Source: Oscillospiraceae bacterium (GTDB lineage: Bacteria > Bacillota > Clostridia > Oscillospirales > Acutalibacteraceae). From it: a DNA stretch of 64,000 nucleotides. Positions 1 to 64,000 of this stretch are shown here, piece after piece. Numbering within the stretch: position 1 is the first letter of the stretch; each line of letters opens with the position of its first letter. The stretch is taken from the NCBI GenBank assembly GCA_009784445.1, contig WRBQ01000004.1, positions 1 through 64,000 of the forward strand. Direction: 5' to 3'. Made by a program: the position numbers and the translations under genes. Below the pieces are notes generated by a model. The model saw only the letters and a list, made by a program, of their open reading frames with translations, searched no databases and had not been told where the DNA came from.

Positions 1-72
1 GACAGCGACCACCGCAGTTGGGTGGAGTTTGCGGTGGAATTGCCTCTTGATTAGTATTGAAAGGAATGCGTC

Positions 73-591
73 ATGCGACTATTTCATGTTAGCGCAGAAC
101 CAAATATTGCGCAATTTGTGCCGCGCATCCCTACCCGCGATGACTTAAGCAAATCAAAGGGGCTTGTGTGGGCAATTAACAAACAATGCTTACCGAATTT
201 TTTCACGCCCCGCGAATGTCCGCGTGTGACCTACCATGCAGCTGACCACACCACCGCAACAGATATCGCGAAATTTTTCTCGTCAACCAGCCGCCATTGC
301 CTTGCTATTGAACAAGCTTGGTTGAAACAAATGCTAGACGTTACACTATATATTTACGAGTTTGACTCTGCAAATTTTGTGTTGCAAGACGCCTGCGCGG
401 GTTATTATGTGAGCGAGAAAACCGAAATTCCCCTGCACGTAACAGCAATTGACGATGTGTTTGCCGCCTTGTTTGAGCGTAACGTTGAGGTTCGGCTAGT
501 CGATAATCTTTGGCCGCTGCGCGACGCTGTGGTTGCATCCACGCTCAATTTTTCCATCTGCGACATGTGGAACGCACAGCCACGAATCTAG
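73..591 (+). CDS. Conserved hypothetical protein (DUF6886-like)
   Basis: Intact 172-aa ORF opening MRLFHVSAEPNIAQFVPRIPTR; family assignment from memory of the N-terminal motif. Confidence 0.55.
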   Translation: MRLFHVSAEPNIAQFVPRIPTRDDLSKSKGLVWAINKQCLPNFFTPRECPRVTYHAADHTTATDIAKFFSSTSRHCLAIEQAWLKQMLDVTLYIYEFDSANFVLQDACAGYYVSEKTEIPLHVTAIDDVFAALFERNVEVRLVDNLWPLRDAVVASTLNFSICDMWNAQPRI

Positions 592-609
592 CCCAATTAA
601 GGAGACAAC

Positions 610-1869
610 ATGCAACAACCCCTCGCCGAACGCCTGCGCCCCCACAGCCTTGACGACATGGTCGGCCAGCCGCACCTGCTGGGCGAGGACCGTGCGTTGC
701 GTCGCATTGTGCAAAGCGGCACGCTGCCAAACCTGATATTCTATGGCCCAAGTGGAGTTGGCAAAACCACCTTTGCCAACATCATCGCCAAGCAAACTGA
801 TCGCACTTTGGTGCGCCTTAATGGAACGACAGCGGCGACTGCCGATATCAAAGCCGCAGTGGCGCAGACGAACACGCTCATGGCGCCAAACGGCGTGTTG
901 TTATATCTTGACGAAATTCAGTACTTCACCAAAAAGCAGCAGCAAAGCCTCCTCGAGTGCATTGAGTCCGGCGCGGTCACGCTCATCGCCAGCACCACCG
1001 AAAACCCATACTTTTACGTGTACGGTGCGATTTTGAGCCGCTCCACCGTGTTTGAGTTTAAGTCGCTGACGGCTGAACAAATTGTGCCTGCTATTACCCG
1101 CGCATTTGATTTTTTGCGCGCTGAGCAGGGCGAGGACTTCACCGTGGAGGATGGCGTGTACGAACACATTGCCCGCGCATGCGGCGGCGATGTGCGCAAA
1201 GCCATCAACGCGGCGGAGCTATGTTTTTTATCCCGTGATGCGGGCAAAATTACGCTTGAGCTGGCCAAAGAACTGGGGCAAAAATCCGCCATGCGCTATG
1301 ATCGCGAGGGCGATGAGCACTATGATATTCTGTCGGCGTATCAAAAGTCCATGCGCGGCGGTGACCCCGATGCTGCGCTGCATTACTTGGCAAGATTGCT
1401 TGAAGCTGGCGATCTGCCCTCGGCCATGCGCCGCTTGATGGTCACGGCCTGCGAAGACGTCGGCCTTGCCTGGCCGCAGATTATTCCCATTGTGAAGGCC
1501 GCCGTGGATGCCGCGCAGATGATCGGCCTGCCCGAGGCGATGATTCCTCTGGCGGATGCGGTGGTGCTAGTGGCCACTGCGCCGAAGTCAAACACGGCCT
1601 ATGTGGGCATTGGTGCTGCGCTGGCGGATATCCGCGCTGGCAACAGCGGGCCGATACCTCGCCAGCTGCAAAACAAGCATTTTGATGGCGTGGACAACGA
1701 CGACCCCGGCCAGCATTACAAGTATGCGCACGACTACGCGAATCGCTGGGTGGCGCAGCAATACTTGCCGGATGTACTCAAAGACCGCGTGTACTACACC
1801 TATGGCGACAACAAGCATGAGCAGGCCACTAAGGCTTATTGGGAGAGGATAAAGGGAGACAAGACATGA
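610..1869 (+). CDS. rarA: AAA ATPase, replication-associated recombination protein A (RarA/MgsA)
   Basis: PLAERLRPHSLDDMVGQPHLLG, Walker A GPSGVGKTT, Walker B LYLDEIQYF, C-terminal NKHFDG...YKYAHDYANRWVAQQYLPD. Confidence 0.95.
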   Translation: MQQPLAERLRPHSLDDMVGQPHLLGEDRALRRIVQSGTLPNLIFYGPSGVGKTTFANIIAKQTDRTLVRLNGTTAATADIKAAVAQTNTLMAPNGVLLYLDEIQYFTKKQQQSLLECIESGAVTLIASTTENPYFYVYGAILSRSTVFEFKSLTAEQIVPAITRAFDFLRAEQGEDFTVEDGVYEHIARACGGDVRKAINAAELCFLSRDAGKITLELAKELGQKSAMRYDREGDEHYDILSAYQKSMRGGDPDAALHYLARLLEAGDLPSAMRRLMVTACEDVGLAWPQIIPIVKAAVDAAQMIGLPEAMIPLADAVVLVATAPKSNTAYVGIGAALADIRAGNSGPIPRQLQNKHFDGVDNDDPGQHYKYAHDYANRWVAQQYLPDVLKDRVYYTYGDNKHEQATKAYWERIKGDKT

Positions 1870-2285
1870 CCGCCAAAGAAAAAGCCGAACAATTGCATAA
1901 GCAAGTCAACACATTCATCCTGTCTTGCGTGGGCGCGGATGGCTATCCGCTGACCAAGGCGGTGGTGCCCGGCAAGCACCGCGAAAGCCTAAGCGAGCTT
2001 TATTTCTGCACCAACACATCGTCAACGTTCGCTGCCGCAATTAGCCAAAACCCCAAAGCCGCAGTCTATTTCTACAGCCGCAAGCTGCGCTGGAAGGGTT
2101 GCACGCTCAAAGGCAGCATGGAAATTGTGCATGACATGACCGTAAAAGAAAGATTTTGGCAAGACAAATTCAAAGCCGCGTATAAGCAACAGTCCTACAC
2201 CGACCCCGATTTTTGCTTGCTTAAATTCACGCCAACCGTAGGGCGCTACTACGCCAACTTCACACCGCAAGATTTCACATTATAA
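1866..2285 (+). CDS. Pyridoxamine 5'-phosphate oxidase-like (FMN-binding split barrel) protein
   Basis: MTAKEKAEQLHKQVNTFILSCVGADGYPLTKAVVP; ATG at 1866 overlaps rarA stop, preferred over 1839. Confidence 0.7.
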   Translation: MTAKEKAEQLHKQVNTFILSCVGADGYPLTKAVVPGKHRESLSELYFCTNTSSTFAAAISQNPKAAVYFYSRKLRWKGCTLKGSMEIVHDMTVKERFWQDKFKAAYKQQSYTDPDFCLLKFTPTVGRYYANFTPQDFTL

Positions 2286-2296
2286 TGGAGCTACCC

Positions 2297-2848
2297 ATGA
2301 AAGACGAAAATTTCCTCTCCGCAGGCGTTGCCCCCGGCGGACTATATAGCCGCGATGAAATCCGCACGCTGCTGTGCGATTTGGCCGCGCAGCTGACCCT
2401 GCCTTTTACCGTCACACAGGCCGAGGCCGTGTTTGTGGGCGAGGGGCTGGCGAACTATTTCGAGTTCCACGCCGCGCTGCACGAGCTCACCCAGCAAGGC
2501 AAGTTGCTGCTGGAGTCAAAACAAGGGCAGCTGTGCCTTGTGCTGCCAGATAGCCACCGCCACGCAGCTGCTACCCTTGCGCAAGAACTGCCCCGCCGCG
2601 TGCGCGACCGCGCTTTGCATGCTGCCGAACAACTGCAACTGCACGCCACCCGCGAGGCCGACAACCGCATTTCGGTCTATCCCACTGATGGCGGCGGGTT
2701 TTACATCACCTTTCGGCAGGGTGAAAGCGACGACATGCTGCTCAGCGTCACGGTTTACGCGCCCGACGCCGCGGAAGCCGAGCGCATCCGTGCTCGTTTT
2801 TTGCAGAACCCAGGCAAGCTTTACGGTGCTGTGCTGGGTGCATTATAA
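2297..2848 (+). CDS. DUF4364-like protein
   Basis: 183-aa ORF with HTH-like N terminus; start 2297 preceded by GGAG. Confidence 0.55.
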   Translation: MKDENFLSAGVAPGGLYSRDEIRTLLCDLAAQLTLPFTVTQAEAVFVGEGLANYFEFHAALHELTQQGKLLLESKQGQLCLVLPDSHRHAAATLAQELPRRVRDRALHAAEQLQLHATREADNRISVYPTDGGGFYITFRQGESDDMLLSVTVYAPDAAEAERIRARFLQNPGKLYGAVLGAL

Positions 2849-2882
2849 AAACAAAACCATTACATAAAGCGAGGAAATTATC

Positions 2883-4487
2883 ATGAAAGTTCTCAGGCGT
2901 TTTGGCGCATCATTTCACACACGAGTGGGTTCATTTGTCTTTTTTGCCTTGGCAGCCACGGCCTTTGCGTTGCTCAATAGCGCAACTTGGGCCTATGGCT
3001 GGATTGCGCAGTATTACCCGCTGGGCGAGGCCTTTGTGCCCACCATGCTGTGGGTAATGGCTGTGTGCACGGTGCTATTGCTGGTGTTTTTGCTGCTGCG
3101 TGAGCGCTTGGAAAATCGCAAGGCCGTGCGTGTGGTTCACACGGTGCTTTGTGTGCTGGCTGGTGCGTTGTTCGGCTATGCGTTCTTTTTGGCGTTTGGG
3201 CTTGACCACGGCGTTCGCTATCTCTCGCGCGGCTGGCAGCATTTGCAGCCCTACCTGTTCCATCTGGGCTTGCTCATCGGCATCCCCTTTGTGTTTTCGG
3301 TGCACCCCAAGCTCAAGCGAAAAGCGCAGGTCATCACGGCGGTGGTGCTCGCGGTGGCACTGGTGCTGACTGTCGCAGTGCCGCGCATCACACGCGCAGC
3401 CGACTCCTTCGACTTCAGCACAAACCCACTAGTGCTCGACATTGGCGATGAGTATTACAGCGTGGTGTTCGCTACCAATCGTCCTAGTGTGGGCTACTTG
3501 ATTATCGACGGCGAAATCACACCCAATGACCATGCCGGGCGCATGCACGTGGGGCGTGTGCATAACTTCCAAGTTCCGCGTGAGGCATTGGACGGCAATA
3601 GCTATCAGGTGCTTGCGCGTGAAGTGCCAGCGCTGCACAGCTCCTACACCAAGTTTGGTGCAACCATCGAAAGCCCCATGTTTGCTTTTAGAGGCGATGC
3701 CGGCGAAGAACTCAACATTGCTTTGGCTAGCGACTGGCACAACCAGCCCGAAAAGCTCGTGCAGGCCATGTCACATATGCCGCAGCCGGATTTGTTCATC
3801 ATGTTGGGCGATTTTTCCAGCGGCTATCATAGTGAAGATGATTTCATCTATAATATCATCTGGGCCGGTGCCGAGATCACGGGCAGCGAAGTACCCGCAA
3901 TTTTTGTGCGCGGCAACCACGAAATGAGCGGCGTATATGCGGCGCAAATTTTCCCGGGGCTGGGTCTACGTAGCTTCTATTATCAAGTGCAGATTGGCAG
4001 TTTCCTCTTTACGGTCATTGACTCGGCCTGTGACTGGCCAATTGATCGCACCAACACAACCGAGTTCGAGCGTGGCACCATCACCAGCACAAGCCCAAAA
4101 TATCTTGACCAGCAGCTAGCCTGGCTAGCGGACATGGAAGAGCCAGATGAAACTCTGCTACATTTTTCGCTGGTGCACATTCCCAACATTGACCAAGAAC
4201 GCGAGCAAACACGCGACGATTTCTTTGCGCAGCTAACTCGCTTGGGTGTTGACATGCAGTTTTCTGGCCACTGGCACGGCCTTGCCACAAGATTTTTCGA
4301 GCCTTATGAAGAACACGCACGCTTCACGTTGCCACTGCCCCTGTTTTTTGCTGGCGGCCCCACAGACGGCTACGGCGGTGACATCATGGCCTCCATGGCG
4401 CAAGTAAGTGCAGACGGCACCGTGCGCCTGCTGGGTTACGACAGCACAGGCCGGCAGCTGCAAGACAAACCCATCTCGTTACGCTAG
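2883..4487 (+). CDS. Membrane-anchored metallophosphoesterase
   Basis: N-terminal TM segments, then LASDWHNQPEK, GDFSSG, RGNHE, SGHWHG metallophosphatase motifs. Confidence 0.85.
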   Translation: MKVLRRFGASFHTRVGSFVFFALAATAFALLNSATWAYGWIAQYYPLGEAFVPTMLWVMAVCTVLLLVFLLLRERLENRKAVRVVHTVLCVLAGALFGYAFFLAFGLDHGVRYLSRGWQHLQPYLFHLGLLIGIPFVFSVHPKLKRKAQVITAVVLAVALVLTVAVPRITRAADSFDFSTNPLVLDIGDEYYSVVFATNRPSVGYLIIDGEITPNDHAGRMHVGRVHNFQVPREALDGNSYQVLAREVPALHSSYTKFGATIESPMFAFRGDAGEELNIALASDWHNQPEKLVQAMSHMPQPDLFIMLGDFSSGYHSEDDFIYNIIWAGAEITGSEVPAIFVRGNHEMSGVYAAQIFPGLGLRSFYYQVQIGSFLFTVIDSACDWPIDRTNTTEFERGTITSTSPKYLDQQLAWLADMEEPDETLLHFSLVHIPNIDQEREQTRDDFFAQLTRLGVDMQFSGHWHGLATRFFEPYEEHARFTLPLPLFFAGGPTDGYGGDIMASMAQVSADGTVRLLGYDSTGRQLQDKPISLR

Positions 4488-4519
4488 ATAAAAACTTGAA
4501 ATTTCCGTGGCATTGGAGC

Positions 4520-4548
4520 TTGACGGATGAATAAATATATAGTATAAT
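4520..4548 (+). promoter_or_regulatory. Sigma-A-type promoter of pgk
   Basis: TTGACG (4520-4525), 17-nt spacer, TATAAT (4543-4548). Confidence 0.7.
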
Positions 4549-4586
4549 GGATGTTAGTATTTTACTCGGGAAAGGACTACATAGAT

Positions 4587-5768
4587 ATGAACGTGCTCAA
4601 CAAGAAATCCGTGGAGGATATTGCCGTGACCGGCAAAAAAGTGCTGGTGCGCTGCGACTTCAACGTGCCCCTAGATAACGGCAACATCACCAGCGACCAA
4701 CGAATTCGTGCCGCATTGCCCACCATTAACTACTTGCTGGAACAGGGCGCAGCATTGATTTTGTGCTCGCATCTTGGCCGCCCTAAAGGTCAAGTGATGC
4801 CCGAGTTTTCGCTTGCACCGGTGGCAAAACGCTTGGGCGAGCTGCTGTCCGCACCCGTTGTGATGGCAAGCGATGTCATTGGCGAAAGCGCGAAATGCCT
4901 TGCGGCCAGTCTCAAGGCAGGCGAAGTGCTGCTGCTTGAAAACGTGCGCTTTGAAGCCGGCGAAACCAAAAACTGCCCCGAACTGAGCAAACAATTTGCA
5001 GCACTGGCAGATGTATTCGTGAACGATGCCTTTGGCTCAGCACACCGGGCGCACAGCTCCACCACTGGTGTTGCAAACTACCTGCCTGCCGTGTGTGGCT
5101 ATCTAATGCAAAAAGAGCTTGAGTATATCGGCGGCGCGCTGGGCAACCCCCAACGCCCGCTTGTGGCAATTTTGGGCGGCGCAAAAGTCAGCGACAAAAT
5201 CGGTGTGATTGAAAACCTGCTTGGCAAAGTAGATACGCTGATCGTTGGCGGCGGCATGGCTTACACCTTTTTGGCGGCCAAAGGCAACAAAGTAGGCATG
5301 TCGCTGCAAGAAAAAGACAAGTACGACTTGGCACTTGAGCTGATGGCCAAAGCCGGTGATAAGCTCAAACTGCCCGTTGACCACGTGGTGACGCAAGAGT
5401 TCGGCCCCGACGGCTTCAACAAAGTGGTGGCACGCAATGAAATTGAAGAGAGCTGGGAAAGCCTGGACATCGGCCCTGCCACTCGCGAGCGCTTTGCCAA
5501 GGAGCTGCAAGGCGCAGGCACGGTAATCTGGAACGGCCCGATGGGCGTGGCAGAATGGGATGCCTACGCACAGGGCACCATCGCCGTAGCCAACGCCATT
5601 GTGGAAAGCGGTGCGCTGTCCATCATCGGCGGCGGCGACAGCGCGGCGGCCATCAAGAAGCTGGGCTACAGCGACAAAGTTAGCCACGTGAGCACCGGCG
5701 GTGGCGCGAGCTTGGAGTTCATGGAAGGCAAGGAACTGCCGGGCATTGCGTGCCTTAACGACAAGTAA
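4587..5768 (+). CDS. pgk: Phosphoglycerate kinase
   Basis: [60 protein letters not shown]. Confidence 0.98.
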
Positions 5769-5780
5769 ACTGGATAAAAT

Positions 5781-5809
5781 GAGCGGGCGGATATTGTATC
5801 CGCCCGCTC
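5781..5809. terminator. Bidirectional intrinsic terminator between pgk and mutS2
   Basis: Perfect 13-bp stem GAGCGGGCGGATA/TATCCGCCCGCTC, loop TTG, between convergent genes. Confidence 0.75.
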
Positions 5810-5812
5810 TTA

Positions 5813-8047
5813 TTATTTCATCGTCACAATCGTCACGCCGTGCTCGCCCTCGCCAAACACACCCAAGCGATGGCTTTGCACGTGCTTGCAGTCCTTCAGA
5901 TATTTCTGCACGGCGCTGCGCAGCGCCCCAGTGCCCTTGCCGTGCACCACCGTGAATTCCCGCAGGCTAGTGCGCAAGGCTTGGTCGATGAACCGCTCCA
6001 GCTCCTGCAAGCACTCATCCACCATCAGCCCACGCAAGTCAAGGCGAGTTGAATCCACGGCAGCAAGTTCGCGGTCACCGGTGCGCCTAGCTTTCTTGCC
6101 ATCATCACGCGAGCCTGCTTTGAGCCCCATGCTTTGCAGCTTGGCGCGCGCGGCGTCTAGGTCTAACTCTTCATTTGTCGTGTCGCTGAGTTCATCTAAG
6201 CCTTGGTTGAGCACTTTCTTTGCTTTGCGGGCAACTTCAGCGGCGTTAGCGGCATCGGCCTGCTTTTTGAGTTGATCCAGCTCGTTGACCAGTGCGTAGG
6301 CTTCGCGTCGCGCTTTGTCCGCGATTTTTTGCGCCGCAGCACGTGCGTCCTCTAGGATTTTTTGCTGCTTGACGTCACTTTCGGCCTGCGTTTTTTCAGC
6401 CTGTGCAAGTGCTTGTTCAGCAGCAAGTTTGGCAGCCTCGGCTTCCAGCAAAGCTTGGTCAGCCTGTGATTGCCGCGCTTGCAGCTGTGCGATCACATCT
6501 TCAAATTCAGCATTTTCGCGGTTAACTAGGCGCTGCGCCCGCGCGATAATCTCGCCCGGCAAGCCCAGGCTTTCACTAATGGCAAAGGCGTTGCTGCGCC
6601 CCGGCACGCCAATGAGCAAGCGGTAGGTGGGCCGCAGGGTTTGCACGTCAAACTCGCAGCTGCCGTTTTCCACACCCGGCGTTTGCAGGGCGTAAGCCTT
6701 CAGTTCAGCATAGTGCGTGGTGGCAGCCAAGCGCGCGCCTTGTTGCCGCAGCCGGTCGATGATCGCCATGGCCAGTGCCGCGCCCTCCACGGGGTCGGTG
6801 CCTGCGCCAAGTTCGTCAATAAGCACAAGGCTTTGCGCGTCGGCGGTGTCCAGTATGCTCACAATGTTCGTCATGTGCGAGCTGAAAGTACTCAGGCTTT
6901 GTTCAATGCTTTGCTCGTCGCCGATGTCCGCAAGCACCTGTGTGAACACGCTGATTCGGCTTTGGTCGGCCACGGGCAGCAGCAGCCCACACATGGCCAT
7001 TAGGCTAAGCAGGCCGAGGGTTTTTAGGCTCACGGTTTTGCCGCCGGTGTTTGGTCCGGTGACCACGAGGGCATCAAAGTCCACGCCCAGCGAAACATCA
7101 ATGGGCACAACTTTGTCTTTGTTGATTAGCGGGTGGCGGGCGCGGCGCAGCAAAATTTCACCGCGGTCATTGAGTTCAGGCACACTAGCATTCATGTCAT
7201 AACCCAAACTGGCTTTGGCAAAAATCACGTTGAGATCAACCGCGCAAGCGTAGGACAGGGCAATCGCCTCGCTAAAACTGCCCGCCAAGCTCGAAAGCTC
7301 CGTGATAATGCGGTCGATTTCCTCGCGCTCGCGGCCTTTGAGCACCTTGACTTCGTTGTTGGCTTCCACCACGCCCATGGGTTCCACAAAAATGGTTGCG
7401 CCACTGGCCGAGGCATCATGCACCAAACCGGGAATATCCGCGCGGTGTTCAGCCTTCACAGGCACCACAAAACGGCCGCCGCGCTGGGTCACAATAGCCT
7501 CCTGCAAAAACTTCGCATAGCTCGCGCTGCGGGTGATTTGCTCCAGCCGCGCACGCACAGCGGCTTCTTTCTGTCGCATTTTGCGACGAATGTCCGCAAG
7601 CGTGGGCGAAGCATGATCGGCAATGTCGTGCTCGTTCAGCACCACCGTGCTGATGCTTTCCTCCAAGTGCTTGTTGGGGTGAATGCCGCCGAACAGGCCA
7701 TCTAGGCAGGTTTCCACGCCGCTGTTGTTGTCGCGCCAGCTCGCCAGCCCGCGGAATACGCGCAGCAGTTGCGCCACATTCAGCAGCTCACGCAGGCTGA
7801 GCACCCCACCCGCATGCGCCCGCGCCAGTGCGTGGTTCACGCTCACTAGGCCACCAAAAGGCGGACCACCGAAGCGTGCCAGCAGCCCATGAGCATCACG
7901 GGTTTGGTTCAGCAGTGCCTGCGCCAAGTGGAGATTACTCTCCGGCACCAGCGACATGGCCAGCTCGCGGGCGTCGTCACAAGCGCACTTTTGCGCAAGC
8001 AGAGCCAGAATTTTATTCAGTTCGAGTGTGTTGTGGTGTTTGTTCAC
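5813..8047 (-). CDS. mutS2: Endonuclease MutS2
   Basis: VVTGPNTGGKTVSLKTLGLLSLMAMCG, ATTHYAELKAYA, C-terminal Smr domain LDLRGLMVDE...FTVVHGKGTGALR; GTG start. Confidence 0.95.
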   Translation of the reverse strand: MNKHHNTLELNKILALLAQKCACDDARELAMSLVPESNLHLAQALLNQTRDAHGLLARFGGPPFGGLVSVNHALARAHAGGVLSLRELLNVAQLLRVFRGLASWRDNNSGVETCLDGLFGGIHPNKHLEESISTVVLNEHDIADHASPTLADIRRKMRQKEAAVRARLEQITRSASYAKFLQEAIVTQRGGRFVVPVKAEHRADIPGLVHDASASGATIFVEPMGVVEANNEVKVLKGREREEIDRIITELSSLAGSFSEAIALSYACAVDLNVIFAKASLGYDMNASVPELNDRGEILLRRARHPLINKDKVVPIDVSLGVDFDALVVTGPNTGGKTVSLKTLGLLSLMAMCGLLLPVADQSRISVFTQVLADIGDEQSIEQSLSTFSSHMTNIVSILDTADAQSLVLIDELGAGTDPVEGAALAMAIIDRLRQQGARLAATTHYAELKAYALQTPGVENGSCEFDVQTLRPTYRLLIGVPGRSNAFAISESLGLPGEIIARAQRLVNRENAEFEDVIAQLQARQSQADQALLEAEAAKLAAEQALAQAEKTQAESDVKQQKILEDARAAAQKIADKARREAYALVNELDQLKKQADAANAAEVARKAKKVLNQGLDELSDTTNEELDLDAARAKLQSMGLKAGSRDDGKKARRTGDRELAAVDSTRLDLRGLMVDECLQELERFIDQALRTSLREFTVVHGKGTGALRSAVQKYLKDCKHVQSHRLGVFGEGEHGVTIVTMK

Positions 8048-8790
8048 GGTTTCCTCGCTAAATACAAAGTATACACGTCGTTGAGCTTGATATAATCGCC
8101 ATTGTTGCGCACAACCTGCCGCAGTCCCTCAAACAAGTTTGATTTATGCGGCTCTTGAAGGCTCAGATGGTCGGAGTGAGTGCCGCGCAGAGCCACGTAA
8201 TCATCCGCATTCATCTCTCTGTACGCATGATACACACGTTTCTCCAGCTCAACAAAGCCGTATTTATCGCTCGCCTGATAATCAAGCTTGCAGGTGTAAG
8301 GAGTCTCGGGGAAGAAATGCTTTTGGTAGACTTCTTGGCATTGGCTGCGCTGCGGTTCATCGGGTACACCGCTGTTGCCCGAAAACATGGCGAGTACGCC
8401 GCCGCTTTTGAGCAAGTCAAAGGCCTTGGGATAGCCGGTTTTCTCGGGTATCCACTGAAATGCCGCCGCAGAATAGATCAAATCGAATTGCTCGCCGCCG
8501 AAATCATGCGTTTCAAAGTCCGCGTTGACGATGCGGAAATTATCGTAGCCGCCAAACTTGTTCGCCATGAATTCCGTGAAATTTTCGCCAAGCTCAATGG
8601 CCAAATATGAGCAGCCGGTTTTGAGGACTGGCTCCGTTGCCTGCCCGGTGCCGGGGCCGACCTCAAGCACGGTTTTGCCGGGTGCAAGCTGCGCGTACTC
8701 AATTAAGTCAGCAAACAGTTCGTCACAATAGCGCGGCCTGTGCTTGTCGAATTGTTCGGGGATTGTGTTGAAAATTTTTCTGAAATCCAT
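8044..8790 (-). CDS. Class I SAM-dependent methyltransferase
   Basis: TVLEVGPGTGQATEPVL; start at 8790 favoured by AGGAGG upstream and by the promoter position at 8833-8861. Confidence 0.85.
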   Translation of the reverse strand: MDFRKIFNTIPEQFDKHRPRYCDELFADLIEYAQLAPGKTVLEVGPGTGQATEPVLKTGCSYLAIELGENFTEFMANKFGGYDNFRIVNADFETHDFGGEQFDLIYSAAAFQWIPEKTGYPKAFDLLKSGGVLAMFSGNSGVPDEPQRSQCQEVYQKHFFPETPYTCKLDYQASDKYGFVELEKRVYHAYREMNADDYVALRGTHSDHLSLQEPHKSNLFEGLRQVVRNNGDYIKLNDVYTLYLARKP

Positions 8791-8832
8791 TTGCAAGCTG
8801 CCTCCTGTGTGTTTATTCATGTTCATGGGTAT

Positions 8833-8878
8833 AGTATAACAGAAAACGCTTGCAATTGCAAGAAATATATGTTATAAT
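8833..8878. promoter_or_regulatory. Divergent promoter pair sharing overlapping -35 elements in palindrome CTTGCAATTGCAAG
   Basis: Plus: TTGCAA 8850-8855, 17 nt, TATAAT 8873-8878. Minus: TTGCAA 8856-8861, 17 nt, TATACT 8833-8838. Confidence 0.7.
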
Positions 8879-8913
8879 TGTGATATTATCATTGCCATAG
8901 AAAGTGTGACTGC

Positions 8914-10464
8914 ATGAACCTCAAAACCTTCACCAAAAAAGAACGCAACGCCTTCTTTACCGGGCTTGCAGGCCAAAACATCATCTTCACCATCATGGGC
9001 ACCTTCGCAACTTACTTCCTGCGTGACACCCTGCTGTTCCCCGCCGCGCTGCTGGCGGTGATGCTGCCGGTGGTCATGGTCTTCGATGCCGTGACAGACC
9101 CCTTCATGGGTGTGCTGATTGACCGCACAAAGTCCCGTCTTGGCAAATGCCGCCCTTGGCTGGTGGCCATGCCGGGTGTCATCTTTATTTTTGTCATGCT
9201 TAGCTACATGGGTCAGCCCTACAACGCCACTGCGCGCAACGTGGGCACGCTGATTTTCACTTTTGGTGCCTACTTGCTGTGGGGCGTGTTCTACATGGCT
9301 GGCGATATTCCTCTGTGGGGCATTACTTCCCTGATGACCGAAGACGAAAAACAACGCCAGTCTCTGCAATCTTATGCCCGCATGGTGGCTGGTATTGGTG
9401 CAGCAGTTGCAATGTTCGGCTTCCCGGCCATCGCGGTGGGCTTGGGGCAAGCGCTGAGCAACGAGCGTTACGGTTTCATCATCGCAGCGTTGATTTTCGC
9501 GGGCGTGGGCTGTGGCGCATACCAGTTGGTGGGTGTTTTCGTGAAAGAAAAAATCAAACCACCGCCCCAAAAAGTCAACGTGGGCGAAAATTTCCGCATG
9601 GCGTGGAATAACAAACCCTTCCGCCGCATGATTCTTTCCGGCATTTTCGCAGCACCACGTAATCTCATTATGATTGTGTCCATGCCGCTGATTACATACT
9701 ATTTTGCCGACCGCAATCCCCTGCTGATGCTGCTGTATACCGCAATTTTGGGCGGCGGCGTGTTTGGCGGCATGTTTATTTCTATGCTGCTGGTGCCCAA
9801 GCTGCTGCAACGCTGGCGCAAAAAAACCATATATAATGCATCGTTACTTGTCGGCATTCCGGTTAACCTGCTGCTGTTTGGGCTTTATGTGCTTTCCATT
9901 ACGCTGGGCAGCAGCCTCACCCGTGTGTGGTTTATCATTCCACTGGTGCCCATTTTTGTGCTCATTGGCGCAACCAACGGCTTGTTCACCGTGCTGCAAA
10001 CGAACATGATTACCGACAGCGTGGACTTGGAAGAATATACCAACAATCGCCGACCCGATGGCTTTTTCTTCAGCGGCCAAACCTTTTTGGCCAAGGTGGG
10101 CAACGGCATTTGCTTGATGATTTACAACGCACTGAGCGCCATCGTGCTGTTTTCAGGCGACAATATTCGCGTGCTACAACACATGGCAGAAAGCGAATAC
10201 GCAGAAATTCCGCGCAACATGATGCAACGTGGCAGCGAAGTCATCGCACACTACATGCCCGGCGTAGGCTATTTAACCGAAAACAATCTGTTTTGGTTCT
10301 TCTTTGTGCTGTTTTTCAGCGCAAGTGTGGTGCCGGCCGTGGGCTGCGCACTGGGCGTGATTCCCACACTCAAGTACGAGCTAACAGAAGAAAAGCACGA
10401 GGAAATTCTGGAAGAGCTGCAACGCCGGCGACGCAGCGACAAGCCAGCAAACGAAACAGCATAA
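8914..10464 (+). CDS. MFS transporter, glycoside-pentoside-hexuronide (GPH)-like
   Basis: 12-TM-like protein; VFDAVTDPFMGVLIDRTKSRLGKCRPWLV motif typical of MelB/GPH transporters. Confidence 0.85.
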   Translation: MNLKTFTKKERNAFFTGLAGQNIIFTIMGTFATYFLRDTLLFPAALLAVMLPVVMVFDAVTDPFMGVLIDRTKSRLGKCRPWLVAMPGVIFIFVMLSYMGQPYNATARNVGTLIFTFGAYLLWGVFYMAGDIPLWGITSLMTEDEKQRQSLQSYARMVAGIGAAVAMFGFPAIAVGLGQALSNERYGFIIAALIFAGVGCGAYQLVGVFVKEKIKPPPQKVNVGENFRMAWNNKPFRRMILSGIFAAPRNLIMIVSMPLITYYFADRNPLLMLLYTAILGGGVFGGMFISMLLVPKLLQRWRKKTIYNASLLVGIPVNLLLFGLYVLSITLGSSLTRVWFIIPLVPIFVLIGATNGLFTVLQTNMITDSVDLEEYTNNRRPDGFFFSGQTFLAKVGNGICLMIYNALSAIVLFSGDNIRVLQHMAESEYAEIPRNMMQRGSEVIAHYMPGVGYLTENNLFWFFFVLFFSASVVPAVGCALGVIPTLKYELTEEKHEEILEELQRRRRSDKPANETA

Positions 10465-10476
10465 ACTTACTTTATC

Positions 10477-11910
<1,434 letters not shown>

Positions 11911-11920
11911 AAATAAACTT

Positions 11921-11957
11921 GATAAGAGGCGGCCCGCTCTTGGTCGCTTCTTTTTTT
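11921..11957 (+). terminator. Intrinsic terminator after gdhA
   Basis: AAGAGGCG ... CGCTTCTT followed by T run. Confidence 0.6.
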
Positions 11958-12077
11958 TGCGCATTATTTGAATTTATTTTCTGTAATATGACACACAGTT
12001 GTCACGTTTGATGTGATAGAATGAGCGTCGGGTCTAACAGACCGAACAAATTTGTTAAATTTTGGAGGGCATTCCCC

Positions 12078-13475
12078 ATGCAGTATGACGTGGAAAACAC
12101 GCAGCAACAAAAAGAAGAATCTCGGCTCAATCAACCCATTACCACAAAATTCTTGCTCCGCTTCACCATTCCCACCATTCTTTCCATGGTGGTTATGGGC
12201 GTGTTTAGCACGGTGGACGGCGTGTTTGCCTCACGCGGCATTAGCACCGAAGCATTGGCCGCAGTGAATTTTGTGGCACCGTTTTTCTCCATCACCATGG
12301 CCATTGGCTTCATGCTTAGCTTGGGCGGTTGCGCCTTGGTAGCCAAACGCAAAGGCGAGGGCCAGCATCGCTTGGCGCGCGAAAACTTCAGTTTTCTCAC
12401 ACTCGTTACTTTTTTATCCAGCGTCGCAATCTCTCTTGCCAGCTGGATTTTGCGCACGCCGCTGCTGCACCTGCTGGGCACAGACCCCGCCGTGATGGGC
12501 TTGGCAATGGACTACCTGCAACCGTTGATTATTGGCATGCCATTTATTCTCATTGGCGTGTTTGTGGTGCAGTTTATCATCGCCGAAGGCAACCCTATGC
12601 TGGGCATGGTGGCCACCATGCTTGGTTCCGTGCTTAGCGCAGCGCTCAATGCAATTTTCACTTTTGTGTTGGATATGGGCGTGGTTGGGCTTGCGCTGGC
12701 TTCCACCATCGGCTGGAGCGTTTCGGCAGTGATGGGGCTAGCTTACTTCACCTTTAACCGCAAAGGGACAATCTATTTTGTGAAACCCAAGTGGGACTCC
12801 TTCGCCCTTTGGCGCAGTTCGCTCAATGGCATTAGCGAATTGATTACCTCTGCGGCCATCACCGTCACCAGTGTTGTGATGAACAATGTGCTGGTGCGCT
12901 TGGTAGGCTGGGAAGGCGTGGCCGCCGCAGGCATTGTAATTGCCGTGCAGGGCGCGTTAACTACGTTGTTTTGGGGTTATGCGTCCGGCGTGGCACCTTT
13001 GGTAAGCTACAACTTTGGCAGGCAAGACCGCGAGCGGCTCAACAAATTATTTCGCAAAAGCTTAGGCGTGATGGCTGTGTTAAGCGGGATTGCACTGGTG
13101 GCAACTTTTGTGTTTGCCGACCCACTGGTGCGCATTTATGTGTCGCCCAACGATCCTTTCATGGGGCACTTGCATGCCATGGCCATGCGTGGGCTGCGCA
13201 TCGCAGCATTGTCGTTCATCCTCATGGGCTTCAATACCTTTGCAACCAGCTGGTTCACTGCGTTCAACGACGGCTTAATTTCCGGGCTGATGAGCGTGAT
13301 GCGCACCATGGTGTTTGCGCTGATTTTGCTCGTTACCCTACCACGCGTGTGGGATTTAGATGGCGTTTGGGTAGCTCTGCCCCTTGCAGAAGTGCTTGCG
13401 GTTGTGCTCACGGTGTTCTTCCTGTGGAAAATGGGCGACAAATATATGTATCGCAGCAAACAGCCATTAAAATAA
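12078..13475 (+). CDS. MATE family efflux transporter
   Basis: KFLLRFTIPTILSMVVMGVFSTVDGVF..., 12 TM segments; ATG 12078 with GGAGG. Confidence 0.9.
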   Translation: MQYDVENTQQQKEESRLNQPITTKFLLRFTIPTILSMVVMGVFSTVDGVFASRGISTEALAAVNFVAPFFSITMAIGFMLSLGGCALVAKRKGEGQHRLARENFSFLTLVTFLSSVAISLASWILRTPLLHLLGTDPAVMGLAMDYLQPLIIGMPFILIGVFVVQFIIAEGNPMLGMVATMLGSVLSAALNAIFTFVLDMGVVGLALASTIGWSVSAVMGLAYFTFNRKGTIYFVKPKWDSFALWRSSLNGISELITSAAITVTSVVMNNVLVRLVGWEGVAAAGIVIAVQGALTTLFWGYASGVAPLVSYNFGRQDRERLNKLFRKSLGVMAVLSGIALVATFVFADPLVRIYVSPNDPFMGHLHAMAMRGLRIAALSFILMGFNTFATSWFTAFNDGLISGLMSVMRTMVFALILLVTLPRVWDLDGVWVALPLAEVLAVVLTVFFLWKMGDKYMYRSKQPLK

Positions 13476-13547
13476 ATATTTAGCTCGACAAATTCGGCAG
13501 CATGGTGTATAATGGAAACAACCTCGTGATAGATGAAGGAGCACACC

Positions 13548-14921
13548 ATGCTGCTAAAACCGTTAATTCGCGACACCCGCAAGCAAATCAACCGCACCTC
13601 AGGCATATTATTTCTCGTCTTGCTGTTTGGTGCGCTGGGCGCAGGTTTCTTCTTTGTGGTGCAGAATATCTTGGGCGTGCAGGGCATGTTGGGCGCACTT
13701 AATGCCGCCAACGAGCCGATACTTTGGTTCATTTTGTTTTGGGCAACTGATTTTTTCATGGTGGCCATGGTGGCGCTGCTGTGCTATTTCATTGCAGGCT
13801 GGCCAGGCGTTGCACCCGGGCTTGCGCTGCCGATTTACTTCGCCCACTTCGCCGGCACACCCGTTGCCGCAAGCGAGGTTTACCACGCCTACTTCGCGGC
13901 TCCGCTGCACCATGGCGGCGGTGCAAACATCGGCTGGCTGGGTTATTTCTTCATGGCGCTGCTGTGTGCGTTGCTGATTAAGTTGCTGTTTGCTGGCTGG
14001 CATGCGCTCAAGCTCAAAGCCGGTGACAAGCACATTCACCGCAAGCTTAAGCTTAGCTGGCACCAGCTGCTAGATCAAGTTGACCTAATTGTGCTGGTGC
14101 TGATTATCCCCGTGGCCAGTGCGGCATTCACTTGGCTGGTCATTCACTACGGCGTGCAGCACCCAGCGTCGCTGCTGCCTGCACTGGTTGAGCCGCTGCT
14201 TAATTTATCCGGTGTTAGCGTGGTGCTGGTGGGCATCCTCTTTGGGCTAATGATTGGCCTAGACATCGTGGGACCGTTGTCGATGACGGCATTTGCAGTG
14301 GCCACGACAGCGTTTTTGCAAGGTGATGCCCAGCTGCTCACCATCTACGGCGCAGCATTTGTGACCATCGGCTGGTCGCCACTGGCGATATTCCTGCTGA
14401 GCAAACTCACCAAACGCGTGCATGCCGACAACGATGAACTCAACCTCGCCATTAGCGGGCCAATCAACGCGTTTTTCGAGAACATGAAGCTCACCGTGGC
14501 CTTTGCAGCGCCTTTTGCCATGCGCAATCCCTTGGCCATCATTCCCGGACTGATGACCGGCAGTGCTATCACCGGCGGGCTTGTGGCGCTGTTTGGTATT
14601 GTCAACCAAAGCTATCTCACTGATTACCCACGCTTCGGCGGCGGGCTAAGCATGGCCGAGCTGCTGCAACGCGGCGACTTCTACCTGTCGTTCACGCTGC
14701 CGTTTCGCTCCGGCGGCTGGCTGGACACCCGCATTCCCCTTGCCCTGTGCATTTTGGCGGGTGCCATCGCTGGCGGCGCGGTGATGTTCTTCCTGCGGCG
14801 TGCATGCGTGCGCGGCCAGAAAAAGCGCGGCACCTATTTGGAAGCCAATGGCGACATCGTGCTTGATATGCGCAACCTCGCCAAAGAACGCTTTGAAGCC
14901 TTGCGGGGGGCGAAATCATGA
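13548..14921 (+). CDS. PTS_EIIC-like membrane permease (stand-alone IIC)
   Basis: Multi-TM protein resembling fructose-type EIIC; ATG at 13548 follows GAAGGAG (track start 13533 is an alternative). Confidence 0.6.
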   Translation: MLLKPLIRDTRKQINRTSGILFLVLLFGALGAGFFFVVQNILGVQGMLGALNAANEPILWFILFWATDFFMVAMVALLCYFIAGWPGVAPGLALPIYFAHFAGTPVAASEVYHAYFAAPLHHGGGANIGWLGYFFMALLCALLIKLLFAGWHALKLKAGDKHIHRKLKLSWHQLLDQVDLIVLVLIIPVASAAFTWLVIHYGVQHPASLLPALVEPLLNLSGVSVVLVGILFGLMIGLDIVGPLSMTAFAVATTAFLQGDAQLLTIYGAAFVTIGWSPLAIFLLSKLTKRVHADNDELNLAISGPINAFFENMKLTVAFAAPFAMRNPLAIIPGLMTGSAITGGLVALFGIVNQSYLTDYPRFGGGLSMAELLQRGDFYLSFTLPFRSGGWLDTRIPLALCILAGAIAGGAVMFFLRRACVRGQKKRGTYLEANGDIVLDMRNLAKERFEALRGAKS

Positions 14922-15463
14922 ATATCGTTAGCATACAAGCAATCAATCAAACCCAGCGCGAGCAAGCCGCACAAATGCTGCACGAGGCCTTCCCCCATGC
15001 ATGGTCTGTTGACGACGCATGGCAGGAAATCGACGAGATTCTGCAACAATGCAACGACGGCGAGCCCGAAATTCTCGCAGCCATGCACGACGATAAAGTC
15101 ATCGGCTGGGCGGGCATGATCCCGACCTACGATGGCCATGTCTGGGAACTGCACCCCCTAGTTGTGCGGTGCGATTGGCAGGGCAAAGGCGTGGGCAGCG
15201 CACTGGTGCAGGCTATTGAGGAAGTCGCCCGTGCGCGAGGCGGCCTCACGCTTTGGGCAGGCTCCGACGACGAAAGCAACGCGACCAACCTCGCCAACGC
15301 AAACTTGTATGACAACTTGCCGCAGCGCCTGCAAGGCTTCAACTCCGGCCGCCACCCAACAGCGTTTTATCAAACGCTTGGGTTTGCCATTGTTGGCGTG
15401 ATGCCAGACGCCAACGGCCCCGGCAAGCCTGATATTTTCATGGCGAAATCACTGCGCAAATGA
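14918..15463 (+). CDS. GNAT N-acetyltransferase
   Basis: LVVRCDWQGKGVGSALVQAIEEVARARG acetyl-CoA motif. Confidence 0.85.
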   Translation: MNIVSIQAINQTQREQAAQMLHEAFPHAWSVDDAWQEIDEILQQCNDGEPEILAAMHDDKVIGWAGMIPTYDGHVWELHPLVVRCDWQGKGVGSALVQAIEEVARARGGLTLWAGSDDESNATNLANANLYDNLPQRLQGFNSGRHPTAFYQTLGFAIVGVMPDANGPGKPDIFMAKSLRK

Positions 15464-15471
15464 GGTGCACC

Positions 15472-15840
15472 ATGACCAACCCCACGCAATATTCTCCTCT
15501 CGCTCTGGCTTTTTTGGGCGACGCCGTGTTTGACCTGCTCGTGCGTGAAAGCCTGCTCATGCAAGCCAACCGCCCCGCTGGTGATTTGCACAATCTTGCC
15601 ACCGCACAGGTCAATGCTCGCGCACAAGCCGCACTAGCACAACGCCTGCTGCCACAGCTTAGCGAAGAAGAAGCAGGTGTGTTCCGCCGCGGCAAAAACG
15701 CAAAGCCCGGCACGCTGCCCCAAAGCTGTAGCCCACAAGAATACGCACTCGCCACCGGCCTTGAGGCACTGTTCGGTTGGCTGTGGCTGCGCGGCGAACA
15801 AGAGCGCGCGCAGGAGTTGTGTTCTTTTGGTGACACCTAA
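15472..15840 (+). CDS. mrnC: Mini-ribonuclease 3
   Basis: SPLALAFLGDAVFDLLVRE RNase III-like signature, 122 aa, no dsRBD. Confidence 0.9.
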   Translation: MTNPTQYSPLALAFLGDAVFDLLVRESLLMQANRPAGDLHNLATAQVNARAQAALAQRLLPQLSEEEAGVFRRGKNAKPGTLPQSCSPQEYALATGLEALFGWLWLRGEQERAQELCSFGDT

Positions 15841-15908
15841 ACAACATACAAAAACCCCAGTCTCTGCGTGGCAAAGAGTGGGGTCTTGCTATTTTGATAA
15901 TCGTCCAC

Positions 15909-15953
15909 CGCGAAGCGGCTAAAGTTTTTTGGTTCTTTTTTTCAAAAAAGAAC
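15909..15953 (-). repeat. Dispersed repeat, copy A (GTTCTTTTTTGAAAAAAAGAACCAAAAAACTTTAGCCGCTTCGCG)
   Basis: Nearly identical in reverse orientation to 52657-52705; related to 53783-53832. Confidence 0.85.
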
Positions 15954-15961
15954 AGCAAATC

Positions 15962-16480
15962 TTAGGCTGCCTCAAGCTGCGTTTGCGCACCGCTGTGCAC
16001 AAGCTCCATCATTTGTAGCGGACGCATGGTTTGGCGGTCAAACGCACGCACACCAATGTCGGTGAGTGTGAGCAAAATATTGCTGTGCACATGCACCCGG
16101 AATGTTCGCAGCTGCTTGGTATTTGGCAGATGCAGGCAGGCAAGGTCTTCACGCGTTACGGATTCGCCCGCCTGCCAGTTCCCCAAGGGCAACAGTTTGC
16201 CGCAAGGGCACCCCTCGCGCATGTCTAACACATGCACGCGAAATTGCGCAGTGCTCGCGGTGCCGGCCAAGGCAACCTGCGGCGGCGCAACATGGGTGAT
16301 GGCCACGCAATACACATCCTGTGTGATGTGCGCGGTGTCACAGCTCCAATTGAAGCTGCGGCCATGCGGTGGCATGAATTTGGGCGGAGCAACGGCTTGG
16401 CCGTGCGCAACCCGCCTGGGTTCGTCAATCAGCTTGCCGTTTTCTTCCAAAAAATACACCGTATGCATGGGCGTACTCAT
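15962..16480 (-). CDS. Hypothetical protein
   Basis: Intact ORF (MSTPMHTVYFLEENGKLIDEPRR...) with its own promoter and two operator-like dyads upstream. Confidence 0.65.
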   Translation of the reverse strand: MSTPMHTVYFLEENGKLIDEPRRVAHGQAVAPPKFMPPHGRSFNWSCDTAHITQDVYCVAITHVAPPQVALAGTASTAQFRVHVLDMREGCPCGKLLPLGNWQAGESVTREDLACLHLPNTKQLRTFRVHVHSNILLTLTDIGVRAFDRQTMRPLQMMELVHSGAQTQLEAA

Positions 16481-16528
16481 CGCACATCCTCGTTTCGTAA
16501 ACACTTGCCTGCGTCTGCCTGCAAACAT

Positions 16529-16574
16529 ATTTTATCGCGATAGCGCAAGAAAGTCAACGGTTTATCTCGATAAA
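16529..16574 (-). promoter_or_regulatory. Promoter with two TTATCnCGATAA-type dyads 30 bp apart
   Basis: Minus strand: TTGACT (16552-16557), 17 nt, TAAAAT (16529-16534); dyads TATCGCGATA 16533-16542 and TTTATCTCGATAAA 16561-16574. Confidence 0.65.
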
Positions 16575-16733
16575 GTTTGTCGAAAACTTCTTCAAGCCTT
16601 GTCTTTGGGAAATTTTGCACACAGGGCGAGTTGTTTGTGGGAATTTTCGGGAATTGAACAGTGTAAGGAAATCATTGACTTCCCTTGCAAAATATGCTAT
16701 ACTAGTAGCATAACAATGGGGAGGTGTTTGCAC

Positions 16734-17483
16734 ATGCTCACTGGCACAGCGGCATTCGGCCCGCAATACCAATTCATATACGAAAACGACACCCACGCCC
16801 CCGGTAGCGTTGACCGCATGCTGTTTGAGCGCATGATAAAACTCGACGCGCAATCGCAGGGCTATCTTTATAGTGATTACACCAACTTGACCATGGGCTA
16901 TGTACCCGGCAGCCGCCCGGCACTGGAGAAAATCGTGCGGCGGCGCAACACGCCCGAGAAAATACTCCGCTTTGTGCGCAAAAAGGTGGTTGAACCCTGC
17001 AACACCAGTGCATACGAACTCATCTTCGGCGGCACTGAGGAAGATATCATCGCCCGCAGCACTTACTGGTGCACGAACTTAGCGCGCGTGGCCTGTGTGC
17101 TGCTTCAAGTGGCGGGCTATCCCGCGCGAGTTTTAGTCACCGGCAACACGAATTTTCCCTATTGCGGCCACCAAGTGGTTGAGGTATGCATAGACGGCAA
17201 ATGGCGTGTGGCAGATGCCAACGCCGGAGTTGTTTATCCGCACAGCGCATGGGAGATTCACAACAACCCAGCGCTGATTGATTGCCAGCACGGCAACGAC
17301 ATTTTCTTCAGCACTGGCGAACAATATCAATCCGTGGGCATTGTAAATTATCACGTGAATGACGCGCATACATATAGCTATGAAACCAGCGGCGTGAATG
17401 ACTACTGCCGCGCGATTTTGCAGCAGTCTGGTCAAAAGTGGGCAGGCGGCCTGCGCTGGATACACGGCGAAGATAATATTTGA
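16734..17483 (+). CDS. Transglutaminase-like domain protein
   Basis: DIIARSTYWCTNLARVACVLLQVAGYPARVLVTG...FPYCGHQVVEVCIDGKWRVADANAG: Cys/His/Asp arrangement. ATG 16734 after GGGGAGG; upstream extension to 16026 rejected. Confidence 0.75.
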   Translation: MLTGTAAFGPQYQFIYENDTHAPGSVDRMLFERMIKLDAQSQGYLYSDYTNLTMGYVPGSRPALEKIVRRRNTPEKILRFVRKKVVEPCNTSAYELIFGGTEEDIIARSTYWCTNLARVACVLLQVAGYPARVLVTGNTNFPYCGHQVVEVCIDGKWRVADANAGVVYPHSAWEIHNNPALIDCQHGNDIFFSTGEQYQSVGIVNYHVNDAHTYSYETSGVNDYCRAILQQSGQKWAGGLRWIHGEDNI

Positions 17484-17519
17484 TTTTAATTTATCCCCTT
17501 CCCAAGAAAGGATATACCG

Positions 17520-18677
17520 ATGAAAACAGTTGGCACCATCGCACGTGGCATCCGTGCGCCAATGATCAAAGTGGGCGATGACATCGCCGCCATTGTGGCA
17601 AATAGCGTGCTCACAGCCGCAACAGCCGAAGGCTTTGCCCTGCGTGACCGCGACGTGGTTGCCGTGACCGAAGCCGTGGTTGCGCGCGCCCAAAATAACT
17701 TTGCCACCACTGCACAAATCGCCGCAGACATCCGTCGAAAATTTCCCGGCGGGGTGGTGGCTGTCACCCACCCAATCTTTTCGCGCAACCGCTTTTCTGC
17801 GCTGCAAGGCATTGCCCAAGGCTGCGATAAGCTGTACTTAATGCTGCAATACCCCAGCGATGAAGTGGGCAATCATCTGATTTCGTGGGACGATTTAGAT
17901 GCCGCGGGCGTGAATCCCTACACCGATCTGTTAACTGAAGCGCAGTACCGCGAAAAATTCGGCCACAACACCGTGCTGGAATACACCGGCGTGGACTATG
18001 CCGAGTTCTACAAAGGCTTCGGCGACCACATCGAAATCATTTTCTGCAACGACGTGCGCCGCGCTCTTGAATTCTGCCCGCATGTGCTGTGTTGCGATAT
18101 CCACAGCCGCGCACGCAGCAAACGCCTGCTGAAAGAAGCCGGCGCACAAACCGTGTACGGCCTAGACGATGTGCTGGCCGAATCCGTCGATGGCAGCGGC
18201 TATCACGAGCAGTATGGTCTACTGGGTTCCAACAAAGCCAAAGAAGATAGCCTCAAGCTGTTCCCGCGCAACTGCGACGCTGTGGTGACAGACATCGCTG
18301 CAAAACTGCATGCCGCCACCGGCAAGCAAATTGAGGTGATGATCTACGGCGACGGTGCTTTCAAAGACCCCGTAGCCCACATTTGGGAGCTTGCTGACCC
18401 TGTGGTGTCGCCCGGCTTCACCCCTGGGCTGCGCGGCATGCCCAACGAACTCAAGCTCAAGTATCTGCTAGACCGCGAGCTGAAGGGCAAAAGCGACGAC
18501 GAAGTCCGCAAAGCCATCGCCAACAAAAACAGCCAACTGGCCGATAGCGCGCTGGGCACCACCCCGCGGCACTACACCGACCTGCTGGGCAGCCTGTGCG
18601 ACCTCGTCAGCGGCAGCGGCGACAAAGGCACGCCCATCGTGCTGGTGCAAGGCTACTTCGATAATTACTCAGCATAA
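17520..18677 (+). CDS. Coenzyme F420-0:L-glutamate ligase-like (CofE-family) protein
   Basis: DRDVVAVTEAVVARAQ...GGVVAVTHPIFSRNRFS...MIYGDGAFKDPVAHIWELADPVVSPGFT. Confidence 0.75.
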   Translation: MKTVGTIARGIRAPMIKVGDDIAAIVANSVLTAATAEGFALRDRDVVAVTEAVVARAQNNFATTAQIAADIRRKFPGGVVAVTHPIFSRNRFSALQGIAQGCDKLYLMLQYPSDEVGNHLISWDDLDAAGVNPYTDLLTEAQYREKFGHNTVLEYTGVDYAEFYKGFGDHIEIIFCNDVRRALEFCPHVLCCDIHSRARSKRLLKEAGAQTVYGLDDVLAESVDGSGYHEQYGLLGSNKAKEDSLKLFPRNCDAVVTDIAAKLHAATGKQIEVMIYGDGAFKDPVAHIWELADPVVSPGFTPGLRGMPNELKLKYLLDRELKGKSDDEVRKAIANKNSQLADSALGTTPRHYTDLLGSLCDLVSGSGDKGTPIVLVQGYFDNYSA

Positions 18678-18698
18678 AGGGTTAGAGGAGAAAAAAAC

Positions 18699-19910
18699 AT
18701 GCAACTGAACAAATCGGACAAACTTAGTAACGTGCGTTACGAGCTGCGCGGCCGCATTAGCGACCAAGCCGACGCACTCATCTCGCAAGGCGTGGACGTC
18801 ATTCGCCTGAACATTGGCAACCCGGGTGCCTTTGGCTTTGCCACCACGCCAGCCGTGCAAGAAAGCCTGACAAGGCATGCCGCCGCCTGCGTGCCCTATT
18901 CCAGCACGAAAGGGCTGCCGCAGGCGCGCGCTGCCATTGCGCAATATCACCGCAACTTGGGCCTGCCCAACGTGTGTGAAGAAGACATCTACACCGGCAA
19001 CGGCGTGAGCGAGCTGATACAAATCACCTTGCAAGCCATGCTCAACCCCGGCGACGAAGTCCTCGTTCCTTCGCCGGACTATCCCCTTTGGACGGCGGCC
19101 ACGACCCTCGCGGGCGGCACACCGGTGCACTACATCTGCGACGAAGCAGCCGACTGGTGCCCCGACATCGCCGACATGCGGGCGAAAATCACGCCGCGCA
19201 CCCGTGCCATTGTCATCATCAATCCCAACAACCCCACCGGCGCGGTATATACCAAAGACGTGCTGCTGCAAATTGCACAGCTGGCACGTGAGCACAAGCT
19301 CGCACTACTCGCAGACGAAATCTACGACCGGCTGCTGTTTGACGATGCCGTGCACGTGCCCATCGCCTCGCTTGCACCGGACCTGTTTTGTGTGACCTTC
19401 AACGGCATCAGCAAGTCGCACCAAGTGTGCGGCTACCGCGCCGGGTGGATGGTCATCAGTGGCGAAAAATCGCACGCGCAAGACTACATGGCTGGTGTTA
19501 ACACCCTTGCCTCGCTGCGCCTTTGCTCAAACGTGACTGGGCAATACGCCATCATTGCGGCGCTGGACGACCTTGAAGGCCCCAACGTTAACCTGCGCCC
19601 CGGCGGGCGACTGTATGAACAACGCGAGCTCGTTCACCGCGAGCTGAACAACATTCCCGGGCTTTCGGCAGTGAAGTCAGCTGGTGCGCTGTACATGTTC
19701 CCCAAGATTGACACCGCACGCTTCAACATCACCAGCGACGAACAGTTTGTGCTGGATTTCCTGCGCGAAAAGCATGTGTTGCTATCGCACGGGGCAGGCT
19801 TCAACTGGGCTGCACCCGACCATTTCCGCCTAGTATTCCTGCCGCCGGTCGACCAACTGGCGCAAGTGATGACCCGTCTGCGTGACTTCTTGGCAAGCTA
19901 CAAGCAATAA
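18699..19910 (+). CDS. Class I/II PLP-dependent aminotransferase (alanine aminotransferase-like)
   Basis: VIRLNIGNPGAFGF, IINPNNPTGAVYTKDVL, FNGISKSHQVCGYRAGWM. Confidence 0.9.
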   Translation: MQLNKSDKLSNVRYELRGRISDQADALISQGVDVIRLNIGNPGAFGFATTPAVQESLTRHAAACVPYSSTKGLPQARAAIAQYHRNLGLPNVCEEDIYTGNGVSELIQITLQAMLNPGDEVLVPSPDYPLWTAATTLAGGTPVHYICDEAADWCPDIADMRAKITPRTRAIVIINPNNPTGAVYTKDVLLQIAQLAREHKLALLADEIYDRLLFDDAVHVPIASLAPDLFCVTFNGISKSHQVCGYRAGWMVISGEKSHAQDYMAGVNTLASLRLCSNVTGQYAIIAALDDLEGPNVNLRPGGRLYEQRELVHRELNNIPGLSAVKSAGALYMFPKIDTARFNITSDEQFVLDFLREKHVLLSHGAGFNWAAPDHFRLVFLPPVDQLAQVMTRLRDFLASYKQ

Positions 19911-19966
19911 CGTATATGCGCCGCAGTGCTATGTATACTAGTAATGAAGAAAGCCAAGGAGTTGCC

Positions 19967-21700
19967 ATGCACGCGATTTTTGGCCGCACAGGCCCACACG
20001 AACCCAATATTTTGCAAGCCATGGCACAGGCCATGCTTCACCGCGGCGAGGACTATGCCACGCACACCAGCGAAGAAATCACACTATGTGGCGAGCATTT
20101 GCTGCACAGCCAAGACGGCGCAATCAGCCTTGCGTGCCACGGCACAGCCGAGCATGCCGCACAACTCCTCGTGCTATATCAACAGCTTGGACAAGCTGGC
20201 TTTGCGCAAGCCAGCACCGGCTTTGCCTGCGCGATTTATGACGCCGCTCAACAGCAACTTGTGCTTGCGCGTGACCACTTTGGCGCAAAGCCCTTGTATT
20301 ACACCATGCTGGATGGCCAGCTTGCTTTTGCCACAGAGATCAAGGCGCTGCTGGCAGCGGGTGCGCCCAAGCAACTCAATGAACTTGCCCTAGAGCAATA
20401 CCTCACCTTCCAGTATTCCGTGCTGGAAGAGACCTTCTTCAAGGGAATTTTTAAGCTGCTGCCCGGACACTGCTTGGTGTTTGCGCAGGGCGAAATCGCC
20501 GTGCATGAATACTGGGATGCACAGTTTTCGCCGGACGATAACGCACAACTGGATGACTTAGCAGACGATATCGAACAGATCACCCAAGCAAGCATTGCGC
20601 AGCAAGCGCAGGTGCAAGGCTCGTTTTTGTCCAGCGGGGTAGACAGCAGCTATATCGTTGCGTCGTCTCGCGTGCCCAACACCTTCACCGTGGGCTTCGA
20701 CACCGGCGCGTATTACAACGAAGCGACCTATGCCAAAGAGCTTTCGGACAAGCTGGGCTTGCAGCACCACAACATGCTGGTGCCCGCGCAGGACTACTTT
20801 GCCGCACTGCCACGCATGCTTTGGCACGCCGACGAACCCCTAGCAGACCCCGCGCACATGGCCTTGCATTTCGTCAGCGAATTAGCTAGCGAACACGTGA
20901 AAGAAGTGTTTTCCGGCGAGGGACCCGATGAGTTTTTCGGCGGCTACCATGTTTATCGCGAGCCGCTTTCGCTGCGACACCTCACGCGCTTGCCCATGCC
21001 GCTGCGCCGCCTGCTGGGCAAACTGGCCAGCCGTCTGCTGCCCACCGGCATGAAAGGCCGCGGCTATTTCATCCGTGGCGCACAAACCGTGGAACAACGC
21101 TTCGTCGGCGACGCGAAAATTTTTAGTGATGCCGAGCGAAAGGCACTGCTGTTGCGGCACGCCGGAAGCACTGCACAAGACGTGACAGCACCGCACTACG
21201 CCCGTGTGCAGCACCTTGATGATACAACTAAAATGCAATATCTCGACATCAAGCTTTGGCTAGACGGCGACATCCTCAACGGCGCGGAGAAAATCACCGC
21301 CGCGCATGGATTGCAAATTCACACACCGCTGCTTACGCGTGAGTTGTTCGACATCGCCGCGCGCACGCCCACGAAATATCGCATGAGCCTAGCCGACACC
21401 AAAATTGCCTTTCGGCACGCCGCCAAGCGCAAGTTGCCGCCCGAAGTGGCGCAAAAGCGCAAGTTGGGCTTTCCGGTGCCGTTGCGCGTTTGGCTGCGCG
21501 AAGAACAATGGGCAAACACCGTGCGTGAGGCCTTTGCGTCCCCCACTGCGCAGGCTTACTTCAACACTGGCGAATTGCTGCGACTTGTTGACCAACACGC
21601 CGCAGGCAAGTTCGACCATAGCCGCAAAATCTGGACGGTATATTGCTTCTTAATCTGGTACAGGGAGTTTTTGAATGAGAGATTGGGCACACGAAGTTGA
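19967..21700 (+). CDS. Asparagine synthetase-like protein with degenerate N-terminal glutaminase domain
   Basis: LSSGVDSSYIVA PP-loop and SGEGPDEFFGGYHVY synthetase motifs present; N terminus MHAIFG rather than MCGIxG, and no NGEIYN motif. Confidence 0.85.
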   Translation: MHAIFGRTGPHEPNILQAMAQAMLHRGEDYATHTSEEITLCGEHLLHSQDGAISLACHGTAEHAAQLLVLYQQLGQAGFAQASTGFACAIYDAAQQQLVLARDHFGAKPLYYTMLDGQLAFATEIKALLAAGAPKQLNELALEQYLTFQYSVLEETFFKGIFKLLPGHCLVFAQGEIAVHEYWDAQFSPDDNAQLDDLADDIEQITQASIAQQAQVQGSFLSSGVDSSYIVASSRVPNTFTVGFDTGAYYNEATYAKELSDKLGLQHHNMLVPAQDYFAALPRMLWHADEPLADPAHMALHFVSELASEHVKEVFSGEGPDEFFGGYHVYREPLSLRHLTRLPMPLRRLLGKLASRLLPTGMKGRGYFIRGAQTVEQRFVGDAKIFSDAERKALLLRHAGSTAQDVTAPHYARVQHLDDTTKMQYLDIKLWLDGDILNGAEKITAAHGLQIHTPLLTRELFDIAARTPTKYRMSLADTKIAFRHAAKRKLPPEVAQKRKLGFPVPLRVWLREEQWANTVREAFASPTAQAYFNTGELLRLVDQHAAGKFDHSRKIWTVYCFLIWYREFLNERLGTRS

Positions 21701-22397
21701 GCTACGCGTGCAATTTATCCGCGACGTGCTCGCGCAAGCGGGTGCTGCGGGCGTGGTGTTCGGCAACAGCGGCGGCAAAGACTGCGCGCTGGTGGGCATG
21801 CTGTGCAAACTTGCCTGCGACAACACCGTGGGTGTCATCATGCCATGCAACTCGGCGCGCAACTATACCAGTGACAAGAGTGATGCCCTCACCCTTGCGC
21901 AGCAGTGTGGCATTGACACCCGTGAGGTTGAGCTGAGCGACACCCGCGTGCAGTTGCTCGCCGCCATTGGTGAGCTGCCGCCCGCTGCGGTGAATAATCT
22001 TGCCCCGCGCCTGCGCATGACCACGCTTTACGCCATTGCGGCAGCGGAAAACCTGCTGGTGGCGGGCACCAGCAACCGCAGCGAGCGCCACATGGGCTAT
22101 TTCACCAAATGGGGCGACGGCACCTGCGATTTCAATCCCATCGCCGACCTCACCGTGGCAGAAGTATACGCCTGCTTGCGGCACTTAAATGCACCTGCGC
22201 AGATCATCGTCAAAGCGCCTTCGGCGGGTCTCTTTGAAGGCCAAACCGACGAAGCCGAAATGGGCGTGAGCTATGCCAGCATTGACGCCTTGCTGCTCAC
22301 CGGCAGCACCAACGAACACGATGCCGCCATCATTGACCGCGCGCACCGCGCCACTGCGCACAAACGCCAGCCGCCAGTGATGTACGAAGGAGAATAA
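21675..22397 (+). CDS. nadE: NAD(+) synthase
   Basis: VVFGNSGGKDCALVGML, GTSNRSERHMGYFTKWGDGTCDFNPIADLTVAEV. Confidence 0.9.
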   Translation: MRDWAHEVELRVQFIRDVLAQAGAAGVVFGNSGGKDCALVGMLCKLACDNTVGVIMPCNSARNYTSDKSDALTLAQQCGIDTREVELSDTRVQLLAAIGELPPAAVNNLAPRLRMTTLYAIAAAENLLVAGTSNRSERHMGYFTKWGDGTCDFNPIADLTVAEVYACLRHLNAPAQIIVKAPSAGLFEGQTDEAEMGVSYASIDALLLTGSTNEHDAAIIDRAHRATAHKRQPPVMYEGE

Positions 22398-22401
22398 AGC
22401 C

Positions 22402-23070
22402 ATGCTGCCACAACCTATGCGCGAATTGTTTTGGCGCGTGGCCTCCGGCAACATGGCAGTGGCTGAATTTGAGCAATGGGTGTATGCAAACCTCGATGAG
22501 CTTGAGCAGCGCCTTAGCCCTGATGATTACTTAGGCTTGATTTCGCTGGGCTTCAACACGCCTTATGCACGGCGCGATTTGAAGTGTCTGCTAGGCAAAT
22601 ACGTTGACTTTGCCGAGTTCGCACCCCGCGAAATGCTCGCCCTGCTGGAAAAGGCCAAGCGCAAAACACCCGAGCTACCGCAAGTTCTCATGGATTTTTA
22701 TGATTTATATTGCGATGGCTATTATTTTTTGCAAACACTGGCTTTAGATTACGGCTTAAACGTGTACAACCCACGCAGCGCGAAATCATGGGAGGCACTG
22801 AACGCCCCTGAGCAAGATGAATTATTGGGAAAATTCTACCCCGAGCTAACCACAGAAGTTGAGCGCATCATTTCGCTCATCGAAGACAAAACGATTATTC
22901 CGCTAGGCGAGCGCAAAGATGACGATTTGCCTCGCCTAAATTATCTTGGGGATACCACACAGCCTAATTTTAGCTTTGCTGGCCCCGGCGTCACCATTAG
23001 CGAATTGCCATTGCGAAAACGGGCACGTCTGCTCAAACGCATACATCGCGGTTTGCAACAAAGTGAATGA
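22402..23070 (+). CDS. Hypothetical protein
   Basis: Intact 222-aa ORF 4 bp after nadE. Confidence 0.65.
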   Translation: MLPQPMRELFWRVASGNMAVAEFEQWVYANLDELEQRLSPDDYLGLISLGFNTPYARRDLKCLLGKYVDFAEFAPREMLALLEKAKRKTPELPQVLMDFYDLYCDGYYFLQTLALDYGLNVYNPRSAKSWEALNAPEQDELLGKFYPELTTEVERIISLIEDKTIIPLGERKDDDLPRLNYLGDTTQPNFSFAGPGVTISELPLRKRARLLKRIHRGLQQSE

Positions 23071-23115
23071 ATCAGCCACTCACCGTAACAAGTGTGTGAT
23101 TTTTTATGTATGCAT

Positions 23116-23394
23116 TCACGATTCTTCGCTTTCGCCGGTGCCGTCATCTTTTTTGTTGGCTACCGGACGCAACGCGTTGCCCGCCAAGGCGCAACAACAG
23201 GCCCCTGCCTCTGCCACGGTGTTCAGCGTGTGTTGCGTGGTGTTGGGCATTGCCGCGTATAGCTGCGCGCACTCCCAGCAGCAGTGCCAATGGTCATCAT
23301 CGTGATGATGCGCGCCAGCGTTGGCCAACGCCGCGCCCGGCACCGTGCACAATAGCGCCGCTGCAGCAAATGTGGCCAAAAATCTCCCGAACAT
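23116..23394 (-). CDS. Small secreted His/Cys-rich protein
   Basis: Signal peptide MFGRFLATFAAAALLCTVPGAALA then NAGAHHHDDDHWHCCWEC...CCC; AGGAGGA RBS. Confidence 0.7.
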   Translation of the reverse strand: MFGRFLATFAAAALLCTVPGAALANAGAHHHDDDHWHCCWECAQLYAAMPNTTQHTLNTVAEAGACCCALAGNALRPVANKKDDGTGESEES

Positions 23395-23413
23395 AAGCAG
23401 TCCTCCTTTTGTA

Positions 23414-23468
23414 GTTAGTTTAAACTAACCTTTGCTTCTAGTATAGCAAATTCCAGCCTGTCTGTCAA
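23414..23468 (-). promoter_or_regulatory. Consensus promoter plus perfect palindromic operator GTTAGTTTAAACTAAC
   Basis: TTGACA (23463-23468), 17 nt, TATACT (23440-23445); palindrome 23414-23429 just downstream of -10. Confidence 0.75.
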
Positions 23469-23495
23469 GTGTTATTTGAAAAGTTATTGAAAAAA

Positions 23496-23523
23496 ATCGC
23501 CCCCGGCTCTTCCAAGGGGCGAT
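23496..23523 (-). terminator. Intrinsic terminator of the eda operon
   Basis: ATCGCCCC/GGGGCGAT stem followed on the minus strand by TTTTTT. Confidence 0.8.
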
Positions 23524-23533
23524 TATGATTGCG

Positions 23534-24178
23534 TTATGCTGTTCGTTGCGCGCTAACCAAGTCAACAGCTTCTCGACTCAAGCGGGTGATTTCCTCAAAA
23601 TCACCCGCGTCAATAAGTTCGCGGGTGCACATCCAACTGCCACCACAGGCCACGATTTTATCAAACGCGGCATAGCTGCCTAGGTTGCCCGCGTGAATGC
23701 CACCCGTGGGCATGAATCGCAAGTTAGGGTAGGGCGCCGCCACAGCCTTGATGAATGCCAGTCCACCCGCTTGCTCGGCGGGGAAGAACTTCAGCGTGGT
23801 GAGGCCCAGTGTCATGGCGGCCTCCATCTCCGTGGGCGTGATGCAACCGGGTATCACCGGCACATCTTTAGCGATGCAGTACTTCACCACCTCGGGATTA
23901 AACCCGGGGCTGACGATAAACTTCGCACCGGCCGCCAGTGCGCGGTCAACTTGCTCGGTGGCCAGCACCGTGCCCGCACCCACCAGAATATCCGGCAGCT
24001 CTGCGGCAATGCGGCGAATGCACTCCTCGCCTTGCGCCGTGCGAAACGTCACCTCCGCGCAGGGGATGCCGCCTGCTGCTAGTGCTTTGGCGAGTGGAAC
24101 GGCCTTTTCCACGTCAGTCATGGCAATCACAGGCACCACGCCAATGCTGCCGATTTGCTCTAAAACGCTCATATTCAT
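23534..24178 (-). CDS. eda: Bifunctional 4-hydroxy-2-oxoglutarate / 2-dehydro-3-deoxyphosphogluconate aldolase
   Basis: GGIPCAEVTFRTAQGEECIRRI, VGAGTVLATEQVDRALAAGAKFIVSPGFN, KFFPAEQAGG, FMPTGGI. Confidence 0.93.
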   Translation of the reverse strand: MNMSVLEQIGSIGVVPVIAMTDVEKAVPLAKALAAGGIPCAEVTFRTAQGEECIRRIAAELPDILVGAGTVLATEQVDRALAAGAKFIVSPGFNPEVVKYCIAKDVPVIPGCITPTEMEAAMTLGLTTLKFFPAEQAGGLAFIKAVAAPYPNLRFMPTGGIHAGNLGSYAAFDKIVACGGSWMCTRELIDAGDFEEITRLSREAVDLVSAQRTA

Positions 24179-24193
24179 CCTCGCTTATGTTTT

Positions 24194-24706
24194 TTATGAT
24201 TTCAACTTCTTCGCCGGATAAAACTCCGACAACAGTGCCATATAATCCGACAGCTTTTCCCAATCAGGCTGCCAAAATTCAAATGTTACGCCATCACATT
24301 TTTCGTAAATATTGTCATCAATCGTATAAGTTTTTCTGTGTTTACAGCTATCCTCACCGCAATGTCCACAACTGCCGTGAGTACCCGTAAACGCGCCTTT
24401 GATATGCGGCGGCGAACTTTCTATGTATGTACGGTGCTTATCTATGTTGCTAAAATACAACCGCAAGGCAATTTCATTATCCCTCAGATAAATCCGTGCG
24501 GGAACTTTTTTTGCCTTAACGCTCAATTTGCGATAAATCAGCATAAACCGTCCCCACACGTAGCCCTTGTAGTGACCGTTTGTTTCAAGCCCATAACCAC
24601 GTTCCAACATAGCCGCATCAAAAGCGACAATAAACGCTTTGTCATCCGCATGAACAAAGTCAAATCGGGATTCATCAAGCAGTTGTTTTATATCGTACTC
24701 TGCCAT
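24194..24706 (-). CDS. Hypothetical protein with C-terminal CGHCGEDSCKHR motif (DUF3788-like?)
   Basis: Intact 170-aa ORF. Confidence 0.55.
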   Translation of the reverse strand: MAEYDIKQLLDESRFDFVHADDKAFIVAFDAAMLERGYGLETNGHYKGYVWGRFMLIYRKLSVKAKKVPARIYLRDNEIALRLYFSNIDKHRTYIESSPPHIKGAFTGTHGSCGHCGEDSCKHRKTYTIDDNIYEKCDGVTFEFWQPDWEKLSDYMALLSEFYPAKKLKS

Positions 24707-24785
24707 GTTATAGGTCTCCTTTCCGCAATCAGTATAACAAGTTTGCAGACACCACGCCTGACTTTAGGCGAAAAGTTTTGCAAGG

Positions 24786-25874
24786 TTAACGATTCACCCT
24801 CGCTCCCGCGCCTTTCATCAGGCCTTCCACTTCTGCTTTGCGTGCCATGGAGGTATCGCCCGGGGTGGTCATGGCCAGTGCACCGTGGCACACGCCATAG
24901 TTCAGCGCTGTTTGCATGTCGCAGCCGCTGAGTAAGCCATACACCAAGCCGCTGGCAAAGCTGTCGCCGCCGCCCACGCGGTCAAGCACCTCCAGGGGAT
25001 CAAAGTTCATGCCGCGATAGACTTGCCCGTCTTTCCAAGCCATGGCACTCCAGCTGTTGATGGTCGCGCTTTGCACGCCGCGCAGCGTGGAAGCAATCAC
25101 CTTGAAGTTCGGGTAGGCTTTGGCGGCCGTGTGTAGCATGCTTTCATAACCCGCAATGTTCAGCTCATGCAAGCTACTATCCTCAATCTCAAGCCCCAAG
25201 CAGGCGGTGAAGTCTTCTTCGTTGCCCAGCATCACGTCAACATATTGCGCAATTTCGCGGTTGACTTGCTGCGCCTTGGCATGCCCGCCGTGTTCTTTCC
25301 ACAGTGACGGCCGATAGTTCAAGTCATAGCTGACCATGGTGCCGTGCTGCTTTGCAACCTTGATGGCCTCTAGCGCAACTTCGGCACTGCTTGCGCTGAG
25401 TGCGGCGAAAATTCCGCCGGTATGCAACCAGCGTGCGCCCAACTCGCCGAAGATGTGGTTCCAGTCCACATCACCGGGCTTGAGCTGCGATGCCGCCGAG
25501 TTGGCGCGGTCGCTCACGCCAAGTGCGCCGCGTACGCCAAAGCCGCGCTCGGTGAAATTCAGCCCGCAGCGCACATTGCGGCCAATGCCGTCATAGGGCA
25601 TCCACTGCACAAACTGGGTGTCTACCCCACCCTGCAGCATGAAATCCTCGATGAGATAGCCGATGTCATTGGCAGCCAGTGCCGTCACAATGGCGGTGTT
25701 CAGACCAAAGCAGCGGCGCAGCCCGCGGGCAACGTTGTATTCCCCGCCGCCTTCCCACGCGGTGAAACTGCGTGCGTTGCGAATGCGGCCCTCGCCGGGG
25801 TCCAGGCGCAGCATGACTTCACCCAGCGAAACCTGGTCAAACATGCAACTTTCTTTCGTTTTGATATTGAGCAT
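24786..25874 (-). CDS. PfkB-family sugar kinase, probable 2-dehydro-3-deoxygluconokinase
   Basis: FTAWEGGGEYNVARGLRRCFG, DRVGGGDSFASGLVYGLLSG; adjacent to eda. Confidence 0.85.
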   Translation of the reverse strand: MLNIKTKESCMFDQVSLGEVMLRLDPGEGRIRNARSFTAWEGGGEYNVARGLRRCFGLNTAIVTALAANDIGYLIEDFMLQGGVDTQFVQWMPYDGIGRNVRCGLNFTERGFGVRGALGVSDRANSAASQLKPGDVDWNHIFGELGARWLHTGGIFAALSASSAEVALEAIKVAKQHGTMVSYDLNYRPSLWKEHGGHAKAQQVNREIAQYVDVMLGNEEDFTACLGLEIEDSSLHELNIAGYESMLHTAAKAYPNFKVIASTLRGVQSATINSWSAMAWKDGQVYRGMNFDPLEVLDRVGGGDSFASGLVYGLLSGCDMQTALNYGVCHGALAMTTPGDTSMARKAEVEGLMKGAGARVNR

Positions 25875-25938
25875 TGCGTTGTTCCTCTCTTTGTGCTATA
25901 ATATACTTAGAGTATATCATTTTTTGCGGGGGATTGCA

Positions 25939-27246
25939 ATGGCTAAACACGAAAAATTTAACTTTCGCAGCGCGGACGAGCTTCGCGCGAAAGCTGCCGC
26001 GCTAGGCTGCAACATTGCGCTGAGCGAAGACACAACAGTTTTAGGCAAGCCGGTTAAAATCGCTGGCAAAACCGCGCCAAACGCCATGGCTGTGCTGCCC
26101 ATGGAGGGCTGCGACTGCCTGCCCTGCGGCGGCGTGAGCGAACTGTTCGCACGGCGCTACCTGCGATTTGCAGCAGGAGGAGCCGGTCTGCTTTGGTGGG
26201 AGGCTTGCGCCGTGCTACACGAAGCCCGCGCCAATCCCCTGCAAATGATGCTGACCGACAGCAATGCAAGTGCACTGGCCAAGCTGCTTGAGCAGACCAA
26301 CAAAGCCGCACCCGCTCGCCCGGTGAACATTCTGCAGCTTACGCATTCGGGGCGCTATAGCCGACATACCGGGCACAAATTCACGCCAATTCTTGCGCAA
26401 CATGATCCCCTGCTGGACCCCCGCGTGGGCGCAACTGAGCACACACCCTTGGCCAGCGATACTTATCTCGAAAGCCTGCCTGAGTATTACATCAAAGCCG
26501 CCAAGCTTGCGCAAAAATGCGGCTTTGATGGCGTGGACATCAAGGCCTGCCATCGTTATTTGATTAGCGAACTGTTGGCCGCGCACAATCGCCCGGGAAA
26601 ATACGGCGGCAGCTTTGACAACCGCACACGGCTGCTGTGTGAGATTATCGCCGAGGTGCGCAAACACACCAGCCCCGGCTTCATCATCGCCTGCCGCTTC
26701 AACGCAACCGACGCACATCCCAACGGCTTTGATAAACCCGTGGCACTCACCGAACTGCTGGTGCAATGCGGCGTGCAGCTGCTGGGCGTGTCGGCGGGAA
26801 ATCCCTATTACACCAACCCGCAAATGCTGCGCCCGTTCGACCAACCCGGCCCCAGTGTTCCCCTGCCCCACGAGCATCCTCTGGAAAACACGGCGCGGCT
26901 GTTTGAACTCACTGCGCAAGTGCAAGCTGCGGCGGGTGATATCCCCGTGATGGGTGCAGGCTACAGCTGGCTGCGGCAGTTTGCGCCACAGGTGGCCGCA
27001 GCGAATCTATCACGCGGGCAAAGCAAATTCATGGGTCTAGGGCGGCAGAGTTTCGCCTATCCCGATGCCCCGCTGGATATCCTAGCAAGCGGCATGAATC
27101 CCCAAAAATGCTGCACCGCTTGCTCCAAATGCACACAAATGATGCGTGATCACACCCATGCAGGCTGCGTGATACGCGACAGCCGAGTATACGCGCCAAT
27201 CTATAAACAAGGGAGGGCGGACGCATGCGCAAGACAGCAATCGTAA
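25939..27246 (+). CDS. NADH:flavin oxidoreductase (Old Yellow Enzyme) with C-terminal 4Fe-4S-type Cys motif
   Basis: LTHSGRYSRH, GFDGVDIKACHRYLISELLAAHNRPGKYGGSFDNRTRLL; C-x2-C-x2-C-x11-C (CTACSKCTQMMRDHTHAGC). Confidence 0.9.
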   Translation: MAKHEKFNFRSADELRAKAAALGCNIALSEDTTVLGKPVKIAGKTAPNAMAVLPMEGCDCLPCGGVSELFARRYLRFAAGGAGLLWWEACAVLHEARANPLQMMLTDSNASALAKLLEQTNKAAPARPVNILQLTHSGRYSRHTGHKFTPILAQHDPLLDPRVGATEHTPLASDTYLESLPEYYIKAAKLAQKCGFDGVDIKACHRYLISELLAAHNRPGKYGGSFDNRTRLLCEIIAEVRKHTSPGFIIACRFNATDAHPNGFDKPVALTELLVQCGVQLLGVSAGNPYYTNPQMLRPFDQPGPSVPLPHEHPLENTARLFELTAQVQAAAGDIPVMGAGYSWLRQFAPQVAAANLSRGQSKFMGLGRQSFAYPDAPLDILASGMNPQKCCTACSKCTQMMRDHTHAGCVIRDSRVYAPIYKQGRADACARQQS

Positions 27247-27956
27247 CCGGAGCGGCCCGCGGCATTGGCTTTGCCATTGCAAAAGAGCTGGAGAATCAGG
27301 GCTATTGCATTGTGAATTTTGATTTACAGGGCAATGATGAAGAAGCTTGGTTGCAGGTACAAGGTTCAATCGCCAGTGCCGAAGATAGACAGCGCTGCCT
27401 AGACCTGACACTGACCAAGTTTGGCAGAGTAGACGTGCTGGTGAACAACGCCGGCGTTGCGCCAAACGTGCGCACCGACCTGCTTGACATGCCCGAAGAA
27501 AGCTTTGACCGGGTGCTGGGCATCAACTGCAAGGGCACGTTTTTCATGAGCCAGCTCATCGCCAAGCAGATGATCGTGCAGGACTGCACTGGCAAAAAAC
27601 GCGGCACTATCATTAACATATCATCTTGTTCAGCCGAAGTTGCTTCCGTCAACCGCGGGGAATATTACATCTCCAAGGCAGGCACGGCCATGACTACGAA
27701 GCTCTTTGCCGCGCGGCTGGCCGAAGAAGGCATTTATGTGCACGAGATTCGCCCGGGCATCATCGCCACGGACATGACCAGCGGCGTGCGTGAGAAATAC
27801 GACAACATGATTGCAGTAGGAGTGTTCCCCATCGCTCGCTGGGGCACGCCCGAAGATGTCGCCCAAGCTGTGGTAGCCTTTTGCAGCAACGCGTTTTTAT
27901 ACACTACCGGCAACCACATCGACGTGGACGGCGGATTTCACATCAGGAGGCTTTAG
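27225..27956 (+). CDS. Short-chain dehydrogenase/reductase
   Basis: TGAARGIG, NNAG, S...YYISKAG catalytic motif, C-terminal GNHIDVDGGF. Confidence 0.92.
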   Translation: MRKTAIVTGAARGIGFAIAKELENQGYCIVNFDLQGNDEEAWLQVQGSIASAEDRQRCLDLTLTKFGRVDVLVNNAGVAPNVRTDLLDMPEESFDRVLGINCKGTFFMSQLIAKQMIVQDCTGKKRGTIINISSCSAEVASVNRGEYYISKAGTAMTTKLFAARLAEEGIYVHEIRPGIIATDMTSGVREKYDNMIAVGVFPIARWGTPEDVAQAVVAFCSNAFLYTTGNHIDVDGGFHIRRL

Positions 27957-29783
27957 ATGAAAATTGGCAACTACGACATCCCAGTTTATGAATATAACAC
28001 TGTGGTGGTGGGCACCGGTGCCGCGGGCTACAACGCCGCCGACCGCCTGCACCAATACGGTCAAACCGACATCGCTATCGTCACCGAGGGCGTCAACTGC
28101 GGCATTTCGCGCAACACCGGCAGCGATAAGCAAACGTATTACAAGCTCACCCTTTCCGGCGGCGAGCCGGATAGCGTGGGTGAAATGGCCAAAACGCTCT
28201 TTGATGGCCAGTGTGTGGACGGCGACCACGCGCTGTGCGAAGCCGCGCTGTCGGCACAAAACTTTCTGCGCCTAGTGGAGCTTGGCGTGCCCTTTCCGCG
28301 CAATGCCTATGGTGAATACATCGGCTATAAAACCGACCACGACCCTCGCCGCCGCGCCACCAGCGTGGGGCCCTACACCTCCAAGCTCATGACCGAAGCG
28401 CTGCAACAGGCCGTGGCACAAAAGAACATCCCTGTGTTTGATCACATGCAAGTGGTGAAATTCCTAGTGCATGATAATCGCGTGCTGGGCTTGCTTTGCT
28501 GGGTGCTTGATAAACAAGCATTCGCGGCGTTTAGCTGCAAGAATGTGATCTGTGCCACCGGTGCACCTGCGGGCATGTATCACAACAGCGTGTTTCCACT
28601 GGGCGTGTGGGGCGCCACCGGCGCAGCATTCGAGGCAGGTGTAAAGGGCAAGAACTTGACAGAGTGGCAGTTTGGCTTGGCTTCTGTCGCACCAAGGTGG
28701 AATGTGTCGGGCACTTATATGCAAGTGCTGCCCAAGTTCATTTCCACCGACGAAAACGGCAACGACACCCGCGAGCTGCCGCTTGACCTAGGCATGGTGT
28801 TCCTCAAAGGCTACCAATGGCCATTCGATGTGCGCAAGATTGACGGCTCGTCGGCCATTGATATTATCGTGCACGAAGAAACCTGCCGCGGCCGCCGCGT
28901 ATTCCTAGATTTTCGCGAAAACCCCGGTAATCAACCTGTGGATTTCGCCGCGCTGCCCAACGAAGCCCGTGAATATTTAGAAAAAGCGGGTGCCTGTTTT
29001 GGCACTCCGCTCGAAAGATTATTGCACATGAACGCCCCCGCCGTGGAATTTTACCGCGACAAAGGCGTAGACTTGGCCGCCGAGCCGCTTGAAATCGCCC
29101 TGTGCGCGCAGCACAACAACGGCGGGCTTGCCGTTGACCACTGGTGGCAAACGAACATCGAAGGCTTTTTTGCCGCAGGCGAGGCCGCCGCCAGCCATGG
29201 GGTATACCGCCCCGGCGGCAGTGCGCTCAATGCTGGGCAAACGGGCTCGGCACGCGCCGCTATGTATATCGCGGCCAAGTGCCAAGGCAACCCGCAGGCA
29301 GATTTCGCTCAACTGACACAGACGCAAATTGCGCAGGCCGTTGCCATCGCAGAGGCCTCCGCTGGCGAAAACACCGTTGATGCGCTGTTGCATGCCACTG
29401 CCACCACCATGAGTGCATGCGGCGGCGCCATTCGTCACGGCGAGCAAATGGCACAAGCCATGGCACAGGTGCAACAGCAGCTGGCCAACTTCACTGCCCA
29501 AGGTGATGTTTCGAGGGTGTTTCGCTACCGCGATGTGCTCATTTGCCAGCTGATGTATCTCAGCGCAATGTTAAACTACATTGCGCAAGGCGGCACCAGC
29601 CGCGGCAGCGCACTTTATACGGATGAATCCGGCAGCGGCACAGCCGGCAGCATGCTGCAAGAAGCCGCTTATTCAAACGGGCAGTGCCGCTACAGCTGGC
29701 GGCCAGTGCGGCCCATTCCGCAAGACGACGACTTTTTTGAAAACGTGTGGCGTAGCTTCCGCGAAACGGGAAATATCGTATAG
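27957..29783 (+). CDS. FAD-binding protein, fumarate reductase/succinate dehydrogenase flavoprotein-like
   Basis: VVVGTGAAGYNAADRL, ALCAQHNNGGLAVDHWWQTNIEGFFAAGEAAASHGVYRPGGSALNAGQTGS. Confidence 0.88.
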   Translation: MKIGNYDIPVYEYNTVVVGTGAAGYNAADRLHQYGQTDIAIVTEGVNCGISRNTGSDKQTYYKLTLSGGEPDSVGEMAKTLFDGQCVDGDHALCEAALSAQNFLRLVELGVPFPRNAYGEYIGYKTDHDPRRRATSVGPYTSKLMTEALQQAVAQKNIPVFDHMQVVKFLVHDNRVLGLLCWVLDKQAFAAFSCKNVICATGAPAGMYHNSVFPLGVWGATGAAFEAGVKGKNLTEWQFGLASVAPRWNVSGTYMQVLPKFISTDENGNDTRELPLDLGMVFLKGYQWPFDVRKIDGSSAIDIIVHEETCRGRRVFLDFRENPGNQPVDFAALPNEAREYLEKAGACFGTPLERLLHMNAPAVEFYRDKGVDLAAEPLEIALCAQHNNGGLAVDHWWQTNIEGFFAAGEAAASHGVYRPGGSALNAGQTGSARAAMYIAAKCQGNPQADFAQLTQTQIAQAVAIAEASAGENTVDALLHATATTMSACGGAIRHGEQMAQAMAQVQQQLANFTAQGDVSRVFRYRDVLICQLMYLSAMLNYIAQGGTSRGSALYTDESGSGTAGSMLQEAAYSNGQCRYSWRPVRPIPQDDDFFENVWRSFRETGNIV

Positions 29784-29790
29784 ATGCAGT

Positions 29791-30807
29791 TCAGCCACCC
29801 AACTCTGCATGCGTTTGGTTGCTAGCCATGAAGAAAGAAATAACCGTATTTGCACGGTTATTTCCCAGCGCACCGCTGGTATACCGTGGATAGACATCAA
29901 GGTTTGCACCGGTGCCGCCACCCGAGCGGCGAATGGCAATAGCACTTGCGGCAATGTTGCCATTGAGCAGTTGTGCATTCCAAAACGTGCAATTGGTGTG
30001 TACACCCAATGTGCCCGCTGCACCAAACACACCATTAACGCTGTTTGACCATGTTTCTGTCATACTTGCACCGCCGGTGAGCCCAACCACAGAAAACCGC
30101 ATGCCAAGCCGACCGGTTTGCGGGCAACTCTCAACGCCACCACTAAGAAGAGCCGCAACCGTAGCTCTAAGCTGCATGATGTCTATATTTAATTCATCAA
30201 GCATGGCTAGCAGCCACTGCACACTCACATTTGCGTTGGTGGCATTGCCAACATTATCTTGCATGATGAGATTTCCCGGCACTGGGGGAGTGATTTTATC
30301 CATCTTACCTGTAATATCGGTTGAATACGTGATATCGTAACCCCAAGTGATATTTCCACTGCCGTCAATGTTCATGATGATATAGCGCGTGCTAACACCG
30401 CCCTGTATCTCGTCATGCCGAACCGTAATAAAATCGTTCAATGATACCGAGCCCGTAAATTGCGCAACATTGTGAGGCACAGTCGTATTGCCCGGCACTT
30501 GCGCTACAGCAAAGTTGTCAAACGCACCAACATAAAATCCAAGGTTGCCAATGCCATCAATACGCGTATTGAGCGCATTCACTTGCATCTGTCGTGCAAC
30601 TGCTTCACCTGTGATTGCATCTTCAATTTGCGTCAGCGGCACGCCGCTGTCCATGATTCCATTGCCGCTGCCCACCACAACGTGGTCCAGCGTAATGACA
30701 ACACCCTCACCGTTTGCGCCGGGCGGTCCCTGCGGGCCGGTTGGCCCAGTTGAACAAACACAACTGCCACAGCAATTGCGCGAAATATTGAAGTTGGGGT
30801 AGCTCAT
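29791..30807 (-). CDS. Surface protein with short collagen-like segment and N-terminal Cys cluster
   Basis: MSYPNFNISRNCCGSCVCSTGPTGPQGPPGANGEG...; start 30807 after AAGGAG. Confidence 0.7.
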   Translation of the reverse strand: MSYPNFNISRNCCGSCVCSTGPTGPQGPPGANGEGVVITLDHVVVGSGNGIMDSGVPLTQIEDAITGEAVARQMQVNALNTRIDGIGNLGFYVGAFDNFAVAQVPGNTTVPHNVAQFTGSVSLNDFITVRHDEIQGGVSTRYIIMNIDGSGNITWGYDITYSTDITGKMDKITPPVPGNLIMQDNVGNATNANVSVQWLLAMLDELNIDIMQLRATVAALLSGGVESCPQTGRLGMRFSVVGLTGGASMTETWSNSVNGVFGAAGTLGVHTNCTFWNAQLLNGNIAASAIAIRRSGGGTGANLDVYPRYTSGALGNNRANTVISFFMASNQTHAELGG

Positions 30808-30867
30808 CGCATGCATCTCCTTGCAAAAAAGCAATATCGTTGCATACTATGCGCTCCACAGCTTACA

Positions 30868-31743
30868 CTATTCTCTAAGATACTCAATCATTGCAAGGGC
30901 AGCTTTGGCGCCCTCAGCCACGGCAAAGGCGATCTGCGGAAACGTGCCCGTGCAATCGCCTGCAGCAAATAAGCCCGGCAAGTCGGTCTGTTGCTGCTCG
31001 CCCACAGGGATAGCCCCATCTTCAATTGGCAACCCAAGCTTTTTTGCAATGTCCGCCGCGGTGGCCTGCCCCAGCGCAACGAACAGGCCATCCAAGTCAA
31101 TGTCCTCGCCGTCGCTGAGCTGCGCACGCGCCAACCGCTGTTTGCGCCCGTGCAGCCGTTTGAGTTTGCTCTGCCGCACCTTCACGCCATCAGGCACATC
31201 GAACTCTGGTTCGCCGCCGTGCGTGATGAGCGTAACATCCTGCGCAAGCGGCAACAGCGCCTCTAGCTCGTGCCGCGCAAGATTACCACGCCCCAGCACC
31301 GCCACGCTGCGCCCGCGATACAAAAACGCATCGCACACCGCGCAAAAACTCACGCCCTTGCCTTCAAATTCGCTCAAGCCTTCGATTTTCGGCAACTTTT
31401 TTGCGCGGCCGGTGGCCAGCAATACCGCGCGTGAGGTCAATTCATCCCCACCCGCAAGCCGCAGATAATAGCCACCATCCTCCTGCCACTGCACGTTGAG
31501 CACTTCATCCTCGCGCAAATCTGCGCCGAGAGCACGGCATTGCTCACGCCCGGCACGCACTAACTCACGCCCGCGCATGGGATGCGGCAGGCCAAAATAG
31601 TTTTCGATTTTCTCTGCGCGTGCCAGTGCGCCATGGTCGCGACCGATAATCGCCACGCGCAGCCCCGCACGGCACAGATAAAGCCCCGCCGAGCAACCCG
31701 CAGGCCCGTGGCCCACAATCACCGCGTCAAACGTGTGTTGCAT
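30868..31743 (-). CDS. Thioredoxin reductase-like NAD(P)/FAD-dependent oxidoreductase
   Basis: VIVGHGPAGCSAGLYLCRAGL, FCAVCDAFLYRGRSVAVLGRGN, LPGLFAAGDCTGTFPQIAFAVAEGAKAAL. Confidence 0.9.
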   Translation of the reverse strand: MQHTFDAVIVGHGPAGCSAGLYLCRAGLRVAIIGRDHGALARAEKIENYFGLPHPMRGRELVRAGREQCRALGADLREDEVLNVQWQEDGGYYLRLAGGDELTSRAVLLATGRAKKLPKIEGLSEFEGKGVSFCAVCDAFLYRGRSVAVLGRGNLARHELEALLPLAQDVTLITHGGEPEFDVPDGVKVRQSKLKRLHGRKQRLARAQLSDGEDIDLDGLFVALGQATAADIAKKLGLPIEDGAIPVGEQQQTDLPGLFAAGDCTGTFPQIAFAVAEGAKAALAMIEYLRE

Positions 31744-31798
31744 TTTCGTTCCCTCGCATATGCTTATGATAGATTATTATGGTTAAAGGAGCTTTCCC

Positions 31799-32146
31799 AT
31801 GAATATTTCCACAACAGATTTCAACGCCCAAGTGCTGCAAGCCAGCGAACCCGTGCTGGTGGATTTCTACGGCCAGCACTGCATGCCCTGCAAGGTGCTC
31901 AAGCCTATTTTGCAAGAAATTGCGCAAGAACAGCCCAATCTAAAAGTCTGCTATTTCAGCACCGACATTGATCCCGCAGAATCCCAAGCCGACATTGACG
32001 CCAAGTTCGCTGTGCTGGGTGAGTACAACGTGATGAGCCTGCCCACGCTGCTGCTGTTTCACGGCGGCAAAGCGGTTGCGCAAACCGTTGGCTTCATGCC
32101 AAAAGACAAATTGCTGGCGTGGCTAGCGGAAAACGATGCTATGTAA
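31799..32146 (+). CDS. Thioredoxin-like protein (CMPC active site)
   Basis: VLVDFYGQHCMPCKVLKPILQEIAQE; cis-Pro SLPTLLLFHGGK. Confidence 0.88.
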   Translation: MNISTTDFNAQVLQASEPVLVDFYGQHCMPCKVLKPILQEIAQEQPNLKVCYFSTDIDPAESQADIDAKFAVLGEYNVMSLPTLLLFHGGKAVAQTVGFMPKDKLLAWLAENDAM

Positions 32147-32182
32147 GTATATTATAACACAATTTGCGCAGTAATGCAACCT

Positions 32183-32207
32183 GTAGGGGCGACGATTATG
32201 CCGCCCG
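32183..32207. repeat. GTAGGGGCG...CGCCCG dispersed palindromic repeat, copy 1
   Basis: GTAGGGGCGACGATTATGCCGCCCG. Confidence 0.7.
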
Positions 32208-32266
32208 AATTTTGTGTATGATTGGAAAAATAATATCATGCAGATGCATTTTTGAATGGAACACAC

Positions 32267-33043
32267 ATGAAAAAATATTATTTAGTTTGGATTGAGGATG
32301 AACAGAAGAAAAACGAAGTTTACCATGAATTTTTGTTTTTCGAGCGATTCTTGCCAGTAGCCCCAGATAGAGCATTATCTGACGCCGAGGCAGGAGAAAT
32401 ACTCACAAATCTAAAAATAAAGCGACTCGCTGGTTACGAGGAGTTTTATTTTGAATGCCTAATTGAAAACATCAAAGATGTACAACGTGAAAACCAAGAT
32501 TTTAATCCCGATAACATTGACGAGCTTGTGCATCGCCTCAGAAAAACGCAAAGATTGTTTATAAACGTGCTTGGAATTTTTTATACTTACATTGGGCACT
32601 ACGAAAAACACTTCAAGAAGGATTCTGCTGAAAACAAAGTTAATGTTTATCGCAATAATTCTCTGTTTCTCTTTTTGTGGGAGTTGAGAACTTTTTCTAC
32701 ACACATCGCCATGCCTTTTCTAACTACCCGGAACAATGATCCGCAATCCGCGTATATCCGCAAAAGCGATCTTGAGAATTGCAAAAATCCAGACATGCAG
32801 AATTTTTTGGATGATAGTCCTGATTTAATAAAACTTTCCGACCTGCTTCGTGACCTATTAGATCTTATGACCAAGTTTCACAATGAGCTGGTGAAAGAAA
32901 AAACACAAGAGTTTCAGGCCGCCGCAAACAAACTATGCTCCTACGCAAACGACAGGCTCGAGTATCCGGAGTTGCTCTCATGGGATGGCCAAACACTCTA
33001 CCAAGAAGCATTGCTCAAAAGAAACACGCACCCATCAACATGA
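32267..33043 (+). CDS. Hypothetical protein
   Basis: Intact 258-aa ORF (MKKYYLVWIEDEQKKNEVYHEFLFFERF), markedly more AT-rich than neighbours. Confidence 0.6.
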   Translation: MKKYYLVWIEDEQKKNEVYHEFLFFERFLPVAPDRALSDAEAGEILTNLKIKRLAGYEEFYFECLIENIKDVQRENQDFNPDNIDELVHRLRKTQRLFINVLGIFYTYIGHYEKHFKKDSAENKVNVYRNNSLFLFLWELRTFSTHIAMPFLTTRNNDPQSAYIRKSDLENCKNPDMQNFLDDSPDLIKLSDLLRDLLDLMTKFHNELVKEKTQEFQAAANKLCSYANDRLEYPELLSWDGQTLYQEALLKRNTHPST

Positions 33044-33054
33044 GTGCGTGTTTT
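33022..33054 (+). terminator. Intrinsic terminator overlapping the 3' end of the preceding ORF
   Basis: AAACACGCAC ... GTGCGTGTTTT. Confidence 0.65.
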
Positions 33055-33066
33055 CGTTTGGCACAC

Positions 33067-33291
33067 CTAGTGCACGTCGTCTTCCGCCGTGATGAGCGAA
33101 CGCTCGCGAAACAACAACGAAACACACCAAATGCCCGCCAGTGCCACCAAGGTGTACAAAATGCGGCTGACGATTGCACCTTGGCCGCCGAAAATCCACG
33201 CCACAATGTCAAACTGAAACAAGCCAATGCTACCCCAGTTCAGCGCACCAAGCACCACGAGGATTAACGCAATGCGGTCTAACATGTTCAT
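33067..33291 (-). CDS. DUF378 domain-containing small membrane protein
   Basis: MNMLDRIALILVVLGALNWGSIGLFQFDIVAWIFGG; start 33291 after AAGGAG. Confidence 0.85.
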   Translation of the reverse strand: MNMLDRIALILVVLGALNWGSIGLFQFDIVAWIFGGQGAIVSRILYTLVALAGIWCVSLLFRERSLITAEDDVH

Positions 33292-33361
33292 GTCACTCCT
33301 TGCAAAAATTTTGGGTTGCTGCGGGTAGTATGCACCGCTTTGACCGCAATTATGCAAGGGC

Positions 33362-33390
33362 TTGACAAGCTTTTTTTTCTGTGCTAAAAT
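33362..33390 (+). promoter_or_regulatory. Promoter of putative type I toxin
   Basis: TTGACA, 17-nt spacer, TAAAAT. Confidence 0.7.
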
Positions 33391-33467
33391 ATACTTGGCG
33401 TTGTGCGCTGTGGTGTCGTTAGTTCTTCCGGAAGTTGGCTGATTTGCCAATGGAAGGAGGTGAGCGG

Positions 33468-33542
33468 ATGGAGTACTTAGTTATCATGGCAATCCTGTTG
33501 TTCTTGATAACCCGAGAAAACAAAAGCAATAAAAAAGACTAA
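33468..33542 (+). CDS. Putative type I toxin, 24-aa hydrophobic peptide MEYLVIMAILLFLITRENKSNKKD
   Basis: Strong SD AAGGAGGTG; hydrophobic core then charged tail; antisense promoter and terminator opposite. Confidence 0.65.
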   Translation: MEYLVIMAILLFLITRENKSNKKD

Positions 33543-33621
33543 CCGCCCCCCAGTCGCATGGTAGCGGTTAGTTCGTCTTTCCAGAGGAACTCTTGCGCGC
33601 CGCAGCGCCAAGCCCCTTGAC
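33530..33621 (-). ncRNA. Putative antisense RNA antitoxin (about 90 nt)
   Basis: Minus promoter TTGACA (33651-33656), 17 nt, TATAAT (33628-33633); minus terminator ACTAACCGC/GCGGTTAGT (33538-33572) then CTTTTTTATT. Confidence 0.6.
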
Positions 33622-33706
33622 ACTCTTATTATACCACATATAATGAGTGTTGTCAAGGGAGCTTTCCGATTTTTGCGCATGATTTTTATGAGAGGTATGC
33701 ATTTAA

Positions 33707-34879
33707 ATGAAACACATCATCATCCTATACGACGGCATGGCGGACGAGCCCCTGCCCGCCCTTGAAGGCAAAACACCCATGCAAGTTGCCCGCAAGCCGC
33801 TGTTCGACGCCATGGGACGCGACGGCGAGGTTGGTCTGGTGCACACCACACCGCCCGAACAATCTGCAGGCAGCGACAACACCAACCTCAATATCCTCGG
33901 CTACGACAGCACAAAATATTACACCGGCCGCAGCCCCATTGAGGCCGTGAGCATCGGTGTGCCCATGGCAGCCGACGACCTTGCCCTGCGCTGTAACCTA
34001 GTTACGCTCAGCGATGAAGATGATTACATCGCCAAAACCATGGTGGATTACGCCGGCAGCGAAATTTCCACGGAACAAGCGCATGAACTGATTGCCAAGC
34101 TGCAAGCTCAACTGGGCAGCGAGCAATTTGAATTCCACGCAGGTGTGCAATATCGCCATTGCTTATTATGGAAAGGCGGCAAAGCCAAGCTCGCCGGTAT
34201 GCACAACACTCCGCCGCACGACATCATCGGCCAGCCCATTGCTACGCACATGCCCAGTCATCCCGAGTTGCTAGACCTGATGCAGCGCAGCTGTGCCATT
34301 CTCAACGGCAACAAAGCCAACGCCATTTGGTTGTGGGGCGAGGGCACCTGCCCATTGCTACCCAGCTTTGAAGACATGCACGGCCTACACGGCAGCATTA
34401 TTTCCGCGGTGGATTTGCTCAAAGGCATTGGCATGCTTGCCGGCATGCGCACACCCAGCGTGCCCGGCGCCACCGACTGGATTGATACCAATTACAAAGG
34501 TGAAGCCAAAGCAGCGGTCGAGGAGTTCAAGGCCGGGCAAGACTTCGTTTTCCTGCACTTCGAAGCCACCGACGAAGCCGGGCACCGCGGCGATGTGCAA
34601 AGCAAAGTCCGCGGCATTGAGCTCATTGATGAAATTGTGCTGCCCATTGTGTTGGAATATCTGGAGCAACAAGACGATTACGCGCTGATGATTTTGCCTG
34701 ATCATCCCACGCCGCTTGCACGCAAAACCCACACCAGCGCCCCCGTGCCTTACATGATGTTCCGCAAGTCATGGCGCGGCAGCGGCAAGGGTGTGCACAG
34801 CGTAACCGAGCAAACCGCAGCCGCAACCAACAACGTGGTTGCACACGCGCCGGACTTAATCCGCAAATTCATCACATAG
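33707..34879 (+). CDS. apgM: 2,3-bisphosphoglycerate-independent phosphoglycerate mutase, archaeal type (ApgM)
   Basis: IILYDGMADEPLPALEGKTPMQVARKP, GSDNTNLNILGYD, HFEATDEAGHRGD, LPDHPTPLARKTHTSAPVPYMMF. Confidence 0.93.
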   Translation: MKHIIILYDGMADEPLPALEGKTPMQVARKPLFDAMGRDGEVGLVHTTPPEQSAGSDNTNLNILGYDSTKYYTGRSPIEAVSIGVPMAADDLALRCNLVTLSDEDDYIAKTMVDYAGSEISTEQAHELIAKLQAQLGSEQFEFHAGVQYRHCLLWKGGKAKLAGMHNTPPHDIIGQPIATHMPSHPELLDLMQRSCAILNGNKANAIWLWGEGTCPLLPSFEDMHGLHGSIISAVDLLKGIGMLAGMRTPSVPGATDWIDTNYKGEAKAAVEEFKAGQDFVFLHFEATDEAGHRGDVQSKVRGIELIDEIVLPIVLEYLEQQDDYALMILPDHPTPLARKTHTSAPVPYMMFRKSWRGSGKGVHSVTEQTAAATNNVVAHAPDLIRKFIT

Positions 34880-34958
34880 AAAACATCATTAAAAACAGCG
34901 TAAACACGAGAAAAACGCAGTTCGCACCCACAAAAATTGAAATTGCGCAAAAAAACGC

Positions 34959-34987
34959 TTGACAAGCCACACGCAATGCTGTATAAT
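34959..34987 (+). promoter_or_regulatory. Promoter of rplM-rpsI
   Basis: TTGACA, 17-nt spacer, TATAAT. Confidence 0.8.
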
Positions 34988-35020
34988 TGCAAGGTATGAT
35001 AAATTTTTCGGAGGTTCATT

Positions 35021-35458
35021 ATGTCTACTTATATGCCAAAAGCGGGCGACATCACCCGCAACTGGTATGTGCTTGATGCTGCCGGCGTGCCCATGGGCCG
35101 TGTGGCAACACAAGCTGCTACCTTGCTGCGTGGCAAGCACAAGCCCACCTTTGCGCCACATGCCGATTGCGGCGATTTCGTCATCATCATCAACGCAGGC
35201 CAAGCAGTGCTCACCGGCAAAAAGCTGGCGCAGAAAAAGCACTACCGCCACACCGGCTATGTTGGCAGCCTGAAAGTGGTTGGCTACAACGAGTTGATGG
35301 AAAAACGTCCCAGCTATGCCATGGAACTGGCTGTGAAAGGCATGTTGCCGCACACTAGCCTTGGCCGCAAGTCCTTCACACGCTTGAAAGTATTTGACGG
35401 CGCCGAGCACAAGCACAGCGCACAACAGCCCATCGCTTGGGAATTGGGAGGTAAATAA
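35021..35458 (+). CDS. rplM: 50S ribosomal protein L13
   Basis: [45 protein letters not shown]. Confidence 0.98.
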
Positions 35459-35460
35459 GC

Positions 35461-35862
35461 ATGAACTTTGAAAGCGTACCGTTCTTTTATGGCACCGGCC
35501 GACGCAAAAAAAGCGTGGCGCGCGTGCGTTTGTACAACGGCGCAGGCAAAATCACCATCAACGATCGCGACATTGATGACTACTTTGGTCTCGAAACACT
35601 GAAGCTGGTGGTTCGTCAACCCCTCGCGCTAACCGAAACTCTGGACAAAATCGACATCGTTTGCCGCGTGAATGGCGGCGGCGTAAGCGGTCAAGCGGGT
35701 GCGATTCGCCATGGCGTTGCGCGCGCGCTGCTGCTGTATAACCCCGAACTGCGCCCGGCACTGAAGGCCGCAGGCTTCCTCACGCGTGACCCACGCATGA
35801 AAGAGCGCAAGAAATACGGTCTCAAAAAAGCTCGTCGTGCGCCTCAGTTCTCGAAACGTTAG
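35461..35862 (+). CDS. rpsI: 30S ribosomal protein S9
   Basis: [26 protein letters not shown]-terminal [12 protein letters not shown]. Confidence 0.98.
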
Positions 35863-35878
35863 TTTTTGTTTTATGTTG

Positions 35879-35903
35879 CGGGCGGCGTAATCGCCGCCCC
35901 TAC
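35879..35903. repeat. GTAGGGGCGGC...CGCCCG dispersed palindromic repeat, copy 2 (reverse orientation)
   Basis: CGGGCGGCGTAATCGCCGCCCCTAC. Confidence 0.75.
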
Positions 35904-35935
35904 AGTGAGATTTTCACCGAAAGGATTCATATAAG

Positions 35936-36070
35936 ATGAAACGCACCTATCAGCCTAAGAAGCTGCACCGCAAAAAAGAGCATGGCTTTCGCAAGCGCAT
36001 GTTCGACCGCCACGGCCGCAAAATTCTTGCACGCCGTCGCGCCAAAGGCCGCAAGCGCCTGACCCACTAA
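35936..36070 (+). CDS. rpmH: 50S ribosomal protein L34
   Basis: Translated by hand: [44 protein letters not shown] (absent from ORF track because short). Confidence 0.97.
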
Positions 36071-36073
36071 GAC

Positions 36074-36400
36074 GTGGAAACTTTAAAGATTAATGGGGAT
36101 TTCCGCCGTGCCTATGGCCGCGGCAAATCCCTCACGGCGCCTGCGCTGGTTACGTACGCGCTGCGCAACCGCGCGGGCCGTTGTCGTTATGGCATCACCG
36201 CAAGCAAAAAAGTGGGTAACGCCGTGGTACGCAACCGCTGCCGCCGGGTCATCCGCGAGGCATTTCGCACACTGGACGAGCCCTTGCAAGGCAACTGGGA
36301 CATCGTGTTTGTTGCCCGCGGGCGCACCGCTCACGTGAAAAGCACGGATATCCAGCGCGTGATGCGCGCGCAACTGAAGAAACTGGGTGTAATTGCATGA
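36074..36400 (+). CDS. rnpA: Ribonuclease P protein component
   Basis: [11 protein letters not shown]..., [24 protein letters not shown] start. Confidence 0.95.
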
Positions 36401-36633
36401 AGCGTGTTCTGACTGCCCCCATCAAGTTCTACCAGCGATTTATTTCGCCGGTGTTGCCGCCCATGTGTCGCTTTCAACCCAGTTGCTCGCACTACACCGT
36501 GGAGGCCATTGAAGTGCACGGCGCGGCCATTGGCTTGCTGCTGGGCATTGGCCGATTTTTGCGCTGCAACCCACTGTTCCCCGGGGGATACGACCCCGTT
36601 CCACCCAAACGCGATAAAAGAGGACTAAAATGA
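36397..36633 (+). CDS. yidD: Membrane protein insertion efficiency factor YidD
   Basis: [32 protein letters not shown]...[14 protein letters not shown]. Confidence 0.97.
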
Positions 36634-37700
36634 CATTTATCTTTGACTTGCTGGGCGTTGTGTTTGGCCCAATCATGCGCTGGATTTTCTGGCTGGTGGG
36701 CAATTATGGCGTGGCAATTATCGTGTTCACGCTGCTTTGCCGCATCATTCAGCTGCCCTTTGCGGTGAAACAACAGCGCAACATGGCAAAAAACACGCGC
36801 ATGACCATGAAGCTGCGCAAAATCACCGAACGCTACAAAGACGACAAACGCCGCCAGCAAGAAGAAACCCAAAAATTTTACCAACGCGAAGGCTACAACC
36901 CGCTTAAGGCGGGCTGTTCGGGCGGCATGCTGGCGCAGTTCCCCATTATGTTTGGTTTGGTGGCAGCCATTAACCGCCCGCTGCAATACACCTTGCAGTT
37001 GCCGCAGGCGCTCCTTGAACGCCTGCAATATCTTGAGCCCATCGTGCTGGGCGCCGCCGAAGAGGGCGGCCGTGGATTCACCTTCATGGGCATGGGTGCC
37101 GGTGGTGGCCCACTGCAAATTCAGTTGCGCATTGTAGAAAACATTGAGCTGTTTGCAGAATGGTTTGGCGAAGGCTATCGCTACATCTGCGAATATTGCG
37201 AATATGCCGCCTACGGCTGCTGCGAATATGTACAACAAATCGCACTGATTCCCGAACGCTATGCCAGTTACTTGCCACAAATTCAAGAGTTCGCCGTTAA
37301 CGATTTTCAGTTGTTTGGGCTTAGCTTGGGCCAAATGCCCGGCCAAGCAGGCGCGTTTATCGGTGTACTGATTCCCGTGCTTGCGGGCGCTGGTGCCTTG
37401 GCCACATCGCTGTTCACTTTCTTCCGCCAACGCGACACCAACCCCCAAATGGCACAGCAAGGCAAGTTCATGACTGGCTGCATGACCTTTGTGATGCCGC
37501 TGTTCAGTGCCGTGTGGGCCATTGGTTTCCCCATCGGCGTCGGTATCTTCTGGATTATTTCCGGCTTCATTGCCTTTGTGCAAACCGTGGCACTGCACTA
37601 TGCCATGCCGCCGCAAAAAATGCTCGCGCGCGTGCTGGTTGAAGAAACCGTGGAACGCCGCAGCCGCGAAAACAGCAAAAAGAAAATCGCTGAGTTATAA
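36630..37700 (+). CDS. yidC: YidC/Oxa1 family membrane protein insertase
   Basis: [35 protein letters not shown]; position in rpmH-rnpA-yidD-yidC-jag. Confidence 0.93.
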
Positions 37701-37712
37701 TGTAATCACACA

Positions 37713-37740
37713 GTGGGCGGGTGCAATACCCCGCCCCTGT
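37713..37740. repeat. Related GC palindrome (GGGCGGGTGCAATACCCCGCCCCTGT)
   Basis: Between yidC and jag; resembles the GTAGGGGCGG family. Confidence 0.5.
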
Positions 37741-37760
37741 ATCTATAAGGAGGAGAAACC

Positions 37761-38633
37761 ATGACTGAAGCCATTGGCATTGGCCCATCGATGGAAGAAG
37801 CTGTGCAAGCCGCCATCGCACAACTCAACGCCCCCGAGGGCATCGAAATTTCAACCGAAGTGCTGAGCGTGGAGAAAAAACTGCTCAAAGGCACACAAGT
37901 CAAAGTGCGCGCCTATTACGAAGAAACCGAGTTTTCCAAAGCAGAACAATACATCAAAACTGTGCTGCGTCACATGGGCGTGCAAGAATCTACCGTGCTA
38001 ACCATGGAAGAAGAAGATGGCGTGCGCTTTTCGCTGCAATGCGGCGATGACGATGGCTATGTCATTGGTCGCCGCGGCGAAACCCTCGACAGCCTGCAAT
38101 ACTTAGTGCGTTTGGTCATCAGCCGTGGACGCGATGACTACCGCCGTGTGAACGTGAACGTGGCAGACTACCGCGAAACCCGCGAGCAAAATCTGCGCGA
38201 CTTGGCCAACGCCAATGCCGGCAAGGCCAAAAAATTCGGCCGCAACATGCTCATGCCACCCATGAGTGCCTACGACCGCCGCACCGTACACACGGTGATT
38301 CAAGAAATCGAAGGCGTGAGCTCGCACTCGGTGGGTGAAGGTAGCGATCGCCGCGTGGTGGTTGCGCCCGACGAACAATACCGAAAGCCCGACACTCGCC
38401 GCAGTGGTGGTGGCGGTGGTTTCAATAACCGCGATCGCGGCAACAGCATGCAGCGCAATCAACGCAACGCCAACACCCGCCGTTTTCCTGGCGACCGCAA
38501 CGACCGCGCACCCCGCCAACCCATTGACAAAACCCCAACTCGTGCGCCACGTTCTGATATGAACAGCAGCGCCGGCCGCTACGGCAAAATCGAACCCCGC
38601 CGCGCGGACGCTGAAGTGAATACTGAGGAGTAA
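37761..38633 (+). CDS. jag: Jag/KhpB RNA-binding protein (KH and R3H domains)
   Basis: YVIGRRGETLDSLQYLVRLVISRG, R3H-like MSAYDRRTVHTVIQEIEGVSSHSVGEGSDRRVVV. Confidence 0.93.
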   Translation: MTEAIGIGPSMEEAVQAAIAQLNAPEGIEISTEVLSVEKKLLKGTQVKVRAYYEETEFSKAEQYIKTVLRHMGVQESTVLTMEEEDGVRFSLQCGDDDGYVIGRRGETLDSLQYLVRLVISRGRDDYRRVNVNVADYRETREQNLRDLANANAGKAKKFGRNMLMPPMSAYDRRTVHTVIQEIEGVSSHSVGEGSDRRVVVAPDEQYRKPDTRRSGGGGGFNNRDRGNSMQRNQRNANTRRFPGDRNDRAPRQPIDKTPTRAPRSDMNSSAGRYGKIEPRRADAEVNTEE

Positions 38634-38635
38634 TG

Positions 38636-38660
38636 GTAGGGGCGGATGCAAATCCGCCCG
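38636..38660. repeat. GTAGGGGCGGATGCAAATCCGCCCG dispersed palindromic repeat, copy 3
   Basis: Palindromic arms GGGCGGAT/ATCCGCCC. Confidence 0.75.
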
Positions 38661-38669
38661 TGATTTATT

Positions 38670-39332
38670 ATGAAGATAGAAATACATATCCATTCCACCG
38701 AACACAGTGCCTGCGCCGCAGAAGATGCCGCGGGCTGTGTGGCACGTTGCGTGGCACAGGGCTATGACGGCATGGTGATTACCAACCACTTTTGCAACTG
38801 CGGCTGGCCAGATTGGGCCGACTGGCAAACGCGAATCGACCGCTTTATGCGTGGTTATCACGCAGCTGTGCAGGCTGCACCGCCCGGTTTCACTGTCATT
38901 TTGGGCATGGAGCTGCGCTTTTTTCAGGAAGATGAGAATGATTACTTGATATTGGGCTTGGATGAGCAATTTTTGCGTGAGCACGAAGGCTTTGATGACT
39001 TGGGCATTGCAAAATTCAGCGAATTCGCGCGCGAGCACGACCTGTTGATTTGCCAGGCGCACCCATTTCGCTACACCATGGTGCTGCGCGACCCGAAATA
39101 TGTGGACGCCTATGAGGTCTACAATGGCCATGGCCGCTGGGAAAGCAACAATGAAATTGCAGCGGCATGGGCAAAACGGCACGGCAAGATTGCGCTTTCG
39201 GGCAGCGATTGGCATGGCTACGACACCGAATGCGGCATGAATCCCGGCGGCATTGTGCTAGATTACCCCGTGAAAGATGCAAAAGAGCTTGTGGCAGCCA
39301 TAAAATCCGGCAAGTTTACGATTTTGCAGTAA
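38670..39332 (+). CDS. PHP-domain phosphoesterase
   Basis: EIHIHSTEHSACA, VITNHF, ICQAHPFR, LSGSDWHGYD metal-ligand motifs. Confidence 0.82.
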   Translation: MKIEIHIHSTEHSACAAEDAAGCVARCVAQGYDGMVITNHFCNCGWPDWADWQTRIDRFMRGYHAAVQAAPPGFTVILGMELRFFQEDENDYLILGLDEQFLREHEGFDDLGIAKFSEFAREHDLLICQAHPFRYTMVLRDPKYVDAYEVYNGHGRWESNNEIAAAWAKRHGKIALSGSDWHGYDTECGMNPGGIVLDYPVKDAKELVAAIKSGKFTILQ

Positions 39333-39339
39333 ATTTCGC

Positions 39340-39522
39340 TTGACAACGCGCATAAACTATGCTATACTAGCTTTATCTATTCGCAAGGAGCAGCCATGAA
39401 CCGTTCGTTTTACCGCTACTTTAGCTTCCCCTTTTGGGGGGCAAACTGCGGTATGCGCTAAAGTTTTTGGGCCACGCCCGAACTATCATGCAACCCGCAG
39501 TGTAAACTGCGGTATTTTTTTT
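39340..39522 (+). promoter_or_regulatory. Ribosome-mediated attenuator of the aro operon
   Basis: TTGACA (39340-39345), 17 nt, TATACT (39363-39368); leader ORF 39396-39461; antiterminator 39445-39456 with 39490-39501; terminator CCGCAGT-GTAA-ACTGCGG 39495-39512 then T8 (39515-39522). Confidence 0.85.
39396..39461 (+). CDS. Aromatic leader peptide MNRSFYRYFSFPFWGANCGMR
   Basis: AAGGAG RBS; 7 of 21 residues are Phe/Tyr/Trp. Confidence 0.85.
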   Translation: MNRSFYRYFSFPFWGANCGMR

Positions 39523-39533
39523 AGGAGGGCAAC

Positions 39534-40139
39534 ATGCACATTATCGCCATTCAGCACGCGCAAAGCGAGCAACACCTCAACGGCATGATTGGCGGCAGCA
39601 CCGAATGGCCGCTTACCCCACGCGGGCGGCGGCATGCACGCAAAATCGCGCGAGCATTGCGGCGCGAACTGGGTTATCGCCCCAACTACGTGCTGTATTC
39701 CTCCGACATGCAGCGTACCGCACAAACTGCCACGCCCATCGCCAAAGCACTGGGCCTAGAGATCCAATGGCTGCCCGACTTGCGCGAGCTCAAAGTGGGC
39801 AGTGCCGCAGGCAAAAGCAAAGCTTGGCTGAAAGAAAACGAAGCCCCGCGCGAGGGTGTGCCCTTTTTGGATCACCGCCCGCTGCCCGACGCCGAAACTT
39901 GGCGCGAAATGAGCCAGCGCGTGGCGGTTGCTCTTGCGCAGATTGAAGCCGCCGGCGAAAACGCCATCGTGGTGGCACACGGCGGCAGCTTAGGGCAGTT
40001 TGTGCAGCTATTTTTGCGCATCCCGCAAGAAGGCAGCTGGCCGCATGGGCTGGCAGGCGGCGTGCATAAGCTGGAAAAACGCGAAGAAAACGGCAACACC
40101 GTCTATACCTTACACAAATTCAACGAAATTCATTTTTAG
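39534..40139 (+). CDS. Histidine phosphatase (phosphoglycerate mutase-like) family protein
   Basis: IAIQHAQSEQH (variant RHG), TPRGRRHARKIAR, SSDMQRTAQTATPIA, VVAHGGSLGQF. Confidence 0.8.
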   Translation: MHIIAIQHAQSEQHLNGMIGGSTEWPLTPRGRRHARKIARALRRELGYRPNYVLYSSDMQRTAQTATPIAKALGLEIQWLPDLRELKVGSAAGKSKAWLKENEAPREGVPFLDHRPLPDAETWREMSQRVAVALAQIEAAGENAIVVAHGGSLGQFVQLFLRIPQEGSWPHGLAGGVHKLEKREENGNTVYTLHKFNEIHF

Positions 40140-40149
40140 GAGAACCACT

Positions 40150-41148
40150 ATGATCGTCGTACTTAAGCAAGATTACATGCAAGAACAGCTGGATATGCTG
40201 CTGCACTGGCTGCAAGAACAAGGCATTGCTGTGCACCAAAACCTGGGCGAACACTCCACCGTGCTGGGCCTAATTGGCGACACCGCCGGGCTCGACACCG
40301 ACCTGATTGAAGCGCAGGATTTCGTGGAAAAAGTCCAGCGTGTGCAGGAACCGTTCAAAAAAGCCAACCGCAAATTTCACCCGATTGATAGCGTGGTGGA
40401 CGTGGGCGGCGTGAAAATTGGCGCAGGCAATTTTGCGGTGATGGCTGGCCCATGCAGCGTGGAATCACCCGAGCAAGTGAGCGAAATTGCTGCGGCGGTG
40501 AAGGCTTCGGGCGCAAGCATATTGCGCGGCGGTGCCTTCAAACCGCGCACTTCGCCCTATGATTTTCAGGGCATGGGCAACGACGGCATTGAGCTACTGC
40601 TGAAGGCCAAAGCGCAAAATGGTCTGCCCATCGTGAGCGAAATCATGAATGTGAACCACTTGCCCGCTTTCGAGCACGTGGATTGCATTCAGGTGGGCGC
40701 ACGCAACATGCAAAACTTTGAGCTGCTGAAAGAACTCGGCCGCTGCAACAAGCCCATTTTGCTCAAGCGCGGCCTGGCCAACACCATTCAAGAGTGGCTG
40801 ATGAGCGCGGAGTACATCATGGCTGGCGGCAACCAGCAAGTGATTTTGTGCGAGCGCGGCATTCGTACCTTCGAAACTGCCACGCGCAACACCTTGGATC
40901 TTTCTGCCGTGTGCGTAATCAAGGAAAAATCTCACTTGCCCATCGTGGTTGATCCCAGCCATGCCACGGGCGTGTCACGCTATGTGAAGCAACTTGCGGT
41001 GGCCGCTGCTGCCGTGGGCGCCGACGGCCTGATGATTGAAGTGCACAATAACCCCGCCAAAGCCATGTGCGACGGCCCGCAATCGCTCACGCCCGCGCAG
41101 TTTGACGATGTGATGCGCGCCGTGAACCAAGTGAGGGCAGCTGTATGA
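40150..41148 (+). CDS. aroF: 3-deoxy-7-phosphoheptulonate synthase
   Basis: [69 protein letters not shown]. Confidence 0.97.
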
Positions 41149-42722
41149 GCCGAGGTCTGTACTGCTCGAATGAAGCAGTAAGCTTGGTGGAATACTGCTC
41201 CTGCGATGACCGCGCGCTGTATGATTGCTGGTTCGACCCGGAGACAAAACAGGGCTACAATGGTTGGACGCCCGCTGCAAGTTTTGAGGAATTTCAGCAG
41301 AACAACCAACAGCGCCACGAAGATTTTGTTAACGGCGAAAGCGAAGCACTCTTGTTTGCGATGATTCAATGCAATGCCACCAGCGAAATAGTTGGCGCGG
41401 TGAGCACCGCACCGGGGACTCCGCCCGAGTTTGAGCCCGACCTCAGCATACGCATTTTTGCGCCCTACCGCAGGCAGGGTTATGGCACGTCGGCCTTCGC
41501 GTTAGCGGCAAAGTACGCAACCGAAACGCTCGGCATCGCCGAACTGCATGCCGGGGCGTATCTCGACAACATCGGCAGCAAGAAAATGCTGGTGCGCTGC
41601 GGCTTTGTGCCCCTCGCGCTTTGCCCCGCAGAAAAGCATTATCTCACAGGTGAGGATGTGTTTCAGATGGATTATATTTACAAACCCATGCAAACCGTGC
41701 ATGTGCCCCTTGGTGACCGCGCCTACGACGTGATGATTGGCAGCGGTTTGCTGTCGCAATGCGGCGCGTTGATTCGTGACGCGCTAGCACCGCAAAAAGC
41801 GTTGATTATCACCGACGAAAACGTGCAAAATTGCGGCTATGTGGACAGCGCGCTGCAAAGTTTGCAAGCTGCGGGTGTAAAGGCTGAATGCTTTACACTG
41901 CGCGCCGGTGAAGAACACAAGATCCTCGCCAGCTACGAGGGGATTTTGCAAGCTTGCACGGCGTTCGGCCTCACCGGCAGCGATATTCTCGTCGCGCTGG
42001 GCGGCGGCGTGGTGGGCGATCTCACCGGATTTGCCGCCGCAAGTTATCGTCGCGGCATCGCCTATGTGCAAATTCCCACAACGCTTTTGGCCGCTGTGGA
42101 CTCCAGCGTGGGCGGCAAAACCGGGCTGAATTTACCCACCGGCAAGAATTTGGTGGGTGCGTTTTGGCAGCCCAGTTTGGTCATTTGCGACACCGAAACC
42201 CACGCCACCCTGCCACCTGCTGAGTACGCAAACGGCGTGGCAGAGTGCATCAAGTATGGCGTGTTGTGGGACGAGAGTCTGTTTAGCGCATTAGCGCAAG
42301 GCAGCAATGTGACAACAGAGCAAATCGCTCGCTGTGTCGCGTTGAAGCGCGACGTGGTTGTCGGCGATGAACGCGACACCGGTGCACGCCGCCTGCTGAA
42401 TTTGGGGCACACACTCGGCCACGCCATTGAGCAAGCTAGCAGCTACACTATACCCCACGGCGCAGCGGTTGGCATCGGCATGGCCTTGATGTGCAAGGCT
42501 TTTTGCCCGGCGATTTACGATAACGTGTGCGCCGCACTGCATGCGAATCACCTGCCCACCCACTGTGATTTCAGCGTGACGGAGCTGTTTGAGGCACTTT
42601 CGCGCGATAAAAAACGCATGGGTGACGACATCACTATTATCGTGTCGTTGCGCATTGGGCAGTGTGAATTGCGCACTCTTTCGCTTTCAAGCTTCAAAGC
42701 GTTGCTGGAGGAAAAGCTATGA
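41145..42722 (+). CDS. aroB: GNAT acetyltransferase / 3-dehydroquinate synthase fusion
   Basis: Residues 1 to ~181 GNAT-like (IRIFAPYRRQGYGTSAFALAAKYA...AYLDNIGSKKMLVRCGF); from ~182 AroB (LVALGGGVVGDLTGFAAASYRRGI, DSSVGGKTGLN, LNLGHTLGHAIE). Confidence 0.93.
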   Translation: MSRGLYCSNEAVSLVEYCSCDDRALYDCWFDPETKQGYNGWTPAASFEEFQQNNQQRHEDFVNGESEALLFAMIQCNATSEIVGAVSTAPGTPPEFEPDLSIRIFAPYRRQGYGTSAFALAAKYATETLGIAELHAGAYLDNIGSKKMLVRCGFVPLALCPAEKHYLTGEDVFQMDYIYKPMQTVHVPLGDRAYDVMIGSGLLSQCGALIRDALAPQKALIITDENVQNCGYVDSALQSLQAAGVKAECFTLRAGEEHKILASYEGILQACTAFGLTGSDILVALGGGVVGDLTGFAAASYRRGIAYVQIPTTLLAAVDSSVGGKTGLNLPTGKNLVGAFWQPSLVICDTETHATLPPAEYANGVAECIKYGVLWDESLFSALAQGSNVTTEQIARCVALKRDVVVGDERDTGARRLLNLGHTLGHAIEQASSYTIPHGAAVGIGMALMCKAFCPAIYDNVCAALHANHLPTHCDFSVTELFEALSRDKKRMGDDITIIVSLRIGQCELRTLSLSSFKALLEEKL

Positions 42723-43840
42723 CATTAACCCTGCATCCCGCGAAACTACAGGGCGAAATCGCCGCCATGCCGTCGAAATCCGACCTGCATCGGCTGATGA
42801 TTGCCGCCTGGCTGGCCGGGCAAGACATCACCACTTTGCCCATTATTTCCGACGACATTGCCGCCACGCGTGACTGCCTGCTGGCTGGCAACGGTGTGCT
42901 CAACTGCCGCGAAAGTGGCTCTACACTGCGGTTTTTGCTGCCTGTGATGGCAGCCATCGGCGGCACATTCACCTTCACCGGCGAGGGCCGCTTGCCCGAA
43001 CGTCCGCTTGAACCACTGCTGACTTTACTGCGCCAACACGGCATTACGATAACAAGCGAAACGCTGCCGCTGACCATCAGCGGGCAGCTGCAACCCGGCA
43101 CATTCACCCTGCCTGGCAACATCAGCTCGCAGTATATCACAGGGCTGCTGTTTGCGCTGCCGCTGCTGCCCGGCGACAGTGAGATTGTCCTCACATCGCC
43201 GCTAGAGTCCGCAGGTTATGTGGACATGACGGTGCGCACACTAGAAAAGTTTGGCGTTTTCGTTGAACCAAGCCAAATTGGTTGGTTCATTCCAAGCACT
43301 CAACGTTACAAGCCTGCCACATCGTTCGCTCCCGAAGGCGATTGGTCTAACGCAGCGTTTTGGCTGGCGGCAGGCGTAAACATTGTAGAACTTGACAAAA
43401 ATTCCGCCCAGCCAGACCGAGAAATCATGCAATTGCTATCTTCTTGCGACCCCATGAACGCCGCACGATGCCCTGACCTCGTGCCGATCATGGCGATTTA
43501 CGCCGCGGTGCACTGCCCGCACTACGAAATTCGCAACGCCGCGCGGCTTCGCATCAAAGAAAGCGACCGCTTGGCGGCCATGCTCACCAATCTTGAGTTG
43601 CTTGGCGCAGACGTTGCGCCCTTGGGCGACGACGGCATGACCATCCGCGGTGCAAAACCATTGCCTGGCGGCGCAACGATAAACAGCTTTGGCGACCATC
43701 GCATTGCCATGGCCATGGCGATTGCCGCGCTGCATTGCCAACAGCCCATCACACTGACCAACGCGGAGGTTGTGGCGAAATCCTACCCCGACTTTTGGGC
43801 AGATTACAAGCGATTAGGAGGGATTGCGCATGGCCTCTAG
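42719..43840 (+). CDS. aroA: 3-phosphoshikimate 1-carboxyvinyltransferase (EPSP synthase)
   Basis: MPSKSDLHRLMIAAWLAG, ESGSTLRFLLPV, RIKESDRLAAM, GDHRIAMAMAIAAL. Confidence 0.96.
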   Translation: MTLTLHPAKLQGEIAAMPSKSDLHRLMIAAWLAGQDITTLPIISDDIAATRDCLLAGNGVLNCRESGSTLRFLLPVMAAIGGTFTFTGEGRLPERPLEPLLTLLRQHGITITSETLPLTISGQLQPGTFTLPGNISSQYITGLLFALPLLPGDSEIVLTSPLESAGYVDMTVRTLEKFGVFVEPSQIGWFIPSTQRYKPATSFAPEGDWSNAAFWLAAGVNIVELDKNSAQPDREIMQLLSSCDPMNAARCPDLVPIMAIYAAVHCPHYEIRNAARLRIKESDRLAAMLTNLELLGADVAPLGDDGMTIRGAKPLPGGATINSFGDHRIAMAMAIAALHCQQPITLTNAEVVAKSYPDFWADYKRLGGIAHGL

Positions 43841-44798
43841 CTTTGGTGAACGCGTGAAAATCACCGTGTTTGGGCAGTCGCACTCGTCTGCCATTGGCGC
43901 AGTGATTGACGGCCTGCCTGCGGGCGAAAGCCTTGATATGCAAGCGATTTCTGCCTTCATGGCACGCCGCGCACCCGGCCGTAACCCCGGCGATACCGCC
44001 CGCCGCGAGCCCGATATTCCTCGCATTCTCAGCGGCCTAGTGAACAACACCACCTGCGGCGCGCCCCTGTGCGCCATCATCGAAAACACCGATACCCGCT
44101 CGCAGGATTATGATGCTCTGCGCAATATTCCGCGCCCGGGGCACGCCGATTTCCCCATCCACGTCAAACACAACGGCCACGCCGATAAACGCGGCGGCGG
44201 GCACACCTCCGGGCGGTTGACTGCTCCACTTTGTTTTGCCGGTGCTGTTTGTGCACAAATTTTGGCGAAACATGGCATCGGAATTTGTGCAACCATCACA
44301 AAAATCGGCGACATCGAAGCCGCAAAAGCCGCAGGCGACTCCGTTGGCGGCATCATCGAATGTACCGCAACCGGTCTGCCGACAGGCTTGGGAGAACCCA
44401 TGTTTGACGGCGTGGAAAACCGACTAGCCGCTGCGTTGTTTGGCATTCCTGCCGTGCGCGGCGTGGAATTTGGCGCAGGATTTGCCGCGGCGGCTACGCA
44501 AGGTTCACAAAATAATGACGCATATTTTGTGCAAGATGGCGAAATTCGCAGCCGCACAAACCATCACGGCGGCGTGCTGGGCGGGCTGACCACCGGCATG
44601 CCTTTAGTTTTGCGTGTGGCCATCAAGCCAACGCCGTCGATATCACTGCCGCAGGAAAGCGTGAACTTAGCCACAGGCGAAAGCGAAGAATTGCGCATCA
44701 GCGGGCGGCACGACGCCTGCATTGTGCCCCGCGCCGTGCCGGTGGTGGAGGCCGTTGTGGCCTGCGTACTGCTGGATTTCATGGAGGTTGCACGATGA
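43830..44798 (+). CDS. aroC: Chorismate synthase
   Basis: FGERVKITVFGQSHSSAIGAVIDGLPAGE, GGGHTSGRLTAPLCFAGAV, HHGGVLGGLTTGMPL. Confidence 0.97.
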   Translation: MASSFGERVKITVFGQSHSSAIGAVIDGLPAGESLDMQAISAFMARRAPGRNPGDTARREPDIPRILSGLVNNTTCGAPLCAIIENTDTRSQDYDALRNIPRPGHADFPIHVKHNGHADKRGGGHTSGRLTAPLCFAGAVCAQILAKHGIGICATITKIGDIEAAKAAGDSVGGIIECTATGLPTGLGEPMFDGVENRLAAALFGIPAVRGVEFGAGFAAAATQGSQNNDAYFVQDGEIRSRTNHHGGVLGGLTTGMPLVLRVAIKPTPSISLPQESVNLATGESEELRISGRHDACIVPRAVPVVEAVVACVLLDFMEVAR

Positions 44799-45529
44799 GC
44801 AACACTTATGATACCGCCGCAAATTTCTACGATTTAGGCTATCAATATCAGGGCGATGTGCCGTTTTTCCAGCGTTATGCACAAAACGGGCCTGTGCTCG
44901 AGCTCGCCTGCGGCACCGGGCGCGCGAGCATCCCCCTCGCCGAAAGCGGCTTGCGCGTGCATGGGCTAGATTTATCGCCAAGCATGCTGCAAGCGTTTCG
45001 CGCAAAGCTGACGAAGCTGCCCGAAGACGTCCGGCAACGCATCACCATCACGCAGGGTAACATGGCAAGCTTCGATCTGGGCGAGAAATTTCCGCTGATT
45101 ATCATCCCCTGCCGCGCGTTTCAGGCGCTGACGGAGGACGCGGATATCACAGGCTGTTTGCAAGCCGCGAAGAATCATCTTGCAAAAGATGGGCGTTTCA
45201 TCGTCAACTGCTTTGTGCCGAAAAAGCGCATGCGGCACTGGTGCTACCCCGTGCGAATCGACTGGCAGCGCGATGGCGTGACCTGCAAAAGCCTTGGCGA
45301 GCGCGTTGACACAAAGCGGCAGATTATCTATGTGGTGATGATCTATGAACACGGCGAAAACCAGCGCATTGAAGAGCCACTTGAGCTTAGATATTACTAC
45401 CCAAGGCAGCTGCGCAAACTCTTGCGTGATGCAGGTTTTCGCATTGTTGAACGGTACGGCGATTACGACGACGGAAAGATAAAACGCCATGGTGGCGAGC
45501 AAATTTATGTATGTGAGGTAGCCCAATGA
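44795..45529 (+). CDS. Class I SAM-dependent methyltransferase
   Basis: VLELACGTGRASIPLAESGLRVHGLDLSPSML; inside aro operon. Confidence 0.88.
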   Translation: MSNTYDTAANFYDLGYQYQGDVPFFQRYAQNGPVLELACGTGRASIPLAESGLRVHGLDLSPSMLQAFRAKLTKLPEDVRQRITITQGNMASFDLGEKFPLIIIPCRAFQALTEDADITGCLQAAKNHLAKDGRFIVNCFVPKKRMRHWCYPVRIDWQRDGVTCKSLGERVDTKRQIIYVVMIYEHGENQRIEEPLELRYYYPRQLRKLLRDAGFRIVERYGDYDDGKIKRHGGEQIYVCEVAQ

Positions 45530-46719
45530 ACTTAGAGAATTTACGCGCAGAAATTGACCGCGTGGACGACGCCCTTGCCCCTCTGCTGGCACAGCGCATG
45601 GAGCTTGCATCGCAGGTGGCGCAGGCAAAAATGGCCAACGACGAGCAAGTGCACCACCCTGCGCGCGAGCAAGAAGTGTTACAGCGCATTTGCAAGAACG
45701 CACCTGATCACTTGCAACAACCGCTCAACATGATTTATCGCACGGTGTTTTTGGCCAACCGTGCACGCCAACATCGGCTGATGGTTGAGGCCGAAGAAAC
45801 CTCGCCGTTGCGCCAGCAATTGACAGCGGCACTTGAGCGCGGGCAAGGTAACCCATGGCCGGTGGGTGCAAGCGTGGCCTGCCAAGGCGTGGAGGGCGCG
45901 TTTTCGCACATTGCTGCGCGAAACATGTTTGACCAACCGCGCATTCTCAGCATGCACGAGTTCGAGATGGTTTTCCGCGCCGTGGAGCAAGGTCTATGCA
46001 ACTTCGGTGTGCTGCCCATTGAAAACACAACGTATGGCAGCGTCATGCGCGTTTACGACCTGCTGCGCAAGCACAAGTGCTCCATCGTGCGCGCCATTCG
46101 CCTGCCGATTCGCCACTGTTTGCTCAGCAATGAGCGCTTCCTCAAAGATATCACCGAGATTTGGTCGCACGAGCAAGCCTTGCGCCAGTGCGACAGCTTC
46201 ATTCAAAAGCTTGGCGACCGCGTCACCACCCACGTGTGCGACAACACCGCCATTGCCGCCAAGCGCGCCGCGCAAGAAGATAAACCCGGCGTGGCCGTCA
46301 TCTCCAGCGAAGAATGCGCCGATCTTTACGGTCTCAATGTGCTCAAGCAAGAAATCCAGGATCGCAGCGACAACCAAACCCGCTTCATCTGCATCACCAA
46401 GCAAGCCATGATTCCTCCGTGTGCCAACAAAAGCAGCGTGCTCATTTCACTGCCGCACCATGCAGGCACACTGGCCGAGATTCTGCAACTGCTTGCCAGC
46501 ATGGAAATCAATCTCACCAAGCTAACAAACCTGCCCGTGCTGGGCAACGCGCTTGATGCCGTGTTTTACTTGGACTTGGAGTGCGACGCCACCTCGCCCA
46601 ACTATCCCATCATGATTGAAAAACTCGCGCGGCACTGCGAAACCCTAGATGTGTTGGGCAGCTATGAGGAGATTACAACGCCTTGCAACGAGAGGACTGA
46701 ACCATGCAGTTTGGCTTAA
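45526..46719 (+). CDS. pheA: Bifunctional chorismate mutase / prephenate dehydratase
   Basis: N-terminal CM (LRAEIDRVDDALAPLLAQRMELASQVAQAK), PDT (VACQGVEGAFSHIAA, LPIENTTYGSVMRVYDLL), C-terminal ACT domain. Confidence 0.95.
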   Translation: MNLENLRAEIDRVDDALAPLLAQRMELASQVAQAKMANDEQVHHPAREQEVLQRICKNAPDHLQQPLNMIYRTVFLANRARQHRLMVEAEETSPLRQQLTAALERGQGNPWPVGASVACQGVEGAFSHIAARNMFDQPRILSMHEFEMVFRAVEQGLCNFGVLPIENTTYGSVMRVYDLLRKHKCSIVRAIRLPIRHCLLSNERFLKDITEIWSHEQALRQCDSFIQKLGDRVTTHVCDNTAIAAKRAAQEDKPGVAVISSEECADLYGLNVLKQEIQDRSDNQTRFICITKQAMIPPCANKSSVLISLPHHAGTLAEILQLLASMEINLTKLTNLPVLGNALDAVFYLDLECDATSPNYPIMIEKLARHCETLDVLGSYEEITTPCNERTEPCSLA

Positions 46720-47921
46720 TTGGAAGGCATTTGGGCCACAGCTATTCCCCCGAAATTCACAAACGCCTGCACGGGCATGATTATCAACTTGTGCCCATGG
46801 AGCCGCAGCAACTACCGGCCTTTTTTGCGCGGCGCGATTTTGCGGGCATCAATGTCACCATTCCCTACAAAGTCGAGGCGTTCCATGCTTGCGATGCACT
46901 GGGCGAAACCGCCCGTCGCGCAGGCTGCGTGAACACCATCGTCAAGCGCCCCGACGGCACGCTGTTTGGTGACAACACCGACCTTGCAGGCTTTCAGTTC
47001 ATGCTGCGCCGTGCGGGCATTGATCTCACCGGCAAGCATGTGCTGATTTTAGGCGCAGGCGGTGCTTCGCAAACCGTGCAGCTGGCCTGCGCAGACGCCC
47101 AAGCAGCAAGTGTCACCATTGCCGACAAAGACGACAGCAAGCATTGCCCGCAGGCCGAAGTTCTCATCAATACCTCGCCTGTGGGCATGTATCCGCATGC
47201 GGACAACACCCCCGTGGACCTGCGTGACTACCCTAACTTGCGCGCCGTGGCCGACCTCATTTACAACCCCTCACGCACGCGCCTTCTTCAGCAAGCTGAA
47301 AAACTGGGGTTAGTATGCATCAACGGCCTAAGCATGCTGGTGGCGCAAGCCGCCGCCGCCGCTGAGCTATTTTTGCAGCAGAAAATCGCCGACGAACATG
47401 CCGCACAGGTGCTGCATTCGCTCAACGCCGACCTGCAAAACTGGGTGCTGGTGGGCATGCCCGGCTGCGGAAAATCCACTATTGGGCTTGATCTTGCACA
47501 GCGCAGCGGCCGCAGTTTTGTAGACATTGACCATGAAATAGCGCAGCGCACCGGCACAACCCCTGCCGATATCATCCGGCAACAAGGCGAACCCGCCTTT
47601 CGTGACATCGAAAGCCAGGTGATCACAGACCTCAGCGCGCAAACCGGTTTGGTCATCGCCACCGGCGGCGGTGCCGTGCTGCGTGAAAGCAACCGTCAAG
47701 CCCTGCGGCAAAACGCCCGCGTGTTGTGGATTCAACGCGCCAACGCCAATCTCGCCCGTGACGGCCGCCCACTTTCGGTTGACCTAGATGATTTATATCG
47801 CACACGCGAGCCCGCCTACCAAGATGCCGCCGACGTGGCAATCACCCACAACGAAGACTGGGACGCCGTCAAACAAGCCGCTTGGGCTGCATTTTTGTCG
47901 CCTTGCTGTGCTTTACGATAG
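46704..47921 (+). CDS. aroE-aroK: Shikimate dehydrogenase / shikimate kinase fusion
   Basis: AroE: LIGRHLGHSYSPEIHK, NVTIPYK, GDNTD, LGAGGASQT; AroK: VLVGMPGCGKSTIGLDLAQRSGRSFVDIDHEI, GGGAVLRESNRQAL. Confidence 0.95.
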   Translation: MQFGLIGRHLGHSYSPEIHKRLHGHDYQLVPMEPQQLPAFFARRDFAGINVTIPYKVEAFHACDALGETARRAGCVNTIVKRPDGTLFGDNTDLAGFQFMLRRAGIDLTGKHVLILGAGGASQTVQLACADAQAASVTIADKDDSKHCPQAEVLINTSPVGMYPHADNTPVDLRDYPNLRAVADLIYNPSRTRLLQQAEKLGLVCINGLSMLVAQAAAAAELFLQQKIADEHAAQVLHSLNADLQNWVLVGMPGCGKSTIGLDLAQRSGRSFVDIDHEIAQRTGTTPADIIRQQGEPAFRDIESQVITDLSAQTGLVIATGGGAVLRESNRQALRQNARVLWIQRANANLARDGRPLSVDLDDLYRTREPAYQDAADVAITHNEDWDAVKQAAWAAFLSPCCALR

Positions 47922-47936
47922 GCACTGCAAACTAAC

Positions 47937-47972
47937 AAAAAGCAACCCCCAATTCACTGAGGGTTGTTTTTA
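47937..47972. terminator. Terminator at the end of the aro operon
   Basis: AAAAGCAACCC...GGGTTGTTTTTA. Confidence 0.7.
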
Positions 47973-47984
47973 TTTGCGGTTTCG

Positions 47985-48254
47985 TTACTCGCCTTCCACC
48001 TGCTGGCCAACAATGCGATCCAGATTTTCCACACAGTTGCGGCAGATTTTGTAGCCGTTGTACTCAATCATGCCATCTGCGTTGTCGCAAAACGTGCAGG
48101 CAGGAATGTGCTTGCGCAGCACAATGCGGTCGCCTTCCATCGAAATTTCGAGGGAGTCTTCTTTGTCGTTCACTTTCAGCATGCGGCGGTATTCTTTGGG
48201 GATAACAATGCGCCCCACCTCGTCGATTCCGCGAATAATACCTGTTACTCTCAT
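47985..48254 (-). CDS. AbrB/SpoVT-family transcriptional regulator with C-terminal Cys4 motif
   Basis: MRVTGIIRGIDEVGRIVIPKEYRRMLKV; CTFCDNADGMIEYNGYKICRNC. Confidence 0.92.
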   Translation of the reverse strand: MRVTGIIRGIDEVGRIVIPKEYRRMLKVNDKEDSLEISMEGDRIVLRKHIPACTFCDNADGMIEYNGYKICRNCVENLDRIVGQQVEGE

Positions 48255-48456
48255 GTTTTTTCCTCTTTTCTTGCAGTGGCCCAAAAATTCCCTTGGTTGT
48301 TGCACCCATTATATCACATTTTCCGACATTTTTCAAGCCCCTAACTCGCCAAAATTCGACATGATTTTCCATTTCCATTTTGTGCAATTTTCACAAATTG
48401 AAGTGTCACGCATTATCTCGGGAAAGCGATTTGAGAAAAAATTTACACTTTCTCCC

Positions 48457-48485
48457 TTGACAATTTCTTAGAAAAATGGTATACT
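48457..48485 (+). promoter_or_regulatory. Promoter of phoH
   Basis: TTGACA, 17-nt spacer, TATACT. Confidence 0.7.
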
Positions 48486-48516
48486 TATATAAAATCCATT
48501 TGATTTTTTGGCAAAT

Positions 48517-49545
48517 ATGAACGAAATATTTCCAACGGAGGACAAACCCATCGAAGAGCGCGTCATTCCTATTGATCGCATGGAGCACATTGTGCAGCTG
48601 TTTGGCAGCTTGGACGAAAATGTCAAGCTGCTGCAATCGCATTATGGCGTCAGCATTGTTTATCGCGGCACCGAGGTGAAGCTCAGCGGCGAGCCCGAGG
48701 CTTGCGCCCGCGCCGCCCGCGCCGTTGATGCCCTCCTCGCAGTGCTAAGCCGCGGCGAGCAGCTAAGCGACCACACCCTGCGCTACGTCATCTCCATGAT
48801 GGACGAAGACGAGGATCTGAGCAAGAAACTCGCCGCCATGACCGACGGCAGCATTGGCATCACCGCTCGCGGCAAGCCGCTTAAGCCCAAAACGCTCGGC
48901 CAGAAGAAGTATATCGACGCCATCAAGCAAAACACCATCACTTTGGGTGTGGGGCCCGCCGGCACCGGCAAAACGTATCTTGCGGTGGCCATGGCGGTGA
49001 GTGCGTTTCGCGCCAAGGAGGTCAACCGCATCATCCTCACGCGCCCTGCGGTGGAGGCTGGCGAAAAGCTGGGCTTTTTGCCCGGCGACATGCAACAAAA
49101 AGTTGACCCCTACTTGCGTCCGCTATATGACGCACTGTTCGACATGTTTGGTGCGGAGCAATTCGCTCGCCAGCAAGAACGCGGTGCCATCGAAGTTGCT
49201 CCCTTGGCCTACATGCGCGGCCGCACGCTTGACGACAGCTTCATCATCCTAGACGAAGCACAGAACACCACCATTGAACAAATGAAGATGTTCCTCACGC
49301 GGCTGGGACAAAACTCAAAGATTATCGTCACCGGCGACATCACGCAAATTGACCTGCCGGACGACAAGCCTTCAGGGCTAGTCAACGCCACCACCGTGCT
49401 CAAAGGCGTGGAAGACATCGCCATCGTCAAATTCACCGAACGTGATGTGGTGCGCCACAAGTTGGTGCAATCCATCATCAAGGCATATGAGAAACAGGAG
49501 ATGCGCAAAAATTCGTCCAAAAAGAAACCAGGGAGCACATCATGA
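48517..49545 (+). CDS. phoH: PhoH family ATPase
   Basis: LGVGPAGTGKTYLAVAMAVSAFRAKEVNRIILTRPAVEAGEKLGFLPGD, FIILDEAQNTT. Confidence 0.93.
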   Translation: MNEIFPTEDKPIEERVIPIDRMEHIVQLFGSLDENVKLLQSHYGVSIVYRGTEVKLSGEPEACARAARAVDALLAVLSRGEQLSDHTLRYVISMMDEDEDLSKKLAAMTDGSIGITARGKPLKPKTLGQKKYIDAIKQNTITLGVGPAGTGKTYLAVAMAVSAFRAKEVNRIILTRPAVEAGEKLGFLPGDMQQKVDPYLRPLYDALFDMFGAEQFARQQERGAIEVAPLAYMRGRTLDDSFIILDEAQNTTIEQMKMFLTRLGQNSKIIVTGDITQIDLPDDKPSGLVNATTVLKGVEDIAIVKFTERDVVRHKLVQSIIKAYEKQEMRKNSSKKKPGSTS

Positions 49546-50141
49546 ACGACACCGGCGCTTTGCTGTGCGAAGAATTGATCTGCCACGGCGCAGACTTAGT
49601 GGGCTTTGCTGACCTCACCACCCTGCCTGCCGAAGTGCGCGAAAACTTGCCGGTGGGCGTTTGTGTGGCGGTGGTTTACCCGAAAGAAGAATTTGCAACG
49701 CGTAGCAATCATGACTGCGACAAAGCACTGCGCGACCGTTTAGATATGCTGGTGACGCTTGGCGCAGAGCTGCTACAATGCTTGGGCTACCAAGCCGTGG
49801 CGAAGACGAAAGCACAAGTTTCGCGCACCAAGCTTTCGCATCATGTCACACTGCTGCCGCACAAAACCGTGGCCACCCTTGCGGGAATCGGCTGGGTTGG
49901 CAAAAGCAAACTGCTGGTGAATGAGCAATACGGCTCTATGCTTCGCCTGTCGAACATTCTCACAGACGCACCGCTGAAATGTGCCGCGCCGATTGAATCA
50001 CGCTGCGAAAACTGCATGGCATGCATCACGGCTTGCCCCGCAAACGGAGACATCACAAAATGCTACTCAACGCCTGAAATGATATGCAGCAAATGCATTG
50101 AAGCCTGCCCTTACACACAACGATATGTCGTAAGGCAATAA
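49542..50141 (+). CDS. Epoxyqueuosine reductase-like iron-sulfur protein
   Basis: GWVGKSKLLVNEQYGSMLRLSNILTDAPL, CENCMACITACPANG...CSKCIEACPYTQ. Confidence 0.78.
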   Translation: MNDTGALLCEELICHGADLVGFADLTTLPAEVRENLPVGVCVAVVYPKEEFATRSNHDCDKALRDRLDMLVTLGAELLQCLGYQAVAKTKAQVSRTKLSHHVTLLPHKTVATLAGIGWVGKSKLLVNEQYGSMLRLSNILTDAPLKCAAPIESRCENCMACITACPANGDITKCYSTPEMICSKCIEACPYTQRYVVRQ

Positions 50142-50162
50142 CGACAGAAAGAAGGAAAAATC

Positions 50163-50663
50163 ATGGCAAATAAAGTGAAAGTAATCATCACCGACGACCA
50201 ACAGCAAGTGAAGGTACCCACCGGCATTCGCATGCTGGTGCGCCGCGCCTGCGTGGCCGTGCTGGTTAACGATGAATTCCCTCATGCAGCTGAAATCAGC
50301 GTGCGCTTTGTGGACAACGAAGAAATCCAACGCCTTAACCGCGAACACCGCAGCAAAGATGACATCACCGACGTACTTTCCTTCCCCTTGGGCGAAAACG
50401 GCAAGTACGACATCAACCACGCCACCGGCTCCGCGTTGCTGGGCGACATCGTCATCTGCCTGCCCCGCGCGCAAGAGCAATCGCGGCTATACGGCCACAC
50501 CTTCCAGCGCGAAATGGCCTATCTCACCGTGCACTCCATGCTGCATTTGTTGGGTTACGATCACACTGCCGGCGGCCTAGACAGCGTGCGCATGCGCGAA
50601 AAAGAAGAGCAAGTGCTGGTACAGCTCGGCCTGCCGCGCGGCTATCAATATATGCAAGAGTGA
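50163..50663 (+). CDS. ybeY: rRNA maturation RNase YbeY
   Basis: LNREHRSKDDITDVLSFPL, LTVHSMLHLLGYDH. Confidence 0.96.
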   Translation: MANKVKVIITDDQQQVKVPTGIRMLVRRACVAVLVNDEFPHAAEISVRFVDNEEIQRLNREHRSKDDITDVLSFPLGENGKYDINHATGSALLGDIVICLPRAQEQSRLYGHTFQREMAYLTVHSMLHLLGYDHTAGGLDSVRMREKEEQVLVQLGLPRGYQYMQE

Positions 50664-50685
50664 GACAACAACATCATTATACACT

Positions 50686-50721
50686 AAGGCGGCAGGGTTC
50701 TCCACCCCGCCGCTTGTTTTT
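50686..50721 (+). terminator. Intrinsic terminator after ybeY
   Basis: AAGGCGGCAGGGT...ACCCCGCCGCTTGTTTTT. Confidence 0.65.
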
Positions 50722-50938
50722 ACTTCCTCTTTGTTCGCAGCCGCACACCGTGTTCCCGGCAGGCTGTGGCCTTCACCTTGCCCAGCGGTGTTTTCAACGC
50801 AAGACTGGCTTCATCTAAACTTAGGTTAAGCACCAGCTGCGATGCCCGCAGGCTTTCTTGCGCAGTGGCAAGCTTGCGTTGCAGTTTGGCTACTTTCTTC
50901 GCTCTGCAGCCCACCGCGATTTCACGCAAATTTCTCAT
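50720..50938 (-). CDS. Small basic hypothetical protein, end of phage-derived cassette
   Basis: 72-aa ORF co-directional with capsid genes. Confidence 0.5.
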   Translation of the reverse strand: MRNLREIAVGCRAKKVAKLQRKLATAQESLRASQLVLNLSLDEASLALKTPLGKVKATACREHGVRLRTKRK

Positions 50939-50960
50939 GTAATTCTCCTCCCATCATTGA

Positions 50961-51803
50961 TTAAACAAACGCTAAATACATATACATCCGCCCGCCCTCG
51001 TTCATCGACGGAATCATGTTGCCGCTTACGAAACCCCCGCCGTTGCGCACCAAAAAACCACTGGCCGAGATCTCCACGCCCATGCTGCCGAAATCACCCG
51101 CCGCAAAGCCAAACCACGATTGCAGCGTGCCAACCTGTATGGCCGCCGACTGAATGCTGCTGGCAAACACAGCCCGCGGGCGAAAGCCAATGTTGATGAC
51201 CCGGCTGGCTGCGCTGTTGCCTGCGTAAGTGCCTGCGCGAATGGGACTGTCAATCCATGCGCGGTCGCGTTCGTCCAGGTGCAAGTCGCGGTTATTGATG
51301 TGGCTGCCGCACAGCAAGTCTTTGTACATGAAAGACTTAAAGTCAATGCCCGTGCTTTCGGCGGGGCAAAACTGCGCATGCACATCCGTCCAAGCTTCCA
51401 GCACAAAGGCGTCGGTGTCGCGCTGGCTGCGGATTTCCCGGCAGCCGCTTGCGCGAATTTCCAAGTTGCTTGCGAATGTCATCACGTCCACCACACGGGT
51501 GAAGATTTCGTGACAGCGTTCGCCGCCCTCACTAAACGGCACGTGTATGTCAAGCCGCAGGCGTAGGCTGGCCGTGCGGCAATACTCTTGGCGTTCCAGC
51601 ACGCCATTGTCGTTTTCCTCAAACTTGTCGGTAATATTCACCGAACTCATGCCCACCGCCACAATCGGGCGGCGCAGCGGCACGGCCTTGTTTCGCGCCG
51701 GAAACTCCGTCAGAAACTCTAGGCCCATCGCCACCAAGTGATCTTGTTCACTCAGCCACTGGCAAACGGCCCCTGGCAGCGCACTGATTGCACTATTGTT
51801 CAT
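50961..51803 (-). CDS. Phage-type structural protein (C terminus resembling tail/appendage proteins)
   Basis: MNNSAISALPGAVCQWLSEQ...; C-terminal MNEGGRMYMYLAFV; start 51803 overlaps next ORF. Confidence 0.55.
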   Translation of the reverse strand: MNNSAISALPGAVCQWLSEQDHLVAMGLEFLTEFPARNKAVPLRRPIVAVGMSSVNITDKFEENDNGVLERQEYCRTASLRLRLDIHVPFSEGGERCHEIFTRVVDVMTFASNLEIRASGCREIRSQRDTDAFVLEAWTDVHAQFCPAESTGIDFKSFMYKDLLCGSHINNRDLHLDERDRAWIDSPIRAGTYAGNSAASRVINIGFRPRAVFASSIQSAAIQVGTLQSWFGFAAGDFGSMGVEISASGFLVRNGGGFVSGNMIPSMNEGGRMYMYLAFV

Positions 51804-52150
51804 TCCACAATACTCCTCACTACTGCCCAAATGTGGCTGGGTTTGTTGCCAAAGTGCACCATCTCCGCGCGGTCCACGGTGAATTTCTCTTCCCCGGTTT
51901 GAATCCACGCTTCGCGGCCCAGCTGAGTCAAGTCATGCTCAGGCGGCCCCAGATAAAGATAGTGCCCCTCGCGGTTAAAGCCGATTCGCGTGTTGATTCC
52001 GCCCAAATACATGCGGTTGCGGTGGCGCAGCGGCTGGATAAACGCGCCGAAGTTTTCGCTTTGCCAGCCGTCGGGCAGGCACACGCGCGCCTGCCGCCCA
52101 TATCGCTGCATAATGTGCTTAATGTCACGCGTGACATTCATGTTATTCAT
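51800..52150 (-). CDS. Hypothetical phage protein (head-completion candidate)
   Basis: 116-aa ORF in the capsid cassette. Confidence 0.5.
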   Translation of the reverse strand: MNNMNVTRDIKHIMQRYGRQARVCLPDGWQSENFGAFIQPLRHRNRMYLGGINTRIGFNREGHYLYLGPPEHDLTQLGREAWIQTGEEKFTVDRAEMVHFGNKPSHIWAVVRSIVE

Positions 52151-52159
52151 AATTTCTCC

Positions 52160-52249
52160 TAGTGATTAGTGATTAGTGCTTAGTGGTTAGTTCCAAGCAG
52201 CGGCTAAGTTAACAGCCACTAACCACTACTCACTAACCACTATTCACTG
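52160..52249. repeat. Heptad short tandem repeats AGTGNNT in inverted arms
   Basis: AGTGATTAGTGATTAGTGCTTAGTGGTTAG ... CCACTAACCACTACTCACTAACCACTATTCACT. Confidence 0.8.
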
Positions 52250-52642
52250 CGCAACGCGCACTGCCTCAAACGCCCAGCGATTATCCCGCAACAGTTCGCT
52301 GATATCCGCCATGGCGGCATCACGTTCTGTGATGGCAATGCGCAGGCGGTCACGCGCAGCTTGGCCGCGTTTGTTCACGGTAATGTCGCCGGCCTTGAAG
52401 CTTTCCACGCCGTCGCCCTCGCTGTTTTCGCGGCGGTTGAGCAGCATCACCAGTGCTGCACAGGCCGCCGCACGGCTCAGGCGCGGGTCAGTGCGGTTAA
52501 ACCACTGGCCGTCTTCGTCACGTTTGAGTTTTGGCAGCAGTTGTTCAGTCGCTGCCGCGCAAAACGGCAGGGCCTCGTGTGCCTCATCGTCGGTCAATTC
52601 CACCAGCAGCCGCAGCTGCCCCAGCACCGTGTGTTGGTTCAT
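52244..52642 (-). CDS. Hypothetical phage protein (head-tail connector candidate)
   Basis: 132-aa ORF between capsid gene and downstream structural genes. Confidence 0.5.
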   Translation of the reverse strand: MNQHTVLGQLRLLVELTDDEAHEALPFCAAATEQLLPKLKRDEDGQWFNRTDPRLSRAAACAALVMLLNRRENSEGDGVESFKAGDITVNKRGQAARDRLRIAITERDAAMADISELLRDNRWAFEAVRVAQ

Positions 52643-52656
52643 ATTTTCTCCTTTCC

Positions 52657-52705
52657 GTTCTTTTTTGAAAAAAAGAACCAAAAAACTTTAGTCGCTTCGC
52701 GATGA
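52657..52705 (+). repeat. Dispersed repeat, copy B (GTTCTTTTTTGAAAAAAAGAACCAAAAAACTTTAGTCGCTTCGCG)
   Basis: See copies A and C. Confidence 0.85.
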
Positions 52706-52761
52706 ATTTTTATGGGGTGTGAATAGAACACAGCGAAGCGACCAAGCCCCACCGCAGGTGG

Positions 52762-53751
52762 CTAAGCCAGCACACGCACTGCGTCTGGGAAAATTTTTGC
52801 AAAGCCCACCGTGGTGCTAATGCCCGCGCGATGGAATTGGCGGTCAATCAAGCGGTCATAGTCGGTGATTACACCACCGGCTTGCACCATTTCAAGGGCA
52901 CTCTTGTTGTCCACACCAATGATTTGGTTGCCGCTCACTGCGGAATTCACCAACAATACCGCACCCAAGGGTGTCACAAGGTGGCCGCTGCCGTGGAAGT
53001 CTAGGCCAGCCGCGCCGTCGCGCAGTTCGGGCAATGCAAGAATTTCTTGTGCCGTGGTTTGGTTGGTTATCATTGCGCCCATGCTAAAGCCCGAGAACGA
53101 ACCCCACAAGCTCACCAAGTCAGCATAAGTGAGTGTTGAGCCGCTGCGGTTAACCACGGGGGCCGCTTCCGCAACCGAGCCATCACCGTGCAGCAACGCA
53201 TCAATGGCACGCTCCATTAAGTTGTAAGCAAAGCTCACGCCAATTTTGCGCAGCATCACTGCAAGCAGTTCAATGCGATGCAAGCGCAGTGTTTCGTAGG
53301 TCACGTTCAGCACGCTGCCAAACTTGTTCATTTCCACCAAATTGTCTCTGCTGCGCACCATGGTGGATGCCATTTCTTCGCCTTCTGCAGTGATGGACGC
53401 GCCTTCGCCTGCCACGCGCACGCTACGGTAGTCGTTGCCGTCAATTTGGGTGGTGGCCGCCACGATGCTTTCTAGCTGGCTGGCTTCGGTCAGGCCTTTT
53501 TTCACTGTGCGCGAAACAAATTCCGGGAACAATGTAGCGGTGTTTGCGTTTTGAAAGAATTTTTCCACGCGATCGCTGCTTGCGCCGCTTACGCGGATGC
53601 CAAAGCGCTTGAGCTGGCGTTCATAGGAATCCAAGCCCTCCATTGCTGTGCCGTGGTAGTTTTCGCTGGGGTCCAGCTCCTCCAGAGCTTGGGTGAAGCT
53701 TTTGCCTACGCAATACAGTCCTTTGTCCAGTTTGATGTTGTCGAATGCCAT
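52762..53751 (-). CDS. Phage major capsid protein (HK97-fold candidate)
   Basis: VSRTVKKGLTEASQLESIVAATTQIDGNDYRSV..., MERAIDALLHGDGS..., TNQTTAQEILALPELRDGAAG; position after protease; start 53751. Confidence 0.75.
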   Translation of the reverse strand: MAFDNIKLDKGLYCVGKSFTQALEELDPSENYHGTAMEGLDSYERQLKRFGIRVSGASSDRVEKFFQNANTATLFPEFVSRTVKKGLTEASQLESIVAATTQIDGNDYRSVRVAGEGASITAEGEEMASTMVRSRDNLVEMNKFGSVLNVTYETLRLHRIELLAVMLRKIGVSFAYNLMERAIDALLHGDGSVAEAAPVVNRSGSTLTYADLVSLWGSFSGFSMGAMITNQTTAQEILALPELRDGAAGLDFHGSGHLVTPLGAVLLVNSAVSGNQIIGVDNKSALEMVQAGGVITDYDRLIDRQFHRAGISTTVGFAKIFPDAVRVLA

Positions 53752-53782
53752 GTGTTCGTTCTCCTTTTTAATTTTATTTCTT

Positions 53783-53832
53783 GTTCTTTTTTTGCAAAAA
53801 AAGAACCAAAAAACTTTTTCGTCGCTTCGCTG
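53783..53832 (+). repeat. Dispersed repeat, copy C (GTTCTTTTTTTGCAAAAAAAGAACCAAAAAACTTTTTCGTCGCTTCGC)
   Basis: See copies A and B. Confidence 0.85.
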
Positions 53833-53871
53833 TGCCCGCAGATAGGCGCAGCAAACCTCCAAACAACGGAG

Positions 53872-54738
53872 CTACACCCGAAAGCCCTCGTTATCCCCGG
53901 TGTCCGCGCGTTCACGGTTCACCAGCTGACCGCACAGCGGCAGTGCTGCTTTGGCTTTTGCGCGCAATGTGTCACAAGCCAGCTTTAGCTGTTGTGTTGG
54001 CAATGGCTGCACCATCGCCGCCAGCAGCGCCCGGTCCATTTCCGGCATGGCCGCCGCACCCGCTTGCAGCGTTTTCTCTAGCAGCTGTGCACGATAGGCT
54101 CGTCCATCTTCCGCAAGGCGTTCAAGTTCTGCGATGTATGCCGCTTCGCGCTTAGCGGCTTTTTTGCGCACTCCGGCTGCCGGTTGCGCGGGCACCGCCA
54201 CAAACGAAAACTCGTAAGCATCCGTGGGTTCTTCCAGCACGGCGTGGCACACCGCACCGCCATAGCTTTGCCCGCGCTTGTGTGTGCATTGGTGCATGCC
54301 TTTGCCGCAAACGCTGCAGGTGATGTTCTTCACCGCGCAGGCCACGCTCACTTCTTTTTTAATGCCCGCGTCAATGTCGGCAATCAAGGTGGCGTTGCCG
54401 GCGTTACGCGGCAGATACACCTTTGCGCACAGGCAAGCGTATTCACCATGTTCTTCCACTTGCGTGTGATAGATGCGCATGGTTTGGTCGCCGCTTTTGC
54501 CGCTGTGGTCAAACATGCCCGTTTTGCCCACGAACATGGGCGCAAGCGCATGCAAGCACTGTGTGGTGAATCGCTCGCCGTCGCGGTCCACGCGGTTGTC
54601 ACATAAGGTGACGTTGAAGACGTAAAGCTCTTCGGCCGGCAAGTTTTTGCGTGTGTGCTTGTGAATGAGCGCTAGGTCTTCCGCACTGGGTGTACCGGTG
54701 GCCTGGGTTGCGTGTTTGCCTGATTTCAAAATATCCAT
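53872..54738 (-). CDS. Phage prohead protease-like / scaffold protein
   Basis: YVFNVTLCDNRVDRDGERFTTQCLHALAPMFVGKTGMFDHSGKSGDQ..., EFSFVAVPAQPAAGVRKK. Confidence 0.65.
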   Translation of the reverse strand: MDILKSGKHATQATGTPSAEDLALIHKHTRKNLPAEELYVFNVTLCDNRVDRDGERFTTQCLHALAPMFVGKTGMFDHSGKSGDQTMRIYHTQVEEHGEYACLCAKVYLPRNAGNATLIADIDAGIKKEVSVACAVKNITCSVCGKGMHQCTHKRGQSYGGAVCHAVLEEPTDAYEFSFVAVPAQPAAGVRKKAAKREAAYIAELERLAEDGRAYRAQLLEKTLQAGAAAMPEMDRALLAAMVQPLPTQQLKLACDTLRAKAKAALPLCGQLVNRERADTGDNEGFRV

Positions 54739-55970
54739 TACTCTCCTCCTATCTCAATGTCGTGTTCAATGCGTGCTGCCTGCGCCCGTGCCAGCCGTGC
54801 GCGTGACAAATCAATTTCGTCCGCTAGGGTAATGTCATTCCACTCTAACGTGCAGTGCGGACTTTCACCCCAAAGGCGCAAAATTGTTTTGCACAGCTGT
54901 ACAATCACCGGCGTGAGCGTGCGGCGGTAGCTTTCCAGCTCGCTGGTGAGCAGGTCGGCCTGCACGCTGCTCATGCGCTCGGTAGAACTCCACGTCAACC
55001 CCAGCAAGAACGGCGGCAACCCGGTTTTCGCCACCACTTGCTCCAGCAGCTGGCGCACCGGCGTTTGACTGTCGGGCAGTGGCACGTCGCCACCGATGAC
55101 GCTGATACGCACATCGCCCGCGGCAATGAAATCTCGCACGGCGGCACCCTCGCGCATGGCTTTTTCCCATTCCTCAGCGATGATCTTGGTGCGTTCGCCC
55201 GCTCGCGCCTGTTCGGTGGGGTCGTTACCGGGGTGATAGGTCACCGCAAAGCGCACGTTGCCCAAGCGCTCCCAGTTCAGGCCAATGGTGTCCATAATTT
55301 GCAATAGCACGCCCGCCACAAAGGGCAGTCCCTTCAGCAGCGAATTGCCCGTGAGCGCACCCGGCGCGGGGTTAAGCACGCTGCAACACAGCAGCTCGGG
55401 ATGCGGCGCGGGGCGCAGCTTGCCTTGTTCTCCCGTGCAGATTTCCACGGTGATGCCGTCATTCGCCCGCCGAAAGGTGATACCCTCTAGGGGTACGTTC
55501 CACAGGGCGGCGGGTTCGCCGTCTTCGCGCAGCACCAGCTCGCCAATTGCCGTGCCGTAGGTCAACAGCTGCTCAAAGTAGCTATTGACAAAGGCCGCAA
55601 TGCCGCGCTGTGTGCCCCCCACGCTAATCATCTCCAGCATGTCGTTGAGCCGTTGCTGCACAGCTTCATCTTCGCAAATCACCGTGAAGCCGCCTACTAG
55701 GCGCACCAGACGCATGATGGCCGCGTCGATAATCGGCACCGATTCACGCAACCCACGATACAATGCAGCATGTGTGGCGGGCATGCGTGTTTCGCCTGCC
55801 CAAACGGCTTGTTCGCTGCCAAAGCCGCCGTCTGCACTGCTGCGCGCCAGTGAACCCATCAGCCCATCATAGGCCTTGCGCAATGGCCGAACCGCCCCTC
55901 TAGCCCACCTTCCGTCGTTTCGCTGTGTTCTATCCACAGCCCTGCGACGCGTTTGTTTTTCTTTCGCCAT
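54738..55970 (-). CDS. Phage portal protein
   Basis: RESVPIIDAAIMRLVRLVGG..., GLPPFLLGLTWSSTERMSSVQADLLTSELESYRRTLTPVI; start 55970 chosen (GGAGG). Confidence 0.8.
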   Translation of the reverse strand: MAKEKQTRRRAVDRTQRNDGRWARGAVRPLRKAYDGLMGSLARSSADGGFGSEQAVWAGETRMPATHAALYRGLRESVPIIDAAIMRLVRLVGGFTVICEDEAVQQRLNDMLEMISVGGTQRGIAAFVNSYFEQLLTYGTAIGELVLREDGEPAALWNVPLEGITFRRANDGITVEICTGEQGKLRPAPHPELLCCSVLNPAPGALTGNSLLKGLPFVAGVLLQIMDTIGLNWERLGNVRFAVTYHPGNDPTEQARAGERTKIIAEEWEKAMREGAAVRDFIAAGDVRISVIGGDVPLPDSQTPVRQLLEQVVAKTGLPPFLLGLTWSSTERMSSVQADLLTSELESYRRTLTPVIVQLCKTILRLWGESPHCTLEWNDITLADEIDLSRARLARAQAARIEHDIEIGGE

Positions 55971-55980
55971 AATTTCCTCC

Positions 55981-57228
55981 TCATCGTTTGATTGAACCCG
56001 CAAAAAATCCATCTTCGCTGCCGCGCAGCCCAAATTCCGTGGCCACAAAGTAGCGCACATCGTCCATGGCGTGATCGTATTCCTTGCGCGGTGCGTCGCG
56101 GCCACCACCGCTTTCCCAAGTGTAGGCCCCGAACTCGCGGATGCAATCGCCACAGCTTGCGTGGACTTTTAGCCTGTCCTCCCTGAGCTTATCCGCCACG
56201 AGTCGAATACCTGTCACTACGTCGTTTTTGCCTGCGATCACCGTGAACCGCCCATGCCGCCGAATGCACTCGATGAAACTTGCCGCGCTGGGGTCACACA
56301 CCACATAGCTGATTTGCCGCTCACCCGCAAGCTGTTCCAATGCACGATAGTGTTCTTCGTCTGTGCGCTGCATGGCGTTGGCGCGTGAGTCCCAGTAATA
56401 CTCTGCCAGCCGCACCCAAGTGCCGTCGTCGGCCTCGCCCCACAGGCCAAAACTGCTTGGATTAACCGTGCCGTAGTCGCAGCTGATGACATGTTTGCCG
56501 CAGCGTGGCATATCGTGGATCACATGCCTGCCGGATTCAAACATCGGGTAAACCAAGCCCTCGCTGCCCGCCCAAATGCCCTCCACAAAGCGCTTGTAAA
56601 ACGCCCCGCTGTACAACACTTTGTAGCGATTGCGGATGGCGGGGTCCAAGCTTGGGTTGTCGTCCATGGTAAAGTGCATGTGCAGCGCGTTTTTCTCCTG
56701 CGCCTTGAGCACCCATTCGCGATAAAACCAGTGCTGCGGATACTCCGGGTTGCAGTTGAACCACAGCTTGCTGCCCTGCACCGAGCAACGCGCAATGGCT
56801 TGCTCCACAAAGCTGCGCGGCATCAGCGCCACTTCGTCAAACAGCACCCCGGCCAAGGTCATGCCTTGAATAAGCGCGGCCGAGCCTTCGTCTTTGCCGC
56901 CGAATAAGTACACGCGGTTTTTTTGCCGCCCAAAGCTAATGTCCAGGTAGTTTTTGCTAATTTTCTCCTCGCATTCAAACCCCAACCCGCGCAGCGTTGG
57001 CAACATGGGCGAAACGATATTTCTTCTCAATGAGGTCATCGTTTTGCCGCAGATTGCGAAGGCCTGCCCGTTGAACTCGTGCGAAAACCAGCCAAAGAAC
57101 CCCACGCACATGCTCAGCGTTTTGCCAGAGCGCACCGCGCCATCACAAACGAGTGCGTCACGCCCGGCATGCGGACTGCGCCTGTGCCACCAGTTCATTG
57201 CTGTTGCCTGATTTTTTGAAAATTGCAC
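55981..57228 (-). CDS. Phage terminase large subunit
   Basis: Walker A CDGAVRSGKTLSMCVGFF, Walker B GVLFDEVALMP, nuclease-like C terminus. Confidence 0.9.
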   Translation of the reverse strand: MQFSKNQATAMNWWHRRSPHAGRDALVCDGAVRSGKTLSMCVGFFGWFSHEFNGQAFAICGKTMTSLRRNIVSPMLPTLRGLGFECEEKISKNYLDISFGRQKNRVYLFGGKDEGSAALIQGMTLAGVLFDEVALMPRSFVEQAIARCSVQGSKLWFNCNPEYPQHWFYREWVLKAQEKNALHMHFTMDDNPSLDPAIRNRYKVLYSGAFYKRFVEGIWAGSEGLVYPMFESGRHVIHDMPRCGKHVISCDYGTVNPSSFGLWGEADDGTWVRLAEYYWDSRANAMQRTDEEHYRALEQLAGERQISYVVCDPSAASFIECIRRHGRFTVIAGKNDVVTGIRLVADKLREDRLKVHASCGDCIREFGAYTWESGGGRDAPRKEYDHAMDDVRYFVATEFGLRGSEDGFFAGSIKR

Positions 57229-57255
57229 AAATTTTATGATACTTTTTCACCTCCT

Positions 57256-57292
57256 TACTGACCACTGCTATTAATCACTCGCCACTGACCGT
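57256..57292. repeat. Degenerate heptad-type repeat between terminase genes
   Basis: TACTGACCACTGCTATTAATCACTCGCCACTGACC resembles 52160-52249. Confidence 0.45.
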
Positions 57293-57576
57293 TCAATCGC
57301 GTCGTAGAACAGTTTCACTCCCTGCGGCACCTGCGCCAGCCCGCCCACCTCCACCAAATGCCGCATTGCCTCAAAGCGGTTGTAGAATTTGATGGTGATG
57401 TTTCCCCCCTGCTTTGCACGGGTGATTTCGCTGATGTTGAACACATCCAATTCTTCCAGTTCATGCCAGCTCACGTCTTCGTCCATAAAGAGCAATTTCA
57501 GGGCGTCATTACCTTGCCCAAACGCCAGTTTTCGGTAGCCTTTCAGCACGTCTTCCAGCTGAGATTTTTCCTGCAC
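57271..57576 (-). CDS. Terminase small subunit-like protein
   Basis: 101-aa ORF immediately upstream of TerL, GTG start with GGAGG. Confidence 0.6.
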   Translation of the reverse strand: MQEKSQLEDVLKGYRKLAFGQGNDALKLLFMDEDVSWHELEELDVFNISEITRAKQGGNITIKFYNRFEAMRHLVEVGGLAQVPQGVKLFYDAIERSVASD

Positions 57577-57754
57577 TCGCTATCACCCCCCTCCATATAA
57601 TCTTACAAAACCCCATTTTCTGCGCACTTTTTTGCGCAGAATTGCCGTTTTTGGAAAAAAAACATTTTTTTTTTTGATTTTTCTTGATTTTCCAAAAAAA
57701 ACGCCTTGCATTTTTGTGCGATTTGTGTTACCATATACGGTGAGGTATGCGCTG

Positions 57755-58573
57755 ATGAACGTGTTGTTTTTGTGCACAGGAAATACGTGCAGAAGTCCCC
57801 TTGCGGCCGCGCTGTTTTGTGCACCATTTTCGGTGCAATCCGCAGGGATTTGCGCCGCCGTCGGCAGCCCCGCCAGCACGCACAGCATTGCCATCGCAGC
57901 CGAACTCGGTTGCGATATTTCGACGCACGCGGCACAGCAGTTGACCTATGAACTGCTGCATTGGGCGGATGCCATCGTTTGCCTAGCGCGAAACCATGCC
58001 TTGGCCGTCGCCGATCATGTGCCGCACAGCAAGTTGCACCTTCTAGGCGGCGGAATCGCTGACCCCTTTGGCGGCACGCTTGAAGATTACCGCGCTTGTG
58101 CAGCGCAAATGCAGGCGGCGATGCCCGCGCTGCTGCGAAATCTGCAGTGCATGGCGCAGATTGTGCCAACGCAAGCGACCCATCTGCCTGCGCTTGCGCA
58201 GCTTGAGCTCGTGGCCGAATCTGTGCTGCGCGAAAAGCTTGCGCTAGAAACCTGCCACATGCTCACCGCGCTAATTGATGGCGAAATCGCAGGCAATATT
58301 TATGTGGATGAAATTGCAGGTGTGGCAGACATCAACAACTTGGCGGTGTTTGCCGGCTATCAACGGCAGGGCATTGCCAACCGGCTGCTTGCCCAAGCGG
58401 AACTCGGTGCCGCACTGCGCGGCTGCACGCATGTACACTTAGACGTGCGCGAAAGCAATGCCGCAGCTCGCGCGCTATATGCTTCTCGCGGATATCAAGA
58501 AGTGGGCAGCCGCCCAAGCTACTACAGCAAGCCCACAGAGGATGCTATACTCATGACGTTGGAGATACAATGA
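57755..58573 (+). CDS. Low-molecular-weight protein (Tyr/Arg) phosphatase fused to RimI-like GNAT acetyltransferase
   Basis: N-terminal MNVLFLCTGNTCRSPLAAALF; C-terminal VFAGYQRQGIANRLLAQAELGAALRGCTHVHLDVRESNAAARALYASRGYQEVG. Confidence 0.9.
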   Translation: MNVLFLCTGNTCRSPLAAALFCAPFSVQSAGICAAVGSPASTHSIAIAAELGCDISTHAAQQLTYELLHWADAIVCLARNHALAVADHVPHSKLHLLGGGIADPFGGTLEDYRACAAQMQAAMPALLRNLQCMAQIVPTQATHLPALAQLELVAESVLREKLALETCHMLTALIDGEIAGNIYVDEIAGVADINNLAVFAGYQRQGIANRLLAQAELGAALRGCTHVHLDVRESNAAARALYASRGYQEVGSRPSYYSKPTEDAILMTLEIQ

Positions 58574-59556
58574 CTATATTGGGATTTGAGACGTCGTGCG
58601 ACGAAACCGCTGCCGCCATTGTGCAAGATGGCCGCAAGGTGCTAAGCAGCGTGGTGGCCAGCCAAATTGACGCCCACGCAGTATTTGGCGGCGTGGTGCC
58701 CGAAATTGCCGGGCGCATGCACATCCAGGCCATCGCCGGAGTGTATCACGAAACCTTGGTGCAGGCGAACCTCACGCTTGACGACATTGACGCCATTGCC
58801 GTGACCCACGCACCGGGGCTAGTTGGCGCGCTGCTAGTTGGGCTGAACTTTGCCAAAGGCTTGGCTTACGCCACAGGCAAGCCGCTAATTGCCGTGCACC
58901 ACCTGCGTGCACATGTGGCGGCGAATTATCTCAGCCACGCCACGTTAGAGCCGCCATTCCTATGCTTGATTGCCAGCGGCGGACACACGCACATTGTGCA
59001 TGTGCAGGATTACACGTCCTTCGCCGTCATCGGCAAAACCCGCGACGACGCCGCTGGTGAGGCACTTGATAAAACCGCCCGCATGCTCGGCCTGCCTTAC
59101 CCCGGCGGCATGCACTTGGATAAACTGGGCGAAAACGGAAACCCCAATGCGTTCACCTTCCCCCGCCCAAAAGTAGATGGCGTTGACTTTAGCTTTAGCG
59201 GCTTGAAAACCGCAGCACGCAATGTGATTGTCAATTCGCAATCGTCAATGTGCAATGAAGATTTCGCCGCAAGTTTTCAGCTGGCCGTGGCGAACTATCT
59301 TTGCGACAATACCCTGCGAGCCGCCGCCGAACTCAACTGCAACCGCATAGTTCTAGCAGGTGGAGTTTGTGCCAACAGCGTGCTGCGTGCCGAAATGCAA
59401 CGCCGCTGCGCTGCAAAACAAATCGAACTTTTCATGCCCGAACTGCGCTGGTGCGGCGACAACGCCGCCATGGTTGGCGCACAGGCTTTTTATGAACACC
59501 GCGCCGGCAATGTGGCCGGCAAGACGTTGAACGCACTGCCCAATTGTCCAATGTAA
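58570..59556 (+). CDS. tsaD: tRNA N6-adenosine threonylcarbamoyltransferase TsaD
   Basis: ILGFETSCDETAAAIVQDG, GGVVPEIAGRMHI, VHHLRAHVAANYL, GGHTHI, AGGVCANSVLR. Confidence 0.97.
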   Translation: MTILGFETSCDETAAAIVQDGRKVLSSVVASQIDAHAVFGGVVPEIAGRMHIQAIAGVYHETLVQANLTLDDIDAIAVTHAPGLVGALLVGLNFAKGLAYATGKPLIAVHHLRAHVAANYLSHATLEPPFLCLIASGGHTHIVHVQDYTSFAVIGKTRDDAAGEALDKTARMLGLPYPGGMHLDKLGENGNPNAFTFPRPKVDGVDFSFSGLKTAARNVIVNSQSSMCNEDFAASFQLAVANYLCDNTLRAAAELNCNRIVLAGGVCANSVLRAEMQRRCAAKQIELFMPELRWCGDNAAMVGAQAFYEHRAGNVAGKTLNALPNCPM

Positions 59557-59608
59557 CCATTGGAGGGATATAAAAAACAGGGAACGTAAAAACAAAAGGA
59601 GAATAACC

Positions 59609-60631
59609 ATGAAAAAATTCGTCGCGTTAGCTTGCATGCTCATTTTCACCTGCACCGCAGCCATTGTGCTGTTGGCATGGCCCGCCCAAGCATCTCCGCA
59701 AAACGATCTTGCCGCCGAACTGTTTGCGCTAACCAACGCACACCGCGTGAGTGCCGGTTTGCCCGCACTGCTGCATGGTGGTGCCACCGTGCAAGCCGCC
59801 GCACACAGCCGTGCAGCCGAACTGCGCCACCTAACTGACCAACAGTTTAGAAACCACGAGCGCCCAAACGGCGATGATTTCATCTGGTTGCTATTTGAAT
59901 ACGGCATTCCCTTCACAGACATTCCCAACGAGAATATTTTGCGTGGGCACGCCACCCCACAAGCTGCCATGAACCAATTTTCTAGCTCAGCGGCGCACAA
60001 CAACACCATGCTGCGCGCTAGCTACACCCACTTGGCCATCGGCGTGTATGAACACAACGGTCGGCTATATTGGGCGCAGATTTTTGTGCAGTTTACGCCG
60101 ACGAACTTCCCCCCAAGCACGGCACCGAGCGGCACAACCACTACGACCACAACAACTTCAACTACGTCAACCACGACAACCACTGCTGCTGCGCCGGTAA
60201 CGACGACCACAACCACCGCGCCTACTACAACTACTACCACAACCACAACGACAGGCGCAACAACGACGACTACTGCACCAACCACAACAACTACCACCAC
60301 AACCACAACCGCCGCTGGTGCAACAACCACAACAACTGCTGCGCCAACGACCACAACGACGACCAGGCCAGTTACAACCACTACAGCTGCTGGTGCCACT
60401 ACAACAACTACCAGACCAACCACAACAACTGCAACAACCGCTGCAACCACGACAACCGCCGGTGGTGGTGCCGGTGGTGCTACGACAACGACCACCGCGA
60501 CCACAACAACAGTGGCGACAACGCCCCCCCCCAGTACACCTAGCTCACCACTAGCTTCAATCACCGAATTCTTCCTGTCGCTGCTTTCTGTTGTGTTTGC
60601 TTCAATTTTAAACTTTAGTCTACTCAGGTAA
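59609..60631 (+). CDS. Secreted CAP/SCP-domain protein with long Thr-rich stalk and hydrophobic C terminus
   Basis: Signal peptide, CAP-like domain (FALTNAHRVSAGLPALLHG...HERPNGDDF...), Thr-rich tract, C-terminal SITEFFLSLLSVVFASILNFSLLR. Confidence 0.85.
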   Translation: MKKFVALACMLIFTCTAAIVLLAWPAQASPQNDLAAELFALTNAHRVSAGLPALLHGGATVQAAAHSRAAELRHLTDQQFRNHERPNGDDFIWLLFEYGIPFTDIPNENILRGHATPQAAMNQFSSSAAHNNTMLRASYTHLAIGVYEHNGRLYWAQIFVQFTPTNFPPSTAPSGTTTTTTTTSTTSTTTTTAAAPVTTTTTTAPTTTTTTTTTTGATTTTTAPTTTTTTTTTTAAGATTTTTAAPTTTTTTRPVTTTTAAGATTTTTRPTTTTATTAATTTTAGGGAGGATTTTTATTTTVATTPPPSTPSSPLASITEFFLSLLSVVFASILNFSLLR

Positions 60632-60651
60632 CCCCTTTAAGGAGGCTTTGC

Positions 60652-61278
60652 ATGAAGAAAATTTTCGCTTTATTACTAACCGCTGGCATGTTGGTGGCCT
60701 TTGCGCTGCCTGCTGCCGCCAGCACTACGGTAGCCCGCGATGTGCTGTATGCGGCGGAGCGCGCAATGCCAGGCGTGGCAACTTCCACCAACACCAACGC
60801 GCAAATCCGCGATGTGCTTCGTTTAACAAACAATGAGCGCCGCATGAATTTTCGCCCTGCAGTGCAGGAAAATTCTGCACTAAACGCCGCCGCCGCTGTG
60901 CGTGCACGTGAAGCTGCACAAAGATGGAGCCACACGCGACCAAACGGACAGATTTGGCACACGGTGCTTGCGCCACATGGTGTTACTGGTTTTGCGCACG
61001 CCAGCGAAAACCTTGCAAGCATCAGTGGCGGCGCCAACCCCGCAGACGCCGCCCGCGCAGTGGCCAGCTGGATGAGCTCCCCCGCACATCGCGAGGCGCT
61101 GCTGGGCAACCATACCCATGTGGGGCATGGGGTGTATCGTCACGTAGCGGCCAACGGCACAGTCACCTATTTTTGGGCGCAAATTTTCATGCACGACAAC
61201 ATCACTAGCAACACCCTTGGCATTTGGGACTTGATTGTAGGTGTCACGCTCACCCTGATGCGCGCGGTTGGATTGTAA
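60652..61278 (+). CDS. Secreted CAP/SCP-domain protein
   Basis: Signal peptide, VLRLTNNERRMNFRPAVQENSALNAAAAVRAREAAQRWSHTRPNG...NLASISG. Confidence 0.88.
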   Translation: MKKIFALLLTAGMLVAFALPAAASTTVARDVLYAAERAMPGVATSTNTNAQIRDVLRLTNNERRMNFRPAVQENSALNAAAAVRAREAAQRWSHTRPNGQIWHTVLAPHGVTGFAHASENLASISGGANPADAARAVASWMSSPAHREALLGNHTHVGHGVYRHVAANGTVTYFWAQIFMHDNITSNTLGIWDLIVGVTLTLMRAVGL

Positions 61279-61310
61279 TTACCAACATTAAATCTCGCAA
61301 AACTGCAAAC

Positions 61311-61346
61311 ACTACCTCTTGAAACACATTCAGGAGGTAGTTTTTT
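61311..61346 (+). terminator. Intrinsic terminator-like hairpin whose 3' arm contains the Shine-Dalgarno of the next gene
   Basis: ACTACCTCTTGAA-ACACA-TTCAGGAGGTAGT then T6; ATG of next gene at 61350. Confidence 0.75.
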
Positions 61347-61349
61347 ATC

Positions 61350-62270
61350 ATGAAGAATTTAGCAAAAATCGGCGTGGCTGGCTTGGCCGCCTTGGCGCTC
61401 ACCGTGCCCGCGGGTGCAAAGGCCCAGCGTCCGCCGCTACCCAAGCGCAGCATTGAATCCCCCGGCAAGCACGGCCTGCCCACCAAGAAAATTGAGCATG
61501 CCTACGGCGTGCCAAAAGATGGCAACCCGCACCAGATTTCTATCGACAACCAGCGTTTTTTTGACCAGCATCCCGAATACAAGGCCGTGGCATTTGACAG
61601 CCGCGCCATGCAGCCCGATGCTGAAAAATCGCTGTATCTGACGTTTGACTGCGGCTACGAGAACGGCTACACAGCCAAAATCCTCGACGTACTGCAAGAA
61701 AAAGAAGTGCCGGCGGCGTTTTTCTGCACCTTAGATCACTTCAAAACCGCACCGGACATCGTGGAGCGCATGATTGACGAAGGCCACATTGTGGGCAATC
61801 ACAGCACCACCCATGCCTCGTTTGCCGCGCTCACGCCCGAACGCATGGCCGAAGAAGTGCTGACCGCCGACAATTATCTGCGCGAAACCTTTGGCTATAC
61901 CTCGCCGTATTTCCGCTACCCCAGCGGGGAGTACAACGAAACTGCGCTACGCACCGTGGCCGACCTAGGCTTTGCCAACGTGTTTTGGTCCTCCAGCTAT
62001 GCCGATTGGGACGTGAAAAGCCAAAAAGGTGGCGCATATGCCCGCGACACCATGCTCAGCCGCCTGCACCCGGGCGCGATTATTCTGCTGCACAGCGTGA
62101 GCGCGGACAACGCAGCCGCTATGGCGGAGATTATCGACCAAGCACGCGCACAGGGCTATGTATTCAGAGATTTAAGTAACTTGCCCATTGCCCCGCAGTC
62201 TCTCAATAGGCACCTTGCTCACCGCAGGTGTCGGGATTTGACAAACTTGCCGCTTGTTTTTTCCTCATAA
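61350..62270 (+). CDS. Polysaccharide deacetylase, PdaA-like
   Basis: YLTFDCGYENGYTAKILDVLQEKEVPAAFFCTLDH, GNHSTTH, FRYPSGEYNE, HPGAIILLHSVS. Confidence 0.92.
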   Translation: MKNLAKIGVAGLAALALTVPAGAKAQRPPLPKRSIESPGKHGLPTKKIEHAYGVPKDGNPHQISIDNQRFFDQHPEYKAVAFDSRAMQPDAEKSLYLTFDCGYENGYTAKILDVLQEKEVPAAFFCTLDHFKTAPDIVERMIDEGHIVGNHSTTHASFAALTPERMAEEVLTADNYLRETFGYTSPYFRYPSGEYNETALRTVADLGFANVFWSSSYADWDVKSQKGGAYARDTMLSRLHPGAIILLHSVSADNAAAMAEIIDQARAQGYVFRDLSNLPIAPQSLNRHLAHRRCRDLTNLPLVFSS

Positions 62271-62311
62271 TGGAAGTCGTTTGGTTTAGTCTGTAAAATT
62301 GCGCACTTTGT

Positions 62312-62352
62312 CACTTTCTTGCGTTGACAAGCGAAAGTGTTTGGTGTATCAT
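62312..62352 (+). promoter_or_regulatory. Promoter with inverted repeat over -35
   Basis: TTGACA (62324-62329), 17 nt, TATCAT (62347-62352); CACTTTC...GAAAGTG at 62312-62339. Confidence 0.55.
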
Positions 62353-62384
62353 AGTGATAAAGCAAACACCGAAGGGAGTCCGCA

Positions 62385-62966
62385 ATGTCTGACGAGAAAA
62401 AAGAAAAAAAAGAGCAACTGCGCTCAAAAGTGCAGGCCCTTGTGACTTATTATGAAGAAGAAAAACGCCGAAATGAGGAACTGGAAATGGAAATTGAACG
62501 CCTAAGAGCCGAGCAACGCGCCAACGAATATAATCAACCCCCGATGCCGCAAGCTCCCAGTTTCGCACCTGTGCAGCAGCCGTCTTATCAAATGCAGCAT
62601 TTTGCATCGCCCCCGCCCGCACCGGCACCACAACCCGCAGCTTACCGCTACACACCGCCTGCACCTGCATACCCCGCACAAGGCGCAGCAAGCTGCCAAC
62701 GCGTTGTGCAATGCGTGGAACAACTGCGCGCGCGCCTGCAACAAGCGGCCTATGACTACAACTCGCCCTACGGGGATTACGAAACCATGGGACTGATGGA
62801 TCGCCTGCAAGAGCAATTGGGCGAACTATGCCGCGAACTGGGCGTGCCCGCACCTGCTGCAGCTGCGCCTCCAGCTCCTGCACCTCAACCAGTACCGGTT
62901 TATGCGCCACCTGCACCCGCAGCACCGGCCATGCACTATCCTCCCCCACCCCCGCGCTATTATTAA
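62385..62966 (+). CDS. Coiled-coil, Pro/Ala-rich hypothetical protein
   Basis: KVQALVTYYEEEKRRNEELEMEIERLRAEQ, then Pro/Ala/Tyr-rich segments. Confidence 0.65.
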   Translation: MSDEKKEKKEQLRSKVQALVTYYEEEKRRNEELEMEIERLRAEQRANEYNQPPMPQAPSFAPVQQPSYQMQHFASPPPAPAPQPAAYRYTPPAPAYPAQGAASCQRVVQCVEQLRARLQQAAYDYNSPYGDYETMGLMDRLQEQLGELCRELGVPAPAAAAPPAPAPQPVPVYAPPAPAAPAMHYPPPPPRYY

Positions 62967-63043
62967 CATCTCCCCCTCTTCAAACTATAATAATCAACCG
63001 CTCACAGCTTGGCCGCTGGTGGGCGGTTGGTTACAACTTTAGC

Positions 63044-63072
63044 TTGACTTTCGTGCTCTGTTGTGGTAGAAT
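63044..63072 (+). promoter_or_regulatory. Promoter of thiN
   Basis: TTGACT, 17-nt spacer, TAGAAT. Confidence 0.6.
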
Positions 63073-63099
63073 AAACTGTATACAAAAGGGAGTGAAGGC

Positions 63100-63714
63100 A
63101 TGCACACATGCTACATTGTTGGTGCGGCACCGCAGGCTGTGCGCATTGCACCGCAGACAGGCGATTTCATCATTGCTGCCGACGGCGGCTTGCATCACCT
63201 ACAGGCTTGGGGCGTGCAGGTTGATCGTCTTGTAGGCGACATGGATTCGCTTGGCGAGTTGCCACTGGGTATACCATTCAAAAGATACCCTGCCGAGAAA
63301 GACGACACCGATTTAGCGCTAGCCCTTGAGTTAGGGCTGCAAGCAGGCTACACTCGCTTTATATTCAGCGGCTGCACCGGCGGTCGAGCCGACCACATGT
63401 TTGCGAATGTGCAACTGCTGGTGCAGGCGGCCAAACACGGCGTGCAGGCTACTATGCTAGACGAAGACTACACATTGACAGCACTTGCGGGGCCGGGCGA
63501 ACTCAAGCTAGAAGGCCATGGCACGGTGTCTGTGTTTGCCTATGGCGACTGCGCCCAGAGCGTGACCATTACCGGCATGAAGTACAACATCGCAGGCGAA
63601 ACACTGCAAGGCGATGTGCCGCGTGGCATCTCGAATGAACTGAACGGCCAAGGCACTGTCGCACTAGAGCATGGGGTGCTATTGGTTTATCAATACAAGG
63701 AGCAACAATCATGA
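63100..63714 (+). CDS. thiN: Thiamine diphosphokinase
   Basis: FIIAADGGLHHLQAWGVQVDRLVGDMDSLGE, PAEKDDTDLALALELGL, GCTGGRADHMFANVQLL. Confidence 0.95.
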   Translation: MHTCYIVGAAPQAVRIAPQTGDFIIAADGGLHHLQAWGVQVDRLVGDMDSLGELPLGIPFKRYPAEKDDTDLALALELGLQAGYTRFIFSGCTGGRADHMFANVQLLVQAAKHGVQATMLDEDYTLTALAGPGELKLEGHGTVSVFAYGDCAQSVTITGMKYNIAGETLQGDVPRGISNELNGQGTVALEHGVLLVYQYKEQQS

Positions 63715-64000
63715 ACGATCTGCGCTTAGCTATCCCCGCGCCTGAACACGCCGCTGCTGTTGCGGACTACCGCGACGAAATGCTGGCGCACGGCAGTGAC
63801 TTCGATGGCTGCGGCGGGTTGAAAGATTACGACGATGCTGCAGAATGGATCACGTGGATGCGGCTGTTTGAGCGCGAAGAAACCAAGCCTATGTCTGATC
63901 TAGTGCCCGCGCAGCAATATCTGCTGATGCAGGACGAGCGCGTGCTGGGTATGATACAAGTGCGCTTGCGTATCAACACCGAATTTTTGGCGGAGTATTT
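63711..64000 (+). CDS. GNAT-like acetyltransferase, truncated by window end
   Basis: MNDLRLAIPAPEHAAAVADYRDEMLAHGSDFDGCGGLKDYDDAAEWI...; overlaps thiN stop. Confidence 0.75.
   Translation, partial: MNDLRLAIPAPEHAAAVADYRDEMLAHGSDFDGCGGLKDYDDAAEWITWMRLFEREETKPMSDLVPAQQYLLMQDERVLGMIQVRLRINTEFLAEY

What the first reader, a model, noticed from the sequence alone, without database searches (positions are those of the whole stretch)
33362..33656. Probable type I toxin-antitoxin locus: 24-aa hydrophobic peptide with convergent antisense RNA
Seen: plus promoter TTGACA-17-TAAAAT (33362-33390), strong SD, ORF MEYLVIMAILLFLITRENKSNKKD (33468-33542). Opposite it, a perfect consensus minus promoter TTGACA-17-TATAAT (33628-33656) would start an RNA near 33621 that reaches an intrinsic terminator on the minus strand (ACTAACCGC/GCGGTTAGT then CTTTTTTATT), giving ~90 nt overlapping the toxin 3' end. 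The toxin 5' UTR segment UUCUUCC (33423-33429) can pair with the SD GGAAGGA (33452-33458), as in translationally locked type I toxin mRNAs. Established: architecture matches Bacillota txpA/RatA and bsrG/SR4-like modules. The locus is missed by the ORF track.
Basis: partly seen in the sequence, partly recalled or inferred. Interest (0 to 1): 0.72.

Follow-up and report, generated by a model that had tools for sequence, protein, structure and literature searches.

The report
Clostridial two-RNA hydrophobic micro-toxin family
The spot is one copy of a previously unlabelled, multi-copy and widespread clostridial genetic element that very probably makes a 24-residue membrane toxin kept silent by a short RNA read from the opposite strand, and in most members of the family that opposing RNA carries a copy of the toxin message's own front end.

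Summary
The element is repeated: eight full copies in this 2-Mb gut Oscillospiraceae genome plus more distant ones, at unrelated chromosomal sites mostly shared with a sister genome. A covariance model built from genus copies finds relatives in 61/200 genomes of the family and 44/291 of the class. Over 128 distinct relatives, a 12/12 consensus promoter faces back into the gene in 85 (control strand: 6), at a nearly fixed distance. The ORF is under purifying selection (pN/pS 0.17-0.36). Its terminal lysine codons and stop codon double as the antisense RNA's terminator. No Pfam, NCBIfam, PHROG, PDB or Rfam family matches. Closest architecture: par/Fst and Hol_Tox (TxpA/BsrG-like) modules. Verdict: new variant of type I TA.

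The parts
33362..33390 (+). toxin mRNA promoter, TTGACA-17-TAAAAT, extended -10 (predicted start near 33397)
   Evidence: aligned with the promoters of the other genus copies; upstream promoter score 10.2 against 8.3 shuffled over the family
33396..33433 (+). toxin mRNA 5' leader segment that resembles the antisense leader (GGCGTTGTGCGCTGTGG...AGTTCTTCCGGAA)
   Evidence: family-wide test
33415..33424 (+). 5' box GTCGTTAGTT, complementary to the stop-codon/terminator arm ACTAACCGC; imperfect in this copy
   Evidence: p 0.42 in this copy, p < 0.05 in 77 of 111 relatives
33423..33429 (+). anti-Shine-Dalgarno segment UUCUUCC
   Evidence: sequence; RNAalifold pairs; mRNA leader-SD cognate pairing z 6.7
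33435..33450 (+). apical hairpin TTGGC-TGATTT-GCCAA between anti-SD and SD
   Evidence: sequence; fold
33452..33463 (+). Shine-Dalgarno GGAAGGAGGTGA
   Evidence: sequence; nearly invariant in copies
33468..33542 (+). 24-aa toxin ORF MEYLVIMAILLFLITRENKSNKKD
   Evidence: pN/pS 0.36 in subgroup A, 0.31 broad
33538..33572 (.). bidirectional terminator hairpin; the stop codon TAA lies in its 5' arm
   Evidence: conserved across the family
33531..33536 (-). U-run of the antisense terminator, encoded by the C-terminal lysine codons of the toxin
   Evidence: sequence; 97 of 111 relatives have at least 2 Lys in the last four codons and 81 of 111 a 7/8 A-run
33530..33621 (-). predicted antisense (antitoxin) RNA, about 92 nt
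   Evidence: inferred from promoter and terminator
33574..33621 (-). antisense RNA 5' leader, including AGTTCCTCTGGAA (33591-33579), resembling the mRNA leader
33628..33656 (-). antisense promoter TTGACA-17-TATAAT, extended -10
33614..33659 (.). inverted repeat CCCTTGACA...TGTCAAGGG around the antisense promoter; as plus-strand RNA a long hairpin, possible second toxin-mRNA terminator (genus copies only)
   Evidence: 16 genus copies MFE -28.0 against -14.5 shuffled, absent in other relatives

Best explanation
A chromosomal type I toxin-antitoxin module. The plus promoter makes a short mRNA for a 24-residue single-span membrane peptide. Its 5' leader hides the Shine-Dalgarno (UUCUUCC/GGAAGGA), and in most relatives a 5' box can also pair with the stop-codon/terminator arm, keeping the fresh mRNA untranslated. 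The convergent promoter makes an antisense RNA of about 92 nt that ends at the same hairpin. The two RNAs are fully complementary over the terminator, where contact would start. In most members they can also pair at their 5' ends, because the antisense leader is a sense copy of the mRNA's hairpin-forming leader. The duplex would block translation and expose the mRNA to RNase III. Without the antisense RNA the peptide would be made and harm the membrane. Shown by sequence and conservation: promoters, hairpins, purifying selection on the ORF, leader copying, cognate-specific complementarity. Inferred: transcription, order of pairing, RNase III, toxicity, biological role.
For: Eight full copies in the genome at unrelated sites with the same layout. 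Model R1 finds relatives in 61/200 genomes of the family and 44/291 of the class. Antisense promoter 12/12 in 85 of 128 relatives against 6 on the control strand, 47-68 nt from the hairpin in nearly all. pN/pS 0.17-0.36, and the CDS is more conserved than the UTR and hairpin loop. All family peptides hydrophobic (15-residue Kyte-Doolittle maximum at least 1.91). Lysine-rich C-terminus doubling as antisense U-run. Cognate SD lock z 6.7; box-stop arm z 4.3; antisense leader x mRNA leader pairing z 6.2; control pairing z 0.2. Leader copy 23.1 against 14.0 +/- 0.33 permuted, and confirmed with split halves. An element of the same layout encodes a true Hol_Tox peptide.
Against: No transcript, toxicity or neutralisation data; promoters are consensus matches. 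The genome is a draft of 61 contigs. The window copy has a weak 5' box (p 0.42) and only modest folding z-scores. The SD hairpin shows little covariation within the genus (covariation term -0.1). Cognate-versus-permuted tests do not fully remove relatedness. The antisense-SD contact is weak (z 2-3).
Confidence: 0.86

Rival explanations
1. A small regulatory membrane protein, not a toxin, whose expression is tuned by a cis-antisense RNA.
For: Toxicity is not shown; single-span micro-proteins can have other roles; copies are kept at the same chromosomal sites in a sister genome, as for useful genes.
Against: Extreme sequence drift with a constant hydrophobic core and charged tail, many copies per genome and tandem arrays, two copies in a tailed-phage contig, a translation-locking leader, and the same RNA layout around a Hol_Tox peptide all fit type I toxins.
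Confidence: 0.1
2. A MITE-like mobile repeat whose terminal inverted repeats happen to contain promoters and leaders; the ORF and antisense RNA are by-products.
For: Dispersed copies, inverted-repeat ends, similar sequence at both ends, tandem arrays.
Against: The ORF is under purifying selection and is the best conserved part. Both promoters are conserved as promoters. Seven loci share both flanks with copies in G001, so they sit still. No precise empty site was seen.
Confidence: 0.03
3. The antisense RNA is mainly a trans-acting regulator of other genes, with the short ORF secondary.
For: The antisense leader is as well defined as the mRNA leader; many copies per genome could form a network.
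Against: The antisense leader follows its own mRNA leader, not a constant target; the ORF is selected.
Confidence: 0.01

Closest known systems
par/Fst (pAD1 RNA I / RNA II), Fst/Ldr type I family (PMC7472228)
   Same: Convergent promoters, bidirectional terminator shared by both RNAs, SD-sequestering 5' stem-loop, small hydrophobic peptide with charged tail, a second contact region at the mRNA 5' end.
   Different: Peptide is 24 aa (family mostly 20-27), lacks proline and the PXXXG motif, and matches no Pfam Fst/Ldr model. The second contact comes from a copied hairpin leader with only weak complementarity to the SD, not from DRa/DRb repeats. Antisense RNA about 92 nt rather than about 40 nt.
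Hol_Tox (PF16935; also rings in B. subtilis) and the txpA/RatA, bsrG/SR4 modules (PMC6562991)
   Same: Convergent antisense RNA at the toxin 3' end, RBS sequestration; one element outside the class encodes a true Hol_Tox peptide with the same kind of stop-codon hairpin (TAGACCGCC) and leader copying.
   Different: The window genome has no Hol_Tox match. Complementarity is about 43 nt (92 nt if the mRNA runs to the second hairpin), against 100-140 bp in B. subtilis.
C. difficile type I modules, e.g. CD0956.2/RCd10 (PMC6563280)
   Same: Convergent toxin and antitoxin genes in a clostridium, hydrophobic peptide with lysine-rich tail, many copies, links to prophages.
   Different: Toxins of 34-59 aa, reported without homology to other type I toxins; SigB promoters; sequence relation to the present family was not tested.
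Ibs/Sib of E. coli (from general knowledge)
   Same: Very short hydrophobic toxin (18-19 aa) repressed by a cis-encoded antisense RNA, repeated in the chromosome.
   Different: Antisense RNA covers the whole ORF; no shared terminator or copied leader.

Membership tests
Type I toxin-antitoxin (general) | small hydrophobic peptide gene under protein-coding selection | tested here: met
   pN/pS 0.17-0.36; hydropathy
Type I toxin-antitoxin (general) | antisense RNA overlapping the toxin mRNA | tested here: inconclusive
   promoter and terminator strongly conserved (128 relatives); the RNA itself has not been seen
Type I toxin-antitoxin (general) | peptide is toxic and the RNA neutralises it | not testable with these tools
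   needs expression experiments
Fst/par | convergent promoters with a bidirectional intrinsic terminator | tested here: met
Fst/par | intramolecular stem-loop sequestering the SD | tested here: met
   consensus pairs; cognate z 6.7
Fst/par | direct repeats DRa/DRb giving antisense complementarity at the initiation site | tested here: inconclusive
   antisense leader-SD complementarity only z 2-3; instead a copied leader
Fst/par | toxin with PXXXG motif (Fst_toxin) | tested here: not met
   no proline in the peptide; no Fst or Ldr model match for any of 61 members at E up to 1
Hol_Tox / TxpA-BsrG | PF16935 match | tested here: not met
   no match for the window peptide or in genome G000; two distant relatives below cut-off
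Hol_Tox / TxpA-BsrG | long 3' complementarity with RBS sequestration | tested here: inconclusive
   overlap 43 nt to the first hairpin, 92 nt if read to the second; sequestration met
Rfam families | match to any of 4227 models | tested here: not met
   no match at the element or its relatives

The most novel reading that the evidence does not exclude
A large, undescribed clostridial class of type I TA built on one RNA chassis: toxin mRNA and antitoxin RNA carry the same hairpin leader, so the two RNAs meet at both ends, while the toxin peptide is exchangeable on that chassis (MEYL-type micro-peptides, Hol_Tox-like peptides, and A/B swaps at one orthologous locus).
Probability: 0.5. Interest if true: 0.75.

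Novelty: new variant of a known kind. Interest (0 to 1): 0.6.

Why it matters
Validated type I TA in Clostridia was, in a 2019 review, limited to C. difficile (PMC6563280). This is a family present in roughly 15-30% of the sampled relatives, with ORFs of about 20-27 codons that the first-stage ORF track missed and that no searched family library covers. The copied leader suggests a simple way to give a convergent antisense RNA a second contact with its target. The model and alignments make the family easy to annotate and test, and the pattern of toxin swaps on one RNA chassis bears on how type I toxins diversify.

Tried and rejected
RNAalifold on the antisense leaders gave no consensus pair, so model R2 was sequence-only and was replaced by split-half HMM tests. 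The raw duplex energy test, cognate -28.6 against permuted -27.0 +/- 0.37, was kept only as supporting because G+C content confounds it. Antisense-to-SD pairing as the main trans contact: only z 2-3. A second toxin terminator over the antisense promoter as a general feature: true for the genus, not for others. Lysine-codon preference (AAA over AAG) at the C-terminus: p 0.064, not claimed. Empty-site search at apgM: G003 is rearranged there, so no clean empty site. No match in annotated phages or plasmids by DNA. Literature searches found no description of this family; the library holds open-access papers only.

Full report
OBSERVATION. The sequence at 33362-33656 is as described: a plus promoter TTGACA-17-TAAAAT, a 5' UTR with TTCTTCC (33423-33429) facing GGAAGGA (33452-33458), a 24-codon ORF at 33468-33542, a hairpin ACTAACCGC/GCGGTTAGT at 33538-33572 with the stop codon in its 5' arm, and a perfect consensus minus promoter at 33656-33628 whose RNA would end at that hairpin in the U-run made by the A-run 33531-33536. 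Taken alone the copy is not compelling: four promoter matches against 2.3 expected, folding z-scores of -1.9 and -2.3, no Rfam match, no Pfam or NCBIfam match.

THE ELEMENT IS REPEATED. Searching the window's own genome with the 316-bp stretch gave nine matches. Seven besides the window are full copies at unrelated places (next to ORFs that look like dnaA, recG, gpmI, rny, pgi and other genes, identified by eye); one, C26:12233, is a decayed remnant. Copies carry one of two peptides, MEYLVIMAI(L/I)LFLI.. or MEYLVMLVL(I/V)LYM.., plus a third type, MEYLVALIVILYLMDRYRSSTSKD, and further distant copies. Flanks of seven loci match copies in sister genome G001 on both sides, so the loci are stable. 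At one shared locus (L002/L021) the genomes hold different peptide types, and in G001 one locus has a tandem B+A pair (L027), which points to exchange between paralogues. G001 is the MAG Oscillospiraceae Emb289P1bin98 by shared copies; that it is from a termite gut is my reading of its name and sister records.

RANGE. A covariance model (R1) from 19 genus copies found relatives in 61 of 200 genomes of the family (E <= 0.01) and 44 of 291 of the class (E <= 0.001), often many per genome and in tandem at about 330 bp. Across the phylum it rang in 11 of 300, mostly on the hairpin only. Named hits include Christensenella, Ruminococcus, Eubacterium and Peptococcaceae records, mostly MAGs. Two copies lie in a tailed-phage contig (L140). 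No DNA match in annotated phages or plasmids.

ANTISENSE RNA. The antisense promoter lies outside R1, so it is an independent test. In 128 distinct relatives the best minus-strand promoter downstream scored 12/12 in 85 and at least 11/12 in 113, mean 11.4, against 8.4 for shuffled sequence and 9.0 (six with 12/12) for the plus strand of the same stretch. Its distance to the hairpin is 47-68 nt in all but two of the strong cases. A convergent RNA of about 85-110 nt is therefore a conserved part of the element.

PEPTIDE. Within groups pN/pS is 0.36, 0.22 and 0.17, and 0.31 over 210 broad pairs; the CDS is 90-93% identical while the 5' UTR is 60-82% and the hairpin loop 50-72%. Lengths run from 19 to 34 aa, mostly 20-27; most begin MEY and most end in KK or KKD. 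All 111 have a hydrophobic core. 97 of 111 have at least two lysines in the last four codons and 81 a 7/8 A-run: these codons are the U-run of the antisense terminator. None of 61 representatives reaches a Pfam cut-off, none has a credible NCBIfam or PHROG match, and the profile has no PDB match.

(a) Leader copying. Printing both leaders side by side shows that the antisense leader is a sense copy of the mRNA leader, e.g. L040 GTGACACTACCGCTCAGGC-GTTAGCGTCCCC (antisense) and GTGGCACTACCGTTTTGGCAGGCAGTTAGCGTCCCC (mRNA). Over 100 elements the cognate similarity score is 23.1, against 14.0 +/- 0.33 when partners are permuted and 12.3 for shuffled leaders; reverse-complement similarity is 12.7. 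An HMM from the antisense leaders of half the elements recognises mRNA leaders of the other half (6-13 of 50 at 5 bits or more) and none of the shuffled or reverse-complemented ones. Many antisense leaders contain an ACCG...CGGT hairpin, although RNAalifold found no consensus pair over all of them. A hairpin sequence present in both RNAs also makes them partly complementary: antisense leader against mRNA leader, cognate z 6.2 (4.2 without the genus), while antisense leader against the stop-codon/terminator 5' arm of the mRNA, a control, has z 0.2. In the window copy the match is shorter: AGTTCCTCTGGAA / AGTTCTTCCGGAA and the preceding GGCGCTGCGGCGC / GGCGTTGTGCGCTG. (b) A 5'-UTR box, GGCGGTTA in most relatives, pairs with TAACCGCC at the stop codon (p < 0.05 in 77 of 111; matched variants such as AGACGGCT/AGCCGTCT and GGCAGTTAG/CTAGCTGCC). 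Where the two terminator arms differ, the box follows the 5' arm (56 cases to 12, p 6e-9), so a cis contact is favoured over pairing with the antisense RNA. The window copy's box is imperfect (p 0.42). The SD lock is supported by cognate specificity, z 6.7. These permutation tests do not fully remove relatedness among elements.

MECHANISM. Inferred from the above: the fresh mRNA is held untranslated by its leader; the antisense RNA contacts it over the fully complementary terminator and, in most members, at the leader; the duplex stops translation and is cut by RNase III, as for txpA/RatA and bsrG/SR4 (PMC6562991). Loss of the antisense RNA would free the peptide. Whether the mRNA ends at the first hairpin (43 nt overlap) or, in this genus, at the long hairpin that spans the antisense promoter (MFE -28.0 against -14.5 shuffled), is open; in the window copy the T-run after it is poor.

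COMPARISON. par/Fst shares convergent promoters, bidirectional terminator and an SD-sequestering stem-loop, with a second contact at DRa/DRb (PMC7472228). The present peptides lack PXXXG and match no Fst model. Hol_Tox rings in B. subtilis but not in this genome. A phylum-level relative (L158) encodes a true Hol_Tox peptide (37.1 bits) on the same layout, with GGGCGGTCGGC in both leaders. PMC6562991 notes conserved bsrG/SR4 loci that encode BsrH/E instead, a precedent for toxin exchange on one RNA frame. Type I modules validated in Clostridia in a 2019 review were those of C. difficile, 34-59 aa (PMC6563280). I found no paper describing this family, but only open-access papers were searchable.

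VERDICT. It is one copy of a widespread, apparently undescribed variant of type I TA with a copied-leader design. Nothing here shows transcription or toxicity.

Noticed in passing
window 33617-33644: In this copy only, the antisense-promoter palindrome also gives a perfect plus-strand promoter (TTGACA-16-TATAAT) just upstream of the ORF at 33707 (phosphoglycerate mutase-like, apgM), so this copy may also drive the neighbouring gene.
   Followed up: partly
L002 and L021 (same locus in G000 and G001): Orthologous locus carries peptide type A in one genome and type B in the other: toxin exchange between paralogues.
   Followed up: partly
L042/L148, L111/L147, L115, L027: Tandem arrays of the element with a period of about 330 bp, up to about six copies.
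   Followed up: partly
L140:3107-3246 and L140:10847-11019: Two elements inside a tailed-phage contig (IMG/VR), one among the tail genes and one upstream of a predicted lysin-like ORF.
   Followed up: partly
L158, near 1501-1660 (minus strand): An element outside the class encodes a bona fide Hol_Tox peptide on the same RNA layout, suggesting that Hol_Tox loci may use the copied-leader design too.
   Followed up: partly
L031 (G001:C23): A subtype C copy has an extra hairpin inserted exactly between anti-SD CCTCC and SD GGAAGGAGG, keeping the lock.
   Followed up: no
window 62993-63032 (minus): Weak match to the hairpin end of model R1 (9.5 bits, E 0.31), probably chance.
   Followed up: no

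Follow-up and report, generated by a model that had tools for sequence, protein, structure and literature searches.

Textbook regulation of aromatic amino acid synthesis in Bacillota is based on T-boxes and TRAP. The E. coli leaders trpL and pheL consist of a leader ORF with clustered codons for the product of the pathway, of pairings 1:2, 2:3 and 3:4 that exclude one another, and of a terminator located before the structural genes. The initial annotation of the locus described here had characterized this type of attenuation as best known from proteobacteria, which has to be qualified, because there are earlier proposals of leader-peptide regulators in Bacillota, including one on aroF (PMC8632094, PMC6429828, PMC2965389). 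The aromatic uORF uORFC-13-1 of Acholeplasma has a promoter, an RBS and a terminator, and is found exclusively ahead of aroF; its 24 representatives stem from Acholeplasma and unassigned environmental sequences only, and they contain at least one Phe codon (PMC8632094). Two candidate shikimate uORFs rich in Phe and Tyr, with predicted uORF regulation, are presented in Fig. 6b of PMC6429828. His leader peptides on hisS/hisZ in Bacilli exemplify leader-peptide attenuation replacing T-boxes in Firmicutes (PMC2965389).

The locus lies in a window of 64,000 nt, i.e. the whole stretch of DNA that was analysed, from an assembly of 2.0 Mb in 61 contigs that is 86% complete. Among named relatives, Oscillospiraceae bacterium isolate Co191P1bin34 is the closest, with an AroF identity of 97%. 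Like the proteobacterial trp and phe leaders, the element has a leader ORF with clustered codons, exclusive 1:2, 2:3 and 3:4 pairings, and a terminator before the structural genes. In contrast to them, it is predicted to sense Phe and Tyr jointly, it heads the whole common pathway plus pheA, it occurs in Clostridia, and it has no Rfam match. Compared with uORFC-13-1 by description only, the Clostridia element has runs of F/Y codons, a mapped antiterminator, and a distribution over many Clostridia. The codons and the pathway are like those of the shikimate uORFs of PMC6429828 as far as the figure legend describes them, and these uORFs and the Clostridia leaders may belong to one family. Leader-peptide attenuation in Firmicutes is also common to the His leaders of Bacilli, but the amino acid, the genes and the class differ. 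No description of an aroF leader family in Clostridia was found in the literature searched, which mostly excluded subscription journals. In view of the Acholeplasma and shikimate uORF precedents, the element is new in its breadth and its details but not in its kind.

Elements of the leader region and the operon behind it

The promoter, the AAGGAG motif, the aromatic leader ORF, and the terminator with its T8 tract had all been reported in the initial annotation and were recovered base for base at the same positions (Table 1). The duplication of the terminator 3′ arm inside the leader ORF was likewise confirmed; the two copies of the 12-nt sequence AAACTGCGGTAT are located at 39443-39454 and 39504-39515. 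The leader ORF has six F/Y codons within residues 5-13, and the intrinsic terminator falls between this ORF and the first structural gene of the window. The pairing of segments 1 and 2 is an element that the initial annotation had not noticed. Segment 1 sits inside Tyr-Arg codons of the leader, and its complement GCGGUA (39448-39453) is an exact match. Because UACCGC pairs with segment 2, the four-segment layout of the trp type is complete.

Table 1. Positions of the leader elements and of the genes behind them in the window
Feature	Position	Strand	Remarks
Promoter, sigma-70-type	39340-39368	+	TTGACA (39340-39345), spacer of 17 nt, TATACT (39363-39368); 11 of 12 consensus positions; extended −10 (TGcTATACT), i.e. 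TG precedes the −10
Shine-Dalgarno sequence of the leader ORF	39385-39390	+	AAGGAG, 5 nt ahead of the ATG
Leader peptide ORF	39396-39461	+	MNRSFYRYFSFPFWGANCGMR, 21 codons; ATG at 39396, TAA at 39459-39461; F5, Y6, Y8, F9, F11, F13, W14
Segment 1	39411-39416	+	UACCGC; complementary to GCGGUA of segment 2
Segment 2	39443-39456	+	AAACUGCGGUAUGC; 5′ side of the antiterminator; copies the 3′ arm of the terminator
Segment 3	39490-39501	+	GCAACCCGCAGU; common to antiterminator and terminator
Intrinsic terminator	39495-39522	+	stem CCGCAGT-GTAA-ACTGCGG (39495-39512), then TA and T8; segment 4 is 39506-39512
Histidine phosphatase gene	39534-40139	+	PF00300; the first gene to follow the attenuator; inserted ahead of aroF
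aroF	40150-41148	+	DAHP synthase with ferredoxin-like regulatory domain (PF00793, PF18152); similar to the solved DAHP synthases 4grs, 1rzm and 3pg9
GNAT-aroB, aroA, aroC, methyltransferase gene, pheA, aroE-aroK	41145-47921	+	overlapping ORFs; pheA encodes chorismate mutase-prephenate dehydratase; aroE-aroK is a fusion

The ORFs overlap from aroF onward, and a scan of the + strand of the operon revealed neither a second strong promoter nor a strong terminator. For these reasons, the region from the attenuator through aroE-aroK is likely one operon, which would give rise to a single transcript. The genes proposed to be controlled in the initial annotation, i.e. aroF-aroB-aroA-aroC-pheA-aroEK, are all present, but the list was incomplete: the histidine phosphatase gene precedes aroF, aroB carries a fused GNAT domain, and the operon also includes a methyltransferase gene.

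Pairings in the leader RNA and their conservation

By its folding energy, the single sequence stands out only slightly: z is about −1.8 to −2.0, 5-10 out of 200 shuffles fold equally well, and the test of the duplex versus shuffles at this single locus was not significant (p = 0.14). As these statistics are weak, the judgement must rest on relatives.

Folding of the window sequence gave a probability of 0.98 for the 1:2 hairpin prior to transcription of segment 3. The ribosome was modelled as an unpaired block on the leader RNA. With the A site at F5, Y6, Y8, F9 or F11, the modelled probability of the antiterminator is 0.97-0.98 before segment 4 exists; the respective values are 0.85 for F13 and 0.37 for W14. 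With the ribosome at the leader stop, the model yields 0.00 for the antiterminator and 0.98 for the terminator in the full RNA. In the folding model the antiterminator thus excludes the terminator, and its 5′ side can be covered by a ribosome at the stop and is free when the ribosome stalls at the control codons. In equilibrium folds of the full-length RNA the terminator and the antiterminator are close in energy, so that the switch would depend on the kinetics of co-transcriptional folding. Unlike in the trp operon, antitermination is favoured by the model when no ribosome is present and segment 4 does not yet exist.

For the comparison with relatives, 219 aroF loci including that of the window were analysed, 80 from species-representative contigs and the others found by searching whole genomes of relatives and of the phylum. 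A purpose-made detector required an SD-like sequence, a short ORF with at least four F/Y/W per eight residues, and an intrinsic terminator downstream. It was positive ahead of aroF in 107 of the 219 loci, compared to 3 of 615 other genes on the same contigs (Fisher p about 2e-68, a value for genomes that are not independent). Two of the three positive controls head pheA-aroF operons (L063 and L099), in which the aromatic leader and the terminator precede pheA, not aroF, and lie about 1.1-1.3 kb upstream of aroF. Relaxed inspection yielded about 15 further loci with a leader; since the strict detector misses some true leaders, the fraction of 107/219 is a lower bound. Among distant AroF proteins of the phylum sample, mostly with 52-59% identity, only 7 of 60 loci have a leader, and therefore the leader is associated with a subgroup of AroF operons. 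The labels in the record titles of leader-bearing loci include Oscillospiraceae, Lachnospiraceae and Clostridia, plus single assemblies labelled Treponema and Coriobacteriales. A similarity search of plasmids retrieved nothing but distant aroF.

Ten relatives of the same genus have enough upstream sequence, and each of these has a promoter, an SD, a leader and a terminator arranged as in the window. In the two closest, the peptide shows few changes (MNRSFYRYFSFPYWGANCGMR in L004 and MNRSFTRYFSFPVWGASCGMR in L003/L032), one of which is F13 to Y in L004, so that an aromatic residue is retained. SD sites of the GGAG type are kept in relatives. Alignment within the genus shows 96% pairing of the terminator stem, and two of its eight base pairs have undergone compensatory changes. 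Beyond the genus, the leaders align poorly.

The test of the duplex versus shuffles was also weak when applied to each locus (mean z −0.8; p ≤ 0.05 in 17% of the loci) and was therefore replaced by a swap test, in which composition and shared motifs are controlled for. For 92 non-redundant elements (<70% alike) from related genomes, the stretch after the aromatic codons was paired with the terminator 5′ arm, and the true pairs were compared to pairs across loci. The true pairs total −889.8 kcal/mol, versus a mean of −798.0 (sd 19.0) for the permuted ones (z = −4.8, n = 92). The total is below all 10,000 permutations, and a Wilcoxon test on the ranks gave p = 0.001. Hence, the complementarity of a leader segment is higher to the terminator of its own locus than to terminators from elsewhere; the 2:3 pair of the window is among the top 3.3%. 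L084 (CCGAUUGUCCG and CGGACAAUCG) and L121 (UACGGGUA and UACCCGUA) are examples of pairs in which the two sides both deviate from the common core GCUGC/GCAG. The motif UUUGCUG was found in the spacer of 23 of the 92 elements, compared to 0.8 expected from shuffles.

The relatives thus share the promoter, the leader ORF with its F/Y codons, and the terminator, whose stem shows compensatory changes, and the 2:3 complementarity is specific for each locus. These observations support ribosome-mediated attenuation, which had been proposed in the initial annotation together with a comparison of leaders and pairings in relatives.

Proposed mechanism and alternative explanations

Judged by its sequence, the aroF element is a ribosome-mediated attenuator and would work like one. 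We assign a probability of about 0.88 to the reading that it is a classical attenuator of the trp/phe type, which would sense charged tRNA-Phe and tRNA-Tyr and control the operon that starts at 39534. RNA polymerase would start near 39375, and a ribosome would begin to translate the leader. When Phe-tRNA or Tyr-tRNA is short, the ribosome would stall at F5-F11 and cover segment 1, leaving positions 39445-39456 of segment 2 free. Segment 2 could then capture segment 3 before segment 4 is made, so that no terminator would form and the operon would be read. When both tRNAs are plentiful, the ribosome would reach the stop (39459) and cover segment 2, which would allow 3:4 pairing and termination in the U tract. 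Translation of a tiny Phe/Tyr-rich peptide would thus very probably decide whether the operon is on or off in this gut Clostridia bacterium.

The initial annotation had assumed a sensor for all three aromatic amino acids. In the densest eight residues of the 92 non-redundant leaders, F accounts for 36.5%, Y for 35.5%, and W for 1.5%, and the three residues occur in 91, 86, and 11 leaders, respectively. Based on this composition and on the antiterminator probabilities of the ribosome-block model, the signals are plausibly Phe and Tyr, and the Trp codon is misplaced for sensing. A role in Trp sensing was rejected, as W is rare in the leaders and W14 is too near to segment 2.

The leader could alternatively be a nascent-chain arrest peptide similar to TnaC, which would respond to free Phe or Tyr or to another ligand, with the stall position, rather than uncharged tRNA, setting the fold. 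The leaders (median 31 aa) are long enough, and enough residues follow the aromatic stretch, for an effect in the exit tunnel. However, the 92 leaders conserve the density of F/Y codons in varying order, with no fixed motif and no fixed distance to the stop, and clusters of codons for the products of the pathway itself mark attenuators that sense tRNA, which makes an arrest peptide improbable. We regard as still less probable a general translation sensor, in which any slow-down, an antibiotic or a growth-rate signal would act and the aromatic codons would be incidental. Any stall that frees segment 2 would indeed antiterminate in the model, but F and Y together make up 72% of the dense window, other triples of residues are far rarer in the same detector (1-41 of the 219 loci, compared to 107), and the leaders are linked to aroF or pheA operons.

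The least credible explanation is a chance arrangement, or a terminator under the control of another factor such as a T-box or a TRAP-like protein, with an unused leader ORF. T-boxes are common in Bacillota, one is present ahead of trpE in the same genome, and the weak folding statistics of the single sequence would also be compatible with this explanation. However, the T-box covariance model (RF00230) had no match in the window, and no Rfam family reached its gathering score in the window and 36 related loci (20 with leaders, 16 detector-negative), with the exception of three tRNA genes. Chance is excluded by conservation and the swap test.

The trp branch and additional genes of the operon

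Sensing of Phe and Tyr would fit the pathway, since the operon makes chorismate and Phe and the trp operon has its own T-box. The sole T-box match in the genome (G000:C2:63760-63991, L141) is located directly ahead of trpE and scores 73.5 bits, which is below the Rfam cut-off of 93. According to the alignment, its specifier is UGG (Trp), the specifier position being our own reading. The T-box and, as predicted, the aroF attenuator both sense tRNA charging to control genes for aromatic amino acids; in contrast to the attenuator, the T-box binds the tRNA directly, has no leader peptide, and serves the Trp branch only. T-boxes seem to be rare in this Bacillota genome. No leader peptides were seen in the retrieved flanks of hisG, a leuA-like gene and tyrA in the same genome, and a genome-wide switch to leader peptides, which was considered, is unsupported by these flanks. 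pheT was sought in the incomplete MAG and not found.

It appears reasonably probable that a large, uncatalogued family of dual Phe and Tyr attenuators is the usual control of chorismate/Phe operons in a broad group of Clostridia, beside the Trp T-box of the trp operon. If this is true, the charging of tRNAs is monitored by two unrelated RNA mechanisms for a single branched pathway within the same genome. The leader-peptide solution would head the common aromatic pathway in many Clostridia, at least one genome of which also has a Trp T-box, and one can now test what makes a lineage retain a T-box for a single branch but use a leader peptide for the trunk. The element would represent a directly usable Phe/Tyr-responsive switch, and it would provide an annotation rule for the many genomes in which such leader ORFs lack annotation.

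As the phosphatase gene lies between the attenuator and aroF, it would be the first gene under control. The insertion is also present in G001 (protein 95.5% identical) and is lineage-restricted among the relatives examined; at G003/L032, where AroF is 97% identical, the phosphatase gene is absent and the attenuator is directly ahead of aroF. The gene looks like a recent insertion that would thereby have been placed under aromatic attenuation. AroB (3-dehydroquinate synthase; 41145-42722) carries the GNAT acetyltransferase domain as an in-frame N-terminal fusion, which is confined to the three closest genomes among 84 loci with aroB. The additional gene between aroC and pheA (44795-45529) encodes a class I methyltransferase and is shared, among the relatives examined, by L032 only.
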